From: Acidisphaera sp. S103
Lineage (GTDB): Bacteria > Pseudomonadota > Alphaproteobacteria > Acetobacterales > Acetobacteraceae
Assembly (NCBI RefSeq): GCF_009765975.1
Contig: NZ_LMUJ01000042.1
Coordinates: 90,268 to 154,267, forward strand
Reading direction: 5' to 3'
DNA length: 64,000 bases
A model generated the notes under the pieces. The model saw only the letters and a program-made list of their open reading frames with translations, was not told the DNA's origin and did no database searches. The position numbers and the translations under genes were made by a program. Positions 1 to 64,000 of the stretch are shown in pieces (position 1 is the stretch's first letter; each line of letters begins with the position of its first letter).

Positions 1-831
1 AGCGACATCAGCCGGTGGCATCGCCGACTGGATCGCCAGCGCGAACGCCTGCGCGCTGGGGAATCGCTCTCCTGGCTCCTTGCGCAACGCCCGTTGCAGC
101 ACCTGATCGAACGCCGTCGGCAAGCCCGGCACGCGATGCGACGGCGGCTCGAACGTGTCATTGACAACCGCCTGACCGATCGCCGCCATGGTTTTGCCGG
201 TGAACGGGCGAGACCCCGTTAGCATCTCATAGAACAGCACGCCGCACGACCAGATATCGGAATGGAAATCGATCGGGTCCCTGGCGGTGAACTGTTCGGG
301 GGACATGTAGGGCGGCGTGCCCATCACTGTTCCGACCAGCGTCAATTCGCTGTTCTCGATCCGGACGATGCCGAAATCCGCCAGCTTCACCCCGCCATCC
401 GCGGGCAGCATGATGTTGCTTGGCTTGATGTCGCGATGCACCACCGACAGCCGATGGCAGTTGTCCAACGCCTGCAGCACACCGCGCATGATCTCTCCGG
501 CCCGAGCCAGCGTCATCCGTTCGGGGCGGTCCAGCACCGCCTTTAGGGTCTCCCCATCGACGAATTCCATGACGATGTAGGCCTCGCCGTCTTCCTCGCC
601 GTAATCGTAGACCTGCACCACGCCGACGTTCGACAAGCGGCCGGCGACCTGCGCTTCCTGCCGGAATCGGGCCAGTAGTTCCTCAATTTCCAGCACATCC
701 ATGTCGCCGGGTCGCACGACCTTGATGGCAACGCGGCGGGTCAGCGACGTGTCCCACGCTTCCCACACCGTCCCGGCCGCACCGCGTCCGACCGGTCGAC
801 GAAGCTCGTAGCGGCCCAGTCGTTTGTCCAC
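1..831 (-). CDS. Serine/threonine protein kinase (C-terminus beyond left edge)
   Basis: Hanks-type eukaryotic-like Ser/Thr kinase. The first 277 residues are visible and contain an essentially complete kinase domain: a glycine-rich loop (GRGAAGTV, about residues 15-22), the ATP-binding lysine in VAIK (K37), the catalytic HRDIKPSN loop (D near 134), the DFG magnesium motif (D near 152) and an activation segment ending in GTPPYMSPEQ. The GTG start is chosen because the first codons lead directly into the kinase fold (RLGRYEL) and a GAGAGG ribosome site lies just upstream. Whatever follows the kinase domain (often a membrane anchor or sensor) lies outside the window. It is divergent from an FHA-domain ABC transporter, the expected type of substrate or partner, because FHA domains bind phosphothreonine. 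The pairing resembles mycobacterial PknF and Rv1747; the functional link here is inferred. Confidence 0.93.
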   Translation of the reverse strand, partial: MDKRLGRYELRRPVGRGAAGTVWEAWDTSLTRRVAIKVVRPGDMDVLEIEELLARFRQEAQVAGRLSNVGVVQVYDYGEEDGEAYIVMEFVDGETLKAVLDRPERMTLARAGEIMRGVLQALDNCHRLSVVHRDIKPSNIMLPADGGVKLADFGIVRIENSELTLVGTVMGTPPYMSPEQFTARDPIDFHSDIWSCGVLFYEMLTGSRPFTGKTMAAIGQAVVNDTFEPPSHRVPGLPTAFDQVLQRALRKEPGERFPSAQAFALAIQSAMPPADVA

Positions 832-859
832 GTGCCCTCTCTTTCGGATCGCGCACAAT

Positions 860-865
860 ATTATA
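860..865 (-). promoter_or_regulatory. Probable -10 element of the kinase promoter
   Basis: A perfect TATAAT hexamer on the minus strand, about 29 bases upstream of the kinase GTG start. No strong -35 hexamer is visible at 16-18 bases spacing, so the promoter may need an activator. The surrounding bases are nearly symmetric (AATATTATA), so the divergent ABC gene might use the same AT-rich patch. Confidence 0.35.
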
Positions 866-963
866 GACTGACGGCAACAAGGCGCGAAGATACTGACCGG
901 GGTTAAATCGGTAGCGAGTGGTTTACCAAGACCGATTTGCCGGATTTGTCACGGCGAAGGAAC

Positions 964-3249
964 ATGATGCTCGAAGCCAGGCTGACGATCGAAGGCAATC
1001 CGCAGCCCATCTCCCTCATCGGCGCCGGCCCCTGGCAGGTCGGTCGTTCGGCTGAGGCGGATGTCGCCTTTCCGGACGACCACTCCTGCTCCCGCCAACA
1101 GGCTCGTATTATCCGAACCGACGATGGGTTTGCGATCCAGCACCTGTCGCGCGGCACGCCCACCGCGATCGATGGCGAACCCATCGCCGGCACCGTTCCC
1201 CTGCTGGACGGCGCCCGGATCACCTTCGGCGTCCAGCGCGTGCTGTTCACGCTGATCGAGGCGGAATTCCACGAGGCAACGATAATCGGGCGGGCCGAAC
1301 CCATCATGGCCAGTCCCGATCGCCTGTCGCTGGATCGCAGCCTGACGGTCGGACGGCAGGATCACCCCGGGCAGATCGTGTTCGACCATCCGGCGGTATC
1401 CCGCCGCCACGCGGCCTTCGACGTTGCCAACGGTTCGGTCGCCGTGCGCGACCTGGGCAGCACCAACGGCACCTTCGTCAACGGCACGCGCATCGACCGG
1501 CCGCACCCGATCGCGCCCGGCGACCGGGTCGATATCGGACCATTCCAACTGACCTTCGACGGCAAGGGGCTCACCAGCACCTCCCGCGCCGGCAACGCCG
1601 CGCTCACCGTCAGCGGCGTCAGTTGCGACGTGCGGATGGCCGGCGCCCCCGTGCGCATCCTGGACGGCGCGACGTTCGACATCAAACCGCGTGAATTCGT
1701 CTGCATTATCGGTGCCAGCGGGTCGGGCAAATCCACCCTCATGAACATCCTCGCCGGACGCGCCCTGCCCAGCACCGGTGAGGTCATGCTGAACGGCACC
1801 AACCTGCACAATTCCTTCGATGCCATGAAGCAGGACATCGCTTTCGTCCCGCAGCAGGACGTGCTGCATGAGCAACTGACGCTGCGCCAGGCGCTGGATT
1901 ACGCCGCCCAGTTACGCCTGCCGCGCGACACCACCCGCCAGCAACGCCAGTCCATCGTCGAAACCGCCGCGCGTAGCGTCGATCTGTCGGGACGGCTGGA
2001 CACCAGGATCGGTTTGCTCAGTGGCGGTCAGAAGAAACGGGCAAGCCTGGCCAGCGAGATCCTCAATCGCCCGTCTTTGCTGTTCCTGGACGAAGTGACC
2101 AGCGGCCTCGACGAAAGCACCGACTGGGAGATCATGCGCCTGCTGCGACGGCTGGCCGACGAAGGCATGACCATCGTCGTGGTGACCCACACCTTGGCCA
2201 ATGTCGAGGCGTTCTGTCACAAGGTCGTCTGTATGGGTCGCGGCGGCCACACCACGTTCGTCGGCGCGCCGGACTCCGCGCTGGCCTTCTTCGGCGTGCA
2301 ACGATTGGGCGAAATCTTCAACCGCATCGAAGAAGACGGCGCCCGATTCTGGCGTGCCCGTTTTGAGGATACCGGATCAGACACGATCATCGACCTCGGC
2401 ACGGTGCGCCACGCGGCACTTACGCCCGCACCGGTTTCCCGCCGACGCGAAAATCCCCTGCGCATGGCTAGTCTTGTCGCACGTCAGTTCGGGATCCTGA
2501 CCCATCGCAACACCAGGCTGCTGCTGGCGGATCGGCGTACCTTGGCCATGGCGGCGGTGCAAAGCATCCTGATCGGCGGCCTGATGGGCTACGCATTCGG
2601 CACCTTCGGCACCGGTCCCGAAACCGTCACCGGCAAGAACGCCCTGCTCTTCCTGCTCGGTTTGACATCGATATGGTTGGGCTGCAACGGCGCCTCGAAG
2701 GACATCGTCGGCGAACTGGTGATCTATAAGCGGGAGCGCGACATCAACCTGTCCACCGCGGCCTTCGTCGCGTCGAAATATGTCGTCACCGGATTGTTCA
2801 CCATCCTGCAACTCACGATCGTGTTTGCCCTGACCGCCCTGCTGGCGGAACGCATTCCCGGCCGCGCCCTGCCGCAGTTCGGCATCCTGCTGGCGGGCGG
2901 CCTGGCAGGCACGGCGATCGGGCTGGTGATCTCGGCCTTTTCCAACACCCGCGACCAGGCCACCACGATCGTTCCGCTGGCGCTGGTGCCGCAGATCATC
3001 CTGGCCGGCATCCTGGTGCCGCATCTGCCCGCCCCGGCGACGCTGTTCGCCAAGGTCGCGGTCAGCAGCTTCTGGCTGACCGAGGCCATGAAGTCCGTCT
3101 ACATCGCCGCAGAGGGCCCGATCGCCAACATGACCGCCGAACCGACCGGCACCGGCGTCCTGATCGTCATCGCCCACGCCGCCGTGTTCCTGCTGATCAC
3201 CTACCTGGCCGCCCTGCTGCGCCACGGCGGCCGCAGACGGCGCGCCTGA
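964..3249 (+). CDS. FHA-domain ABC transporter, ABCG-like ATPase/permease
   Basis: Single-chain ABC half-transporter with N-terminal phosphopeptide-binding domains, 761 residues. Domains in order: a first FHA-like domain (about 10-95), a second canonical FHA domain (about 115-205, with VSRRHA and LGSTNGTFVNG), an ABC ATPase (Walker A GASGSGKST near 250, signature LSGGQKK near 352, Walker B LLFLDE near 372), and an ABC2-type membrane domain of about six helices (roughly 525-755). ATPase before membrane domain is the ABCG arrangement. The ATG chosen has GAAGG five bases upstream; a TTG nine codons earlier is also open. The FHA domains suggest control by the divergent Ser/Thr kinase, as for mycobacterial Rv1747. 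The substrate cannot be read from sequence. Confidence 0.93.
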   Translation: MMLEARLTIEGNPQPISLIGAGPWQVGRSAEADVAFPDDHSCSRQQARIIRTDDGFAIQHLSRGTPTAIDGEPIAGTVPLLDGARITFGVQRVLFTLIEAEFHEATIIGRAEPIMASPDRLSLDRSLTVGRQDHPGQIVFDHPAVSRRHAAFDVANGSVAVRDLGSTNGTFVNGTRIDRPHPIAPGDRVDIGPFQLTFDGKGLTSTSRAGNAALTVSGVSCDVRMAGAPVRILDGATFDIKPREFVCIIGASGSGKSTLMNILAGRALPSTGEVMLNGTNLHNSFDAMKQDIAFVPQQDVLHEQLTLRQALDYAAQLRLPRDTTRQQRQSIVETAARSVDLSGRLDTRIGLLSGGQKKRASLASEILNRPSLLFLDEVTSGLDESTDWEIMRLLRRLADEGMTIVVVTHTLANVEAFCHKVVCMGRGGHTTFVGAPDSALAFFGVQRLGEIFNRIEEDGARFWRARFEDTGSDTIIDLGTVRHAALTPAPVSRRRENPLRMASLVARQFGILTHRNTRLLLADRRTLAMAAVQSILIGGLMGYAFGTFGTGPETVTGKNALLFLLGLTSIWLGCNGASKDIVGELVIYKRERDINLSTAAFVASKYVVTGLFTILQLTIVFALTALLAERIPGRALPQFGILLAGGLAGTAIGLVISAFSNTRDQATTIVPLALVPQIILAGILVPHLPAPATLFAKVAVSSFWLTEAMKSVYIAAEGPIANMTAEPTGTGVLIVIAHAAVFLLITYLAALLRHGGRRRRA

Positions 3250-3317
3250 CGCGGTCGCACGAAACCGACGCACCGAACCGGCGTTTCCACCGTGGTCCTT
3301 GAAGCGGAGCAACGGCG

Positions 3318-5597
3318 ATGGATGATGTCGGGCTGGAAACCAAGCATTACGAGGGACCGGCCGGCGGCTGGGGGTCCCTGGGTGGCATCGGACGTGTCCT
3401 CGCGCGCGAACTCTCGACGCCCGCCGTCCTCGAAACGCTGGTTCGGCAGAACAAGACCGAAGGCCACATGTGCACGTCCTGCGCCTGGGGTAAGCCGGCG
3501 CATCCCCATATCTTCGAGTTCTGTGAGAACGGCGCGAAGGCGACAATCTGGGAACTGACGCGCGACCGCTGCACGCCCGAATTCTTCGAGCAGCACACCG
3601 TGGCCGAACTGCTGACCTGGCAGGACTACGACCTGGAAATGCAGGGCCGGCTGACGCAGCCGATGCGATACGACGCGGCCACGGACAAGTATGTCGCGTG
3701 CGAATGGGACCAGGCTTTTGCCGAAATCGGCCACGAACTACGAAAGCTGGAGCCCAAATCGACGGTTTTCTATGCATCGGGAAAAGCCAGTCTTGAGGCG
3801 TCTTATCTCTACAGCCTGTTCGCCCGATTTTACGGGCACAACAACCTGCCCGACAGCTCCAACATGTGTCACGAGACAACATCTGTCGGCTTGAAGAAGG
3901 TCCTCGGTTCGGCGGTCGGCACCTGCGTGCTGGAGGATTTCGATCACTGCGACGCGATCTTCTACTTCGGGCAGAATCCCGGCACCAACAGCCCCCGGTT
4001 CCTGCATCCGCTGCAGGATGCGGTCCGGCGCGGCTGCAAAATCGTCACGTTCAATCCGGTGCGTGAAAAAGGCCTGGAGCGCTTCGTCAATCCGCAAAAC
4101 CCCATCGAGATGCTGACCGGGCACGGCACCGATCTGTCGTGCATGTATCTACAGGTGCGCCCCGGCGGCGACATCGCGGCCCTGATGGGCCTGTGCAAGC
4201 ATGTGCTGTGCGTGGATGCACAGCGGCTGCTCGACGGCGAACCCGGCGTGATCGACCGTGCGTTCATCGCCCAGCACACACATGATTTCGGGACCTTCGC
4301 GGCGGCCGTGGCTGCCGCCGAATGGGACGAGATCGAGCATGTTTCGGGAATCTCACGCACCGAACTGGAAAGCGCCGCGGACATCTATATCGCGGCGGAA
4401 CGGACGATCGCCGTTTACGGCATGGGGCTGACGCAGCACGTCCATGGCTCCCAGAGCATCGGCATGCTGGTCAACCTGATGCTGCTGAAGGGCAATGTCG
4501 GCCGCCAGGGCGCGGGCGTGTCGCCGGTACGCGGCCATTCCAACGTGCAGGGCCAGCGGACGGTCGGCATCTCCGAAAAGCCGGAGCTTGTGCCTCTCGA
4601 CAAGCTGGCGACGATGTTCGATTTCGACCCGCCGCGCGAAAAAGGCCTGACCACGGTTGATGCCTGCCAAGGCGTGCTCGATGGGTCGGTCCGAGCCTTC
4701 GTCAGCCTGGGCGGCAATTTCGTGCGCGCGATCCCCGAGCGGGAGGCGATGGAGGCGGCTTGGACGAATATGGCACTCACGGTGTCGATCGCCATCAAGC
4801 TCAATCGCAGCCACCTGGTTCATGGCAATGCGGCTTACATTCTGCCGTGCCTGGCGCGATCGGAACAGGACATGCAGGCCAGCGGCCCACAATCTGTTTC
4901 GATGGAGGATAGTTTCAGTCACATCTATGGGTCGGTCGGGAAACGTGGGCCGGCCAGCACGCATATTTTATCCGAACTGGCGATCGTCGCCGGTATGGCA
5001 AAAGCAACGTTGCCGGCGCACCCCAAATGGCGCTGGGATGCGTGGACAGCCGACTATGCCATCGTGCGCGACCTGATCGCCGAGACCTATTCGGAGGAAT
5101 TTCACGACTTCAATGCGCGCCTGTTCACGCCGGGCGGGTTCTATCGCGGCAACAAAGCGCACGACCGGGTCTGGAAAACCGCAAGCGGCAAGGCCGAGTT
5201 CACATCGCCTACCGGACTGTCCGCGTTGGGCGTCGGGGACGCGCCCGGCCGGTTTCATCTGATCACGATGCGGTCGAACGACCAGTTCAATACAACGATT
5301 TATGGTTTCAGCGACCGGCTGCGGGGATTGGAAGGATCGCGCATGATCCTGCTGATCAATCCCGGCGACATGGTTCGGCAGGGGTTGAAGGAAGGCGATA
5401 TTGTCAGCCTGACCTCCGATGCCGGCGACGGCGTCGATCGGCTTGTGGCGGGACTGACCGTCACCCCATTCGACCTGCCCGATGGGTGCCTGGGCGGCTA
5501 CTATCCCGAAATGAACCCGCTGATACCCCTGTGGCTGCACGACGAAGCGTCCAAGACGCCGGCATCCAAAGGGGTTCCCGTGCGCATCAAAGTCTGA
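3318..5597 (+). CDS. FdhF/YdeP-family molybdopterin oxidoreductase
   Basis: Molybdopterin-dependent oxidoreductase of the formate dehydrogenase alpha-like YdeP family, 759 residues. It has the YdeP-type N-terminus with a short CTSCAW motif (C52, C55) in place of the usual four-cysteine Fe-S motif. An NMCHETTS segment (C184) lies in the region where formate dehydrogenases carry their Mo-ligand Cys/Sec. A molydopterin dinucleotide-binding C-terminal domain follows (about 640-759; NDQFNTT and LRG motifs). The start has GGAG eight bases upstream. No electron-transfer subunit lies next to it, so its redox partner is unknown. E. coli YdeP is linked to acid resistance; the substrate of this protein is not inferable. 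The molybdenum cofactor gene moaA lies about 12 kb downstream. Confidence 0.88.
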   Translation: MDDVGLETKHYEGPAGGWGSLGGIGRVLARELSTPAVLETLVRQNKTEGHMCTSCAWGKPAHPHIFEFCENGAKATIWELTRDRCTPEFFEQHTVAELLTWQDYDLEMQGRLTQPMRYDAATDKYVACEWDQAFAEIGHELRKLEPKSTVFYASGKASLEASYLYSLFARFYGHNNLPDSSNMCHETTSVGLKKVLGSAVGTCVLEDFDHCDAIFYFGQNPGTNSPRFLHPLQDAVRRGCKIVTFNPVREKGLERFVNPQNPIEMLTGHGTDLSCMYLQVRPGGDIAALMGLCKHVLCVDAQRLLDGEPGVIDRAFIAQHTHDFGTFAAAVAAAEWDEIEHVSGISRTELESAADIYIAAERTIAVYGMGLTQHVHGSQSIGMLVNLMLLKGNVGRQGAGVSPVRGHSNVQGQRTVGISEKPELVPLDKLATMFDFDPPREKGLTTVDACQGVLDGSVRAFVSLGGNFVRAIPEREAMEAAWTNMALTVSIAIKLNRSHLVHGNAAYILPCLARSEQDMQASGPQSVSMEDSFSHIYGSVGKRGPASTHILSELAIVAGMAKATLPAHPKWRWDAWTADYAIVRDLIAETYSEEFHDFNARLFTPGGFYRGNKAHDRVWKTASGKAEFTSPTGLSALGVGDAPGRFHLITMRSNDQFNTTIYGFSDRLRGLEGSRMILLINPGDMVRQGLKEGDIVSLTSDAGDGVDRLVAGLTVTPFDLPDGCLGGYYPEMNPLIPLWLHDEASKTPASKGVPVRIKV

Positions 5598-5702
5598 CGG
5601 CGCCGGTCGGAAAGGCGGCTCGGCCGTGTTTCCCGGCCAGACCGGTTCGGCTATGGTTCACGCCCGGGACCCCTGTCGCCCCAACCACCGGGAGCAAACA
5701 AC

Positions 5703-6524
5703 ATGCCCACCCTGTCCCCAGCCCGCATCGGCATCGACGTCGGCCGCAAACTGCCCCTGGAGGACGCCATCGCCTGGGCTGCCACCAACGATGTCGGCAT
5801 CATCGACATCCAACTCGACACCGGTGCCAACGTCGTCACCAGCTTCGACGACCGTCGCGCCCACGCCATCCGCCGGTCGTGCGATCACCACGACATCACC
5901 CTGGGCCTGCACACTTTGTCCGCCGTCAACGTCGCCGAATACGCTCCGCTGGTCGCCGACGCCGTCGACGCCTACCTGCACGCCTACATCGACGCCGCCG
6001 TCCTGCTGGGTGCGGAATGGATCGTCGTCCACGCCGGCTTTCATTTCTCCGCCGACATCCCGCAGCGCATGCAGGCCGCCCTCGACCGCCTGCGCCGCGT
6101 CGCCGACTACGCCGATCACAAATCCGTGCAACTGCTGCTGGAAAACCTGAACAAGGAACCACCGGACGCCGAGGTCCATTACCTGGCCCACACAACCGAG
6201 GAATGGCGCTGGTTCTACGAAAAACTCGAATCTCCTGCCCTGCATTTGTCCTTCACCGCCAACCACGCCCACCTTGTCCCCGAGGGCGTCGAAGGCTTCC
6301 TCGCCACCATGCCCCTGGCCCGCGTTCGCGAGGTCCGCCTCGCCGACTGTTTTCGCAATGGCAAGGAAGAACATCTGGTCCCCGGCCAAGGCGACTTCGA
6401 CTTCCTGGGATTGTTCAAGGCCCTTGAAGCAAGAGGTTACACCGGTCACTACATGAACGCATTCGGCTCCCTGAACGACATGCTGGAAGCCCGAACGATG
6501 TTTGCCGGAATGGCGATGGACTGA
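5703..6524 (+). CDS. Sugar phosphate isomerase/epimerase-like TIM barrel protein
   Basis: Xylose isomerase-like TIM-barrel protein of 273 residues. Characteristic strand-end motifs are visible: GIDVGR at the first strand, LGLHT, WIVVHAGFH, LLLENLN (a metal-ligand glutamate in this superfamily) and the C-terminal GQGDFDF segment. Such enzymes isomerise or epimerise sugars and their derivatives in the cytoplasm, using a divalent metal. GGGAG lies eight bases before the ATG. It sits between the molybdopterin enzyme and a secreted beta-propeller protein, all on the same strand, with gaps of 105 and 36 bases, so co-transcription with the downstream gene is likely. The substrate is unknown. Confidence 0.8.
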   Translation: MPTLSPARIGIDVGRKLPLEDAIAWAATNDVGIIDIQLDTGANVVTSFDDRRAHAIRRSCDHHDITLGLHTLSAVNVAEYAPLVADAVDAYLHAYIDAAVLLGAEWIVVHAGFHFSADIPQRMQAALDRLRRVADYADHKSVQLLLENLNKEPPDAEVHYLAHTTEEWRWFYEKLESPALHLSFTANHAHLVPEGVEGFLATMPLARVREVRLADCFRNGKEEHLVPGQGDFDFLGLFKALEARGYTGHYMNAFGSLNDMLEARTMFAGMAMD

Positions 6525-6560
6525 CACACTGGCGGTGTCCAAGACCAAGGGGGAACAACA

Positions 6561-7721
6561 ATGCCTCGCCTATCGAAATTGCTGCTGGCCGCGATGGTCG
6601 GCAGTGCGCTGCCGCTCGCCGCGATGGCCGACGTGGTGGTGTCGTCCAATGACGGCCACTCCGTGATGGATGCCAAGAAAACCATCGTCGCGCCAAACCC
6701 GCTCGGCCGCGACTCCATCACCGTCATCGACGTCAAAGCCTACCCGCCCAAGATCAAGGCAACATTCGACGCCCCCGGCAGCGTCGTCGGCCCGCCCGGC
6801 GCGATTTGGCTCAGCAAGGACGAAAGCTGGGGCATCGTCACCTCCGCCACCAAGGCCGACGCGGCGGCCAAAACCGGCGGCATCTCACCCGACGACCGGG
6901 TGGCCGTGTTCGACCTGACCGCCAACCCGCCCAAGGTCACCCAGACCCTGGCCGCCGGCGCCGGCGCATCGCAGGTGCGCGTATCCCCCGACGGCACCCT
7001 GGCGCTGGTCGCCAACCGCGCCGAGGGCACGGTCTCGGTCTTCACCGTCAAGGACAAGCAACTGACCGCCGCCGGCAAAGTCGATACCGGCAACGCCAAG
7101 TCGCTGCCCAGCGCGGTGGTGTTCGTCGATGACAACAACGCCCTGCTGACCCGCGGCGGCGACAACATGGTGAACGTCCTGCACATCGACGCCGGCAAGG
7201 TCACCATCGACCCCAGGCCAATCACCACCGGCCTCGCGCCCTACACCATGGACATCAACGGCGCCCACACCCTGGCCGCCGTCTCCAACATGGGCCGCGG
7301 CGACGGCGACGAGGATTCCGTCAGCCTCATCGACCTGAAATCCAAACCCTACCGCGTGGTCGGCACAGTCGGCGTCCCCAGCGGTCCGGAGCCGATGAAG
7401 TTCTCCCCCGACGGCCGCTTCCTGGCGATTGGCGCGGAAAACGGCAGCACCAAGACCGCGGACAATCCGTTCCACAGCGACCACGGCCTGCTGGGCCTCT
7501 ACGCGGTGGAGGGCCAGACCCTGCACAAGATCGCCCAAGCCAACACCGGCGCATGGATCGAGGGCATCGCCTTCGCCCGCGACGGCAAGACCGTGCTGGT
7601 GCAAGGCATGCAGGACCGCAAGGTCGAGGTCTTCCGCTGGAACGGCAAAACCCTGACCCCAGGCAAAAGCCTGACCATCGACAGCGCCGGCCCGGAATCC
7701 TTTGCCACCGCCTGGCCGTAA
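6561..7721 (+). CDS. Secreted beta-propeller (YncE/lactonase-like) protein
   Basis: Exported protein of 386 residues with a clear Sec signal peptide (LLLAAMVGSALPLAAMA, cleavage near residue 23). The mature part is made of repeated blades with YncE/YVTN-type motifs such as SPDGTLALVANR, SPDGRFLAIG and ARDGKTVLV, which predicts a seven-bladed propeller. The ATG is preceded by GGGGGAACAACA. Members of this fold act as lactonases or ligand-binding scaffolds; nothing here decides between them. It follows the TIM-barrel isomerase by 36 bases and probably belongs to the same transcript. Confidence 0.8.
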   Translation: MPRLSKLLLAAMVGSALPLAAMADVVVSSNDGHSVMDAKKTIVAPNPLGRDSITVIDVKAYPPKIKATFDAPGSVVGPPGAIWLSKDESWGIVTSATKADAAAKTGGISPDDRVAVFDLTANPPKVTQTLAAGAGASQVRVSPDGTLALVANRAEGTVSVFTVKDKQLTAAGKVDTGNAKSLPSAVVFVDDNNALLTRGGDNMVNVLHIDAGKVTIDPRPITTGLAPYTMDINGAHTLAAVSNMGRGDGDEDSVSLIDLKSKPYRVVGTVGVPSGPEPMKFSPDGRFLAIGAENGSTKTADNPFHSDHGLLGLYAVEGQTLHKIAQANTGAWIEGIAFARDGKTVLVQGMQDRKVEVFRWNGKTLTPGKSLTIDSAGPESFATAWP

Positions 7722-7838
7722 CGAAAATGGGCAGCGCGTGAAGTGCCACGTCGCTGCCCCATCGGCCCGGGTTCACGCCGGCCCAATGTCCCAGACCCAC
7801 GCCACCCTCTGGCATCGCGCCACGCCGCCCTCGCCGTC

Positions 7839-7862
7839 ATGGCCGGGCGTAGTCCCGGCCAT
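7839..7862. repeat. Palindromic REP-like hairpin (ATGGCCGGG / CCCGGCCAT)
   Basis: Perfect inverted repeat with 9-bp arms around a 6-base loop, preceded by CGTC, between two converging genes. This CGTCATGGCCGGG-type palindrome is a common dispersed intergenic element in alphaproteobacteria, as I recall it. A partial relative (CGTCATGGCCCGGCCT) lies near 15153. It may also serve as a bidirectional terminator. The rest of the 196-base gap (7722-7917) shows nothing else. Confidence 0.6.
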
Positions 7863-7917
7863 CTACGCACCGGCGGACGAGGCGAGGTCGGCCGACCCAC
7901 ACCCTCACCACCCGCGT

Positions 7918-8631
7918 CTATACACCCGCCACGACAACCCCAAGCCTCCGCGCCACACGCCGAGCCGTCTGCAGCCGCGTCTCGGATATCCCACGAACCG
8001 ACAGCCTGGCCTTCTCCAACACACCCGCCGGCGCCGTCTCCGGCGTTCCACTGTTAAACGGCGGCTCCGGGGCATAAGCCATGTAAAGCTGGATCCCCTG
8101 CGCGACCTCATCGCCGCGCAGATTGGCCGCGACCCGCAGCGCGCCGTCAATCCCCGCCGTCACCCCGGCGGCAAACACGATGTTGCCATCGACGACAACC
8201 CGTTGGTTGACCGGAATGGCACCAAAATACGGCAGCAAATCCATCGACGCCCAATGCGTCGTCGCCCGCCGTCCCAACAGCAACCCAGCCGCGCCGCAGA
8301 TCAACGCGCCGGTGCAGACCGAGAACACACACACCGCCCCCGCAGCCTGATCCCGCACCCAGGCCAGCACGGTTTCATCCTCCATCAAAGCCTCCTGCCC
8401 GAACCCACCCGGGACATGCAGGACATCAAGTTTCGGCGCGTCGGCCAGCGCCGCATCCGGCGTCAACCGCAGCCCCCGCACATCGCGCACCGGTTCAGCG
8501 GTCTTGCCGTAGACCCGGTACGTCGCATTCGGGATGCGCGACAACACCTCGAACGGACCGGTCAAATCGATCTGATCCAGCCCCTCAAACAGCAACGAGC
8601 CGATCTGCAGATGGGTGTCATGTGGAATCAT
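7918..8631 (-). CDS. inhA: DJ-1/PfpI family protein, isonitrile hydratase-like
   Basis: DJ-1/PfpI superfamily protein of 237 residues, closest in style to isonitrile hydratase InhA (conversion of isonitriles to N-substituted formamides). The nucleophile-elbow cysteine is visible in FSVCTGALICG, followed by the THWASMDLL segment typical of this branch. The ATG is chosen because GGAGGAG lies eight bases upstream, and this ATG overlaps the stop codon of the upstream regulator gene as ATGA. The two genes are thus translationally coupled, and the regulator most likely controls this enzyme. A natural substrate is unproven; the symbol is a family-level suggestion only. Confidence 0.82.
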   Translation of the reverse strand: MIPHDTHLQIGSLLFEGLDQIDLTGPFEVLSRIPNATYRVYGKTAEPVRDVRGLRLTPDAALADAPKLDVLHVPGGFGQEALMEDETVLAWVRDQAAGAVCVFSVCTGALICGAAGLLLGRRATTHWASMDLLPYFGAIPVNQRVVVDGNIVFAAGVTAGIDGALRVAANLRGDEVAQGIQLYMAYAPEPPFNSGTPETAPAGVLEKARLSVRGISETRLQTARRVARRLGVVVAGV

Positions 8632-9692
8632 GTGTGAAACTCCTCCGAGTGAAACTGTCCGAGCGCCCACGGGGCAGCCGGTTGGCGTCGGAACCGATCG
8701 CGATAGGCACCGGGCGGCGTTCCCAGATGCCGCAGGAAGGCGCGGCGCATCGTCTCCTCCGTCCCGAATCCGCAGTCGGCCGCCACCGCCGCCAGGCCGG
8801 CTTCGGCCTCCTCGAGCCGCCGCCGCGCCGCTTCCACGCGCATCCGGTCCACCATCAGCCCTGGCGAGACACCCAGTTCGCGCACGAACACCCGGGCGAA
8901 TTGGCGCGGGCTGAACCGCATGCGGTCCGCGAGCATCTCAACCGTCAAAGGCCGGTTCAGGTTGTCGGCGATCCAGGCGACGAGATCGTGCAACCCGGAC
9001 CCCATGGCGGTCTGCGCGGCCAGCGCGGTGCTGAACTGACCCTGGCCGCCCGGACGCCGCAGGAACATCACCAGCTCACGAGCGATCGCCAGCGCCAGAC
9101 CGTGGCCATGATCCTCCTCGACCAGGGCCAGCATCAGGTCCATCCCCGCCGTGACCCCCGCCGAGGTCCAGAAATCACCGTCACGGATGTAGATCGGCTC
9201 TGCCTCGACACGGACTGCTGGATAGAGGCGCGCCAATTGGTCGCACCACCGCCAATGCGTCACCGCGCGCCTGCCATCCAGCAAACCGGTCGCGGCGAAC
9301 ACGAACGCCCCGGTACAGACCGACGCGACCCGCCTGGATCGGCACGCCAGCGCCCGCACCGCGGCGCGTAATTCCGGCTCCTCCGCCCGATTTCGTGCTC
9401 CTTCCCCGCCGGCGAGGACCAGCGTGTCGATCGGCCGGCTGTCGGCGAGCAACTCCGCCAGCGACCGCCCCGCCGCCACACCCACGCCGCATGTGGTGGC
9501 AGCCGCGCCCGACCCGTTGCTGGCCGGTACGACCGCCACTTCCACGTCATACAGCGGCACGGCCGCCGCCTTCAGCCGTCCCGCCTGGCCAAACACCTCC
9601 GCCGGACCCGCGAGGTCAAGCAATTGGGCCGGGGCGGGTGCGATGATCAGCGCACGCTTCGGCGGCTGGGTGATCGTGAGTGGCGTATTCAT
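8628..9692 (-). CDS. GlxA-family transcriptional regulator (DJ-1/PfpI + AraC HTH)
   Basis: Regulator of 354 residues with an N-terminal amidotransferase-like DJ-1/PfpI domain (about 10-190; VCTGAFVFAATGLL at the elbow) and a C-terminal AraC-type double helix-turn-helix (about 225-335; FSPRQFARVFVRELGVSP, then DCGFGTEETMRRAF). In this family the amidase-like domain senses small nitrogenous ligands and is usually not an active enzyme. It overlaps the isonitrile-hydratase-like gene by four bases. An inverted repeat 26-62 bases upstream of the start is a candidate operator for autoregulation. Confidence 0.9.
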   Translation of the reverse strand: MNTPLTITQPPKRALIIAPAPAQLLDLAGPAEVFGQAGRLKAAAVPLYDVEVAVVPASNGSGAAATTCGVGVAAGRSLAELLADSRPIDTLVLAGGEGARNRAEEPELRAAVRALACRSRRVASVCTGAFVFAATGLLDGRRAVTHWRWCDQLARLYPAVRVEAEPIYIRDGDFWTSAGVTAGMDLMLALVEEDHGHGLALAIARELVMFLRRPGGQGQFSTALAAQTAMGSGLHDLVAWIADNLNRPLTVEMLADRMRFSPRQFARVFVRELGVSPGLMVDRMRVEAARRRLEEAEAGLAAVAADCGFGTEETMRRAFLRHLGTPPGAYRDRFRRQPAAPWALGQFHSEEFHT

Positions 9693-9717
9693 GGCGCGAC
9701 GTTGCCAGGGCTGGGCT

Positions 9718-9754
9718 ATGGCAGCAATGACATTGTCCCCACCATTTCTGCCAT
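9718..9754. promoter_or_regulatory. Inverted repeat, candidate operator upstream of the GlxA-type regulator
   Basis: Arms ATGGCAGCAATG and CATTTCTGCCAT pair at 11 of 12 positions across a 13-base spacer. The element lies between the stop of the glycosyltransferase gene and the start of the GlxA-type regulator, both on the minus strand. GlxA/AraC-type regulators often bind such spaced half-sites, so autoregulation of the regulator-hydratase operon is plausible. A terminator for the upstream gene is the alternative, but no T-run follows. Confidence 0.42.
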
Positions 9755-9768
9755 AAAACTACAAAGGG

Positions 9769-11214
9769 CTACCGATTCTGCGCCGCCAGACCGCTCCGAA
9801 CCTGAAGCCCCCACCGCCGCTGCCCGGTCAGGAACGACACCCATCCCAGGGCAGCCCCGCTGTGCCGCAGCACCTGGAACGTGAACGGCTCGATCACCGC
9901 CGCCACAACCGCCCAGACCAGGTTGGCCCGAGCCATATCGCCCAGCCAACGGCGGTACAGCAGCAACGACCACAGATAGAACGCCAGATCCAAACCGATC
10001 TTCGCCGCGATCACCCAAGCGACCGGCGCCACCACCGCCGATTGCCCCGCCACCAGCGCAACCAGCAGCAACACAACGCTGGTCAGGCCATACAGCGGCT
10101 GCATCGTATCGAACGCCTTCACCGGCAGCATGCGCGTCCCCAATCGGCCATACCGCGCATTGCCCACCATATGCCGGTACCAAAGCTGCGTTTGCAGAAA
10201 CCCACCGAACCAGCGTCGCCGCTGCCGCAGGAAAGCACCCACGCTAGCCGGCGCATCGGTCCGCGCCCTGGCGCCTCCGATCACATCGGTATGCCAGTCC
10301 AGACCATGCCCCACCGCGTAATCGCGCAGCCGATGCGTCAGCTCGTAATCCTCGACCAGGCAGTCGGGATCGAACCCGCCCACATCCAGCACCGCCTGCC
10401 GCCGATAAGCCGCGAAAGCGCCGGAGATCAACAGCAGTCCACCCTGCCGCGACCACGCATAGCGCGACAGGAAGTTCCGCATGTATTCATAGGTCTGGAA
10501 CCACTGAAACAGTCGCCCGCTCAGGTCCCGGCCGCAGATCGGAAACAGCACACCGGTCGCCGCCACCAAGGCCCGATCACGAGCGAACGCCAGCCGCATC
10601 GCCGCGACCGCATCAGGTTCCAGGATCGTGTCGGAATCCACCGTCAGGACCAACTCAGTCCCAACCCCCTCCATCGCCATGTTCAACGCCCGCGCTTTCC
10701 CACCATGCGGCAGTCGCAGCCAGCGCAGCGACGGATACCGTTCGGATGGCCCGCTCATCCGCCCCAACTCCGGCTGCACCAGCCCATAGTCCCGCATCAG
10801 CAGCGCGGCGGTCCCGTCATCCGAACCGTCATCGGCGATCACCACCACCTCCGGCGGCTGGGTCTGCGCCAACAAACCGGCGATGGTCACCGGCAGCACC
10901 GCTGCCTCATTCCGAGCCGCCACGATCACACCAAGACTTGGCCGCTCCCCCGGATCGGCCACCACCGGCCGCCGCAGCAGCGGCAACGTCTGCGCGAAGA
11001 CGAACAACAGCAGCACGGTGTCGTAACCGACATACGCCAGCCCGACCGACCAGGTGAAAACGTTCCCTGCCCCGAAAACCCGAGCGAACAGCACGATCCA
11101 AAGCAGCAGCACGCCGCCATGGATCAGCACCGCCCGCAGCGGTGTCGGCGGCGGAACATAGCGCGGCGAGACGGCATGGCGGATACGATCGAGGTCGCTG
11201 GTCAAGCCTGTCAT
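9769..11214 (-). CDS. Membrane glycosyltransferase family 2 (cellulose/chitin synthase-like)
   Basis: Processive-type GT2 enzyme of 481 residues. Two N-terminal membrane helices (about 30-75) precede the GT-A domain. The catalytic marks are present: ADDGSDDG, VDSDT (DxD), the base region VEDYELTHR, and QRRRW, the acceptor/processivity motif of cellulose, chitin and hyaluronan synthase relatives. Three or four C-terminal helices follow (about 365-450). The ATG chosen leaves 78 bases to the divergent cytochrome gene; a GTG 28 codons upstream is open but would overlap that gene's start. A role in an exopolysaccharide or glycolipid is inferred from the family; no partner genes are adjacent. Confidence 0.87.
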   Translation of the reverse strand: MTGLTSDLDRIRHAVSPRYVPPPTPLRAVLIHGGVLLLWIVLFARVFGAGNVFTWSVGLAYVGYDTVLLLFVFAQTLPLLRRPVVADPGERPSLGVIVAARNEAAVLPVTIAGLLAQTQPPEVVVIADDGSDDGTAALLMRDYGLVQPELGRMSGPSERYPSLRWLRLPHGGKARALNMAMEGVGTELVLTVDSDTILEPDAVAAMRLAFARDRALVAATGVLFPICGRDLSGRLFQWFQTYEYMRNFLSRYAWSRQGGLLLISGAFAAYRRQAVLDVGGFDPDCLVEDYELTHRLRDYAVGHGLDWHTDVIGGARARTDAPASVGAFLRQRRRWFGGFLQTQLWYRHMVGNARYGRLGTRMLPVKAFDTMQPLYGLTSVVLLLVALVAGQSAVVAPVAWVIAAKIGLDLAFYLWSLLLYRRWLGDMARANLVWAVVAAVIEPFTFQVLRHSGAALGWVSFLTGQRRWGLQVRSGLAAQNR

Positions 11215-11292
11215 ACAGATGGTCACCGTTTCGTCGCGGATGGGATGCGGTTGCCCGCTTGCAAATGGATCAGCGTCGCGAATATCAACCCG

Positions 11293-11886
11293 ATGCACTC
11301 ACATAGACCGGAACCGCTTCGACGTTATTCCCGGGTCGCGGCAACTTTACACTGGCTGATCGCCGCCCTCATTGCGATCAATGTAACGCTCGGTTTCACG
11401 GCCGAGCTGTTTCCCGACGCCTGGATCCGCCCGGCCATCGACCTGCACAAATCCGTCGGCTTCACCGTGCTCGGCCTGGTGCTGCTGCGGATCCTGTGGC
11501 GCCTCTCCCATCCGCCACCGCCACTGCCGCGATCCTACCCCAGGCTGGAGCGGATCGGCGCCCACGCCGCCCATATCGCGCTCTACGGCCTGATCTTGCT
11601 GCTGCCGATTTCCGGCTGGATGCACGATTCCGCGTTCAAGGACGCCGCCGCCCATCCGTTGCAAATCTTCTGGATCATCCCCTGGTTCCGCATCGGCGCC
11701 CTCGCCCATCTGGAACCGGCGACGAAGGAGGTCGTCCACGGCCAGCTATTCGCCCTGCACGTCTGGGCCGGCTACGCGCTGTACGCCTTGGTCGCGCTGC
11801 ACATCCTGGCCGCGCTGAAGCATCAGTTCATCGACCGGGAGCCGGAATTCCAGCGGATGCGCATAGGCCGGCCACCGGCCACATAA
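11293..11886 (+). CDS. Cytochrome b561 family protein
   Basis: Small di-haem membrane cytochrome of 197 residues with four predicted transmembrane helices. Candidate haem-ligand histidines are in ATLHWLIA (helix 1), DLHKSVG (helix 2), HAAHIALYG (helix 3) and LHVWAGYALYALVALHIL (helix 4), the pattern of CybB-like proteins that oxidise quinol or pass electrons to periplasmic acceptors. It is divergent from the GT2 gene and ends two bases before the convergent comF stop. No clear ribosome site is visible. No dedicated redox partner is adjacent. Confidence 0.88.
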   Translation: MHSHRPEPLRRYSRVAATLHWLIAALIAINVTLGFTAELFPDAWIRPAIDLHKSVGFTVLGLVLLRILWRLSHPPPPLPRSYPRLERIGAHAAHIALYGLILLLPISGWMHDSAFKDAAAHPLQIFWIIPWFRIGALAHLEPATKEVVHGQLFALHVWAGYALYALVALHILAALKHQFIDREPEFQRMRIGRPPAT

Positions 11887-11888
11887 CG

Positions 11889-12608
11889 CTAATTCAACCG
11901 CGGGTCAGGCACCCGCGCCGCCACCAGCACATCCACCGCCAGTGCCCCCGCCTCCAGCAACGCCGCCGTACAGGCATTGGCCGTCGCCCCCGACGTCATC
12001 ACGTCGTCAACCAACAGCACCGCCCGGCCCGCAACCACCCCAACCCGAGACGGCCGCACCACAAACGACCCTGCTACCTCGCGCGCCCGCTCCTCCGGCG
12101 ACTTCTCATCCAACGGCGCCGTCCGCCGGGTCCGAACCAACGCGTCGGGCACCACGGCGCGGCCCGCCAGCCGCCCCACCGCGTAAGCCAGCACCGCCGC
12201 CTGGTTATACTTGCGCTCAAACAACCGCCGCCGGTGCAGCGGCACCGGGATCAGCACATCAGCCCGCCCCAGCAGCGCCGCACCGGCTCGGGTCATCATC
12301 GGAGCCAGGATCTGGGCCAGTTCGACCCGATCGCCATGCTTCAGCGGCAGGATCAGCCGCCGCGCCTGCTCGTCATACCGCAACGCCGCCCTGGCCTGCC
12401 GGAACAGCGGCGCATGCGCGCGGCACCCCGGACACAATTCCTCCGGCCCGCCTTGCTCCACCGAGGCAAACGGCACCCCGCAGCCGGCACACAGCGGGGC
12501 GGTAACGAAATTCGTTCCACCGAAGCAAGCCGCGCAAAGCTGCCCCTGCACCACAACCGCATTGTCGCACGCTGCACAGCGCGGCGGCAGCAGCAGATCG
12601 AGCGCCAT
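11889..12608 (-). CDS. comF: ComF family phosphoribosyltransferase-like protein
   Basis: ComF/GntX family protein, about 239 residues from the start chosen. An N-terminal zinc-ribbon-like part has CxxC pairs (PPRCAAC, LCAAC, LCAGCG, LCPGC), and a type I phosphoribosyltransferase fold carries the PRPP loop VLLVDDVMTSGAT. ComF proteins aid DNA uptake in naturally competent bacteria, where they appear to support handling of the incoming single strand. The start is uncertain: a GTG six codons earlier follows GGGGAAG. It lies downstream of the four-domain rhodanese gene on the same strand, about 37 bases away, and a methyltransferase is divergent from that unit. Confidence 0.87.
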   Translation of the reverse strand: MALDLLLPPRCAACDNAVVVQGQLCAACFGGTNFVTAPLCAGCGVPFASVEQGGPEELCPGCRAHAPLFRQARAALRYDEQARRLILPLKHGDRVELAQILAPMMTRAGAALLGRADVLIPVPLHRRRLFERKYNQAAVLAYAVGRLAGRAVVPDALVRTRRTAPLDEKSPEERAREVAGSFVVRPSRVGVVAGRAVLLVDDVMTSGATANACTAALLEAGALAVDVLVAARVPDPRLN

Positions 12609-12645
12609 TCGCCCGGCCTGCCGCACCTTCCCCGCGATGCCAGGA

Positions 12646-14250
12646 TCAGGCAGCAGCGTCGGTTTCTCCGGGAATGCCGAACACGACCGAACCATCGCGC
12701 TCGATCTCATGCACCAGGTCGATTTCCCACGACAGATAGGCGTTCATGGCTTCCTCGACCCCCGAGTTCCGGTCGTACGGCCGCAGATAGAAATCGATGC
12801 ACGCCTCATCCGGCGGCGTGGTGCGGTCCTTCACCAGCGGCCGGCCGAAGGCGTGCCAGGCATCCGTGCCGCCATCCAGCACATGCACCTCGGCACGGGT
12901 CAGCCCCTGCACTTCCGGCACTGCCAACCTGGCCAGCATGCCATCCGGAGACGTGACCACCACATGCTTGGCCGTCGCCAGTTGCGGCTTAAGCGCATCC
13001 AGCCGAGCCCGCACGCCCCAAATCGCACCGGGGATATGCCCATCCCGGAAGTCGACGCTGCGCCCCAGGTCGAGCACCACCGTGCCCGCCCCACTATCCA
13101 GCAACTGTACCAGCCCGCTGACGTCCAGCCGGTTCACCGGCATCGCCAGTTCCGGCACCGGAACAGCCGCGGCGCCGGTCGCACTGATCGCGTCCAGGCC
13201 GCCCTCGACCACGAAGACATCCCGGTGCCCCATCTGCCGCAGCCACGCCCCGGCCATGCGCGCCCGCACGCCGGTATCGTCCACCAGCACGATACGGGCG
13301 TTCTTCACCCCGATCCAGGTGTCGGTCGCCTGCACCAACTGCCCACCCGGCGCGTTCCGGCTGTTCGGGCGATGCCCGGCCCGGAATTCAACCGGATCGC
13401 GCACATCCAGCACGTACAGCGTGCGGTCGGGATCGTCCTCAAACCGTGTCAGGTCAAGCGGTCCGATCACCCCCACACCGGACTGTTCCGCGAAGGCCTG
13501 TGCCCGCTGCAGCGCCAGCGCCAGAGTCTTCGGGGTGCCAGGCTCGAACCGCTCCGTCCGCCCGCGCTCGCACCGTAGCCCGGCGAGTTCCCAGCCCATC
13601 GTCCCATTCCGCAGCGCCACCACCTTATTGGGTATCCCCGCTCGGCGCAGGCTTTCGGCGCCCATGATGCTGCGGGTGCGGCCGGCGCAGTTGACCACCA
13701 CCAGGGTCTTCGCATCGGGCACCATGTCGCCGATGCGGTACGCCAGCTCGCCGCCCGGCACGCTGATCCCGGTGGGGATCGACATGCGGGTGAATTCCTC
13801 CAGCGTGCGGCTGTCCAGCACCACCATATCGCGGCCGGAATCGATCAAGGCCTTCAGGTCGGGCGCATCGACGCTCTCGGTGCCGTAATGGTGTTCGACC
13901 CATTCGCCGAACGCCTTGGACGGGACGTTGACCCCGCTGAACAGCACATAACCCGCCGCCTCCCACGCCTTGGTGCCGCCCTCCAGGACGGAAACATCCG
14001 TGGCGCCGATAGACTCCAGCCATGCCGCCAGCGTCTCTGCGATGCCCCGCCCATCATCGACACAGCAAATCCGTGTGGACAGCCGCGGCAGCAGCGCCCG
14101 AGCCCGGATTTCTTTCCGGCCCAGCCCGCAGGGGATCGCCCAGAACAGATGCGAGGCGCCGAATTCCCCGTCCTCGCGTGCATCCAGCAACGCGAGTTCC
14201 TGCCCATCCGTGGTCCAGCCAAGCAATGTGGCAGCGCTGATGCGGTTCAT
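12646..14250 (-). CDS. Four-domain rhodanese-related sulfurtransferase
   Basis: Protein of 534 residues made of four rhodanese-like domains (roughly 1-110, 125-235, 270-370, 385-480) and a C-terminal tail. Only the second domain keeps a catalytic cysteine loop (NCAGRTRS). The first has CVDDGRG, the third VDDTGVR and the fourth TSPDGML at the equivalent position, so these probably do not carry persulfide. Such multi-domain proteins move sulfane sulfur in the cytoplasm; the donor and acceptor are unknown. AGGA lies nine bases before the ATG. It is upstream of comF and divergent from a methyltransferase gene. Confidence 0.86.
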   Translation of the reverse strand: MNRISAATLLGWTTDGQELALLDAREDGEFGASHLFWAIPCGLGRKEIRARALLPRLSTRICCVDDGRGIAETLAAWLESIGATDVSVLEGGTKAWEAAGYVLFSGVNVPSKAFGEWVEHHYGTESVDAPDLKALIDSGRDMVVLDSRTLEEFTRMSIPTGISVPGGELAYRIGDMVPDAKTLVVVNCAGRTRSIMGAESLRRAGIPNKVVALRNGTMGWELAGLRCERGRTERFEPGTPKTLALALQRAQAFAEQSGVGVIGPLDLTRFEDDPDRTLYVLDVRDPVEFRAGHRPNSRNAPGGQLVQATDTWIGVKNARIVLVDDTGVRARMAGAWLRQMGHRDVFVVEGGLDAISATGAAAVPVPELAMPVNRLDVSGLVQLLDSGAGTVVLDLGRSVDFRDGHIPGAIWGVRARLDALKPQLATAKHVVVTSPDGMLARLAVPEVQGLTRAEVHVLDGGTDAWHAFGRPLVKDRTTPPDEACIDFYLRPYDRNSGVEEAMNAYLSWEIDLVHEIERDGSVVFGIPGETDAAA

Positions 14251-14335
14251 TTGTCAAAATCCTATAGTAGTACCGGACGGTAGGCCGTAGCCGGACGACT
14301 TGGCAACGCATCTCCGTGAGCGCACATGCCGGTTC

Positions 14336-15121
14336 ATGGACTCCATGCTGGTATTTGATCGCAAAGCCGTTCGCCGCCACCGCGACCGTGCGGCCACGAC
14401 AGTGGATCGAGTGGCGGATGTGCTGCGCGACGCCGCCGAACGGCTGCTGGACCGGCTGGACGATACCAACCGGCGCTTCACCGACGCCCTGGATGTCGGC
14501 GGCCGCGGCGTCGTCGCCCCAATGCTGCGCCAGCGCGGCTTACAGGTGGTCAGTTGCGACCTGTCCCCCGCAATGGCCGCCCTGAACGGCACCCCGAGCG
14601 TCGCCGCCGACGAGGAATACCTGCCCTTCGCCCCGAACAGCTTCGACCTGATCGTCGCCAGCCTGTCCCTGCATTGGGTCAACGACCTGCCGGGTGCGCT
14701 GCTGCAACTGCGTCAGGCCCTGCGGCCGGAGGGCCTGCTGCTCGCCAGTCTGCCCGCCCTGGGCACCCTGTCCGAATTGCGCACCGCCCTGACCGAGGCC
14801 GAGGCCGAGATAACAGGCGGCGCCTCCCCCCGCGTCTCTCCATTCCCGGAACTACGGGATTGCGCTCATCTGCTGCAACGCGCCGGCTTCGCATTGCCCG
14901 TGGCGGATATGGAGGAGATCCGACTGCTATACGCCGATCCACTCGCACTGCTGGCCGATTTGCGCGCCGCTGGCGAAACCAACGCCATCCGCCAACGCGC
15001 TCGCGTTGCCCCCTCTCGCGCGATTTTCCCCGCCGCACTGGCAAGACTGCCGATCGAAACCGAGCGGGTCGCGGTCACGCTACGGATGGCGGTGATGACC
15101 GGATGGGCGCCGGGGCGTTGA
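14336..15121 (+). CDS. SAM-dependent methyltransferase (BioC/NDUFAF5-like)
   Basis: Class I methyltransferase of about 261 residues. It opens with VFDRKAVRRHRDRA, typical of the alphaproteobacterial relatives of mitochondrial NDUFAF5. Then come a SAM-binding glycine motif (DVGGRGVVAP), the acidic strand end VVSCDLS, and the FDLIVASLSLHWVNDLPG post-motif region shared with BioC. The start could be either of two ATGs three codons apart, and no strong ribosome site marks one. It is divergent from the rhodanese-comF unit. NDUFAF5 hydroxylates a complex I subunit rather than methylating it, so the chemistry of this homologue is open. Confidence 0.8.
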   Translation: MDSMLVFDRKAVRRHRDRAATTVDRVADVLRDAAERLLDRLDDTNRRFTDALDVGGRGVVAPMLRQRGLQVVSCDLSPAMAALNGTPSVAADEEYLPFAPNSFDLIVASLSLHWVNDLPGALLQLRQALRPEGLLLASLPALGTLSELRTALTEAEAEITGGASPRVSPFPELRDCAHLLQRAGFALPVADMEEIRLLYADPLALLADLRAAGETNAIRQRARVAPSRAIFPAALARLPIETERVAVTLRMAVMTGWAPGR

Positions 15122-15256
15122 CCGACCATACCTCAGTCGCGAGAGAACCCTCGTCATGGCCCGGCCTCAGCCTGATTCGCCACGATAACGTGCCGGATCA
15201 TGCTGACACCGAGGCACGACAAACCAAGACCCGACTGTAAAGCCGGACGCGACATA

Positions 15257-15601
15257 TCAGGCGACTTTACTGATAACGAAGTCCACATGCACGGCATCAT
15301 ATGGAAAAACGATTCGCCCTGCTTCGTCCTTCTCCAAGACATCCACTTTCAGCAGCGCCTGAACATCGCCATGGACAGTTTTCACATCATGACCGACAAG
15401 CCGCGCCGCGCCGCGCACGCTCATCGGACCCTGCCCCGCCATAGCTCGAATCAGCTCCCAACGACGCGGCGTGAGGGCCTTCCAAAGCAACTCAACCGTT
15501 GCGAACGAAACACGCTCCCCCTGACGCTCCCCCCCGAAGGCCAAGGCCGCGCGCTGCTTCATTTGCTCTATACTCGAGACACCGATCGTGACCGTATTCA
15601 C
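15257..15601 (-). CDS. TumA-like antitoxin, HTH DNA-binding protein
   Basis: Antitoxin partner of a TumE-type toxin, 114 residues. The C-terminal half is a winged-helix segment (GPMSVRGAARLVGHDVKTV, then VFPYDAVHVDF) that fits the HVO_A0114/MarR-like DNA-binding family found beside TumE. The GTG start overlaps the toxin stop as GTGA and has GGAGG upstream. The order is toxin first and antitoxin second, with translational coupling. It probably represses its own operon through the paired palindromes just upstream of the toxin gene. Confidence 0.75.
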   Translation of the reverse strand: MNTVTIGVSSIEQMKQRAALAFGGERQGERVSFATVELLWKALTPRRWELIRAMAGQGPMSVRGAARLVGHDVKTVHGDVQALLKVDVLEKDEAGRIVFPYDAVHVDFVISKVA

Positions 15602-15885
15602 CGCTTGGCCCTCCACGCTTCTACATCAGCCCAAAAATCAGCTTGCAAGGTCTCCAAGTCGACGAAGCGATAGGGGACCTCGCGCTCCTCAACGTGCTTG
15701 TGGTCGCCTTTGCCAGCCTCGTTGTCATAGCGCATGAAGCAAACACCCCCAGCCACCAATGCCAAACGATACTTGAAAGCATGAATACAGCCGACAAGCG
15801 GCTTTGGCACCCGCCAGATAACCAGTTCCACCTTGTCCGTTTCCGATAGCCAAAGGCGCTCGCGGAGCAACAACTCAGCTTTCAT
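15598..15885 (-). CDS. TumE-family toxin (DUF6516)
   Basis: Small protein of 95 residues with the hallmark RYDNEAGKGDHKH segment of the TumE/DUF6516 toxin family. The KYRLALV region before it and the DLETLQADFWADV tail also fit. The ATG is chosen from family length. It has no Shine-Dalgarno sequence; the bases just upstream are instead a palindrome, which suggests leaderless or weak translation. An in-frame GTG 16 codons upstream is a less likely start. The gene precedes and overlaps its antitoxin. Members of this family are thought to act on RNA; I infer that here. Confidence 0.78.
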   Translation of the reverse strand: MKAELLLRERLWLSETDKVELVIWRVPKPLVGCIHAFKYRLALVAGGVCFMRYDNEAGKGDHKHVEEREVPYRFVDLETLQADFWADVEAWRAKR

Positions 15886-15931
15886 GTTGGCGGATCTACC
15901 AACACTCCTATGCGTTGGCAAGATCGCCAAC
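15886..15931. promoter_or_regulatory. Two tandem palindromic operators upstream of the TumE toxin
   Basis: Two near-identical inverted repeats, GTTGG-N8-CCAAC, lie at 15886-15903 and 15914-15931 with centres 28 bp apart. Each is followed by ACT, and both share GATC in the spacer. The first abuts the toxin ATG. Two palindromes of one sequence just upstream of a toxin-antitoxin operon are what a dimeric autoregulatory antitoxin would need. Confidence 0.62.
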
Positions 15932-16022
15932 ACTTAGCGGCCGATCGGCTCGGGGTCATGGCGCCGATGGTGATGGTGACCCCATGGTGCCAAGTTTGCC
16001 CGGGTGTCCGACTTTATGCGGC

Positions 16023-16901
16023 CTACCGGGCACCCTCACTGGCCGCGGAACGCCCGCGCAGAAACCGCAGCACTGCCGCGTTGAACGCCTCCGGCTTCTC
16101 CCACGCGACCGAGTGCCCGGCATCGTCGATCACCACCCATTCGTGATGCTTGATATGGCCGGCCCACACCCGCATCAGCGCCTGCGGCGCATACAGATCG
16201 GCGTCAGCCACCACAACCAGCGTCGGAACCTCGATCGTTTCGACCTTGGCGAACGTGTTTGGAGTACGCAACGGCTGCGCCGGCGCGCCCGGCTGACGGG
16301 CATTCGCCTCGATCTCGTTCCAGCGCGCCGTCCCCTCCGGATCGGCACCACGATACGACAGCCCGAGTTCGATATATTCGCCCGGCAACTTTTCCAGGCC
16401 CGGAATGGCGATCCGCTTGGTGAAATCCGTCATCACCGGTTCCGAGAACAGCCCGGTGCTCGCCGCAACGATCAGGCCGCGCAAATGCTCCTGGTGCCAC
16501 GCCGCATAATCCAGGGCCGCGAAGCCGCCGCCCGCCACCCCCAGCAGATAGAATTTCCCCAGTTTCAGATAGGTCACCAACGCGTCCAGATCGCCCGCGA
16601 TACTTCCGGATTGAGGTCCGGAGGCAGGATCGGCCACACTCTTGCCCCAACCGCGCCGATCGAACGCGATAACCCGATATCCCGCTTGGGCGAACGCCTC
16701 GTTCTGCTTCGCCCAAACCGCACTGGTGCCGGTATTGGCATGCAACAAAACGATCGGCACGCCCTGACCACCGGTATCGGTGTACCACAGCTTCACGCCC
16801 GGCAGGCTGGCCAGGGACCCACGCGCCTCGACAGCCCAGGCCGGGCTGACGGCCGCCATGACAGCCAGCAGCAGCACGGCACGCCGGATCATCGCCACCA
16901 T
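16023..16901 (-). CDS. Exported alpha/beta hydrolase-fold protein lacking the nucleophile serine
   Basis: Alpha/beta hydrolase of 292 residues with a signal peptide (RRAVLLLAVMAAVSPAWA). The fold is clear: HANTGTS near the oxyanion region, FDRRGWGKS, the late acid in VVVADADLYAP, and the catalytic histidine in DDAGHSV. At the nucleophile elbow the canonical G-x-S-x-G reads GVAGG, with Ala at residue 123; the codon is GCG. It may be a non-hydrolytic binding protein or use other chemistry. It lies between the TumE/TumA pair and a Sel1-repeat gene on the same strand, with no close operon partner. Confidence 0.82.
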   Translation of the reverse strand: MVAMIRRAVLLLAVMAAVSPAWAVEARGSLASLPGVKLWYTDTGGQGVPIVLLHANTGTSAVWAKQNEAFAQAGYRVIAFDRRGWGKSVADPASGPQSGSIAGDLDALVTYLKLGKFYLLGVAGGGFAALDYAAWHQEHLRGLIVAASTGLFSEPVMTDFTKRIAIPGLEKLPGEYIELGLSYRGADPEGTARWNEIEANARQPGAPAQPLRTPNTFAKVETIEVPTLVVVADADLYAPQALMRVWAGHIKHHEWVVIDDAGHSVAWEKPEAFNAAVLRFLRGRSAASEGAR

Positions 16902-16991
16902 CCGTAACCCCCCTCATCAGCGTGGACACACGCCCAAGGGAAGCATCATGCATGCCGCATCCGGCCGAGCAAATGCGAACCGGGGGATTGG

Positions 16992-17681
16992 TTACGTCTT
17001 GGCCGGCGGCGCGGTCTTGTTGCCGGCCACCGCCGGCAAATCGGCCGTCGCCTGCTGGCTTGCCGCCGCCTGCTGCGCCGGTGACAACGTCGGAAGCAGC
17101 CGGTTGCGCTCTACCTGTGCCTGCGCGTTACCCCGCAGCGAGGCAACCTCCAGCCAGGCATACGCCGAAACCGGATCGGCCGGACCGCCGATACCGTCGC
17201 GCAGCATGCCTCCGAGATCACGTGCGGCCCGCGCATCCCCACGCCTTGCGGCCTCGGTCAGATACGTCCGCGCCATCGCGAAGTCCGGTGGAATCGCGTT
17301 GCCATCGAGATAAAGCTCGCCCAGCCGTGTCCCAGCCTGTGTGACGCCGCCGGCCCAGGCCTTCTGGTACTGCGTGATCGCGGCCTTGATGTCGGCCGGC
17401 GTGCCCAGCCCAAGGTCAAGCGCGTGACCATACCAATAAGCCGCATGGGGATCGCCCTTGTTGGCCAACGACCGGAACGCCGATGTGGCGGCGGTCAGAT
17501 TTCCCGTGTCGAAATCCGAGACAGCTTGTTTTAGATTGTTCGCCGGAACGACCGCCGGACCTTGCAATGTGCGCCCGACCAAGCCGGCGCATGCCACGCC
17601 GATCAGGCCGGCGGCAAGATAAGGCAGCACCATCCCCTGGCTTGCCGGCGGCTTACGTCCCTGTTGCAGAGTGTTTGTCAT
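16992..17681 (-). CDS. Sel1/TPR-repeat protein, membrane-anchored
   Basis: Protein of 229 residues with one N-terminal membrane helix (VLPYLAAGLIGVACAGLV) and a domain of three or four Sel1-like repeats (AYWYGHALDLGLG, AGTRLGELYLDGN, AARDLGGMLRDGIG, then AYAWLEVASLRGN). The C-terminus is low in complexity and rich in Ala, Pro and Lys. The ATG has GGAGG nine bases upstream, which decides against the GTG eight codons earlier. Sel1-repeat proteins usually form scaffolds; no specific partner is suggested by the neighbours. Confidence 0.82.
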   Translation of the reverse strand: MTNTLQQGRKPPASQGMVLPYLAAGLIGVACAGLVGRTLQGPAVVPANNLKQAVSDFDTGNLTAATSAFRSLANKGDPHAAYWYGHALDLGLGTPADIKAAITQYQKAWAGGVTQAGTRLGELYLDGNAIPPDFAMARTYLTEAARRGDARAARDLGGMLRDGIGGPADPVSAYAWLEVASLRGNAQAQVERNRLLPTLSPAQQAAASQQATADLPAVAGNKTAPPAKT

Positions 17682-17837
17682 GTGAAATGACCTCCACCCA
17701 ACCATATGGGGCGCATGCGCGGTGCCCGCGTGACCGGCGCCTTAACATTTGACCACAAGACCGAGCTGATGCCGCGGCAACCGACACGGCCCGGCCACGC
17801 CGCGGGCTGAAAACGGCGGGGCCGGTCCGGACGCCGC

Positions 17838-18824
17838 CTATCCGCCCGTCACGCTCATGTGTCGAGCAACGGCCGGCTTGTCGTGACGGCGGTCGATGAT
17901 GAAATCGTGGCCTTTCGGCTTGCGAGAGATCGCCTCCCGGATCGCGTCGTCCAACTGATCGTCGGTGGCGCCCGCCCGCAGCAGCGGCCGGAAGTCCGCC
18001 GAGTCCTCCTGCCCCAGACACATGTAAAGCGTGCCGGTGCAGGTCAGCCGCACCCGGTTGCAACTCTCGCAGAAATTATGCGTCATCGGCGTGATGAAGC
18101 CGATCCGCCGGCCGGTCTCCTTCACCGTGTAATACCGAGCCGGGCCGCCGGTCTTGTAGTCGGTATCCTCCAGCGACCAGGTCCGCCGCAGCCGCGCCCG
18201 CACCACCGACAACGGCAGGTACTGGTCGGTCCGGTCGCCGGTGATGTCGCCCATCGGCATCGTCTCGATCAGGCACAGGTCGAACCCATGCTCCCCGCAC
18301 CACGCCAGCATGCCGTCGAATTCCGTCTCGTTCACGCCCTTCATCGCCACGGCGTTGATCTTCACCGCCAGCCCCGCCGCCTTGGCGGCGAAAATCCCGT
18401 CCAGCGTCTGCTCGATCTTGCCCCACCGCGTGATGTCGGTGAACTTCACCGGATCGAGCGTATCCAGCGAGACGTTGATCCGCTTCACCCCCGCCGCCAC
18501 CAGCGTCTCGGCATGCTTCGTCAGTTGGGAGCCGTTGGTCGTGACCGTCAGCTCATCCAGCCCATGCCCAAGCCGCTCGCCCAGCCGGCCGAACAGCCGC
18601 ATCACATCGCGCCGCACCAGCGGCTCGCCGCCGGTAATGCGGATTTTCGTCGTGCCCAGGCGGATGAACGCGGCGCACAGCCGGTCCAGCTCCTCCAGCG
18701 TCAGCAGGTCGCGCTTCGGCAGGAAGGTCATATCCTCGGACATGCAATAGACGCAGCGCAGATCGCAGCGATCGGTCACCGACACCCGCAGGTAGGTGAT
18801 CGCTCTGCCGAACGGATCGATCAT
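17838..18824 (-). CDS. moaA: GTP 3',8-cyclase MoaA
   Basis: First enzyme of molybdenum cofactor synthesis; with MoaC it turns GTP into cyclic pyranopterin monophosphate. All marks are present in 328 residues: the radical SAM cluster motif CDLRCVYC (C-x3-C-x2-C), [11 protein letters not shown], a second C-terminal 4Fe-4S cluster ([14 protein letters not shown]) and the essential C-terminal double glycine (SVTGG). It stands alone here, with the other moa genes not in the window. The 3.3 kb oxidoreductase is one likely consumer of the cofactor. Confidence 0.97.
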
Positions 18825-19023
18825 GGTGCGATTATGTCTCCTTCCGGACCGGCGTCCCGGCGCCAGCCTGCCGTTATAGGGTGTTTATCATGATCTGCGC
18901 CAGCAAGGCCGCCGGTTCAACCCCCGGCAGACCGACTCGTAAAATGTCCCGCCAATATCGACTCGCCTCAAACCCGGAATAAGCCCATCTTGCTCCGACG
19001 GCGACCCTCACAGCGGAGAGTCC

Positions 19024-19650
19024 ATGTCCGGCACGGACAGCGCCTTGCGCCTGATCGAACTGACGTCGGCAACATTGTGGCACGATATCAGTGACTTGGT
19101 GGGATCTCTGGATCACGCCGTCTCGTCCCCGGTCAACGGATCCGCGTGCAGCCCGGAACTCCCAAAAGCCGCGCGGGACACCGCCCATGCGCTGACCGCA
19201 AGGCTGCAATTGCGCCACGCCGCCTGGGGTCCTGTGGGCGAACCCGTGACGTTGGCTCGCCTGTGCTCGCTCGCAGGCGCCCTGCCTGAACAGGTCACGG
19301 TCGATGCCTCGACGCTGGACCCGAACACCGTGTTCCCAGCGGCCACCGGCCGGATCGTCGTGAACCTTCTCCTGCTCGCCGCCGACAGCCTTCCCTCGGG
19401 TGGGACGGTTGTCCTCGCGGGGGCGCCGGACGACCTGTTCGTCAGGATCGCCGGTCCAGCCGCCGCATGGCCCGCCGGAATGGCGGTCTGCCTGTCCGAT
19501 GAAGCAGAGGCGCGATCCGCGCTGACCGCGTGGCGCAATCCGCAAATGGCGCTGACCGCGTTGCTCGCACATGAAGCTGGCATACGTCTGTCTGTGCTGC
19601 TCTCCCCAACGGCGCAAAACGACCCCGCGATCCTTCGTTTGGGTGGTTAA
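19024..19650 (+). CDS. chpT: ChpT-like histidine phosphotransferase
   Basis: Protein of 208 residues that looks like the alphaproteobacterial ChpT phosphotransferase, which passes phosphate from CckA to CtrA and CpdR. The N-terminal helix has LWHDISDLVGSLDHAV, with the histidine-aspartate pair that matches the phosphorylated helix of ChpT. The rest has the weak ATPase-like fold (FPAATGRIVVNLLLLAADSLPSGG). GAGAG precedes the ATG. It stands 92 bases upstream of a CheA-type hybrid kinase on the same strand, so it may serve this chemosensory system, the cell-cycle phosphorelay, or both. No CtrA box of the TTAA-N7-TTAA type is visible here. Confidence 0.75.
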   Translation: MSGTDSALRLIELTSATLWHDISDLVGSLDHAVSSPVNGSACSPELPKAARDTAHALTARLQLRHAAWGPVGEPVTLARLCSLAGALPEQVTVDASTLDPNTVFPAATGRIVVNLLLLAADSLPSGGTVVLAGAPDDLFVRIAGPAAAWPAGMAVCLSDEAEARSALTAWRNPQMALTALLAHEAGIRLSVLLSPTAQNDPAILRLGG

Positions 19651-19742
19651 TTAAAAAATTTCGGTCGGCATTTACCTTTTGTTTGTGAAGTCCTGCCAAG
19701 GATTGACTCCCACCCGGCTGACGGGCTTGCGAGGGGGCTACC

Positions 19743-22367
19743 GTGGACGATCTGCTTGCCGATTTCCTGACCGAGACAAATGAAAGCCTGGCTGAACTGG
19801 ACGTCGCGCTGCTGACGCTGGAACGCACGCCGGACGACGCCGAGACCCTCGGCTTTATTTTCCGCCTGGTGCATACGATCAAGGGTACCTGCGGCTTTCT
19901 GGGCCTGCCACGGTTGGAACGCGTGGCCCACGCCGGTGAGAACGTACTGGGCAAGTTGCGCGACCGCACCCTGACCGTCACCCCCGACATCGTCACCCAA
20001 GTGCTCGCGGGGATCGACCAGATCAAGGCGATCGTTTCCCACCTGAGCACCACCGGCGCCGAACCGGCGGGCGACGACACGGACCTGATCGCCGCGCTGA
20101 ACCGCGTCGCGTCCCTTGACGCGCCCCCCGCGAAAAAGGCGCCCGTCACCCTCCCGGCCGCAGCCCAGCCGCCACCGGAACCCGCGCAAATAGAGGCGCC
20201 CCCCGAACTTGTCCCGGTCGAGATCATCCCGCCCACCGCGCCCACCCCCGCTGCGACCGCACTCCAGGCACAGCCGCAACCGCCGACACTGCCCAACGCC
20301 CCCGCGAACACGCAAACCATCCGCGTGACCGTCGATGTGCTCGAAGACCTGATGACCCTGGTCAGCGAGCTTGTCCTGACCCGCAACCAGCTTCTGCAAC
20401 TTGCTCGGAACCAGGAAAACAGCGGCTTCACCGTGCCGCTGCAGCGGCTGTCGCACATCACCTCCGACCTGCAGGAGGGGGTGATGAAGACCCGCATGCA
20501 GCCGATCGGCAACGCCTGGAACAAACTGCCCCGGCTGGTGCGCGACCTGTCCCACGAAATGGGCAAGAAGATCGAGCTGACCATGCTGGGCGCCGAGACC
20601 GAACTCGACCGGCAGGTGCTGGAGCTCATCAAGGACCCGCTGACCCACATGGTCCGCAACAGCGGCGACCACGGGCTGGAAACCCCGGCGGAGCGGCGGG
20701 CGGCGGGCAAGCCGGAAACCGGCACCATCGTGCTGAACGCCTACCACGAAGGCGGCTACATCATCCTGGAGATCTCCGACGACGGACGCGGCCTGGCGGT
20801 GGACCGCATCCGCGCCAAGGCGCTGGCCAACGGGCTGGCGACCGAGGCCGAACTCGCCGCCATGACCGACAGCCAGATCCAGCGTTTCATCTTCCGAGCC
20901 GGCCTGTCGACGGCGCAGACGATCTCCGCCGTGTCGGGCCGGGGTGTCGGCATGGACGTGGTGAAGACCAATATCGAGAAGATCGGCGGCACTATCGAAC
21001 TGAAGAGCACCCCCGGCCAGGGCACGATGTTCACGGTCAAGATCCCGCTGACCCTGGCCATCGTCTCCGCGCTGATCGTGGAATCCGGCAAGGAACGCTT
21101 CGCCATCCCGCAGCTCAGCGTGGTGGAACTGGTCCGGGCGCAGCGCGACTCCGGCCGGAACACCAACGAAGGCACCGGCAACAGCGTCATCGAGCGCATC
21201 AACGACACCCCTGTGCTGCGCCTGCGCAATCGCCTGCTGCCGCTGGTCAGCCTGACCGAACTGCTGGCCCTGGGCGTCGAGGACACCGCCGAATCGGCCG
21301 CCCACGTCGTCGTGGCGCAGGTCGGCGCACATATGATGGGCATCATCGTCGACCGCGTCTTCGACACCGAGGAAATCGTCGTCAAGCCGGTCGCCCCCAT
21401 CCTGCGCCACGTCACCATGTTCAGCGGCAACACCATCCTGGGCGACGGTTCGGTCATCATGATCCTGGACCCGAACGGTATCGCCCGGGCGAGCGGCGTG
21501 GGCGCCGGGTCGGAGAACCGGCTGCTCCGCGCCAACAGCGCCGATACCCAGACCTCCGCCGACAAGACCGCGATGCTACTGTTCCGGGCTGGGGAAAGCC
21601 GGCGCATGGGCGTCCCGCTGGGCCTCGTTGCCCGCCTGGAGGACATCCCGCGTGAGAAGATCGAGATCTCCTGCGGCATGCCGGTGACCCAGTACCGCGG
21701 CAAGCTGATGCCGCTGATCGCCATCGACGGCGGCATCGACCAGCAGAAGCCGACTCAGCCATTGCTGGTGTTCGCCGAGGGCGACCGCATCATGGGCCTG
21801 ATGGTCGACGAGATCATCGACGTCGTGGAGGACCGCCTGGACATCGAACTGGCCGGCGCCCGCGCGGGCCTGCTGGGAACCGCGGTGATCGGCGGCCAGG
21901 CGACCGACGTGCTGGATACCGGCTACTGGCTGATGCAGGCTTGGCAGGACTGGTTCCGCGGCGTCCCGAGGCAAGGCGCCGCCGCCGGCCAGAAGCACGT
22001 CCTGCTGGTGGACGACAGCGAGTTCTTCCGCCAGCTGATGATGCCGACCCTGGGCGCCGCCGGCTTCCGCGTCACCGCGGTGGGCAGCGCGGCCGAAGCC
22101 CTGCGGCTCCGCGACGCCGGGACCATGTTCGACGCCATCGTCTCCGACATCGAGATGCCGGAGATGGACGGGATCCAGTTCTGCCGAACCGTCCGCGCCG
22201 GCGGGCCGTGGGCCGCGCTGCCCATGCTCGCCATGACAGCGCATTCCGACATGGAGACCGCACGCCTGGGCCGCGAAGCCGGCTTCACCGACTACGTCGC
22301 CAAGTTTGAGCGTGAGGTGCTGGTCGCCAGCCTCCGCAACACGCTCGTTGAGACGGTCGCGGCGTGA
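19743..22367 (+). CDS. cheA: CheA-type hybrid histidine kinase with C-terminal receiver
   Basis: Chemosensory histidine kinase of 874 residues. Domains in order: P1 histidine phosphotransfer domain (about 1-110; H44 in VHTIKGTCGFL), a Pro/Ala-rich linker without an obvious P2 domain (about 120-195), a dimerisation domain, a GHKL ATPase (DPLTHMVRNSGDHGLE, then DDGRGL), a CheW-like P5 domain, a second CheW-like segment (about 610-740), and a receiver (VLLVDDSEFFRQ, with the phospho-acceptor in SDIEMPEMDG near residue 801). The GTG start follows GAGGGGG by six bases. The receiver suggests an internal phosphorelay or phosphate sink, as in alternative or developmental Che systems. Confidence 0.93.
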   Translation: MDDLLADFLTETNESLAELDVALLTLERTPDDAETLGFIFRLVHTIKGTCGFLGLPRLERVAHAGENVLGKLRDRTLTVTPDIVTQVLAGIDQIKAIVSHLSTTGAEPAGDDTDLIAALNRVASLDAPPAKKAPVTLPAAAQPPPEPAQIEAPPELVPVEIIPPTAPTPAATALQAQPQPPTLPNAPANTQTIRVTVDVLEDLMTLVSELVLTRNQLLQLARNQENSGFTVPLQRLSHITSDLQEGVMKTRMQPIGNAWNKLPRLVRDLSHEMGKKIELTMLGAETELDRQVLELIKDPLTHMVRNSGDHGLETPAERRAAGKPETGTIVLNAYHEGGYIILEISDDGRGLAVDRIRAKALANGLATEAELAAMTDSQIQRFIFRAGLSTAQTISAVSGRGVGMDVVKTNIEKIGGTIELKSTPGQGTMFTVKIPLTLAIVSALIVESGKERFAIPQLSVVELVRAQRDSGRNTNEGTGNSVIERINDTPVLRLRNRLLPLVSLTELLALGVEDTAESAAHVVVAQVGAHMMGIIVDRVFDTEEIVVKPVAPILRHVTMFSGNTILGDGSVIMILDPNGIARASGVGAGSENRLLRANSADTQTSADKTAMLLFRAGESRRMGVPLGLVARLEDIPREKIEISCGMPVTQYRGKLMPLIAIDGGIDQQKPTQPLLVFAEGDRIMGLMVDEIIDVVEDRLDIELAGARAGLLGTAVIGGQATDVLDTGYWLMQAWQDWFRGVPRQGAAAGQKHVLLVDDSEFFRQLMMPTLGAAGFRVTAVGSAAEALRLRDAGTMFDAIVSDIEMPEMDGIQFCRTVRAGGPWAALPMLAMTAHSDMETARLGREAGFTDYVAKFEREVLVASLRNTLVETVAA

Positions 22368-22445
22368 CCCCATTCCCGCGGAGACATCCCCGCGTGACCC
22401 CAACCGCGCGGACCCACCTCCGCGGGACCACGGAAAGGACCAGCC

Positions 22446-22937
22446 ATGGCCACTGAATTACTGGATCGGCCGGAAACGGCCGCGGCAAACGGCACGACCG
22501 GCGAGGACACCCAGGTCCTGGTCACGCTGACCGTGGCCGACCAGCTATGCGGCATCCCCGTCCTCGCGGTGCGCGACATCCTCGGGGAACAGACGATCAC
22601 CCGCATCCCGCTGGCACCGCCGGAGATCGCCGGCAGTCTGAACCTGCGCGGCCGGATCGTCACCGCCATCGACCTGCGCCAGCGGCTACGGCTGCCAAAA
22701 GCCGCGCCCGGACAGGCCCGCATGTCCGTGGTCGCCGAACAGGGCGGCGAACTGTATGCGTTGCTGGTCGACCAGGTCTCGGAAGTGCTGAGCCTGGATG
22801 CCTCGATGTTCGAGCGGAACCCGCCGACCCTGGAAAAAACCTGGGCCGAGTTCAGCACCGGCATCTTCCGCCTGGATGGGCGGCTGCTGGTCGTCCTGGA
22901 CGTCTCCAGGCTGCTCGCCCTGTCAGGAGAGGAATAA
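22446..22937 (+). CDS. cheW: CheW coupling protein
   Basis: CheW adaptor of 163 residues that would link receptors to the CheA kinase. The SH3-like CheW fold shows the usual markers: CGIPVLAVRDIL, the NLRGRIVTAIDLR motif, and VDQVSEVLSLD. AGGA lies upstream of the ATG. The 78-base gap after cheA is a GC-rich run of short CCGCG-type repeats with no other visible feature. cheY follows two bases after the stop, so the two are co-translated. Confidence 0.94.
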   Translation: MATELLDRPETAAANGTTGEDTQVLVTLTVADQLCGIPVLAVRDILGEQTITRIPLAPPEIAGSLNLRGRIVTAIDLRQRLRLPKAAPGQARMSVVAEQGGELYALLVDQVSEVLSLDASMFERNPPTLEKTWAEFSTGIFRLDGRLLVVLDVSRLLALSGEE

Positions 22938-22939
22938 CC

Positions 22940-23304
<365 letters not shown>

Positions 23305-23308
<4 letters not shown>

Positions 23309-24411
23309 CCGCTCCGGTGACCGGTTTCGCGCCCGCGACGGCCACCACCACCCGATCCACCGGTTCGGCCACAAGGGTGATGATATGCGACGATTCGGTG
23401 GTGATCCGGGGTGCCCTGGCCCGCATCCTGGAATCCGACCCCGAGATCGCCGTCGTCGCCAAGGTCGAGAACGGCAAACTCGCGGTCGACCGGATCCGCG
23501 ATGCCCGGGCCGACGTCGTGGTGCTGGATATCGAGATGCCGGTGATGGACGGCCTGACCGCCCTGCCCCTGCTACTTCGCGCCGACCCTGGCGTGCGGGT
23601 GATCATGGCCTCCACCCTGACCACTCGCGGTGCCGACATCGCGCTGCGCGCGCTGCGCCTGGGCGCGTCTGACTACGTCCCGAAGCCATCAAGCATCGGC
23701 ACGGTCAACGACGACGGTTTCAAGCGGGAACTGCTGGAGAAGGTGAAGGGCCTGGGCCGCCTGCGCCGCCGTACGGCGATGCCCGCCCGAACCCAGCCGC
23801 CCATCGCGCTTCGGCCCGCACCGCCAATCCCCGCTCGGCTTCTCGCGGTGGGCAGTTCGACCGGCGGTCCGCAGGCGCTGTTCACCCTGGTGCAGGGCCT
23901 GGGACGCGCCGTCGGGGTGCCGGTGGTGATGACACAGCACATGCCGGCGACCTTCACACCGATCCTGGCCGATCATCTCAACCGCCTCGGACAGTTGCCC
24001 TGCACCGAGGCGCGCGACGGCCAGGCCCTGGTCGCCGGTCAGATCTACCTGGCGCCCGGCGACCGGCATCTGCTGGTCGAAGGCAACCGCACCAGCCTGC
24101 GCGTTCGGCTGACCACCGATCCGCCGGAGAATTTCTGCCGCCCCTCGGTCGATCCGATGTTGCGCAGCGCCGCGGCTGCGTGTGAGGGCCGGGTGCTGGT
24201 AGCCATGCTGACCGGTATGGGCCGCGACGGACTGACCGGAACAACCAAGGTGATCGAAGCCGGCGGCGCCGCCATCGGCCAGGATGAGGCCAGCAGCGTG
24301 GTCTGGGGCATGCCAGGTGCGATTGCACAGGCCGGGCTGTGCCATGCGGTGCTGCCGCTGCCGAAGATCGCCCCCAAATTGCTGGAAATGCTGAAAGGCG
24401 GACGCCCATGA
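23305..24411 (+). CDS. cheB: CheB protein-glutamate methylesterase
   Basis: Receptor demethylase/deamidase of 368 residues: an N-terminal receiver (MICDDSVVIR, VVLDIEMPVMDG) and a C-terminal methylesterase domain with the catalytic triad regions GSSTGGPQA (Ser), MTQHMPATFTP (His) and LTGMGRDGLTG (Asp). Starting at GTG, it overlaps cheY by four bases and is itself overlapped by cheR as ATGA. Its presence with CheR implies methyl-accepting receptors encoded elsewhere, because none is in the window. Confidence 0.96.
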
Positions 24412-25274
24412 CCGCGTCTTTGTCCCAAGCCGCGTTCGATACGCTGGCCTCGCTGCTGAAGATGAAATCCGGGCTGATCATCGGCATGGATAAGCTGTAT
24501 CTGCTGGAAACCCGGCTGGCCAGCATCGTCAAACGCGAAAAGCTGAACGATATGAACGCGCTGGCGGACCGTCTGCGGCGCCCCGGCAACGACGCGCTGG
24601 CCCGCGACGTGGTGGAGGCGATGACCACCAACGAGAGCTTCTTCTTCCGCGACGACAAGCCGTTCCTGCATTTCCGCACCCAGGCGCTGCCCCGGCTGGT
24701 CGCCGCGCGGCCGCCCGGCAGTCAGTTACGGGTCTGGTCGGCGGCGTCTTCGTCCGGCCAGGAAGCCTATTCGCTGGCGATGATCGTCGCGGAAGCCACC
24801 GCCGTGCTGGCCGCCCGCAAGGTGGAGATCGTCGGCACCGACATCGCCCGCGACCAACTCGCGCGCGCTCGGGAAGGCGTTTACTCGCAGTTCGAGGTGC
24901 AGCGCGGCCTGCCGGTGCAGATGCTGATGCGCTATTTCCGCAAGAACGAGAGCAACTGGCACATCACCGACGCGATCCGCGCCATGGCGCAGTTCCGCGA
25001 ATACAATCTGCTCGCCGACCTCCGCCCGCTTGGCCGTTTCGATATCGTGTTCTGCCGCAACGTGCTGATTTATTTCGACCAGCCTACGAAAGCCCGCGTC
25101 TTGGAGGCGATCGCCGCGCTGATGCCGCCGGACGGACTGCTTTATCTGGGCGGCGCCGAGACCGTGCTGGGTATCACGTCACGCTTCGCACCGATGCCGA
25201 ATGAGCGCGGCGTGTATGGCGTGGTCGCGGGAACCACACCGGCGACGACATCGCGCATGGCGGCGGTGGGGTAA
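24408..25274 (+). CDS. cheR: CheR chemotaxis methyltransferase
   Basis: SAM-dependent methyltransferase of 288 residues that would methylate receptor glutamates. The N-terminal all-helical CheR domain (about 1-85) has TTNESFFFRD, and the catalytic domain has RVWSAASSSGQEAYSLAM, the SAM-binding site, and FDIVFCRNVLIYFD. The ATG overlaps the cheB stop as ATGA. It is the last gene of the chpT-che cluster; the next gene (carD) converges on it. Confidence 0.96.
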   Translation: MTASLSQAAFDTLASLLKMKSGLIIGMDKLYLLETRLASIVKREKLNDMNALADRLRRPGNDALARDVVEAMTTNESFFFRDDKPFLHFRTQALPRLVAARPPGSQLRVWSAASSSGQEAYSLAMIVAEATAVLAARKVEIVGTDIARDQLARAREGVYSQFEVQRGLPVQMLMRYFRKNESNWHITDAIRAMAQFREYNLLADLRPLGRFDIVFCRNVLIYFDQPTKARVLEAIAALMPPDGLLYLGGAETVLGITSRFAPMPNERGVYGVVAGTTPATTSRMAAVG

Positions 25275-25314
25275 CAGTCAGGCCGTTACCATTGCCCCGT
25301 CAGCGGATATCGTC

Positions 25315-25338
25315 CGTCATGCCGATGACGAGCGGCAT
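25315..25338. terminator. Possible terminator hairpin between converging cheR and carD
   Basis: Two overlapping short inverted repeats: CGTCAT-gccg-ATGACG and ATGCCG-N8-CGGCAT. They lie in the 153-base gap between converging genes. Arms are only six bases and no T-run follows, so this is weak; it may be a degraded dispersed palindrome instead. Confidence 0.25.
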
Positions 25339-25427
25339 CCACGCCTTCTGCGTGCAAAGACAAAGGCATGTCAGGCGATCCTGCGCCCCTAACGACGACT
25401 GCACGTAAGTCCCGCGGGCGGCCGCGA

Positions 25428-26066
25428 TCAGACCGTCTTCAGGAAGTCGGTCAGCTTGGTGATCGCGGTCTGCTTGTCGGTCTTGTCCAGCGCGCCGAGT
25501 TCCGCTGCCAGGCGATCCATCGCCGATTCGTAGATCTGCCGTTCGGAGAAACTCTGGTCCGGCTGTCCCGCATTGCGGTGCAGGTCCCGCACGACCTCGG
25601 CGATCGCCAGCGGATCGCCGGAGTTGATCTTCGCCTCGTATTCCTGCGCCCGCCGCGACCACATGGTGCGCTTGATGCGGGCCTTGCCGCGCAGGACGTT
25701 CAGCGCCTCATCGAACAGCTTGCGGCTGGCCAGCTTGCGCAGACCGGCGGTGCGAGCCTTGGCGACCGGCACCCGCAAGGTCATGCGGTTTTCCTCGAAC
25801 GTGATGTGGATCAGTTCCAGCTTGTGGCCGGCGATCTCCTCGACCGCGATCCGCTCGACCTTGCCGACACCGTGCGTCGGATAGACCACGTGGTCGCCTT
25901 CCACGAAGATTTCCGCCTTCGCGATCGCCCGGGGCGTCAGGTTCGGGCCGTTATGCGGCGGCCGGACATTGGGTCGCTGTTCGGATGCGGTTGCCGGACT
26001 TTCGCCGACCGGCTGTTCGGCGACCTGGTTCGAAACGTCTTCCACTGTCTGCTGCTCGCCCATCAT
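25428..26066 (-). CDS. carD: CarD family transcriptional regulator
   Basis: CarD/CdnL-type regulator that binds RNA polymerase and stabilises promoter open complexes. It is about 212 residues from the start chosen. An N-terminal acidic and Ala/Pro-rich extension precedes the RNAP-interacting Tudor-like domain (VEGDHVVYPTHGVGKVERI). The helical DNA-binding domain follows (SRRAQEYEAKINSGD, then AEVVRDL). The start is uncertain: two adjacent ATGs open the extension and reading stays open a further 58 codons upstream. Gene order helicase - S4 - fdxA - carD is common in alphaproteobacteria. Confidence 0.9.
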   Translation of the reverse strand: MMGEQQTVEDVSNQVAEQPVGESPATASEQRPNVRPPHNGPNLTPRAIAKAEIFVEGDHVVYPTHGVGKVERIAVEEIAGHKLELIHITFEENRMTLRVPVAKARTAGLRKLASRKLFDEALNVLRGKARIKRTMWSRRAQEYEAKINSGDPLAIAEVVRDLHRNAGQPDQSFSERQIYESAMDRLAAELGALDKTDKQTAITKLTDFLKTV

Positions 26067-26302
26067 TTCGTCTGCTGTCTCGCCCACTTTCGCCGGCCGC
26101 TTCAGGTCATCGCGGCCAGACTGTTGTCCTTTTCGAAACCGCCACCGCTGGCGGACATCATCGTCCCTGTGTCCCCGCGACCAACGGCGCGGCGTCGGTC
26201 CCGGCGCCGCGACCGGCGGAATAACAAGGCAGCATAGCACGAAAATCGAGCCACGTCAGCGCCTAAACCCCAAACCGGAGTCTTGCGCCAACGCCAGCCG
26301 CA

Positions 26303-26635
26303 TCAGGCTTTCCCGGGCTCCGGCGAGAACAGCTCGGCCTTGCCCGGCTTATCCTTCCATTCATCCGCGTCATCCGGAGCGACGCCCTTGCGGGTGATAT
26401 TGGGCCAAAGCGTCGCGTATTTACGATTGGGTTCCACCCAGTCGGCCACTCGGTCGTCGCTATCCGGCAGAATGGCCTCGGCCGGGCATTCCGGTTCACA
26501 GACGCCGCAGTCGATGCACTCATCCGGATGGATAACCAGCATGTTCTCCCCGACGTAGAAGCAATCCACCGGACAAACCTCGACACAGTCCATGAATTTG
26601 CAGCGAATGCAGTTTTCGGTGACCACATAGGTCAT
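26303..26635 (-). CDS. fdxA: 7Fe ferredoxin FdxA
   Basis: Seven-iron ferredoxin of 110 residues, a soluble electron carrier with one 3Fe-4S and one 4Fe-4S cluster. Cluster ligands are visible in [20 protein letters not shown] and [12 protein letters not shown]. The C-terminal tail ([16 protein letters not shown]) is the standard FdxA tail. GAGG lies seven bases before the ATG. It sits between the S4 gene and carD on the same strand. Confidence 0.96.
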
Positions 26636-26680
26636 TGGGGAACCTCTGGATGTCGGAAAAACGCGGCACGAAGCCGACTA

Positions 26681-27036
26681 TCATTGCGCGCGATATGCCG
26701 ACGAATCCTCTGCGATGCAAGATGTTACCGACACATCGCTGATATCCCCCGGACGGTCATCCACGGGGCTGACATCGGTATACAGCAACCGAGCCTCCGA
26801 GGCTGGCCCGCGCCGAACGGCAAGGCTGGCAACCCGGAGAACCCGCACCGAACCATGCAGTGGAATGGTCAGCACGTCGCCGACCCGCAGTTTCGCGTGG
26901 GGCTTGCCCGTGGGCTGGCGGTTGATCCGGATCGACCCTTGCGCCACCAGGCCGGCGCAATCGGTGCGCGCGCGCATCACCCTGGCGCACCACAGCCATT
27001 TGTCCAGCCGCTGCCAATCCCGGTCTTCGGTGTCCG

Positions 27037-27040
<4 letters not shown>
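26681..27040 (-). CDS. S4-domain RNA-binding protein (Hsp15-like), no canonical start
   Basis: S4-type RNA-binding protein, about 119 residues if it begins where the family requires. The hallmark first helix RLDKWLWCARV and the following GSIRINRQ, KLRVGDVLTI and VRVLRVASLAVRRGPA segments identify it. In the reading frame there is no ATG, GTG or TTG before RLDKWLW; the first canonical start is a GTG-ATG pair after that helix, which would remove it. A GGGGAGG ribosome site lies six bases before an in-frame ATA that overlaps the helicase stop (ATAG). I therefore place the start at this ATA. The function is probably ribosome or tRNA related, as for Hsp15. Confidence 0.7.
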
Positions 27041-29562
<2,522 letters not shown>

Positions 29563-29698
29563 GGGGTGGATGTTTGGGTGTCCGGAGCCGGAATGCAAGC
29601 GGCGATGTTGTGACGACGGCGGTTCACCGGAGTACTGTCGCGGAGCGGGCCGGCACGTCAGCCGGCGCACCTGATGATTTCAGCTTCAGCCGATTAAT

Positions 29699-29718
29699 GA
29701 CATATCCTATGGGATGTC
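29699..29718. promoter_or_regulatory. Imperfect palindrome upstream of the PIN toxin gene
   Basis: GACAT and ATGTC arms flank ATCCTATGGG, so the whole reads as a near-symmetric GACATATCC-TAT-GGGATGTC. It lies 13 bases before the preferred ATG of the PIN gene and would be a natural operator for the ribbon-helix-helix partner. The distance leaves room for a promoter just upstream. Confidence 0.4.
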
Positions 29719-29731
29719 TTATATCACCTCC

Positions 29732-30157
29732 ATGCGGCGCGTGGTGCTGGACAGTTCGGTCGTCATCTCCGCGTTTCGCAGCCGGCAAGGCGCATCACAC
29801 AGGCTGCTTGGCCTTGTCTCCGATCGGCGGTTGGTGCCGCTCGCCGCGCCGGCACTCTTTCTGGAGTATGAGGCGGTGCTGAAACGCCCGGAGCAGCGCC
29901 AGATATCAGGCCTCACGCTCGCCCAGATCGATACCGCCCTCTCGGCTCTGGCGGACGTGATCGAGCCGGTGGACGTACATTTCGCGTGGCGGCCGCAACT
30001 CTCGGATTCCGACGATGAAATGGTTCTGGACGCGGCGATCAACGGGCGGGCCGAGGCGCTCGTTACCCACAATATCGCGGATTTCGTTCGACCCGCGCGC
30101 CGGTTTGGCTTGACTGTGTTACCGCCGGGCGAATTGTTGAGAAGGATTCGACAATGA
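29732..30157 (+). CDS. PIN-domain toxin, putative ribonuclease
   Basis: PIN-domain protein of about 141 residues, of the family annotated as the toxin component of type II toxin-antitoxin systems. Acidic metal-binding positions are visible: RVVLDSSVVIS, FLEYEAVL, DSDDEMVLDAA and VTHNIADF. The ATG at the start of MRRVVLDSS is preferred because it matches the family start; an ATG six codons upstream lies inside the palindrome. Its stop overlaps the next gene as ATGA. Likely an RNA endonuclease neutralised by that partner. Confidence 0.85.
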   Translation: MRRVVLDSSVVISAFRSRQGASHRLLGLVSDRRLVPLAAPALFLEYEAVLKRPEQRQISGLTLAQIDTALSALADVIEPVDVHFAWRPQLSDSDDEMVLDAAINGRAEALVTHNIADFVRPARRFGLTVLPPGELLRRIRQ

Positions 30158-30411
30158 GTAAAGGAACTTACCCGCTCAAGCTGCCCGCCTCCATAAAGGC
30201 GGCGGCGGCGCGATTGGCGAAAGAAGACGGTGTGTCGCTGAACCAGTGGATCGCATCCGCGGTGGCCCAAAAGGTTGGGGCCGTGGAGACCGCCGGTGCA
30301 TTCTTCAAGAAACGCGCCAGGGACACACACGCGGAGGATTTGCGTGCCATCCTCGCCTTAGTGCCTGACCGGGCACCCGACCCAGGCGATGAGTTGCCGG
30401 CAGAGCCATGA
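30154..30411 (+). CDS. Ribbon-helix-helix antitoxin (HicB/Arc-like)
   Basis: Small protein of 85 residues. The N-terminal part, YPLKLPASIKAAAARLAKEDG followed by VSLNQWIASAVAQKVG, is a typical ribbon-helix-helix DNA-binding fold. The C-terminal tail (about 50-85) is charged and Pro-rich, suited to wrap the PIN toxin. The ATG overlaps the toxin stop as ATGA, so toxin comes first and both are co-translated. Probably represses the operon through the palindrome upstream. Confidence 0.8.
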   Translation: MSKGTYPLKLPASIKAAAARLAKEDGVSLNQWIASAVAQKVGAVETAGAFFKKRARDTHAEDLRAILALVPDRAPDPGDELPAEP

Positions 30412-30573
30412 TGCCCCAGGACCTGCCGAACAGTCCGGGTGGGCGGGGGGCCTGGGGTGGATCCACGGCAACAGGACGCCTTCGCCGCTTGACTAACCCA
30501 ACCCGCCAGGGTTTGTGTGCCGCCCCTGACAGCGCCGCCGCTTAACCGGCCGATTTCCGCGGGATACCAACGC

Positions 30574-32370
30574 ATGCACGCCTATCGTACCCACACTTGT
30601 GGCGCCCTGCGCGCCGCCGACGCCACCAAGGACGCCCGCCTCTCGGGTTGGGTGCATGCCAAGCGCGACCACGGCGGCCTGCTGTTCATCGACCTGCGCG
30701 ACCATTACGGCCTGACCCAGTGCGTGTTCGCCGCCGGGTCCCCCGCCTTCGCCGCCGCCGACGCCATCCGCCCCGAAAGCGTCATCACCGTCACCGGCCA
30801 CGTCGTCATGCGCGAAGCCGGCACCGTCAACCCCCGACTGCCCACCGGCGAGGTCGAACTCCGCGTCGCCGAACTGACCGTCCAGTCCGCCGCCGAAGTC
30901 CTGCCCATGCAGGTCGCCGGCGAGGAGAAATTCCCCGAGGACATCCGCCTCAAATACCGCTTCATCGACCTGCGCCGCGAGAAGCTGCACAAGAACATGA
31001 TGCTCCGGTCCCAGGTCATCACCTCGGTCCGCCGCCGCATGATCGAGCAGGGCTTCCTCGAATACCAGACGCCGATCCTGACCGCGTCCTCCCCGGAAGG
31101 CGCCCGCGACTTCCTGGTGCCGTCGCGCATCCACGCCGGCAAATTCTACGCCCTGCCCCAGGCGCCGCAGCAGTTCAAGCAGCTTCTGATGGTCGCCGGC
31201 TTCGACCGCTACTTCCAGATCGCCCCCTGCTTTCGCGACGAGGCCTCTCGCGCCGACCGCTCCCCCGGTGAATTCTACCAGCTCGATTTTGAGATGAGCT
31301 ACGTCACGCAAGAGGATGTTTTTAATACAATTGAGCCCGTCATCGCCGGCGTGTTCGAGGAATTCGCCGACGGCCGCAGCGTCACCAAGCCACCGTTCCA
31401 GCGCATTCCCTACGACCAGGCGATGCTGGAATTCGGCTCCGACAAGCCCGACCTGCGCAACCCGATCCGCATCGCCGACGTCACCGAACACTATGCCGGG
31501 TCCGGCTTCGGCCTGTTCGCCCGCATCGCCGCGTCCGGCGGCATCGTCAGAGCCATCCCCGCCCCCGGCGCCGGCGCCAACCCGCGCAGCTTCTTCGACA
31601 AACTGAACGACTGGGCCAAGGCCGAGGGCCAGGGCGGCCTCGGCTACATCACCTATGACGCGGAAGGCCCGAAAGGCCCGATTGCCCGCAACCTGGAACC
31701 CGCCCGCGCCGAGGCGATCCGAACCGCCTGTGGCCTGAACCCCGGCGACGCGGTCTTCTTCGTCGGCGGCAAGCAGGATGTCGCGCAAAAATTCGCCGGC
31801 ACCGTCCGCACCCGCCTGTGCGACGAACTCGGCCTGCTGGAAAAGGGCGCCTTCAAGTTCTGCTGGGTCACCGACTTTCCGATGTTCGAGCTGAATGAGG
31901 AAACCGGCCTGGTCGATTTCAGCCACAACCCGTTCAGCATGCCGCAGGGCGAACTGGAAGCGCTGAACACCAAGGACCCGCTGACCATCAAGGCCTACCA
32001 GTACGACATCGTCTGCAACGGCATCGAGCTGTCCTCCGGCGCCATCCGGAACCACCGCCCCGACATCATGATCCGGGCGTTCGAGATCGCCGGCTACACC
32101 GCGGCCGATGTGGAAGCCCGCTTCGGCGGCATGCTCAACGCCTTCCGCTACGGCGCGCCGCCGCACGGCGGGTCGGCCCCCGGCATCGACCGCATGGTCA
32201 TGCTGCTGGCCGACGAACCCAACATCCGCGAGGTCATCCTGTTCCCGCTGAACCAGCAGGGCGAGGACCTGATGATGGGCGCCCCCGCCGAGGTCCCATC
32301 CGCGCGCCTGAAGGAACTGTCGCTGAAGATCGACATCCCGCCGGCGCGGCCAAAAGTCACAGGTAGCTGA
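30574..32370 (+). CDS. aspS: Aspartyl-tRNA synthetase
   Basis: Class II aminoacyl-tRNA synthetase of 598 residues, the normal length for bacterial AspRS. N-terminal OB-fold anticodon-binding domain ([28 protein letters not shown]), then the catalytic core with motif 2 ([21 protein letters not shown]), the bacterial GAD insertion domain, FSHNPFSMP and motif 3 ([12 protein letters not shown]). The ATG is chosen because the codons before it have no family match. The 162-base gap before it shows no further gene. Confidence 0.98.
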
Positions 32371-32456
32371 GCCCGCCGCCGACCGGTGGCGCGATACCCC
32401 GAGGTATGTCTATCCTCACGCGCCCGTTCGCGGCCCAATTTCCAACGGAGTCATTC

Positions 32457-33281
32457 ATGCGCCTTCCCGCCGTCCTTGGCGCACTGCTTCTCGCCACCGC
32501 GATCACGGTCCACCCCGCCGCCGCGGCGAACGCCCCGGTGCCCGCGATCGCGTCCAACGAGGACGGGATGCTGGCACACAAGGCGCTTTACACGCTGACG
32601 CTCGACAGCGCGAAAAGCAACGACGTGATCGGCGCCACCGGCACCATGGGCTACGAGGTCACCGACGCCTGCGATGGCTGGGCGGTGCGCCAGCGCCTGA
32701 ACATGACCATCACCAATGCCGACGGACAGCAAATCCAAATGGCCTCGGATTACGCCACCTGGGAGTCGAAGGACGGCCTGAAGTTCCGCTATCACATGCG
32801 CCAGACCACCGACACGGCCGTCACCAGCCAGACCGACGGTGAAGCCACCTTGCAGAAAGTCGGCGGCCCCGGGGAAGCGCGCTATACCGCCCCCCACGAC
32901 AGCGTCAGCAAGCTGCCGGCCGGCACGGTGTTCCCGATGGCGCACACCGCCGCGATCATCGCCGCCGCGCGCGACAAGCAGCATTTCCTCAGCCTGCCGC
33001 TGTTCGACGGCACGGACGAGAACGGTGTGGAGGACAGCTTCATCGTCCTGCTGGACTGGAAAGCGCCGATGCAGACCCAGTGGCCGGTGCTGTCGGTGCT
33101 GCCCAGCACCCGGATCCACATCTCGTTCTTCGACCATGCGCCCAGCGGCCTTACGCCGACCTATGAGGCCATCATGCGCTACTGGGAAAATGGCGTCGCC
33201 GACGACATGAAGATGAACTTCGGCGATTTCACGATGAACGCGAAAATGAAGGATTTCAAGCCGCAACCGCACCGCTGTTAG
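32457..33281 (+). CDS. eipB: EipB-like periplasmic cell envelope integrity protein (DUF1849)
   Basis: Exported protein of 274 residues with a Sec signal peptide (AVLGALLLATAITVHPAAA) and the DUF1849/EipB beta-spiral fold: YTLTLD opening strand, GWAVRQRL, then LLDWKAPM and the C-terminal FTMNAKMKDF. The two cysteines that form the conserved disulfide of EipB are present, one in DACDGW (C72) and one as the last residue (C274). GGAG lies six bases before the ATG. EipB supports outer-membrane integrity in Brucella. It follows aspS on the same strand at 86 bases. Confidence 0.88.
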   Translation: MRLPAVLGALLLATAITVHPAAAANAPVPAIASNEDGMLAHKALYTLTLDSAKSNDVIGATGTMGYEVTDACDGWAVRQRLNMTITNADGQQIQMASDYATWESKDGLKFRYHMRQTTDTAVTSQTDGEATLQKVGGPGEARYTAPHDSVSKLPAGTVFPMAHTAAIIAAARDKQHFLSLPLFDGTDENGVEDSFIVLLDWKAPMQTQWPVLSVLPSTRIHISFFDHAPSGLTPTYEAIMRYWENGVADDMKMNFGDFTMNAKMKDFKPQPHRC

Positions 33282-33327
33282 CCACCCGGCCAGGCTCGGG
33301 TCTCGTCACCAACGCCCGGGACAGTGC

Positions 33328-34410
33328 CTATGGTGGGGCCAGTTGGCCGGTGTGCCTCTCCAGCATGTCCCAGCCGTCATCCCCTATCCTCTTCCGCCAG
33401 GCCGTGTAGTAGCCGGATTTGCGGAGTTCGGATCGGAAGCCCTGGGTGTCCACGGCGTTGAACTTCATGCCCGCGGATTCCAGGTCCTGGTGTATCTTGC
33501 CGTTCGCGTCCGCCATGTCCTGGCGTTGATGCAGACCGCTCTCATTCATAGCCGCGGCGACGATGTCCTGTAACTTCGCCGGCAACTTTGCCCAGGATTT
33601 CCCGCTGACACATATCCATTCGCCGTCCCAGACATGGTTGGTCAGCGAGCAGACGGACTGCACCCTGAACAGACCGTCGGCATCGATCAGCGGCAGAATG
33701 CTCTCCTGCCCGTCGATCGCATTGGCCCGCAGGGCGGGCTCCAGCGCGCTGATCGGCATCGTCACCGGCAGTGCCTTCAGCGCCTGGAACAAGGTGATGT
33801 AATCGGGCTCCGGCGGCGTGCGCAACCGCAGGCCGGCCATGTCCGCGGGCGACTGAATGACCTTGCCGCTGGTGGTGACCTGGTGAAACCCAAAGTCCCA
33901 GCAACGCTCCATCGCCACCAGACCCAGCAACTCCTTCATCTGCGCCCGAATGTAGCCCCCGATGTCGCCGTCGAGCACGGGCCACAGTTGATCCGGACCG
34001 GTAAAGGCGAAACCCACCATCGGCAGGGCGGCAATCGGCAGGTCCTTCGTCAACACCTGGCCGGTCAGCGGCACCGCGTCGATCGTTCCGGAACGAACCT
34101 GCGCCAGCAAACCCAGCGGGCCGCCCAATTCGCTGTTGGGATGGATCTCGACCGTCATCTGCCCGTCGGAGCGACTCGCGATCGTGTCCGCGGCCTCCAC
34201 CAGCCGCAGATGCGTCGGGAAATCCACCGGTGCATTATGCCCGATCCGCCATTTCACCCCCGCCGCTCGGGCCATCCGCGGCAGGAACGGGGCGGCAAGC
34301 CCGGCCGCCGCCAGCACCGCCCGCCGCGGCATCCTTTTGGCGGCCAAGTTCGGGACCGAAAGACGAGGTGACCGGGTGGCCGATCGGCCGGGTCCTTTGA
34401 CGGCGTGCAT
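33328..34410 (-). CDS. TRAP transporter substrate-binding protein (DctP family)
   Basis: Periplasmic DctP-type binding protein of about 360 residues. The signal sequence follows two arginines (PRRAVLAAAGLAAPFLPRMARA), so Tat export is possible. The domain shows typical DctP features: NSELGGPLGLLAQVRSGTIDAV, LRLRTPPEPDY and NHVWDGEWICVS. The ATG has GGGA upstream, but alternatives exist 10 codons earlier and 26 codons later. No DctQ or DctM membrane subunit is adjacent, so it is an orphan that must share transport subunits or act as a sensor. Confidence 0.85.
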   Translation of the reverse strand: MHAVKGPGRSATRSPRLSVPNLAAKRMPRRAVLAAAGLAAPFLPRMARAAGVKWRIGHNAPVDFPTHLRLVEAADTIASRSDGQMTVEIHPNSELGGPLGLLAQVRSGTIDAVPLTGQVLTKDLPIAALPMVGFAFTGPDQLWPVLDGDIGGYIRAQMKELLGLVAMERCWDFGFHQVTTSGKVIQSPADMAGLRLRTPPEPDYITLFQALKALPVTMPISALEPALRANAIDGQESILPLIDADGLFRVQSVCSLTNHVWDGEWICVSGKSWAKLPAKLQDIVAAAMNESGLHQRQDMADANGKIHQDLESAGMKFNAVDTQGFRSELRKSGYYTAWRKRIGDDGWDMLERHTGQLAPP

Positions 34411-34489
34411 GGTGTTCGTCCCTTTTGGATCGGGCGACATTTCCCATACATTCCCCCCAGAAATCCATCCCCCGATCGCAATGGAGACG

Positions 34490-34799
34490 TCAGCGCCGCG
34501 CCGGCGGCTGCTGCTCGTCCTTCCATTGATGCGCGGTCTCGGTGGCGTGCCGGTCCGAGGCCGGAGTTCCGGTCCGAGGCCGGAGTTCCGGTCGGACGCT
34601 CGTCTATCGACCGTTCATGCGACGGCCGATCCGGCCGTCCGACACCGGTGATTCCGGAGTTGGCCGGCGGATCGCTGGCCGGGAAGCTGTCTTCCACGGT
34701 CTTGTCGTGTTTCCCGTTGCCTGGCTGTCCCGTCTGCTTCAGGCTCATCCGTTTCGCGCCCATCCGATTCGCGCCCATCCGATTCGCGATTGTCGGCAT
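34490..34799 (-). pseudogene. Small DSFPASDPP-type protein, frame broken by a 19-bp duplication
   Basis: Small acidic protein of the alphaproteobacterial type with the motif VEDSFPASDPPANSGITG. AAAGGA lies before the ATG, and the N-terminus has three near-copies of a five-residue MGANR unit. In the sequence as given, two copies of a 19-bp unit shift the frame; reading then runs on to 34254, into the TRAP gene start. Removing one copy gives a 96-residue protein with a soluble, charged C-terminus (DRHATETAHQWKDEQQPP) and a stop at 34490. I take the restored form as ancestral. The function of this family is unknown. Confidence 0.55.
34551..34588. repeat. Perfect 19-bp tandem duplication inside a small gene
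   Basis: Two perfect adjacent copies of CGGTCCGAGGCCGGAGTTC, followed by the first five bases of a third. The unit is not a multiple of three, so it shifts the frame of the small DSFPASDPP protein. A gain or loss by slippage would switch the C-terminus. Confidence 0.95.
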
Positions 34800-34902
34800 G
34801 GCGGTTCCTTTCGTCCGGCGTGAATGCCGGTCCTGACTGGAACGCCCCGGATGTCCCCCGGTTTATCTTCCCGCATTTGCCGCCTCATGCGACAGTGCCG
34901 CC

Positions 34903-35625
34903 ATGCTCACACCCGTCCGCCTAGGCATGCTGACCCCATCGTCCAACACCACGCTGGAACCGGTCACCGCCGCGATGCTGGCCGGCCTGCCCTCGGTCTC
35001 GGTGCATTTCGCCCGCTTCCGGGTGACCGAGATCGCCCTGACCGCCGACGCCCTCGCCCAGTTCGACGACCGCCCGATCCTGGCGGCGGCGGAGCTTCTG
35101 GCGCACGCCAAGGTCGATGTCATCGCGTGGAACGGCACGTCGTCCGGCTGGCTGGGTTTCGACGCCGACCAGCGCCTGTGCGAGCGGATTCAGGCCGCGA
35201 CCGGGATCCGGACCAGCACGTCGATGCTGGCGCTGAACGAGATCCTGGCCACCACCGGCGTGAAACGGTTCGGGCTGGTGACCCCGTATATCGATGCCGT
35301 GCAGCAGCGGATCGTCGCCAATTACGCCGGACTGGGGATCGCCTGCGACGCGGAACGGCATCTCCGCATCCAGGACAATTTCGCCTTCTCCGAAGTTTCC
35401 GCCGACACCCTGACCGGCCTGATCCGCGCCGTGGCGGCGGAGAAACCGGACGCGATCGGCATCATCTGCACAAACCTGCGCGCCGCCCCGCTGGTGGCAG
35501 CACTGGAGGCGGAACTTGGGCTCCCGATCTACGACACCATCGCCACGGTGGTCTGGAAAAGCCTGAGGCTGGCAGGGATCGACCCGGCATTGGTAACCGG
35601 ATGGGGCCGGGTGTTCGGCGTATGA
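34903..35625 (+). CDS. Asp/Glu racemase superfamily protein (maleate isomerase/AMDase-like)
   Basis: Protein of 240 residues from the Asp/Glu racemase superfamily, in the branch with maleate cis-trans isomerase and arylmalonate decarboxylase. The opening RLGMLTPSSNTTLEPVT is typical. The second catalytic cysteine is visible in GIICTNLRA. The first cysteine position reads WNGTSSGW, so a single-cysteine mechanism like that of arylmalonate decarboxylases is possible. The ATG has no ribosome site within 12 bases and may be leaderless. No pathway partner is adjacent. Confidence 0.8.
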   Translation: MLTPVRLGMLTPSSNTTLEPVTAAMLAGLPSVSVHFARFRVTEIALTADALAQFDDRPILAAAELLAHAKVDVIAWNGTSSGWLGFDADQRLCERIQAATGIRTSTSMLALNEILATTGVKRFGLVTPYIDAVQQRIVANYAGLGIACDAERHLRIQDNFAFSEVSADTLTGLIRAVAAEKPDAIGIICTNLRAAPLVAALEAELGLPIYDTIATVVWKSLRLAGIDPALVTGWGRVFGV

Positions 35626-35697
35626 CCCGCGTGTTGCCGGCATAGGCCAGCGCTTCGAATCATCGACCCCAATCTTGGCAAGGTCGGATAAAAAGGG

Positions 35698-35782
35698 TGG
35701 TGCGGGCGGTCGGAATCGAACCGACACTCCTTGCGGAACCGGATTTTGAGTCCGGCGCGTCTACCAGTTCCACCACGCCCGC
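35698..35782 (-). tRNA. tRNA-Leu (anticodon CAA)
   Basis: An 85-base tRNA with an acceptor stem GCGGGCG/CGCCCGC, discriminator A and encoded CCA. D-arm GGTAGACGC, anticodon stem CCGGA with loop CTCAAAA (anticodon CAA, reading UUG), a class II variable arm, and the T-arm GGTTCGATTCC are all visible. The long variable arm fits leucine. Confidence 0.97.
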
Positions 35783-36034
35783 ATCTCGCCGCAGATGCCC
35801 TCGACTCGCGCTTTGCAGATACGCGACCCGCCTCGATCCAGCGGCTTCTCAGCTACTCCACTAACCCTCTAAATCCAAACACCTTTTACCGTCTCCGCGA
35901 TAAACCGCGGCATGGCAGACAAAGCACTTTTCGTGTCGACCGCATCTACCGTTCCGCCGCTCTCGCGTCCGGCCCCATAATACAGCATCGCGGCGGCACG
36001 ACAACGCGCTGTTTCGTAGTTCCTCACACCCGGG
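35783..36034. other. Intergenic region between tRNA-Leu and sthA
   Basis: About 250 bases between the tRNA 5' end and the transhydrogenase stop. It would hold the tRNA promoter on the minus strand. I see no convincing coding frame, repeat or attachment site. Confidence 0.5.
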
Positions 36035-37426
36035 CTACACGACGCCCATGCGGTTCCAGGCGTCCAGCGCGGCGATTTTGTAGGCTTCCGCCAAAGTCGG
36101 ATAGTTGAAGGTATTCTCGATGAAATAATCCAGCGTGCCATGCAGGTTCAGCACGGCCTGACCGATATGCACCAGTTCGGTGGCCCCCTCGCCGACGATG
36201 TGGACACCCAGCAGGCGGCGGGTCTTCAGGGAGAAGATCATTTTCATCATGCCGTTGTTCAGGCCCATGATGTGGCCGCGCGACGTCTCCCGGAACCGGG
36301 CAATGCCGCATTCATAGGGAATGCCGCGGCGGCGGACTTCTTCCTCGCTCATGCCGACGGTGGATATTTCCGGTACCGAGTAGATGCCGTAGGGGAAGTA
36401 ATCCGGTGCGGGCGGCATCGCGATGTTGAAAGCATGGCATGCGGCGATACGCCCCTGCTCCATCGACGTGGACGCCAGGCTGGGGAAGCCGATGGCATCG
36501 CCGGCCGAGTAGATGTGCGGCACTTCGGTCTGAAATGTGACGGGATCGACTTTTAGCCGGCCGCGGTCGTCAGGCACCAGGCCACAGGACGGAAGATTCA
36601 GGCTGTCGGTCGCACCGACCCGCCCGGCCGCATACAACAGCATCTCCGACCGGATACGCCGGCCGTTTTCCAGGATGGTGACCGGCCAGTCATTCTCGAT
36701 CTCGATATGGGAGACCTTGGCGCCGAAGCGGATCGCCATGCCGCGATCCCGGAGCTGATGGGTGAAATCCTCGATCAACTCATGGTCGATGAAATCGAGA
36801 AGACTTGCACGTGATTCGACCAGCGCGACGCTCACGTCGAGCGCGCTGAAAATTGTCGCGTATTCGACGCCGATCACACCGCCGCCAACGACGGTCAAAC
36901 TGCGTGGCAGGCGAGGAACCTCGACGATTTCATCGCTGTCGAGAATATTGATCCCGTTGAATGGCACGTCGGCCGGACGATAGGGCCGCGTGCCCACGGC
37001 AATCATGATCTTGTCGCCGGCGACAACCCGGACATCGCCATCGTTCAAAGTGACTTCAACCGCGTGGGGGTCGAGGAAGCGGCCCGTGCCAATAATGGTC
37101 TGGACTTTGTTGCGGGCGAACTGATGCTCCAGCACATCGACCTCATGATCCAAGGTCATGTGAAGCCGCATCATCAGGTCTTTGGCCTGGATGTCTTTCT
37201 TGACGCGGTAGGCGCTGCCGTAAAACCCGCGTTCGCGCCAGCCCGTCAGATTCAAGACGGTTTCACGCAGCGTTTTGGACGGGATGGTGCCGGTATGGAC
37301 CGACACACCACCCACCCTGCGGCCCTTTTCCACCACAAGGACAGTATGGCCCAGCTTCGCGGCCTGAATCGCGGCACGGCGCCCGGCGGGGCCACTGCCG
37401 ATGACGATAAAATCGTATCGTGTCAT
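36035..37426 (-). CDS. sthA: Si-specific NAD(P)+ transhydrogenase (soluble)
   Basis: Flavoprotein disulfide-reductase fold of 463 residues that lacks the redox cysteine pair. FAD-binding GSGPAGRRAA at the N-terminus; GGVSVHTGTIPSKTLRE replaces the CxxxxC active site of lipoamide dehydrogenases, as in SthA. NAD(P)-binding VVGGGVIGVEYA, then FAD motif IYSAGDAIGFP. The dimerisation domain ends the chain. It balances NADH and NADPH pools in the cytoplasm. The ATG of MTRYDF is preferred; five codons upstream are also open. Confidence 0.93.
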   Translation of the reverse strand: MTRYDFIVIGSGPAGRRAAIQAAKLGHTVLVVEKGRRVGGVSVHTGTIPSKTLRETVLNLTGWRERGFYGSAYRVKKDIQAKDLMMRLHMTLDHEVDVLEHQFARNKVQTIIGTGRFLDPHAVEVTLNDGDVRVVAGDKIMIAVGTRPYRPADVPFNGINILDSDEIVEVPRLPRSLTVVGGGVIGVEYATIFSALDVSVALVESRASLLDFIDHELIEDFTHQLRDRGMAIRFGAKVSHIEIENDWPVTILENGRRIRSEMLLYAAGRVGATDSLNLPSCGLVPDDRGRLKVDPVTFQTEVPHIYSAGDAIGFPSLASTSMEQGRIAACHAFNIAMPPAPDYFPYGIYSVPEISTVGMSEEEVRRRGIPYECGIARFRETSRGHIMGLNNGMMKMIFSLKTRRLLGVHIVGEGATELVHIGQAVLNLHGTLDYFIENTFNYPTLAEAYKIAALDAWNRMGVV

Positions 37427-37570
37427 TACCGAGTGTGCCACCCGTCTGTTGGCAATAGACTACTCTGTTTTCGCGCCGGTGGGGAGGGGCAAATCGCCCG
37501 GATTGACGGCGGCCCGGGCAAGGGTCAGCATTTCGGCAAGGCTGATCAACGGGGAAAGGGAGGACGTGCC

Positions 37571-38827
37571 ATGCCGCTGCCAGCGGATCAGGATGTCAGC
37601 ACGCCGAAATATCTGCGGGACAAATACGCGATCGTCGGCGTTGGCGAGACGACATATACACGCGGGTCGGACAAGACGACGCGCGCACTGGGGACATGGG
37701 CGCTGCGCAATGCGGCAGCGGACGCCGGAATCAAGACCTCCGACATCGATGGCATGCTGTCGTATTCGAACAATGACAGCACCTCCGCCACCTTCATGGC
37801 CGGCGACATCGGGACCCGGTTGAATTTCTACATGGATTGCGTCGGTGGCGGATCGTCGACCGAGGCCCTGATCGGTATCGCGATCGGTGTCATGGAGGCC
37901 GGGCTATGCAACTGCGTGGCGCTGTTCCGAGCGATGAACGGCTTCTCGCAGGTCCGTATCGGGGGAACCGGCGCACGTTCGGCAACGCCGGTCGGCGGCG
38001 ACATGCTGCACAGTCGCGCCTATGGCTGGCAGAGCGCGGGGCAGATGTTCAGCCCGACGTTCATGCGGCACATGTACGAATACGGCACCAAGCCGGAACA
38101 AGTCGCCATGGTGAAGGTCGTGCATTCGGAACACGCCTCCAACAATCCCAAGGCGTATTACAAAAAGCGATACACGGTGGATGACGTGCTCGGCAGCCGG
38201 ATCATTTGCAAGCCGCTGCACCTGCTGGACTGCTGCGTCGAGACCGACAATGCCACCGCGATCATCATCACGCGGGCGGATCGCGCACGCGACATGCGGC
38301 ACACGCCGGCGCTGATCCGCGGCATTGCCGGCCGGTGCAGCAAGCCGCGCATGGACATGCATTACCAGGCCGGACCGATCGCGCGCGTCGGCGGATATTT
38401 CGCCAAGGACATCCTGTGGCCCAATGCCGGGGTCGGTCCCGAGGATATCGACGCCACCGGGGCTTACGACGCGTTCACCTTCACCTCGATGCTGCAACTG
38501 GAGGATTACGGGTTCTGCAAGAAGGGCGAAGGCGGCGACTACGTGTCCTCGGGGATCACGCGGTTGGGCGGGCGGCGGCCGAACAACACCTCCGGCGGTC
38601 ATCTGTGCGAGGGCTATACCCACGGCATGAACATGGTGATCGAGAATGTCCGCCAGCTTCGGCACGACATCGACGATTCCTGCCCGATGGGCCCGGACGG
38701 CAAGCGGCAGCACACATACGATTACCGCGAAGGCGGCTGCCGCCAGGTCAAGGATATCGAAGTGACGGCCAATCTTGGGTGGGCCAACCCGATGACGGGT
38801 TCCGCCATGGTCATGCGGCGCGGCTGA
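37571..38827 (+). CDS. Thiolase-like acetyl-CoA acetyltransferase family protein
   Basis: Thiolase-superfamily protein of 418 residues, in the SCP-x/lipid-transfer branch that pairs with DUF35 proteins. Features: KYAIVGVGETTYTRG opening strand, DGMLSYSN, the NFYMDCVGGGSSTEA region at the thiolase nucleophile position (a cysteine two residues earlier than classical), and NTSGGHLCEGYTHGMN with a histidine and cysteine in the C-terminal core. GGAGG lies nine bases before the ATG. The next gene is a DUF35 OB-fold protein 14 bases downstream, which matches bacterial pairs involved in acyl-CoA or steroid side-chain cleavage. Confidence 0.87.
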   Translation: MPLPADQDVSTPKYLRDKYAIVGVGETTYTRGSDKTTRALGTWALRNAAADAGIKTSDIDGMLSYSNNDSTSATFMAGDIGTRLNFYMDCVGGGSSTEALIGIAIGVMEAGLCNCVALFRAMNGFSQVRIGGTGARSATPVGGDMLHSRAYGWQSAGQMFSPTFMRHMYEYGTKPEQVAMVKVVHSEHASNNPKAYYKKRYTVDDVLGSRIICKPLHLLDCCVETDNATAIIITRADRARDMRHTPALIRGIAGRCSKPRMDMHYQAGPIARVGGYFAKDILWPNAGVGPEDIDATGAYDAFTFTSMLQLEDYGFCKKGEGGDYVSSGITRLGGRRPNNTSGGHLCEGYTHGMNMVIENVRQLRHDIDDSCPMGPDGKRQHTYDYREGGCRQVKDIEVTANLGWANPMTGSAMVMRRG

Positions 38828-38841
38828 AAGGAGAAACGCTT

Positions 38842-39363
38842 ATGTCCCTTCAAGGCAACTACCTCGGCATGTCCCTGTCGATCGACGATCTCGACAAGGA
38901 GAACCTGACCTACTTCGCGCACTGCGCCCGGCACGATTTCCATCTGCAGAAATGCGACGATTGCGGGCTGCTGCGCTATCCCCCGACGACCGGCTGCCCC
39001 TGGTGCGCCAGCCCACGGGCGACCTGGACCGCTGTCGAAGGCAAGGGCGAGGTGCATTCCTATGAGGAAGTACATCACGCGATCCAGCCCGCGTTCAAAG
39101 CCCATACGCCGTATATGGTCCTGCTGGTGGACCTCGACACCCAAAAGGGCCAGCCGTCGGAACATGAGGCGCTGCGGGTGGTCGGCAACCTGACCCTGGC
39201 TGACGGCAATCTCGCGCCGCCCGAGGCCGTGCGAAAGGTCGGTATCGGCACACGCGTCCGCCTGGCTTTCAGCGATGTGGCCGACGGGCTGTCCCTGCCG
39301 CAATGGACCGTGGACACGGACGCAAAGCAACCCGAGACGCCTTGGCGGTATCCACAAGAGTAG
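38842..39363 (+). CDS. DUF35 OB-fold protein with zinc ribbon
   Basis: Protein of 173 residues with the rubredoxin-like zinc ribbon (QKCDDCGLLRYPPTTGCPWC, four cysteines) and an OB-fold (VEGKGEVHSYEEVHH, later IGTRVRLAFSD). Such proteins bind acyl-CoA and form a complex with thiolase-like partners. AGGAGAAACGCTT lies before the ATG, and the thiolase gene ends 14 bases upstream, so the two are co-transcribed. The exact substrate is unknown. Confidence 0.9.
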   Translation: MSLQGNYLGMSLSIDDLDKENLTYFAHCARHDFHLQKCDDCGLLRYPPTTGCPWCASPRATWTAVEGKGEVHSYEEVHHAIQPAFKAHTPYMVLLVDLDTQKGQPSEHEALRVVGNLTLADGNLAPPEAVRKVGIGTRVRLAFSDVADGLSLPQWTVDTDAKQPETPWRYPQE

Positions 39364-39364
39364 G

Positions 39365-39544
39365 ATGATCTTCGACCAAGCCACGGGCGCACAGTGGGAG
39401 GCCGCCCGGATTTTCGGTGGTGCGACGATGGTGGCGTTCCTGGCGGCCCGGATGTTCCGCCGCCAGGCTCAATGGCTTCGCATCGCGGTTGCCATTCTCT
39501 ATATCGCTGGCGTTCTCGGCTTTGTCGCGTACGTCCTGCTCTGA
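39365..39544 (+). CDS. Small membrane protein, 59 residues
   Basis: Begins one base after the DUF35 stop, which signals coupling. The C-terminal half is one hydrophobic helix (WLRIAVAILYIAGVLGFVAYVLL), and an earlier less hydrophobic one (FGGATMVAFLAARMF) may also cross the membrane. No family recognised. Its position makes it a third member of the thiolase-DUF35 operon. Confidence 0.6.
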   Translation: MIFDQATGAQWEAARIFGGATMVAFLAARMFRRQAQWLRIAVAILYIAGVLGFVAYVLL

Positions 39545-39573
39545 ATTTCAGGCGCGGAAATCGGCGCCATCCG

Positions 39574-40260
39574 TCACGCCTCCGCGGAACGGCCCTTGAA
39601 CCCCATCGCAACGACATACAACTCGCTGGATTCCTTGCGGCTGGACGGCGGTTTGGCATGGCGGACATGCGAGAAATTTTGCTTCAGCACGTCGAGTATC
39701 TGCTTCTCCGACCCGCCCTGGAACACCTTCGCCACGAACGCCCCGCCCGGCGACAAAATCCCCACCGCGAAATCGAGCGCCATTTCCGCCAACGCCACGA
39801 TCCGGATGTGATCCGTCGCGGCGTGCCCCGTGGTGTTCGGCGCCATGTCGGACAGCACCAGGTCGGCACCGCCGCCGAGGTCCGCCGTCAACCGCACCGG
39901 CATATCCGGGTCGGTGAAATCGCCCTGGATCACCACCGCGCCCTGGATCGGATCGATCGGCAGCAGGTCCACCGCCAGCACCGAGGCCGCGCCACGCTTC
40001 ACCGCCACCTGCGTCCAGCCGCCCGGTGCGGCGCCGAGATCGAGCACCCGGACGCCCTTGTGGATCAGTTTGAACTTGTCATCGAGTTCCAGCAGCTTGA
40101 ATGCCGCCCGCGACCGCCAGCCCTGCTGCCGAGCCGCCGCGACGTAGGGATCGTTGAGCTGACGCTTCAGCCAGGCGGTTGAGGCGGGACTCCGGCTCTT
40201 CGCTGATTTGACGAAGACCGACAGACTTCGGGACGGCGGCTTGACAGGCGGACGGCTCAT
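39574..40260 (-). CDS. rlmE: 23S rRNA (uridine-2'-O)-methyltransferase RlmE
   Basis: FtsJ/RrmJ-type enzyme of 228 residues that methylates U2552 of 23S rRNA in the large subunit. Visible: RSRAAFKLLELDDKF (K of the K-D-K-E tetrad), VLDLGAAPGGWTQVA (SAM loop), LSDMAPNTTGH (D), FVAKVFQG (K) and SSELYVVAMGFKG (E). It starts inside the ppx/gppA-like stop (ATGA), so the two are coupled. Confidence 0.96.
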   Translation of the reverse strand: MSRPPVKPPSRSLSVFVKSAKSRSPASTAWLKRQLNDPYVAAARQQGWRSRAAFKLLELDDKFKLIHKGVRVLDLGAAPGGWTQVAVKRGAASVLAVDLLPIDPIQGAVVIQGDFTDPDMPVRLTADLGGGADLVLSDMAPNTTGHAATDHIRIVALAEMALDFAVGILSPGGAFVAKVFQGGSEKQILDVLKQNFSHVRHAKPPSSRKESSELYVVAMGFKGRSAEA

Positions 40261-41474
40261 GAACGGCAGGGATCACGTCGCCGTCCCTGGCGCAAGCGGT
40301 CGGCGCGCATCAACCGCAGCAGCATGCCCTCCCGCAGGCCACGATCGGCGACGATCACGTGCGGCGCCGGCCAGACGCGGGTGATGGCGGCGAACACCGC
40401 GCAGCCGGGCAACACGAACTCGACCCGATCCGGACCGACGCAGGGGTGCAGCATCAGGCCCTCACGCCCGAGCGCCCGCAGGTGGGCCAGTGCGTCGGCC
40501 GCGGCCTGGCTGCAAAGCTCGACGCCATCCACCGCCATCCGGCGATAGCGCTCCAGCTTCAACGCGACTCCGGCCAGGGTGGTGACGGTGCCGCTAGTGC
40601 CCAGCAGGCGGACGCCGCCGCCGCGCATTTCGCGGGCGATGCAATGCACTTTCTCGAACGGTTGCAGGCGTTCGGCGACGTCGGCGACCATCGCCTCGAA
40701 GCCGTCTTCGGTGAAGCCGGCGCCGCCCCAGCGTTCCGCCAGCGTCACCACGCCGACGGGCAGGGATTCGTAGCCGATCAGTTCCGGGTGGCCGTCGGTC
40801 AGGCGCACCCAGGCGAGTTCGGTGGAACCGCCGCCGATATCGAACAGCAGCGCCCGGCGATCGCCGCACGGCAGCAGCGGGGTGCAGGATTCCAGCGCCA
40901 GCTCGGCTTCCTCGCGACTGCTGATGATGCCGAAATCGAAGCCGGTCTCCTGCTTGACGCGGCACAGGAAGGCGGGGCCGTTGGTCGCACGCCGGCAGGC
41001 CTCGGTCGCGATGGCGCGTACCTGACGCACCGGGCGTCGCGCCAGCCGGCCTGCGCAGGCGTGCAAGGCGCAGATCGCACGGTCCATCGCGGCGTCATTC
41101 AGGCAACCGGTGCTGTGCAGCCCTTCCCCCAGGCGGACGATACGGGAGAAGCTGTCGAGCACCCGGAAACTGTCGCCTGAAGGCGTTCCAACCAGCATCC
41201 TGCAATTGTTGGTGCCCAGGTCCAGGGCGGCAAAGGCGGGCCCAAACACGCGCCGGCCCGGATCGGAGCGTCCCGGATCGGGCGCCCCAAGGTCTGGCGG
41301 CGCAAGGCTCGGGGGCGCAGGATCTGGAGACGCCTGGCCGGGAGACGCGAGATCTGGCGACGCCGCCTGACCCGTCAGATTGGAGGCGGCACTATCCGGA
41401 CATGTCTCATCCAGCCGCACTTCATCGCATTGTGCGGCGGTTTCAAGCTCGGCCGTGGCTTGAACCGGCATCAT
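40257..41474 (-). CDS. Ppx/GppA phosphatase family protein
   Basis: Exopolyphosphatase/guanosine pentaphosphate phosphatase family protein, about 405 residues. After an unusual N-terminal extension made of seven Pro/Ala/Asp-rich five-residue repeats, the ASKHA fold begins at FAALDLGTNNCRMLVG. The second phosphate loop is LLFDIGGGSTELAW, and LLGTSGTVTTLAGV follows. It likely hydrolyses polyphosphate or pppGpp, so it may act on the stringent response. The exact start is uncertain. It precedes and overlaps rlmE, an arrangement known in alphaproteobacteria. Confidence 0.9.
   Translation of the reverse strand: MMPVQATAELETAAQCDEVRLDETCPDSAASNLTGQAASPDLASPGQASPDPAPPSLAPPDLGAPDPGRSDPGRRVFGPAFAALDLGTNNCRMLVGTPSGDSFRVLDSFSRIVRLGEGLHSTGCLNDAAMDRAICALHACAGRLARRPVRQVRAIATEACRRATNGPAFLCRVKQETGFDFGIISSREEAELALESCTPLLPCGDRRALLFDIGGGSTELAWVRLTDGHPELIGYESLPVGVVTLAERWGGAGFTEDGFEAMVADVAERLQPFEKVHCIAREMRGGGVRLLGTSGTVTTLAGVALKLERYRRMAVDGVELCSQAAADALAHLRALGREGLMLHPCVGPDRVEFVLPGCAVFAAITRVWPAPHVIVADRGLREGMLLRLMRADRLRQGRRRDPCRS
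41259..41363 (-). repeat. Seven imperfect 15-bp tandem repeats in the Ppx/GppA N-terminus
   Basis: In-frame repeats encode five-residue units of the form A-S/P-P-D/G/S-L/P/Q: ASPDL, ASPGQ, ASPDP, APPSL, APPDL, GAPDP, GRSDP. They form a flexible linker ahead of the catalytic fold. Copy number may vary among strains without a frame change. Confidence 0.75.
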
Positions 41475-41576
41475 CCTTGGATTGTCAACCGACTGCGTGT
41501 GGCGGGCAAGCACCGAATGCAAATGTGGTGCCGGCTATCGGCTTTTTCATACCCAGGGTTCGTCCCGCGCACCCCT

Positions 41577-42632
41577 TCACGGCGGTGGACCTAAAAATCG
41601 CGATCGGGAATTTGCGTGGGAAACCCGCCAACCGCCGCCGCCCGTGGCCTTCACCTCGCGCGCGGCCATGTGGGCGCGGCGCAGCATCGTACGGACATCC
41701 TGGGCGCTGCCGGGGTCCCGGCTGGCGATGCCGATGGAAAAAGTCACGCCCTGAGCGTCCGGCAGGTCGTGGAAAAGCCGGCCGGCGCACAGTTCCTCGG
41801 CCCGTTCGGCGGCTGTCAGATGATCCATGCCATCCTGCCAGACGGCGAACTCATCCGCCCCCACCCGCGCGACAAGGTCGCTGGGCCGGACCGAGGCACG
41901 CAACTGACTGGCCATGCGGACAAGAATCCCGTCCCCTCGCGTCCGCCCCAGCGACAGGTTGACACGCCGCAGGTCGTCGATATCCACCAGCCACAACGTG
42001 CCGACGACGACGTCCATGTCGAGCCGGTCGATACGTCGTTCGGCCTCATCCAGGAACCAGCGGCGGTTCGGAATGCCCGTCAGCCGATCGATACCGGCCT
42101 GGCCCATGCCGGCGCCGACAGCAACACGCAGCAGCATGGCGACAGAGGCCGCAAGGTCGTGATCGGACTCGGTCCACGGCCTCGATCGCGGGGCTCGCCA
42201 CAGCAGTAGGCCCCCGGGGCAGTCAGGCGGAAAGACCCAGGGACAGGCCAGAAGCGGGCGCTTGTCGGCGGTAAGGGCCTGGGAGGGGCGATTGGGGCTG
42301 GCTGCCAACAGCATGTGGCCAAGATCGGCGACGCCAGGCTCGTCGACACCCAGGAAATAGGCGACTGGCTCCTCGGCGGCATCCGCGCTCAAGTCAAGAA
42401 TCGCGATCCCGTCCAGGTCCGCCGTCAGACGCAATTCCTCTAAAATCGCAACAATGGAGCCATCGTAATCGCCTCTGAACGGCACGTTCGTCTCCTCAAG
42501 CCAAAGGACGGGGAGCAGCTTAGGCTTTTTCCGCGCCAGATGGATAGAATTGGCGCCCATACCGGCCGCCCGATCGTTTGGATATCGCACGCGCGGGGTG
42601 GCAATGCACTGGCTGCACCATTCGATAATCAT
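41577..42632 (-). CDS. GGDEF-domain protein (probable diguanylate cyclase, GADEF variant)
   Basis: Protein of about 351 residues. The N-terminal part (about 45-175) looks like a GAF-type sensor. The GGDEF domain follows (about 180-335): DRLTGIPNRRWFLDEA, the metal-binding VDIDDLRRVN, and an active-site motif VGADEFAVW, where the second Gly of GGDEF is Ala. The rest of the domain is intact, so activity is possible but not certain. There is no EAL domain and no membrane helix. The start is uncertain; an ATG 24 codons later is also plausible. Confidence 0.85.
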   Translation of the reverse strand: MIIEWCSQCIATPRVRYPNDRAAGMGANSIHLARKKPKLLPVLWLEETNVPFRGDYDGSIVAILEELRLTADLDGIAILDLSADAAEEPVAYFLGVDEPGVADLGHMLLAASPNRPSQALTADKRPLLACPWVFPPDCPGGLLLWRAPRSRPWTESDHDLAASVAMLLRVAVGAGMGQAGIDRLTGIPNRRWFLDEAERRIDRLDMDVVVGTLWLVDIDDLRRVNLSLGRTRGDGILVRMASQLRASVRPSDLVARVGADEFAVWQDGMDHLTAAERAEELCAGRLFHDLPDAQGVTFSIGIASRDPGSAQDVRTMLRRAHMAAREVKATGGGGWRVSHANSRSRFLGPPP

Positions 42633-42746
42633 GTCGCCTAGGAAACGGCTCGTTACACGTCTGCCATGGTGACAGCGGTAAGGCCCGCATCCGGCTTCGA
42701 TACCAGCCCACGACGGGCCGGCAGCCAGTCCCGATGCGCTGCGGCG

Positions 42747-43547
42747 TCACCGCTTCGGCGCTGCCATCGCCGGCGTCGTCCCGAAGGTTTCCCGAAACGC
42801 CGCCCCAAACGCCGGCACGCTGGCATAGCCGACAGCGGCCGCCACCCGGGCCGGCGGAACGCCCTGGGCAATCCTGGCCAGCGCCTCGGTCATACGCAAT
42901 TGGCGGCGCCATTGCTGGAAGCTCATGCCCGTCTCCGATCGAAACAGGCGCGCCAGCGTCCGCACCGAGGCACCGGCGACCGTCGCATAACCATCCAGGT
43001 CGCGCGCATCGGCCGGATCGGCAATTAGCGCTGTCGCCACCCGAGCCAGCCTGGGATCGCGGCAGGCCGGCAAGGATAAAGGCCGCGTGCCGGCCCGCCT
43101 GATCTCATGCAGCACCAGCGCCGCCACCAGGCGGATCGGGCCGCGCGAATCCCACACCACGGGTTCCCCGCACACCGTCAGGATCAGCTCGCGCAGCAGC
43201 GGCGATACGGCGATCACCGTCGCCGCTGCCGGGCCGGACGCCGCCGCATCCGCCCGCAGGAACAGGGATCGCATCTGGACCGCGCCGTCCATCCGGACCG
43301 CGTGCCGCATGTCGGCGGGGACCCATAGGCCGGTTCCGGGCGGAACGGTGAACAAGGCGGCCTCGGTCGTGACGCGCAGCACGCCGGCGATGGCGAACAG
43401 AAGTTGCGCTCGGGGGTGCCGGTGCAGGCCGGTGTCATGGCCGGCTTGGTAGTCGTTGGAATAGCCGACCATCGGCCGGGGCGCCTGCTCGAACGGCTGC
43501 AGGCGGCTTTGGCCGGTACGCGACAGAGTTTGGCCAGACATCGCCAT
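42747..43547 (-). CDS. AraC-family transcriptional regulator with cupin N-terminus
   Basis: Regulator of about 266 residues. The N-terminal cupin-like sensor has HRHPRAQLLFAIAGVLRV and FTVPPGTGLWVPADMRHAV, as in NimR (YeaM)-type regulators. The C-terminal AraC double helix-turn-helix has TVAGASVRTLARLFRSETG and AAAVGYASVPAFGAAFRE. It is divergent from an MFS transporter gene with only 34 bases between starts, so it most likely controls that transporter, much as NimR controls an efflux gene. Confidence 0.88.
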   Translation of the reverse strand: MAMSGQTLSRTGQSRLQPFEQAPRPMVGYSNDYQAGHDTGLHRHPRAQLLFAIAGVLRVTTEAALFTVPPGTGLWVPADMRHAVRMDGAVQMRSLFLRADAAASGPAAATVIAVSPLLRELILTVCGEPVVWDSRGPIRLVAALVLHEIRRAGTRPLSLPACRDPRLARVATALIADPADARDLDGYATVAGASVRTLARLFRSETGMSFQQWRRQLRMTEALARIAQGVPPARVAAAVGYASVPAFGAAFRETFGTTPAMAAPKR

Positions 43548-43581
43548 AGCGACAACCTATATTTTTCGTAACACAAAGGGA

Positions 43582-44808
43582 ATGCGGATCATGACTCCAG
43601 CCGCCCGGCAGATCGTGTTCATCAACACCGCCCACACGATCACCCATTACAGCCTGCTGATCCTGCCCACCGCCGTACTGGCCATGGCCGTCCCCGGCGG
43701 TCCGTTCGGCGAGTCCTATGGGCCGATTCTGGCGCTGGCCACCGGCGGGTTCGTGTTCTACGGCCTGCTGTCGCTGCCGCAGGGATGGCTGGTGCAGCGC
43801 TTCGGCCGCAAGGCGCTGATGACAACATTTTTCCTGGGAACCGGCCTGAGTCTGATCGCCGCCGGCCTGGTCCATTCACCGATGATGCTCGGCGTGGCAC
43901 TGGCCTGTGCCGGGGGCTTCGCCGCGATCTATCATCCGATCGGCACGACGATGCTGGTGGAGGCTGCGGGCGACAGACCCGGCCGCTCGATCGGGGTGAA
44001 CGGGGTGTTCGGCAACCTGGGGGTCGCCTTGGCCCCGGTCGTCACCGCCTTCCTGGCCAATGAGATCGGCTGGCGCGCGGCGTTCGTCGCCCCCGGGTTA
44101 CTGTGTGTGACGGCCGGGCTATTCTGGATGCGGACGCCGCTGGCGCATGTCAGCGCGCATGCCAATGCCCGCCCGTTCCCGCCGATTCCGCGGCATCTGG
44201 TCCGTCGCGCGGTGCTGGTTCTGATGCTGATCGCGATGTCGTCCGGGCTGGTGTTCAACGCCTTTACCATCCTGTTGCCCAAGCTGATGCAGGAACGGCT
44301 GGCCGACAACGCGACGTTGTTGCCGCTGGTCGGTCTGGCGGCCTTCCTGGTGACGCTGTGCGGGGCGCTGACGCAGTTCTCCGTCGGGCGGATGATCGAC
44401 CGTAACACGCTGAAGACGGTGTTCCTGCCGGTCAGCATCGTGCTGGCGCCGGCGATGCTCGCGCTGTCCTTCGCCCAGGGCTGGCTGGTGCTGCCGCTGG
44501 CCGGCGCGGTGGCGGCCTCGATCTTCGGGCAGGTGACGGTGAACGAGACGATGGCGGCCCGCTATATCTCCCCTGCCCTGCGGGCGCGGATTTACTCGGT
44601 GCGGTTCTTCGTCGGATTCCTGGGGGCCGCCGCGGCAGCGCCGGTGGTTTCCACCCTATATGAGCGCACCGGCAGCGTGGCGGCGGCGACCGTGGTGCTG
44701 TCGGCATTCTCGGTGGTGACGCTGGGGTGCGCGCTGTTCTTTCCGAACCGGAAGGAGGAACTGGCCCCCGAGTTGTGGGCGGATGCAGTGCCGATGGCGG
44801 CGGAATAA
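43582..44808 (+). CDS. MFS transporter, probable efflux
   Basis: Major facilitator superfamily protein of 408 residues with about 12 membrane helices. The loop between helices 2 and 3 has the MFS signature-like QRFGRKALM. AIYHPIGTTML in helix 4 recalls the fosmidomycin-resistance (Fsr) branch, and the helix 5 region has GVFGNLGVALAP. An ATG three codons downstream is an alternative start. It is divergent from an AraC-type regulator, which suggests induction by a toxic compound. The substrate is unknown. Confidence 0.87.
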   Translation: MRIMTPAARQIVFINTAHTITHYSLLILPTAVLAMAVPGGPFGESYGPILALATGGFVFYGLLSLPQGWLVQRFGRKALMTTFFLGTGLSLIAAGLVHSPMMLGVALACAGGFAAIYHPIGTTMLVEAAGDRPGRSIGVNGVFGNLGVALAPVVTAFLANEIGWRAAFVAPGLLCVTAGLFWMRTPLAHVSAHANARPFPPIPRHLVRRAVLVLMLIAMSSGLVFNAFTILLPKLMQERLADNATLLPLVGLAAFLVTLCGALTQFSVGRMIDRNTLKTVFLPVSIVLAPAMLALSFAQGWLVLPLAGAVAASIFGQVTVNETMAARYISPALRARIYSVRFFVGFLGAAAAAPVVSTLYERTGSVAAATVVLSAFSVVTLGCALFFPNRKEELAPELWADAVPMAAE

Positions 44809-44886
44809 GGGCACGCCAGACCTGCGGCCGTTCGCCGCCGCACACGTTAATTGCAAAGCGCCGCCGAACGCGCCACATCCCTCCGC

Positions 44887-45516
44887 ATGCTCCTCCGCCG
44901 CTCTCTGCTGCTGTCCGCCGCGCTGCTTCCCTTAGCCCAGACGGCCAGCGCGGACCCGCCCGCTGTCGCGCTTTCCGCCTCGGACCAGGCGGATATCGGG
45001 CGAATCGAGGCCTATCTGAACGGCATTCGGACGCTGAAGGCGCATTTCCTGCAGGTGGCGCCGAATGGTGGCATCTCGGAGGGCACCGCGTGGCTGGAAC
45101 GGCCGGGGCGCATGCGGTTCCAATATGATCCGCCGGCGCCGTTCCTGCTGATCGCGGCGCACGGGCAGTTGATCTTCCACGACTCGTCGCTGGGGCAGGA
45201 CAGCAACATCCCCCTGAGCCGTACGCCGCTGGGTATCCTGCTGGCCGACCACGTGACGCTGGCGGGCGCGGTGACAGTGACCGCCATCCAGCACCTGCCC
45301 GGCCAGATCCAGCTGACCCTGGAGCGTACCGCCAGCCCGGGTGATGGGTCCCTGACGCTGATTTTCACCGATTCGCCACTGACTTTACGGCAATGGACCG
45401 TGGTGGACGCGCAGCGGCGTGAGACTCACGTCACCCTGTCCAACGCCCAGACCGGCGGCACATTCGACCCGACTTTGTTCGAGCAGGTCTTCGTCCCGTC
45501 GGAACAAAAACGCTGA
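44887..45516 (+). CDS. lolA: Outer-membrane lipoprotein carrier protein LolA
   Basis: Periplasmic chaperone of 209 residues that carries lipoproteins from LolCDE to the outer membrane. It has a signal peptide (LLLSAALLPLAQTASA) and the LolA half-barrel: IEAYLNGIRTLKAHFLQ, GTAWLERPGRMRFQYDPP, PLGILLAD, then LTLIFTDSPLTLRQWTVVDAQ. The ATG directly before LLRRSLLL is preferred. It follows the MFS gene at 78 bases. Confidence 0.93.
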   Translation: MLLRRSLLLSAALLPLAQTASADPPAVALSASDQADIGRIEAYLNGIRTLKAHFLQVAPNGGISEGTAWLERPGRMRFQYDPPAPFLLIAAHGQLIFHDSSLGQDSNIPLSRTPLGILLADHVTLAGAVTVTAIQHLPGQIQLTLERTASPGDGSLTLIFTDSPLTLRQWTVVDAQRRETHVTLSNAQTGGTFDPTLFEQVFVPSEQKR

Positions 45517-45616
45517 GCTCCCGGGCCGCACGCCGATGACCGCATGACGGGCATGTGCCCGCCGGGACGAAAAAGTCTTCTTTTTGCCATCAAACTGGGG
45601 AATGATCTTTCCCAAC

Positions 45617-46432
45617 ATGAGGTCCCCGCGCGTCGTCAAGCCAATGATCGGCATCAGTTGCTGCACCAAGCAGTTTGGCATCTTCGGAATGCCGAACCAT
45701 GCGGCCTCCGACACTTATGTGCGCGCGACGGATGAGGTGATTGGCGCCGTCCCGGTGCTGTTGCCCGCCAACGGCCCGATGGCGGATATCGAGACCCTGC
45801 TGGACCGACTCGACGGCATCATTCTGACCGGTAGCCGTTCCAACGTGCAACCCGGCCTGTATGATGGCCCGCCGCACGCCGAGGGCACGCCGGAAGACCC
45901 CGCCCGCGACGGAATCACCCTGCCGCTGATCAGGGCGGCGGTGGCCAGGGGGGTGCCGCTGCTGGCGATCTGCCGCGGCTTTCAGGAATTGAACGTGGCG
46001 CTGGGCGGGTCCCTGCATCAGCGAATCCAGGATCTGCCGGATCGGATGGATCATTCGACTCCGATGCAGCCGTCCTCACGGATTCGCCAGAGCAAGGCGC
46101 ACGCGATCCGGGTGACGCCGGGCGGCTGGCTGCACCGCCTGGCCGGTGCGACGGAGATCGCGGTGAACTCCCTGCACAACCAGGGGATCAACCAACTGGC
46201 GCCGGGCCTGGTCGCCGAAGGCGTGGCGCCGGATGGGCTGATCGAGGCCGTCCGGGTCGCGGCCAGCGAGGCGGGGCCGGCGATCGGCTACGTCGTGGGC
46301 GTGCAGTGGCACCCGGAATACGACTGGCGCACCGACACGCTGTCCCGGGCGATTTTCGAGCAATTCGGCGCGGCCGTGCGAGCTTATGCCGACGCCGCAA
46401 GGTTGGGCGGCGTTTCCATCGCGGCCGATTAG
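45617..46432 (+). CDS. Class I glutamine amidotransferase-like gamma-glutamyl hydrolase (PuuD-like)
   Basis: Peptidase C26/PuuD-type hydrolase of about 271 residues, which would cleave gamma-glutamyl-GABA or a similar gamma-glutamyl amide. MIGISCC opening, LDGIILTGSRSNV, nucleophile cysteine in LLAICRGFQELNVALGG, VNSLHNQGI and the catalytic His-Glu pair in VGVQWHPEYDW. The start is not fixed by a ribosome site; an ATG five codons earlier is open. No other putrescine catabolism gene is adjacent. Confidence 0.9.
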   Translation: MRSPRVVKPMIGISCCTKQFGIFGMPNHAASDTYVRATDEVIGAVPVLLPANGPMADIETLLDRLDGIILTGSRSNVQPGLYDGPPHAEGTPEDPARDGITLPLIRAAVARGVPLLAICRGFQELNVALGGSLHQRIQDLPDRMDHSTPMQPSSRIRQSKAHAIRVTPGGWLHRLAGATEIAVNSLHNQGINQLAPGLVAEGVAPDGLIEAVRVAASEAGPAIGYVVGVQWHPEYDWRTDTLSRAIFEQFGAAVRAYADAARLGGVSIAAD

Positions 46433-46568
46433 GGTCCGGGACGCCGCAGGCCAGTCTCCAAAACCTCTACCCCCTTGTCAGACCGACCGTTTCGACCGAT
46501 GTATCGGCCGGAAGACCGGACCGCACGGGTCCGGATTGATCATCATTCAGGACAGGACAGGCGCCGCC

Positions 46569-47129
46569 ATGTTCATCGAAACCGAGGGCACTCCCAACCC
46601 CGCCACGCTCAAGTTCCTGCCGGGGCGCGACGTGATGGGCCTCTCGACCGCCGACTTCGCCTCCGCCGTCAGCGCCGTCCGCAGCCCGCTAGCGACCGGG
46701 CTGTTTGCCCTGCCGGGCGTGGCGCGCGTCTTCCTCGGCGGCGACTTCATCAGCGTTACCAAAAACGATGAGATTTCGTGGCAGGCGCTGAAGCCCCAGG
46801 TGCTGGGCGTCATCATGGATCATTTCGTCGCCGGCCTGCCGGTGATCGAGGACGGCGACACCGACTTCGACGAAGAAGACATCGACGAAGCCGACCGCGA
46901 GGTCGTGGACCAGATCAAGGAACTGCTCGATACCCGAGTCCGCCCGGCGGTGGCCGGCGACGGCGGCGACATCGTGTTCCGTGGCTACCGCCAGGGTGTC
47001 GTCCGCCTGCACATGCAGGGTTCGTGCTCCGGCTGCCCGTCCTCCAGCGCCACGCTGAAGCACGGCATCGAGAACATGCTGAAGCACTACGTGCCGGAAG
47101 TGGTCTCCGTCGAGCAGGTCGAATTCTGA
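46569..47129 (+). CDS. NfuA-type Fe-S cluster carrier (NifU family)
   Basis: Fe-S carrier of 186 residues with an N-terminal Nfu domain (FIETEGTPNPATLKFLPG) and a C-terminal NifU domain with the cluster-binding CxxC in GSCSGCPSS. An acidic linker (EDGDTDFDEEDIDEADRE) joins them. It is the mitochondrial NFU1-type architecture usual in alphaproteobacteria. It would deliver 4Fe-4S clusters to apo-proteins such as MoaA or the radical SAM enzyme in this window. Starts at an ATG that fits the family N-terminus exactly. Confidence 0.94.
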   Translation: MFIETEGTPNPATLKFLPGRDVMGLSTADFASAVSAVRSPLATGLFALPGVARVFLGGDFISVTKNDEISWQALKPQVLGVIMDHFVAGLPVIEDGDTDFDEEDIDEADREVVDQIKELLDTRVRPAVAGDGGDIVFRGYRQGVVRLHMQGSCSGCPSSSATLKHGIENMLKHYVPEVVSVEQVEF

Positions 47130-47195
47130 CCGGCCTCAGTTGACCACCGCGGGCGCATCTCTCACGCTGCGCCGCATCATATTCAGGAGTTGCCT

Positions 47196-47783
47196 ATGAC
47201 GATCGACGCCGCCGGTCACGACCTGCTGTTCAGGGAAGCCCGCACCCACAACAAGTGGCACGACACCCCGGTCCCCGACGAGACGCTGCGCGAACTCTAC
47301 GACATCCTGAAGTTCGGCCCGACCTCCGCCAACAGCTCGCCGGCCCGCTTCGTGTTCATCCGCACCAAGGAAGGCAAGGAAAAGCTGGCTCCGGCGCTAT
47401 CCGCCGGCAATACCGAGAAGACCATGGCCGCGCCGGTCACCGTGATCGTCGCCTACGACCCCAAATTCTTCGAGAAACTGCCGACGCTGTTTCCGCACAA
47501 CCAGGATGCGATCAACTGGTTCACCAGCAACGATTCGCTGGCGGCGACCACGGCGTTCCGCAACGGCACCCTGCAGGGCGCCTACCTGATGATCGCGGCT
47601 CGGTCGCTGGGCCTGGATACCGGCGCGATGTCGGGCTTCGACAATGCTAAGGTCGACGCGGCGTTCTTCGCCGGCAACGGCTGGCGGTCGAATTTCCTGG
47701 TGAACATCGGCCACGGCGACCCGGCGGGGGTCTTCAACCGCTCGCCGCGCCTGCCGTTTGAGGAAGCCTGTCTGCTGGTCTGA
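47196..47783 (+). CDS. RutE/HadB-like nitroreductase family protein
   Basis: FMN-dependent nitroreductase-fold enzyme of 195 residues, in the RutE branch annotated as malonic semialdehyde reductase. [15 protein letters not shown] opening, [17 protein letters not shown] (FMN-phosphate contact), [12 protein letters not shown], and the [11 protein letters not shown] segment of this family. AGGAG lies seven bases before the ATG. No other rut gene is near, so a role in uracil breakdown is unproven. The next gene converges. Confidence 0.88.
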
Positions 47784-47812
47784 CGCCGGCGCGGGTTGAC
47801 GTCCGGCCGCGA

Positions 47813-49552
47813 TCACCTTAGCAGCGCGGCCGCCTCGTCCAGCCCCAACCGCCGCTCCCCCAGCAGCGCATCGGTGGCGGGCCGCCCCCACGCGGCCTCC
47901 TCCGGGGCCAGCGGGTCGGCCGCCGACAGCCGATGCGCCAACACGAACCGAGACACCAGCGCGCGCCGAGCATCCGCCCCGGGACGAGACCCCTCCCAGG
48001 CCAGCAGGATGGCGCTCGACACATCGTACAGCGCCGTCGCCGCCTGGCGTGCCAACGTCTCCTGTCCTTCTCCCGCGATCCGTTCCGCGAGCGCGACCGC
48101 TCGATCCAGCGCCCCGTCCAGTGCCGCCCTGAACGCCGCGGGCAGCACCGAAGCCGCCTCCAGCCGCTGCCGCAGCATCGCCTGCAACGCGCGATGCGCC
48201 CCGTCCTTCCCCACCGCCCGTTGGATCACATCCAGCGCGTTGATGTTGCTGGTGCCCTCCCACAGCAACCCGACCTGGGCGTCGCGGATCAACCGAGGGT
48301 TTACCCAATCCTCGATGTAGCCGTTGCCGCCGCGCGCCTCCATCGCCGCCGTCGCCACGATCACGTTGTCCCGGCAGGCCCGCAACTTCAGCAGCCCTGT
48401 GAGTATCCGCAGTTCCTCGCGCGCGCCGTGGCCCAGCGCATCGGCGGTGCACAGCGCCATCGACAACGCCTGTTCGGCCGGCACCAGCATCTTCATCAAC
48501 TGCCGGCGCATCAGCGGAAAATCTGCCACCGTCCGCCCGAACGCGATGCGGCCACGAGATGCCGCCAGCGCCTCATTGACGCAGCGGCGCATCATCGCCG
48601 CCGCCCGCACCCCGTGCGACAGGCGGGACAGGTTCACCTGCTCCATCATCTGCTTCAGCCCCTGCCCCGGCTGGCCGATAAGATACGCTTCGGCGCCCTC
48701 CAGCCGGATCTCACCGCTGGCCATCGACTTGGTGCCCAGCTTGTCCTTCAGCCGGATGATCCGGTAGGCGTTGCGCGACCCGTCCCGCGTGCGCCGAGGC
48801 AGCGCGAACAACGCCAGCCCGCGCGTGCCGGCGACCGCGCCCTCGGTCCTGGCCAGCATCAGCGCGACATCCGCATCGGTGTGGGAACAGAACCACTTAT
48901 CCCCGTACAGCCGCCAGATGCCGTCCTCCAGGCGGGCGATGGTTTCAATCGCACCGACATCCGATCCGCCGGCCTTCTCGGTCATGAACTGCGTGCCTTT
49001 CCACATCGTGGAAAGGTCGGCCGACAGCATCTTCGGCAGCAGGTAATCCTGCAGCGAGTTGCTGCCGAACTTGCGGATCAGGTGGATGGACGTGTCGGTG
49101 ACGCTGATCGGGCACATCAGCCCGAACTCGCCCTGCACGAACAGATATTGGAACGCGTATTTGGCCACCGGCGGCAGCGGCCGGTCCATCCCCAGCACGC
49201 CGCCGCGATGCGACATCGCGTGGAACTGGAAGTCGCCGAACGCGATCTGCTCCATCTCCCGGTAGGCCGGGTGATACTCGATCCAATCAAGGTCGCGGCC
49301 AAACCGGTCACGCGCGTGCAGCACCGGCGGATGGCGGTCGGCGGTGCGCGCCAGTTCGTCCAGCCGCCCGCCGGCGAGTTGCCCCAGCCGCTGGTAATGC
49401 GGCGTCAGATGCGCCAGCACGTCCGCCGGCAGATAGATCGCCAGCAGGTCGTGCAGGCCCTGATCGGCGGCATGGAAATCCATACCGGCGCAGTCGGGCG
49501 CGATCCAGTCGGACCCGGTACGGGGACGGTCGATCGACAGATCGTGCGGCAT
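47813..49552 (-). CDS. AidB-like acyl-CoA dehydrogenase family protein
   Basis: Acyl-CoA dehydrogenase superfamily protein of 579 residues, in the AidB branch. An N-terminal helical part precedes the flavin-binding core: MCPISVTDTSIH, QFMTEKAGGSDVGAIET, LYGDKWFCSHTDAD and, near the C-terminus, ARGGNGYIEDWVNPRL and LLWEGTSNINALD. GAGGAG lies seven bases before the ATG. E. coli AidB is linked to the alkylation response; isovaleryl-CoA dehydrogenase activity is the other reading. It is divergent from the large glycosyltransferase gene. Confidence 0.92.
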   Translation of the reverse strand: MPHDLSIDRPRTGSDWIAPDCAGMDFHAADQGLHDLLAIYLPADVLAHLTPHYQRLGQLAGGRLDELARTADRHPPVLHARDRFGRDLDWIEYHPAYREMEQIAFGDFQFHAMSHRGGVLGMDRPLPPVAKYAFQYLFVQGEFGLMCPISVTDTSIHLIRKFGSNSLQDYLLPKMLSADLSTMWKGTQFMTEKAGGSDVGAIETIARLEDGIWRLYGDKWFCSHTDADVALMLARTEGAVAGTRGLALFALPRRTRDGSRNAYRIIRLKDKLGTKSMASGEIRLEGAEAYLIGQPGQGLKQMMEQVNLSRLSHGVRAAAMMRRCVNEALAASRGRIAFGRTVADFPLMRRQLMKMLVPAEQALSMALCTADALGHGAREELRILTGLLKLRACRDNVIVATAAMEARGGNGYIEDWVNPRLIRDAQVGLLWEGTSNINALDVIQRAVGKDGAHRALQAMLRQRLEAASVLPAAFRAALDGALDRAVALAERIAGEGQETLARQAATALYDVSSAILLAWEGSRPGADARRALVSRFVLAHRLSAADPLAPEEAAWGRPATDALLGERRLGLDEAAALLR

Positions 49553-49596
49553 GCGGTTGCTCCTCGGGGTTTCAATTGACCCGGCTTTCGGCGGCG

Positions 49597-52500
49597 ATGA
49601 TTATCGTGCCGACGGGTCTCTCGCATAGGGCTTTGCGAGGCGGCCCCAATCCGCTGGCCACGGCGCCGCCCGTGCCGGCCAAACACCATCAGGAACCTGT
49701 GCCGCCGATCAGCCAACGCGCTTTGCTGCCACCGCGCCTGCTCGACAGCGTGACCCGCCGCTACGGCGAGCCTCTTGTCGCGGGCCTGCCGCCGCTGAAC
49801 CTCCACGATGACCCGACCGACGCCTTTGCCGAACTCCACGCCCAGTTGGAGGACGCCGGTGTCGTGCTGTTCCCGGATGTCTGGCCGGGCGACCTGGATG
49901 GGTTCTTTCGCCTGCGCCTGATCCAGGTGCTGGCCGGCCAGCCGAAGCTACCCGGACTTTCGGTCGTCATCTTGTCCGCCGTCATGGCCGGGCAACCTTT
50001 GGCGGGCGGCTTCGCGGACCGGTTCCGCTCCGCCTGGCCGTTCGCGCGCTGCGTCTTCCTGACCGAGGGCGACGATCACCCTACGCTGTCCACCCTGATC
50101 GGACTGCCCGTCGGCCCGCTGGACGATGTCTCGACCGGGGAGTCTCCGATCCTGGCTTCGGACGCCGGCACCGGACAGGCGATCGCCGTTCAGATGCAGC
50201 CCATATGGGGCCGCTGCGGCAGCACCATCCTGTTCGAGAACCAACGCGAAAACCTCGTCCGGGCCGGCTTCCTGACCATTCGCGTCTTCGCCGACGGGCA
50301 GGCTCGGCGCGGCGCGACATTGTGGTCCCGGCTGGATCACATCATCCCGGAAAACAGCACCCGAACCGGCGCGCACATCGATGTCATCGCCGTTCCCGAA
50401 GGACCGCCGTCCCGGTCCGAGGCCACCGATGTCGATGCGATGTGGCGGGATGTCCTGACGGCAACCGCCTCCGCCGTTATCCGCGACCGCGCCGTCGTGC
50501 AGGCGGCCGCACAGGCCGAATGTGTGATCGCCAACCGTGTGGAAGGCCTTGGCCCCGCCCTGATGTTCGCCCCCCAGGCCAGATTGCTGTTGTCGCCGCA
50601 AGAGGATCGCGCCGAAGCGATCTATCAGTCTGCGATCAGCAACGGCAGGGACCAGGCCGTGGCGACGCTGTTCCGGAACGCCGCGGCCAAGGTGCAGGCC
50701 CAGATGCTGGCCATCGCGGATATCTGCGGCTTCGCCAGCCAGACCGAAATGACCCGCCTGGCGCCGCAATGCCGGCGGGCCGTTATCATCCAGCCAAGCG
50801 TCTCGGCGAAACCGGTACCGGAAACCGCCGTTCCCCCATTCGACCTGCTGCTGACCGCCTCCGAGGAGGTGATGAATGTCGCATCCCTGCGATGGTTCCT
50901 GGACCAGGTTTGGCGCCCGCATCTTGAACCGCACGGGATCAGCGTCGCGATCGCGGGCCGAGCGGGGGGACACGTCCGGGATATGGGGCGTGGGTCGCCG
51001 TTGATGCATGTCCTGGGGTTCGTCGAGGACCTGGACGCGATTCGATCCTGGTGCCGCCTGACGGTCGTGCCGGACCTCGGGCGCGCCGGCGTATCGGCGA
51101 AAATGCTGACCACCCTGGCTGCCGGCCACCCGGTCGCCACCACGCCGGCGGGCTTGCGCGGCCTGGACCCGTCGGTCGCGGGGAATTTGCCGGCACGAGA
51201 CACCGCCGACGCGCTTGCCGCCGATATCCGGGAGCTGCTCGGATCGCCGGAGCGATTGGCGGAACGGCGGCATCTGGTCCGCCTGGCACGCGACGCCATC
51301 AAGCCGGTAGCCGATCACGCGGCGCTGGTGATGGCGGTTCCACGCCCCTCCGGGCCGGACATCGGCGAGCGACTGCAGCGTTGGTGGCGGCTGGCCGGCT
51401 CCCCGCCGCCGCCCGACGCGGTACCGTACCGGTTCCAGTTCGATGTGGCCTTTCCGATGTCCGGCGGCCCCCGGCATGCCCAGGTCCTGCTGGATGGCTG
51501 GCACGATTCCGAACCCTGGGGCCGGTGGACCGATGGGGCCGAGGCTTCGCTGCGGATCACGTTGGCAGAACCGGTGAGCGATCCCCTGACGCTGGAACTG
51601 ACGATCGTTCCGGCCGAAACCGGCGCCAACCTGCGGATTGGCTGGGATGGCACCATGCTGCCGTTGATCGATCCAGTGCCCGGTGCGAATCTGTGGGACA
51701 TACCGCCCGCGTTGACGACGGGAAAAAGCAGCTTCGTGGTCTCGCTGCATGTCGGCGAGACGATGCGTCCCGCCGCCGCCGGCGACTCGGTGGACGACCG
51801 CATCCTGGGCATCGGCGTCAGTTCGGTGCGGGTACTGTCGCGCCAGCCCACGCTGTGCGAACCGAACGTCACCATGCCGATCCGGGCCGCCGCGATGCCC
51901 CGGCAAGTCCTGCTGACCGGCTGGCATGCCCCCGAGGCATGGGGCTGCTGGAGCCGGCGGACTACCGCCGCGCTGCGCCTGACCCTGGGCGAGCCGGCAC
52001 CGGCCTCGATCCGGCTGGAACTGGACCTTATGCCGTCGCCGGCCAATCCGCTGTTGACGCTGTCGGTCAACGGTTCGGCGCTGCCCGGCATCACGCCCGT
52101 CGCGGGCCGCAACATCTGGGATCTGCCGACACGGGCAACCAACGGGCGAACCGATCTGCAATTGCTGCTCTCGGTCCCGGAGACGTTTTGCGCGGCTCGC
52201 GCGGGCACCGGGGCTGACGACCGCGAACTGGGGATCGGCCTGCGTGGCATCCGGCTGATCCCTTTCGTTCCGGTCTTTCAGGAACCCGGCAGGGTCCTGC
52301 GGCTGGTTCGGCCGGACGTGCTGGACGAAATCCTGCGCGAGGGCTGGCATCCGGCGGAGGATTGGGGATGCTGGACCAGCGGGCCGGATGCCATGCTGCG
52401 GCTGGCGTTCCGCGAGCCATTGTCCGGGCCGTTCCGGCTGGAGATGAATGTGTCACCCGGCCGGATCAACGCGACCCTGACCCTGTCGGTGAACGGACAC

Positions 52501-53121
52501 GCCCTGCCGCCGATCGTTCCGCGAAGCGGCGCCAATAGCTGGGATCTGCCGGAACAGGTGACCGACAAGCAGCGGGACTTGCTGATCGCGTTGCACGTGT
52601 CGGACACGTTCACACCGGCCGATATCGCGGTTTCGACCGACAAACGGATCCTGGGCGTGGGTGTGCGGTCGCTCGTGCTGCATCGGCAGGCGGCGACCTG
52701 CCCGATCGGCCGCCTCGTCCGGATATCCAGCGAACTGGGCGACAACCCCATGCTGACGGACGGCTGGCATAAACCGGAACCTTGGGGTTGCTGGTCGTCG
52801 GGTGTGGACGCGGCGGTGCTGTTGCGGTTCGATGCGCCACTGCATGGCCCGTACGCCATCGAATTCGATATGATGGCACCGCTGCTGAACGGACCCGTCC
52901 TGTTGTCGGTCAATGGCGAAATGATGGACCCGCTGCTGGTATCGGACGGACCCAACGAATGGATCCTGCCGCGAAACCGCACCGATGGCCGGACCGTGCT
53001 GGACCTGCATCTGCTGGTGGCGCTGCCGGTGCGGCCGATGGATGTCCAGGACTCGAAGGACGATCGCGTCCTGGGCGTCGGCATCAGAAGCCTGCGGATT
53101 CGTCCGCTGAGTCAGAGTTAG
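49597..53121 (+). CDS. GT4-like glycosyltransferase with four Trp-rich repeat domains
   Basis: Large protein of about 1174 residues. The N-terminal region (about 1-400) has no clear match; it contains an AVVQAAAQAECVIANR segment like that of N-terminal GT-B domains. At about 410-580 a GT-B nucleotide-sugar half is recognisable (PFDLLLTASEEVMNVASL, WRPHLEPHGI, VVPDLGRAGVSAKMLTTLA). From about 620 to the end come four copies of a domain with GW-H-x2-E-x-WG-x-W near the start, a W-D/I-LP in the middle, and D-x-R-x-LG-I/V-G-x-x-S-x-R at the end. Periods are 141, 141 and 140 residues. It probably builds or modifies a surface glycan. The start is uncertain: a TTG seven codons upstream is open, and no ribosome site is clear. 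Confidence 0.75.
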   Translation: MIIVPTGLSHRALRGGPNPLATAPPVPAKHHQEPVPPISQRALLPPRLLDSVTRRYGEPLVAGLPPLNLHDDPTDAFAELHAQLEDAGVVLFPDVWPGDLDGFFRLRLIQVLAGQPKLPGLSVVILSAVMAGQPLAGGFADRFRSAWPFARCVFLTEGDDHPTLSTLIGLPVGPLDDVSTGESPILASDAGTGQAIAVQMQPIWGRCGSTILFENQRENLVRAGFLTIRVFADGQARRGATLWSRLDHIIPENSTRTGAHIDVIAVPEGPPSRSEATDVDAMWRDVLTATASAVIRDRAVVQAAAQAECVIANRVEGLGPALMFAPQARLLLSPQEDRAEAIYQSAISNGRDQAVATLFRNAAAKVQAQMLAIADICGFASQTEMTRLAPQCRRAVIIQPSVSAKPVPETAVPPFDLLLTASEEVMNVASLRWFLDQVWRPHLEPHGISVAIAGRAGGHVRDMGRGSPLMHVLGFVEDLDAIRSWCRLTVVPDLGRAGVSAKMLTTLAAGHPVATTPAGLRGLDPSVAGNLPARDTADALAADIRELLGSPERLAERRHLVRLARDAIKPVADHAALVMAVPRPSGPDIGERLQRWWRLAGSPPPPDAVPYRFQFDVAFPMSGGPRHAQVLLDGWHDSEPWGRWTDGAEASLRITLAEPVSDPLTLELTIVPAETGANLRIGWDGTMLPLIDPVPGANLWDIPPALTTGKSSFVVSLHVGETMRPAAAGDSVDDRILGIGVSSVRVLSRQPTLCEPNVTMPIRAAAMPRQVLLTGWHAPEAWGCWSRRTTAALRLTLGEPAPASIRLELDLMPSPANPLLTLSVNGSALPGITPVAGRNIWDLPTRATNGRTDLQLLLSVPETFCAARAGTGADDRELGIGLRGIRLIPFVPVFQEPGRVLRLVRPDVLDEILREGWHPAEDWGCWTSGPDAMLRLAFREPLSGPFRLEMNVSPGRINATLTLSVNGHALPPIVPRSGANSWDLPEQVTDKQRDLLIALHVSDTFTPADIAVSTDKRILGVGVRSLVLHRQAATCPIGRLVRISSELGDNPMLTDGWHKPEPWGCWSSGVDAAVLLRFDAPLHGPYAIEFDMMAPLLNGPVLLSVNGEMMDPLLVSDGPNEWILPRNRTDGRTVLDLHLLVALPVRPMDVQDSKDDRVLGVGIRSLRIRPLSQS
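51475..53109 (+). repeat. Four-fold repeat of a ~141-residue Trp-rich domain
   Basis: The tryptophan codon of the GWH motif recurs at 51499, 51922, 52345 and 52765, that is at 423, 423 and 420 bases. Every copy has the GW-H-E-WG-W start and an LG-I/V-G-x-x-S/G-x-R/V end. DNA identity is low while residues are kept, so the copies are old and under selection. Confidence 0.9.
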
Positions 53122-53124
53122 GCG

Positions 53125-54696
53125 CTACGCCTTCCGCAAATTCCAGAACAGCGAATAACCTGTCAGCACGTCGGTGACCGTCCGCCGATAAACCGTCGGC
53201 GGCAGCGTCTGCCCCAGCGGGATATACGGCACATCGATAAAAACCTGTTCCTGGATCAGCGCCGCGATGCGCTGCCGATCCGGAAGACTGGTCGAATACA
53301 GCCATTCGTTCCGTAACGACTCCAGCCGCGGACTGGTCGGCCAGCCGCGCGACGCCGCCTTGCCGTTGCCTCGGATCGACACGTGCACAGCCGGATCGAG
53401 CTGATCCAGGCCCGACCAGTAGGTATGGAAAATACTCCAGCCGCCCTGCTCGACCGGGTCCTGCTTGGCCAACCGTTGCAGCACGCTGCCCCAGTCGGCG
53501 TATTGCGCATCGACGTTCATGCCGATGCGCTTCAGCATGTCGGCGCCGACATCGCCCAGCGCCTTCAGCGTCGGAAAGTCCGAGGGCACCAGCAGCACCG
53601 TCCGCTCGCCCTTGTAGCCGGACGCCGTCACCGCCCTGGCGACGGCGGCGAGGTCGCGCGGACCGGTCAGCACCGCCATGCCGGCTTGCGTCGCCATCGG
53701 CGTGTTCGGCGGGAATACCCCGACGCCGGCGCGCCAGTTGGCCGGATCGCCCGCCGCGGCGGCCATGTAATCGTCCTGGCTCACCGCACCCAGCAATGCC
53801 CGGCGGAGCGCCGGATTGTCGAACGGCGGTTGCAGCTGGTTCATCCGCAGCGTGCCCATATATCCCATCGGATCGGGGGGCGGCACCGTCAGGTTGGCGT
53901 TACGCCGCAATAACGGCAGCAGGTCGGCGGTTGGCGACTCCCACCAGTCCATCTCCCCGGCTTCCATCGCGGCGGCGGCAGTGCCCGCGTCCGGGATCAC
54001 CGTCCATTCCACCCGGTCGACATGCACGACCTTGGGGCCAGCGATGAAGCTGGCGGTGCCATCGGGGCGTGGGACGTAGGCTGTGTTGCGCTCATACACC
54101 ACGCGGGCGCCGGCAACCCGTTCATCCGGCTTGAATCGGAACGGTCCGCTGCCGGTCATTTCTGTGATCTGCTTGAACGGATCCGTCACCGCCAGCCGTT
54201 CCGGCATCATGACGCAGACGTTCGACCCTGGCTTGCCCAGAGCGGCCGGCAGCAACGGAAACGGGCGCCGCAAACGGAAGCGGATCGTGCGGTCGTCGGG
54301 CGCCGACAGGTCGTCCGTCACCGCCAGCAAGGTCTGTCCGAAGCTGTCGCGCGCGCCCCAGCGGCGGATGCTGGCGACGCAGTCGCGCGCGAGCACCTTC
54401 CCGCCATCATGCCATAGCAGCCCGTCGCGCAGCGTCAGGGCCCAGGTCAGCCCATCGGCGCTGGTCGTATCGCCCGCAACCATCTGCGGCGTGGTACGAT
54501 AGGTGCCATCCATGCCGTACAGCGTATCGAACACCATCATCGCGTGGTTGCGGGTGACGTAGGCCGAGGTCCAGATCGGATCGAGCACCGCCAGGTCGGA
54601 TTGCGGAATGAACCGCAGCACGGCGGCCTCCGCCCCGCGGCCGATGCGGGGCGCGGCCAGGACACCGGCCGCCGCGAGAAGCGTCCGCCGCCGCAC
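53125..54696 (-). CDS. ABC transporter substrate-binding protein, family 5 (peptide/nickel type)
   Basis: Exported binding protein of 523 residues (SBP family 5, DppA/OppA type). N-terminal signal RRRTLLAAAGVLAAPRIGRGA has consecutive arginines and may use Tat. Typical features: FIPQSDLAVLDPIWTSAYVTRNH, then LRDGLLWHDGGKVLARDCVASI and NPALRRALLGAVSQDDYMAA. It starts at GTG two bases after the deacetylase stop, so these two are co-transcribed. No permease or ATPase gene is adjacent. Ligand unknown; the deacetylase suggests an acetylated amine or polyamine. Confidence 0.9.
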   Translation of the reverse strand: MRRRTLLAAAGVLAAPRIGRGAEAAVLRFIPQSDLAVLDPIWTSAYVTRNHAMMVFDTLYGMDGTYRTTPQMVAGDTTSADGLTWALTLRDGLLWHDGGKVLARDCVASIRRWGARDSFGQTLLAVTDDLSAPDDRTIRFRLRRPFPLLPAALGKPGSNVCVMMPERLAVTDPFKQITEMTGSGPFRFKPDERVAGARVVYERNTAYVPRPDGTASFIAGPKVVHVDRVEWTVIPDAGTAAAAMEAGEMDWWESPTADLLPLLRRNANLTVPPPDPMGYMGTLRMNQLQPPFDNPALRRALLGAVSQDDYMAAAAGDPANWRAGVGVFPPNTPMATQAGMAVLTGPRDLAAVARAVTASGYKGERTVLLVPSDFPTLKALGDVGADMLKRIGMNVDAQYADWGSVLQRLAKQDPVEQGGWSIFHTYWSGLDQLDPAVHVSIRGNGKAASRGWPTSPRLESLRNEWLYSTSLPDRQRIAALIQEQVFIDVPYIPLGQTLPPTVYRRTVTDVLTGYSLFWNLRKA

Positions 54697-54698
54697 CG

Positions 54699-55721
54699 TC
54701 AGATCACCCCCAGCCCGGTCAGGAACGCGGTCAGGTTGGCCCCGAGGCGTTCGACCAGGTACCCGCCCTCCTGGATCAGCACCGTCGGCAAGCCCAGGGC
54801 CGCGACCTGGCGGCCGACCGTCTCGAAACCCGCCGCGTCCACCGCCAGATTGGCGGCAGGATCGCCACGCTGCGCATCGAAGCCGACCGACACCAACAGG
54901 GCGGCCGGACGCTTGCCGGCGATGGCGCCCAACCCCTGCCCGACCGCGGCAGTGAACGCCGCGTCCTCCGCCCCGGCGGGCAACGGCAGGTTCAGGTTCC
55001 AGCCGAGGCCCCTGCCCGACCCGACCTCATCGGCATACCCGGCGAACCACGGATACAGCCCGGCCGGATCGCCATGCACCGACACGTAATGGACATCGTC
55101 GCGTTCGTAGAAAATCTGCTGCGTGCCGTTGCCGTGATGCACGTCGAAATCGAGGATCGCCACCGGACCGCCGCCGCCATCCAGCATCCGCTGAGCCGCG
55201 ATCGCCGCGTTGTTCAGGTAGCAGAACCCGCCGGCCATGTCGGTATGCGCATGATGCCCGGGCGGGCGGCACAGCGCGTAGGCGTATCGTTCGCCCGCCA
55301 GCACGCGGTCGGCCGCGTCGATGGCGGCATGGGCGGATCCGATCGCGGCGGTCCAGGTGGCCGCCACGATCGGCGCGCTGGCACTGCTGAGATACCAGCC
55401 CGCCTGACCGAGCAGCGCGTCCGGACGATGCGCCTTGTGCCGCACCGCGTAGGCCTGCGCTCGCAGGATCGGCCGCGAACCGGGTACCGCCTGCCAGCGT
55501 GCGAAGGCGGTTTCCAGAAATTCCAGATAGCCGGCGTCATGCACCCGAGCGATGGGCGCCAGGCCGTGATCGGTCGTGGGTTTTGTGGTCAGCCCACCGG
55601 CACGCAGCGCACCCAACAATGCATCCGCCCTCGCCGGAACCTCCCAGTACGCGCGTGCATCGCCTGCCACGGTAAAGCGGTCCGGATCGTGGGCGGCATG
55701 GTCGGTGGTGATGACGATCAT
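54699..55721 (-). CDS. HDAC-like deacetylase (acetylpolyamine amidohydrolase type)
   Basis: Zinc-dependent histone deacetylase superfamily enzyme of 340 residues. Active-site motifs: RPPGHHAHTDMAGGFCYLNN (the His pair), ILDFDVHHGNGTQQIFY (zinc ligands Asp and His), VSVGFDAQRGDP (third ligand Asp) and the late LIQEGGY. In bacteria such enzymes remove acetyl groups from polyamines or other amines. AAGGA lies seven bases before the chosen ATG, which discards 41 low-similarity codons upstream. It lies directly upstream of the family 5 binding protein gene. Confidence 0.92.
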   Translation of the reverse strand: MIVITTDHAAHDPDRFTVAGDARAYWEVPARADALLGALRAGGLTTKPTTDHGLAPIARVHDAGYLEFLETAFARWQAVPGSRPILRAQAYAVRHKAHRPDALLGQAGWYLSSASAPIVAATWTAAIGSAHAAIDAADRVLAGERYAYALCRPPGHHAHTDMAGGFCYLNNAAIAAQRMLDGGGGPVAILDFDVHHGNGTQQIFYERDDVHYVSVHGDPAGLYPWFAGYADEVGSGRGLGWNLNLPLPAGAEDAAFTAAVGQGLGAIAGKRPAALLVSVGFDAQRGDPAANLAVDAAGFETVGRQVAALGLPTVLIQEGGYLVERLGANLTAFLTGLGVI

Positions 55722-55919
55722 CGGTCGGTCCTTCTGTCTGAACGCGGTCGAATGGTGCTTCGGATGTGCCCCGCCTGCTGTCAATCCGCGTCCCGCGCCA
55801 TCGCCCGCCGAATGCCAGGATGCCGGCGCGGGCAAGCCGCTCACATGCGGATTTCTTCACTTGCCTTTCCGCGTTCGCCCGGTATCGATGCCGCTTCCGT
55901 ATCAAAAAGGGATGCCTGC

Positions 55920-56594
55920 ATGTCACTTTCACGACGCGCGATGTTCGCCGCCGCCGCCAGCCTGACCATGGGTTCGGTCGCATTTGCCCAAACCCCCGCC
56001 CCGGCCGCGGCAACACCGCCCGCCGCCGCTCCGGCGATGGCGGCCGCCGCGGCGCCAGCCTCCGCGCCCACGCGCGTCCGCGGTGTCATCAGCAAGATCG
56101 ATGCGAACGAGCTTCAGGTCACGACCCGCGGTGGGGATACGGTTACCCTGAAACTGGCCGATAATATCGGCATCCGGTGGATCGAGCCCATCGCGGTCAG
56201 CGCGATCAAGCCGGGATCGTTCATCGGCACCGCGGCGGTGTCGCAGCCGGACGGAACCTTGAAGGCCCTTGAAATACAGGTGTTTCCGGAATCGATGCGC
56301 GGCGTCGGCGAAGGCCATCGGGCGTGGGACCTCGGCGCCAACAGTTCGATGACGAACGGCACCGTCGGTGACCTGAAAGTGTCCAAGGGACGGATGCTGA
56401 CGCTGACCTACAAGGGCGGCGAGCAGAAAGTGTTCGTTCCGCCGAAGGCCCCGGTGATCACCTATGCCCCGGCGACCAAGGCGGCGCTGACCAAGGGGGC
56501 CCATGTCATCGTCACCGCCCTGCATAACACGGACGGAACGCTGACGGCGGCGAACGTCGGCGTCGGCAAGCACGGCCTTGTCCCTCCGATGTAG
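55920..56594 (+). CDS. Exported DUF5666-like protein
   Basis: Exported protein of 224 residues. Signal peptide SRRAMFAAAASLTMGSVAFA contains a double Arg. A Pro/Ala-rich stretch (about 24-50) is followed by beta-rich OB-like repeats: RVRGVISKIDANELQVTTRGGDTVTLKLA, where residues up to about 80 fit the DUF5666 pattern, and KVSKGRMLTLTYKGGEQKVFVP. I cannot assign a function. The start fits the signal peptide. A strong hairpin follows about 65 bases after the stop. Confidence 0.75.
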   Translation: MSLSRRAMFAAAASLTMGSVAFAQTPAPAAATPPAAAPAMAAAAAPASAPTRVRGVISKIDANELQVTTRGGDTVTLKLADNIGIRWIEPIAVSAIKPGSFIGTAAVSQPDGTLKALEIQVFPESMRGVGEGHRAWDLGANSSMTNGTVGDLKVSKGRMLTLTYKGGEQKVFVPPKAPVITYAPATKAALTKGAHVIVTALHNTDGTLTAANVGVGKHGLVPPM

Positions 56595-56659
56595 GGTGCG
56601 GCACGGCCATTTCATCGAGGGTTGAAGTGCGTGGGCACCGAACCGGTGCGGACGGAACC

Positions 56660-56688
56660 GTCATCGCGGGCAAGACGCTCGCGATGAC
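56660..56688. terminator. Strong hairpin after the DUF5666-like gene
   Basis: Perfect 9-bp arms, GTCATCGCG and CGCGATGAC, around an 11-base loop. It sits in the gap of about 200 bases between two converging genes. No T-run follows, so it could be a dispersed palindromic element rather than an intrinsic terminator. The rest of the gap (56595-56800) shows nothing else. Confidence 0.5.
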
Positions 56689-56800
56689 CACGCCGTAGTC
56701 GCATGGCGGAATGGCGGACAGCCTGCCGCGCGATACTAGAACATGATCGCGCTGGGCGGGACGTCCAGAGCGCGTGAATCATGCGATCAAACAAAACGCT

Positions 56801-57301
56801 CTAATCGTCGCGCAATTGCGGATTGTCGAAACGCGGATTCCTGACGCCGTGAACCGCGTCGCGCAACGCGTCGAACAGCGACAGCCTATCAGGTTCATGC
56901 AGGAAAGCACCGACCTCGCAGTCGCGCCCATGGCTGCTCAGCACCACCCGCGGAATACCCCGCCCCGCATCGAGTTGCACGCGCAGCCAGGCGGACGGCA
57001 GCGACATCTGTTTTCGCCGGCCGGCCGGATCGGTCTGGATCACGGTGATCTCTTGCGCAGTCAGCATGATCAGCTCGCTCGCCCGCGCCCGGCGCACATT
57101 GACCGCCAGGAGACCGCAAACCAGGGGAATCTCCAGCAGGCTGAACGCCGCGACCGGCCAGGCACCCAGCAGTAGAAACCGCAACGCGACCGCCGCACTG
57201 AACACCGTCAGAACGGCGATCACGGTCATGACACCTTTCCGCGTCAGGCTGCGGTGCGGGACGATCAGGGCTTCGAAAACGGGAGCGTGGGGCGGCACCA
57301 T
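56801..57301 (-). CDS. DUF2244 membrane protein
   Basis: Membrane protein of 166 residues with the DUF2244 pattern: FEALIVPHRSLTRKG at the start, two adjacent helices (about 25-65), then a cytoplasmic beta-rich part with SELIMLTAQEITVIQTDP and SLPSAWLRVQLD. The ATG matches the family start. It may be co-transcribed with the membrane-anchored protein 58 bases upstream. The function of DUF2244 is not established, although it is often near cytochrome oxidase genes. Confidence 0.83.
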   Translation of the reverse strand: MVPPHAPVFEALIVPHRSLTRKGVMTVIAVLTVFSAAVALRFLLLGAWPVAAFSLLEIPLVCGLLAVNVRRARASELIMLTAQEITVIQTDPAGRRKQMSLPSAWLRVQLDAGRGIPRVVLSSHGRDCEVGAFLHEPDRLSLFDALRDAVHGVRNPRFDNPQLRDD

Positions 57302-57359
57302 TCCGCCAGTCTACCAGACACCGCGCCCGCGTATCCAGGCCGCCAGCCGGTCGAACCTG

Positions 57360-57863
57360 CTACCGAACGATCCCCTTGTTCTCGACGCCGAAGCCACCGG
57401 CCGCGTTCGCCAACCGCTGCAGATCGGTGCGGGACACCAGAAGATCGGCCGATTTACCGCAGTTTCCGGTGGTTTGATTCGTCTCGGAACCGGCCCAATG
57501 GACACGGTACTCAACAGCGGGCGTGTCTTCGAGGCCCTCGACAATCAAGCTGCCGCCCTTATCCGCCATCACATTCGGGTCAAGCGAGCACGCCGCCAGC
57601 GGCGAACCCTGTGTCGACACCAATGTCGCGGGAATCGTCATCTGCCACATATCGACGTCCGCCGACCCTGGCTTGAAGGCGACGATGTCGCCCACCTTCG
57701 GGCGAAACTCATCCAGTTGCAGTACCAAAAAGGTGCTCAGGCAGCCGGTCACCATAATCGCCATGGCGGCCAAAACCGGCAGCCAGGCCGCCAGCGATGT
57801 CCGTTCGGGCGTTCCATTCGGACTGCTGTTCCGGGTGGGTTCGTGTTGATTCGGTCGTCTCAT
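57360..57863 (-). CDS. Membrane-anchored hypothetical protein, 167 residues
   Basis: A short basic N-terminus with Asn/Pro-rich residues precedes one membrane helix (LAAWLPVLAAMAIMVTGCLSTFLVL, about 30-54), then a periplasmic domain with two cysteines (LAACSLDP and GNCGKSAD) that may form a disulfide. AGGA lies five bases before the ATG. No family recognised. It has a promoter candidate about 50 bases upstream. Confidence 0.65.
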   Translation of the reverse strand: MRRPNQHEPTRNSSPNGTPERTSLAAWLPVLAAMAIMVTGCLSTFLVLQLDEFRPKVGDIVAFKPGSADVDMWQMTIPATLVSTQGSPLAACSLDPNVMADKGGSLIVEGLEDTPAVEYRVHWAGSETNQTTGNCGKSADLLVSRTDLQRLANAAGGFGVENKGIVR

Positions 57864-58297
57864 GGCGTCCTTAGCCTTTAACCACGGCAATGTGAAAATC
57901 GTCCTCCCACTTATATTGTGCAGTGCAACATATCCGCAAGCCTTGCATTCGACAAATGTGTCGGCCAGGGGACCGAAACAAGACCGGGAATCGGCCCGCG
58001 ACCGCTCTGTTCGGCTCTCTGGAGGCAGCCATCCACCATCCTCGCTTCGAGCAACCTTACCGCCACACTGGAAGGGGCGTTCATGTTGCGTTCGGACACC
58101 CGGCGGCGCCCTGCCTCCCGCGGTCGTGTCGCAACCGTGGTGTGGCACACGGCGTTGTACCGATCCACGACGAGGAAACCTTTCGCCATGCACCGTCAAG
58201 GATTGGGCAACCACGGACCGCCCTCTATCCCTGAAGTGGCGACTGGCGAGCGTCTGGTCCGGCGTGCCGGTCGCCCGCCGGCGGCATCGATCGAACC
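57864..58297. other. 434-base intergenic region between divergent genes
   Basis: Region between the membrane-anchored protein and the sensor kinase. It contains one promoter candidate for the minus strand (57910-57939). Open frames cross it on both strands but have no family match and no ribosome site. I see nothing else. Confidence 0.5.
57910..57939 (-). promoter_or_regulatory. Promoter candidate with TGC-rich motif in the spacer
   Basis: On the minus strand TTGCGG and TATAAG are separated by 18 bases, 47 bases upstream of the membrane-protein ATG. The spacer contains TGTTGCACTGCACAA, a half-symmetric TGC-rich motif reminiscent of the PhaR operator of phasin genes. The regulator is a guess. 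Confidence 0.33.
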
Positions 58298-59599
58298 ATG
58301 GTGCTGATGGGTGCCCTTCGCGCGGCGTTGCGACCGCGCCAAATGGACACACAGGTTCGGGTGGCTCGTGAGCGCTATCGCATGATCGTCGAAAGCGCGA
58401 TCGACTACGCGATCTTCACCTGTGGGCTGGACGGCCGGATCACCAGTTGGAATGCCGGCGCGCAGGCCATCCTCGGCTACGCCCCGGAAGACATCGTCGG
58501 CGAACCATGCGCCCGCGTCTTCATGGCGGACGATATCGTCGCCCATGTCCCCGAGACGGAAATGCGAGCCGCCCGGGACGGCATCAGTGTTCGCGCCGAA
58601 CGCTGGCACCACCGCCGCGACGGCACCCGCTTCTGGTCCAGCGGCCGCATGCTGGCATTGCGCGACTCACAGGGGCAGGTCATCGGATACCTGAAAATCC
58701 TCTACGACCGTTCGGTCGAGAAAGACGCCCGCGACGCGCTGGAAGCGCTGAACGCCGAACTGGAGGACCGCGTCACCGAACGGACACTCGCCCTCGCCGC
58801 GGCCAACGAGAAGCTTCGCGCCGAGATCCTGGAGCGGGAGCGGGTGGGGGATCAGATCCGCCAGTCGCAGAAAATGGAGGTGATCGGTCAGCTAACCGGC
58901 GGGATCGCCCACGACTTCAACAATTTGCTGACGGCGATCCTGGGTGCTTTGGAAGTGACCCGCCGCCGGATCGACGACACCCGCAATCTGCGGCTGATCG
59001 ACAGCGCGATCAACGCCGCCCAGCGCGGCGCCAAGCTGATCGCGCAGCTCGTGGCCTTCGCCCGGAAGCAGAACCTGCAGGTGGCGTATCTATCGGTGAA
59101 CACGTTGGTGGAGGACATGCGGGAGTTGCTGGAACGCAGCGCCGGTTCCTCGGTCAGCGTGGTGTTTGATCTGGCGGACGACCTCTGGCCGGTGATGGCG
59201 GACGCCAGCCAGATGCAGACGGGTTTGCTGAACCTGGCGTTCAACGCGCGCGATGCCATGCCGAATGGTGGCACGTTGCGGATCGGCAGTGCCAACATCC
59301 ACGTTGAGATGGCCGAGTCGGACCTGACGGTGGGCGACTACGTGACCTTGTTGGTGCAGGACAATGGGACCGGCATGCCCAAGGATGTCCAAGCCCGGCT
59401 GTTCGAGCCGTTCTTCACCACCAAAGACGTCGGCAAGGGCACCGGCCTGGGACTGGCACAGGTCTATGGCTTCGTCCGCCAGTCCGGCGGCACCGTCCGG
59501 GTGGACAGCGCGGTCGGTGAAGGGACGACGATTACGATCCTGCTGCCGCGCTCGGCCGATATCGAGGGAGATGGTGAGCGCGTGATTGCCCCGGGTTAG
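58298..59599 (+). CDS. PAS-domain sensor histidine kinase
   Basis: Cytoplasmic sensor kinase of 433 residues, without a membrane helix. N-terminal PAS domain (about 25-145: [25 protein letters not shown] and the [16 protein letters not shown] part), a coiled coil (about 145-195), a phospho-acceptor helix with [16 protein letters not shown] (the His), and a GHKL ATPase with [17 protein letters not shown] and [11 protein letters not shown]. The PAS sequence resembles those of FixL-like or light-sensing kinases, but no ligand residue is diagnostic. There is no receiver at the C-terminus and no response regulator adjacent, so it is an orphan. The stop overlaps the restored end of the converging SPASM gene. 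Confidence 0.9.
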
Positions 59600-59698
59600 G
59601 CCGCCTGCCAGAAATGTTTCGCCGGCCCGACGCTGTACGACTTCGCGCGGTCGCAGGTCTTGCACAATGACTTGCGGGAAAAAGTCGGATCCATGTTC
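59596..59698 (-). pseudogene. Displaced C-terminal end of the radical SAM/SPASM gene
   Basis: If one copy of the 19-bp duplication is removed, the upstream frame continues here as ISENMDPTFSRKSLCKTC and on to a TAA at 59596. This adds the final CxxC of a SPASM cluster and ends four bases into the converging kinase gene's stop. In the sequence as given, the segment is out of frame and not translated. Confidence 0.75.
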
Positions 59699-60496
59699 TC
59701 ACTGATCAGTCGCGCCAACCCGGATCAGTCGCGCCAACCCGCCGGAAGCATACATCTCGTAGTACTCATGTTCGAGCAGGTTGCCGATCTTGTGTTTCAG
59801 CGAATAGTCCATGCAGCACAGCACGACGTCGCCGTTCGGCAGGATGACGTTCTGGTCGTAGAACGGGGTGAAGCTGCACGTTACCGCGCCGTGCCGCTCC
59901 GGCATGTCCAGGATGGCCTGTCCCGGCACCGCCGCCGATCCGACATTGCCGGCTCTTGTGTGGCCGACCCAGGCGCCCAACTGGATGCCCAGGTGATCGA
60001 GGTCCTGGTGCGGCTTGCCGCCAGCGTCCATCGTCATGACCTCGAACCGCGGCAAGATGCCGGACAAGCCGAGCTTGATGAAGGCGATCAGGTTGGCTTC
60101 GTAGACCGGGTTGTATTTCCAGCCGCGCATGTTGCCGTTGCGGTCGGGCAGATGCAGGCACATGACCTCGACCTGCGCGGCGTGGGTTCGGATCAGTTCG
60201 GCGACGGTTTCGGCGTCCTCGGCCTCCATGCCGTACAGCGTCGTGTAGATCGCCATGCTGTAGCCGGCTTCGAGCGTGTGGCGCAGCATCGCGGTGGCGT
60301 CGGGGTTCGCCCAGGGTTCGGCCATGCCGGAAAAATCGATCCGCACGTGTTTCGGCACCTTGCCCAGCACCGTCTTGAAGTCGTCCAGGGAGAAATACTT
60401 GGTGTTCTTGCCGTACAGCCCGCGCAGCGTGTCCTGCGGGCAGAACGTGCATTTCAGCGGGCAGCCAACCATCAGGGTGAATTCGAGCGATGGCAT
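59699..60496 (-). CDS. Radical SAM/SPASM protein, C-terminus truncated by duplication
   Basis: Radical SAM enzyme of 265 residues as it stands. The SAM cluster motif GCPLKCTFCPQD (C12, C16, C19) and FSGMAEPWANPD are intact. The SPASM region begins with VTCSFTPFYDQ and ILPNGDVVLCCMDY, and IGNLLEHEYYEMYASG follows. A 19-bp tandem duplication shifts the frame right after GGLARLI, so the chain ends at VGATDQ and loses the last CxxC. The restored gene would code for about 293 residues. Its neighbour on the other side is a GT2-methyltransferase fusion, divergent by about 147 bases, which suggests a shared role in sugar or peptide surface modification. Confidence 0.8.
   Translation of the reverse strand: MPSLEFTLMVGCPLKCTFCPQDTLRGLYGKNTKYFSLDDFKTVLGKVPKHVRIDFSGMAEPWANPDATAMLRHTLEAGYSMAIYTTLYGMEAEDAETVAELIRTHAAQVEVMCLHLPDRNGNMRGWKYNPVYEANLIAFIKLGLSGILPRFEVMTMDAGGKPHQDLDHLGIQLGAWVGHTRAGNVGSAAVPGQAILDMPERHGAVTCSFTPFYDQNVILPNGDVVLCCMDYSLKHKIGNLLEHEYYEMYASGGLARLIRVGATDQ
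59704..59741. repeat. Perfect 19-bp tandem duplication in the SPASM gene
   Basis: Two exact adjacent copies of GATCAGTCGCGCCAACCCG. The unit is not a multiple of three and shifts the minus-strand gene out of frame. Loss of one copy restores a conserved Fe-S cluster segment. Confidence 0.97.
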
Positions 60497-60643
60497 CGGT
60501 GTCGTCTCCTGACCGCCGGGTGGCGAACGGGCGCCGTTCTACGACCGATTGGTTGCCAAGCCGTTAACGCGCCGCCGGCCGCATACGTTAGCGATGCGTT
60601 AACTTTTCCCGGGCAGGGTTCACCGTGTGTAACGGAGAGCCCA

Positions 60644-62242
60644 GTGCCCCATCGTCATCGCCCGTCGGGCCAGCCGCGTGTCATCGGCCTGACCATGGTC
60701 AAGAACGAGCAGGACATCATCGAGCCGATGCTGCGGCACAACGCCGCGCTGCTGGATGCTCTGATCGTGCTCGACAACGGATCGGTGGACGACACGCGCG
60801 TGATCGCCCTGGCCCTGGCGCGCGAGTTGGGCAACGTCGTGGTCACCGACAGCGCCCAGTTCGGCTACACTCAGGGCGAGCGCATGACCCGGCTGCTGCA
60901 CACCGCCCAGAGCGCCTATTTCGCTGATTTCGTGCTGTTCCTGGATGCGGACGAATTCATCGGCGCCACCAGCCGTCCGGCCTTTCAGGTGGAACTGGAG
61001 AAGATCCCGTCCGGCGGCTTCGGCGCCATCGCCTGGCGCAACTACGTGCTGGCCGACGATGCCAAGATCACCGATCCGCCGCGCGGGCTGGAACACCGCC
61101 GCCAAGTCGAGGCGCTGCCCGCCTACAAGACTGTCCTGCGGCTCGACGGCGTGTTCTGCCCCGACCTTGTGGTCAACCGGGGCAGCCACGCCGTGACCCG
61201 AGCAGGTGAGGCCCTGCCGGGCGTTTTGCTGCCGGACCTGCCGTTGTGGCATTTCCCGATCCGCGGCCATGCGCAACTGACCGCCAAGGCGCTTGTGGGA
61301 TGGCTCGCCTGCTTGGCGGCCAATCCGCGTGCGGCCGAGACCGTGCAGTCCCATCACTGGCATGGCATGTACCGGCGCATCGTGGATGGATCGGGCTTCG
61401 ATGGCGGCGACCTGCGCACGCTGTCGCTGCACTATGCCGATCCCAGCTACACCCTGGGCCTGACCCACCCGCCGGATCCGCCCATCCTGCACGATCCGCC
61501 GGCGATCGACACGGAACGCCGTTACTCCACCGGTGCGTTCCTCGATCCCCTGGTGCTGGTCGCCCGTTCGTGGGAGGAAACGTTGCGTGCCCGCGACCCG
61601 CTGTTCATGCCGGATGAAATTCCGGGGACAGTGATCGATATTCCCCCGTTCCGGTTCCTGGCGGAGAAGCATCAGCCGGCGTCGATCCTGGATGTCGGCT
61701 GCGGCATCGGCCTGGACCTGGAGCTGTTCGGCCGCCTAGGCATCACCGACATTGCCGGCGTCGGCCCCCTGCCCCGCGAGGCGCTGGTGCTGCGCCAGGG
61801 CGGCTATGTCAGCCATGACCCCACGGTCGGCTTCATCCTGGGCCGGCAATACGCCCTGGTGCTGTGCCTGAACACCGTATCAGCCCTGCCGCCGGACGAT
61901 GCCGCCGCACTGATCGGCAATGTCGACCGCCACGCCGAAGCGATGGTCGCGTTTTCCCTGGACGATCCGGCCGCCGAGATGTTGGACACATGGCTGGAAC
62001 GATGGCGCCGAGCGGGTTGGGGTCCCGATCTGCTGGAGACCCAGGCGCTGCGGTGTCTGAGTTCGTCCGCCACGCTGCGTCGGGGCCTGGTGATCCTGCG
62101 GCGCGGCGTCGGCGCTGATGAAACCGAAGAACTGCTGGCGATCGCCCGCCGCCCGTTCCGGATGCCTCCGTTCGCCCCCGGCGTGCATGAGGAACCGCTG
62201 CTGGACCCGGCCGAACGCAGTTGGATGGGCTACGCCGCCTGA
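60644..62242 (+). CDS. GT2 glycosyltransferase fused to SAM methyltransferase
   Basis: Fusion protein of 532 residues. N-terminal GT2-type domain (about 10-290: VIGLTMVKNEQDII, VLDNGSVDDT, the DxD in LFLDADEF, and LWHFPIRGHAQ with the late acceptor region). A linker leads to a class I methyltransferase (about 335-490: ILDVGCGIGLDLELFG, then YALVLCLNTVSALP). The GTG start has GGAG six bases upstream, which fixes it; an open frame far upstream is not coding. It starts 147 bases from the divergent SPASM gene. It may make and then methylate a surface sugar. Confidence 0.88.
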   Translation: MPHRHRPSGQPRVIGLTMVKNEQDIIEPMLRHNAALLDALIVLDNGSVDDTRVIALALARELGNVVVTDSAQFGYTQGERMTRLLHTAQSAYFADFVLFLDADEFIGATSRPAFQVELEKIPSGGFGAIAWRNYVLADDAKITDPPRGLEHRRQVEALPAYKTVLRLDGVFCPDLVVNRGSHAVTRAGEALPGVLLPDLPLWHFPIRGHAQLTAKALVGWLACLAANPRAAETVQSHHWHGMYRRIVDGSGFDGGDLRTLSLHYADPSYTLGLTHPPDPPILHDPPAIDTERRYSTGAFLDPLVLVARSWEETLRARDPLFMPDEIPGTVIDIPPFRFLAEKHQPASILDVGCGIGLDLELFGRLGITDIAGVGPLPREALVLRQGGYVSHDPTVGFILGRQYALVLCLNTVSALPPDDAAALIGNVDRHAEAMVAFSLDDPAAEMLDTWLERWRRAGWGPDLLETQALRCLSSSATLRRGLVILRRGVGADETEELLAIARRPFRMPPFAPGVHEEPLLDPAERSWMGYAA

Positions 62243-62380
62243 GGGGGGTCGTGTTGCGCGGCGTGCGCAAACGTCGAATAGTGGGGTCGCGGCGCCTTCC
62301 GATGGCACAACCCGTTGGCGCGACGCTTTGGACGGCCTGGCAAAGGGGCCGACACCCACGCTCATACAGGAGGACGAACA

Positions 62381-63142
62381 ATGTCATTCTACCGAGGCAT
62401 GACCTGCGAAAACGTGACCCTGAAAGGGGATAAAGGCGCGCCGATCACGGCCTATGTCGCCAAGCCGTCCGGTCCCGGCCCGTTTCCGGGCGTGGTGCTG
62501 ATCCATCACCTGCCGGGCTGGAGCGAGCTGTATATCGAGACCACCCGCCGCTTCGCGCATCATGGCTATATCGCCATCTGCGCCAACCTGTATGAGCGCG
62601 AGGGTGGCGGCAGTGACGGCAACCCCGACGACGTCGCTGCCAAGGTGCGCGCCGAGGGCGGCATCGCTGACTCCCAGATGGTCGGTGACACCGCGGCCGC
62701 TGTCGCATGGATGCGCGCGCAGCCGGAATCCAACGGCAAGGTCGGGCTGATCGGATCGTGCTCCGGCGGGCGGCATGCGTTCATCTATGCGTGCCAGAAG
62801 CACGACGTCGATGCGGTGGTGGAGCAATGGGGCGGCGGCGTGGTGATGGCCGCTTCGGAGTTGAACGAGAAGAAGCCGGTCGCGCCGATCGACATGACCG
62901 CCGGCCTGGCCTGCCCGCTGCTGGGCATCTTCGGCAACGACGACCGCGCACCGAGCCCCGAACAGGTGAACCAGCATGAGGCGGAGCTGAAGAAGCAGGG
63001 CAAAAACTACGAGTTCCACCGCTACGACGGCGCCGGCCACGGGTTCTTCTACTGGCACCGGCCGCTGTACCGGGCGGAGCAGTGCATGGATGCCTGGGGC
63101 AAGATCTGGGATTTCTTCGGCAAGCACCTGGCGAAGAAGTAG
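62381..63142 (+). CDS. Dienelactone hydrolase family protein
   Basis: Alpha/beta hydrolase of the dienelactone hydrolase family, 253 residues. Nucleophile elbow GSCSGGRHA has the cysteine of this family, GNDDRAPSPEQ gives the acid and GAGHGFFYW the histidine. HHLPGWSELYIETTRRFA lies at the oxyanion side. A strong AGGAGG lies before the ATG. No ring-cleavage operon is near, so a catabolic role is not proven. It is 12 bases upstream of a DUF6295 gene. Confidence 0.9.
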   Translation: MSFYRGMTCENVTLKGDKGAPITAYVAKPSGPGPFPGVVLIHHLPGWSELYIETTRRFAHHGYIAICANLYEREGGGSDGNPDDVAAKVRAEGGIADSQMVGDTAAAVAWMRAQPESNGKVGLIGSCSGGRHAFIYACQKHDVDAVVEQWGGGVVMAASELNEKKPVAPIDMTAGLACPLLGIFGNDDRAPSPEQVNQHEAELKKQGKNYEFHRYDGAGHGFFYWHRPLYRAEQCMDAWGKIWDFFGKHLAKK

Positions 63143-63153
63143 GGGGAACGTCC

Positions 63154-63459
63154 ATGTGCACGTCGATCATCGAGATCGCTCGGGCCGAGGGCATGGCGAA
63201 ACGCGGGGACCAATGGTTCCCGCTGTCGCAAACCGTGGTGGCGTATGACCACGCGCGGCATGCTCCGCTGGGGGATGTGATTACGCTGGACTTCGTGAAC
63301 GGCGAACTGGGCGCCGGGGCACGGGCTGGCGTGGAACTGACGCTGGAGACAGCGAAGGAACTGCGCGCGGCACTGGACCGGGCGATCGCCGCCGCCGATT
63401 ACGAGGAGGCGGAGGTGCGCGGCAAGGGCGCGGTGCCTCGACTGGTTCGGGCGGCGTGA
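63154..63459 (+). CDS. DUF6295-like small protein
   Basis: Protein of 101 residues starting MCTSIIEIARAEGMAKRGDQW, which is the DUF6295 pattern. It is soluble, with a beta-rich first half (TLDFVNGE) and a helical end (LETAKELRAALDRAI). GGGGGAACGTCC precedes the ATG, and the dienelactone hydrolase stop is 11 bases upstream, so the two are co-transcribed. Function unknown. Confidence 0.72.
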   Translation: MCTSIIEIARAEGMAKRGDQWFPLSQTVVAYDHARHAPLGDVITLDFVNGELGAGARAGVELTLETAKELRAALDRAIAAADYEEAEVRGKGAVPRLVRAA

Positions 63460-63487
63460 GGGACGCCGCCCTGGCTTAGCCTGTGGG

Positions 63488-63790
63488 TTAGGCGCTGGCC
63501 TTGAAGCGGGCGTAGCCGCGCACGCGGACGGGGTATTTGTGCCAGGCGGAGGTGCCCTTGTACCGAGCGAACGGGGGCACCTTCTGCCGGGGCGCTCGGC
63601 TGAGGGCGTTCGGCGACGCCGCGGCGGCGGCCTGGGCGGCGCTGAGCCACTCAGCGGACAGCGAGGTCGTGGCGTTCAGATGCGCCGGGGCCGGGATTTT
63701 GCCGGCACGGATGGCCCGGCGGAGAACCCGGACGGGAACGCCGAGGCGGCTGGCTGCTTCGGGAAGGCCGAATGTGGTGGTGTCAGACAT
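63488..63790 (-). CDS. Small HTH (excisionase-like) DNA-binding protein
   Basis: Protein of 100 residues. The N-terminal part, FGLPEAASRLGVPVRVLRRA followed by IRAGKIPAP, is a MerR/excisionase-type winged helix. The rest is Ala-rich and basic (YKGTSAWHKYPVRVRGYARF). AGGA lies nine bases before the ATG. No phage or integrase gene is near. Likely a small regulator, with no target inferable. Confidence 0.65.
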   Translation of the reverse strand: MSDTTTFGLPEAASRLGVPVRVLRRAIRAGKIPAPAHLNATTSLSAEWLSAAQAAAAASPNALSRAPRQKVPPFARYKGTSAWHKYPVRVRGYARFKASA

Positions 63791-63840
63791 GGGTCGCGAT
63801 CCTGGTTAAAGCGGCGGTGTATGATCGGGGTTGGGGTTGG

Positions 63841-63856
63841 GCGCAAGGGCTTGCGC
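63841..63856. terminator. Hairpin GCGCAAG-gg-CTTGCGC
   Basis: Perfect 7-bp arms with a 2-base loop, 20 bases after the end of the partial gene that enters from the right. It could terminate that gene; no T-run is seen. Confidence 0.35.
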
Positions 63857-63875
63857 AATCGCCGAGATAGCCGCA

Positions 63876-64000
63876 TCAAGGCGAATGCGGGCGGAACCTA
63901 TACCGCACCCCACAGATCGCGAGGAAATCGGTGGCCGCCAGCAGGGCGTCCCTGGCTTCCTCGGGCGATGGCACAATCGTTTCGTCGTAGTCGGCCGCGG
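63876..64000 (-). CDS. Partial gene entering from the right edge (C-terminus only)
   Basis: Forty-one codons of an open frame that ends with a TGA. The residues (ETIVPSPEEARDALLAATDF, then LAICGVRYRFRPHSP) look like a real helical C-terminus, with a helix pattern like HEPN-type proteins. Too short to assign. Confidence 0.4.
   Translation of the reverse strand, partial: AADYDETIVPSPEEARDALLAATDFLAICGVRYRFRPHSP

Follow-up and report, generated by a model that had tools for sequence, protein, structure and literature searches.

The assembly of Acidisphaera sp. S103 (Rhodopila-like) contains an exact 19-bp tandem duplication that shifts the reading frame of a radical SAM gene. We consider it probable that the duplication arose recently and spontaneously in an accessory gene whose product is most likely inactive or unstable, making the gene an early pseudogene. 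Mechanistically, a tandem duplication that arose spontaneously toward the 3' end in this accessory, single-copy, Twitch-type gene would shift the frame and remove the last ~40 residues; the predicted product would keep the SAM-binding [4Fe-4S] motif and lose the CxxC that presumably supplies two of the four auxiliary-cluster cysteines, and the enzyme would then most likely be nonfunctional or unstable, as expected for an early-stage pseudogene. One genome of the species underlies the duplication finding. Coordinates below refer to the window, i.e., the whole stretch of 64,000 nucleotides that was analyzed.

The 19-bp repeat and its reading frames

Repeat detection and comparison with homologs place the two copies at 59704–59741 on the minus strand. 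Positions 59704–59722 are identical to 59723–59741, with 0 bases of additional identity on either flank, and the repeat-bearing gene has 19 bp more (1 mod 3) than its intact homologs. Frame 1 (59699–60496, minus strand), defined by its ORF and by Pfam matches, starts at 60496, encodes the CxxxCxxC motif together with the beginning of a SPASM/Twitch domain, and reaches a premature stop at 59699–59701 after 265 aa, with the C-terminal end GGLARLIRVGATDQ. The remainder of the gene lies out of frame (59596–59721, minus strand) as a 41-aa tail that holds the terminal CKTC and ends with a TAA at 59596–59598; its identity to homologs and its pN/pS mark it as the conserved C-terminus of the family. 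The tail frame is open from within whichever 19-bp copy the ribosome meets first, and its stop overlaps that of the converging ORF, the kinase gene that runs to 59599. Since both frames are open over the repeat, a ribosome might occasionally change frame there, so that some full-length product could still be made.

These observations agree with the original prediction on three points: that a 19-bp unit is present twice in the gene, without mismatches, that the two-copy frame truncates a gene of the radical SAM/SPASM family, and that a one-copy frame restores the last CxxC and runs to a TAA at the stop of the converging gene. The restored tail also matches the C-termini of intact homologs.

Homologs retain the C-terminal tail

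A scan of genome contigs yielded seven loci (L008–L014). The two most similar come from Rhodopila MAGs, namely L008 from RYN_443 (86% identity) and L009 from genome G010 (76%), followed by L014 from Rhodoblastus acidophilus strain MO (67%) and by L010–L013 (50–54%). Together with three loci from the genome search (L006, L007 and L015) and two of the seven rhizobial plasmid matches (L118 and L119), these form an alignment of 12 homologs, which leaves out four weak partial matches (L016–L019). All 12 extend beyond the two-copy stop and carry the terminal CxxC, and the frame argument of the original prediction therefore holds. Homologs ending naturally at the two-copy stop would have spoken against that argument; none of the 12 does so, and every one keeps the tail fused. 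Taken as a separate piece, the tail frame of the window has 88% identity to L008, 72% to L009 and 55% to L014.

The 19-bp repeat is absent from all 12 homolog genes, and in 11 of them we found no exact tandem units of 8–60 bases. The exception is L007, where a 9-bp repeat that keeps the frame lies close to the corresponding end of the gene.

Domain class and predicted consequence of the truncation

The three cysteines of the CxxxCxxC motif (C12, C16 and C19) are invariant in 11 aligned sequences, that of the window included, which places the family in the radical SAM superfamily. The Pfam Radical_SAM match of the window product (E 7.6e-6, 26.6 bits) falls under the curated cut-off of 29.5. In the window product the Pfam SPASM match breaks off at profile position 46 of 67; in the three homologs scanned it reaches position 67. 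A sequence search of solved structures gave weak matches alone, to DesII (best E 0.038) and to a cytosylglucuronate decarboxylase, and all NCBIfam matches were far under their curated cut-offs, the best being to spiro-SPASM with 38 of 250 bits.

As outlined in PMC6231123, a full SPASM domain has two auxiliary clusters and the seven-cysteine motif CX9-15GX4C-gap-CX2CX5CX3C-gap-C, and a Twitch domain has one auxiliary cluster, with one cysteine before and one after a β-hairpin and two more past the next helix. In L008, in which the full motif was checked, CX14GX4C and CX2C are present and CX5CX3C-gap-C is absent. Since the later part of the motif is lacking, this is not a full SPASM domain and “Twitch” is the better label. 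Judging from their order in the sequence, the auxiliary-cluster ligands in L008 would be C207, C227 or C228, C272, and C275. The window product keeps the cysteines equivalent to C207 and C227/C228 and lacks the terminal CxxC, leaving it short of the Twitch cysteine set; the equivalents of C272 and C275, i.e., two of the four presumed ligands, are cut off. The family resembles the Twitch/SPASM enzymes BtrN, SkfB and anSME, as they are presented in PMC6231123, in its CxxxCxxC core, with CX14GX4C and the terminal CxxC present in L008. It differs from them in having the single-cluster cysteine set alone and, in the window product, in the loss of the terminal CxxC. A predicted structure of intact L008, based on an alignment of eight sequences, was dropped as a guide to ligand geometry because the SPASM region was poorly predicted (mean pLDDT 58.7 overall, <50 at 261–293).

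Gene distribution and neighborhood

No second copy of the radical SAM gene was detected in the S103 genome at E 0.001. The frame is thus disrupted relative to intact homologs in a genome with no intact copy, as is characteristic of a pseudogene. Like frameshift pseudogenes, it combines one disruption of the frame with a coding sequence that is conserved in all other respects and with the lack of a second gene copy, but it appears to be a very young example in which decay is still invisible. The significance is mainly one of annotation, in that the gene is better described as a frameshifted copy than as a short SPASM variant.

The gene is sparsely distributed. Of the 33 genomes searched in the genus, 5 have it, S103 included, with two of the others above 50% identity and two of the five at 45–46%. 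The family sample gave 7 of 200 genomes at E 0.001, a count that includes S103, G010 and the four weak partial matches, and the class sample gave 1 of 385 at E 1e-20, which is S103 itself. The Rhodoblastus homolog (order Hyphomicrobiales), at 67% identity, is closer to the window gene than are those of genus members G007 and G027 (45–46%), although not closer than those of G023 and G010; its closeness relative to G007 and G027 suggests either gene transfer or old paralogs.

The radical SAM gene is flanked by a converging PAS/HisKA/HATPase histidine kinase gene (58298–59599, plus strand) and a divergent glycosyltransferase-2 gene (60620–62242, plus strand). The start of the latter is placed near 60620 within an ORF that extends further upstream, and its C-terminal part looks methyltransferase-like by eye only. 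The order of divergent glycosyltransferase, radical SAM gene and kinase is syntenic between the window and L008, where the glycosyltransferase ortholog matches Pfam Glyco_tranf_2_4. The window kinase matches residues 117–535 of the L008 kinase, which has a receiver domain at 13–122; residues 1–116, covering that domain, have no counterpart beside the window kinase. In addition, L008 has an extra gene of 286 aa (L008:3985–4845) that separates the radical SAM gene from the kinase gene; it has no Pfam match and no match in the genome of the window or in G010. The lack of the 286-aa gene and of the receiver domain in the window would fit local decay, the alternative being gains in L008.

A glycosyltransferase gene adjoins the radical SAM gene in the window, L008, L009, L013 and L014. 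The neighbors at the G010 locus (L009) are other than those in the window and L008, and elsewhere the gene stands beside hydrogenase genes (Sinorhizobium, L118) or nif genes (Bradyrhizobium, L119). Because the neighbors vary among the loci whose flanking genes were examined (L008, L009, L013, L014, L118 and L119), we assign no pathway.

Age of the frameshift

Over 40 codons of the tail, the window and L008 differ by 15 synonymous and 6 nonsynonymous changes (pN/pS 0.11); the corresponding figures for the body, over 258 codons, are 95.3 and 47.7 (pN/pS 0.15). By this comparison the tail is still under strong purifying selection, and the duplication is therefore either of recent origin or missing from the cell itself, i.e., an assembly error. 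The tail is looser than the body in the comparisons of the window with L009 (0.28 vs 0.20) and L014 (0.76 vs 0.41). The same holds among intact homologs (L008–L009, 0.32 vs 0.20; L008–L014, 0.71 vs 0.36; L009–L014, 0.43 vs 0.29), so the looseness is a property of the tail rather than of the window. Under a rough Poisson model in which the tail is given the rate of the body and the window branch is given half of the pair dS, the probability of the observed tail is 0.07 if it was neutral over 10% of the window branch and 0.009 if over 20%, which disfavors neutrality over at least 20% of the branch. Given the tail pN/pS against L008 and the repeat-free homologs, the duplication looks recent, as had been proposed, unless it is an error of assembly.

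Alternative explanations

No decay is visible in the tail, so the duplication could exist solely in an assembly or a subclone. An assembly or consensus artifact, in which the cell itself carries a single copy and the gene is intact, is a possible although unlikely explanation that would account for the purifying selection on the tail. The assembly is gapped, with 42 N-runs in 1.51 Mb and contigs down to 270 bp, but the nearest N-run in the contig is ~60 kb from the site. We surveyed 1,905,682 bp of the 8,370,829-bp genome for exact tandem repeats with units of 11–300 and found 25, in 8 of which the unit length is not a multiple of 3. Contig C92 contains three of these 8 with period 19, and the remaining 1,573,036 bp contain no further case, a concentration that favors an artifact. 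Against it, neither of the other two 19-bp repeats resembles a broken gene by a crude test, as one sits within an open frame, close to the 5' limit, and the other lies beyond a frame's end. In sister genome G010, moreover, repeats with a unit not divisible by 3 have a comparable density (2, among 5 exact repeats in all, in 800,000 bp, vs 8 in 1.9 Mb). The survey thus gives no clear sign of a general artifact or mutator, and it cannot prove the radical SAM repeat real. It is most improbable that the gene encodes a shortened functional variant, either working without the auxiliary cluster or with its tail made separately from an ATG after the stop or by frameshifting. Such an ATG does lie in the tail frame directly after the stop, and the body is intact and conserved, but the tail is fused in all 12 aligned homologs and no slippery site was recognized by eye in the frame overlap.

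The original prediction also proposed that the duplication may be reversible by slippage and act as an on/off or activity switch. The switch is not supported, and we regard a phase-variable locus, in which one and two copies interconvert by slippage at a useful rate and toggle the last domain of the enzyme, as very unlikely. Spontaneous duplications in pneumococcal capsule genes reportedly control phase variation (Waite et al. 2001 and 2003). Spontaneous tandem duplications of this kind are described for the type 3 locus, cap8E and tts (PMC4022640, PMC4921036, PMC13410964), and the account in PMC4022640 links capsule gene duplications to the control of phase variation. The reversible agr mutants described in PMC6686034 involve a poly(A) tract and a duplication combined with an inversion, and were set aside as a precedent. 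The likeness to the capsule genes is that a short tandem duplication within an ORF shuts a gene off and is reversible in principle; the difference is that phase variation is reported there, whereas here the gene encodes a radical SAM protein and the duplication is known from one genome. In favor of a switch, an exact frameshifting repeat can in principle revert, and a glycosyltransferase gene adjoins the radical SAM gene at the five loci named above. However, a repeat at a phase-variable locus would be expected to recur there in relatives, and the 19-bp unit recurs in 0 of 12, the in-frame 9-bp repeat of L007 being the only one near that end. Moreover, there are two copies only rather than an array, and the gene is rare, sparse within the genus and without a conserved neighborhood. 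Reversion for insertions of ≤9 bp is put at ≤ ~1e-5 in PMC4022640; a 19-bp unit might revert faster. Passive reversion by slippage is possible in principle, and a selected switch is unlikely. It is more doubtful still that a one-copy fraction of cells makes the full enzyme with its auxiliary cluster and, with the divergent glycosyltransferase, tunes cell-surface sugar modification. If mixed alleles existed, this would be a case of a radical SAM enzyme controlled by slippage.

Tandem repeats elsewhere in the genome

In three Markov simulations of the 332,646-bp contig, exact tandem repeats never reached a unit length of 12; one simulation produced two 11-mers. Among the 8 repeats with units not divisible by 3, that in the radical SAM gene is the only one for which homologs demonstrate a cut gene, the other seven having been assessed solely from open frames and codon composition. 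A coding-like frame is open across four of these seven (C92 124817, C93 13232, C110 308951 and C104 215417). The repeat at C92 324147 lies just beyond the 3' end of a frame, and those at C110 33711 and 51828 lie 5 and 20 bases upstream of the 5' limit of a frame, where 5' truncation is possible. A genome-wide signature of 19-bp duplication was considered and dropped, since three of eight repeats, all in C92, are too few.

Several other repeats were observed in the window and its contig. At window positions 34550–34593 a second exact 19-bp unit is present in 2.3 copies, close to where an open frame on the minus strand has its 5' limit. Close to it, at 34746–34788, is a 15-bp tandem repeat (2.9 copies, 96% matches), and an imperfect 30-bp tandem repeat (2.3 copies) occupies 22362–22429. 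Outside the window, also in contig C92, a dispersed repeat of ~43 bp (L036:4121–4163), within which a 19-bp tandem repeat begins, has 13 further genomic matches at E 0.001.
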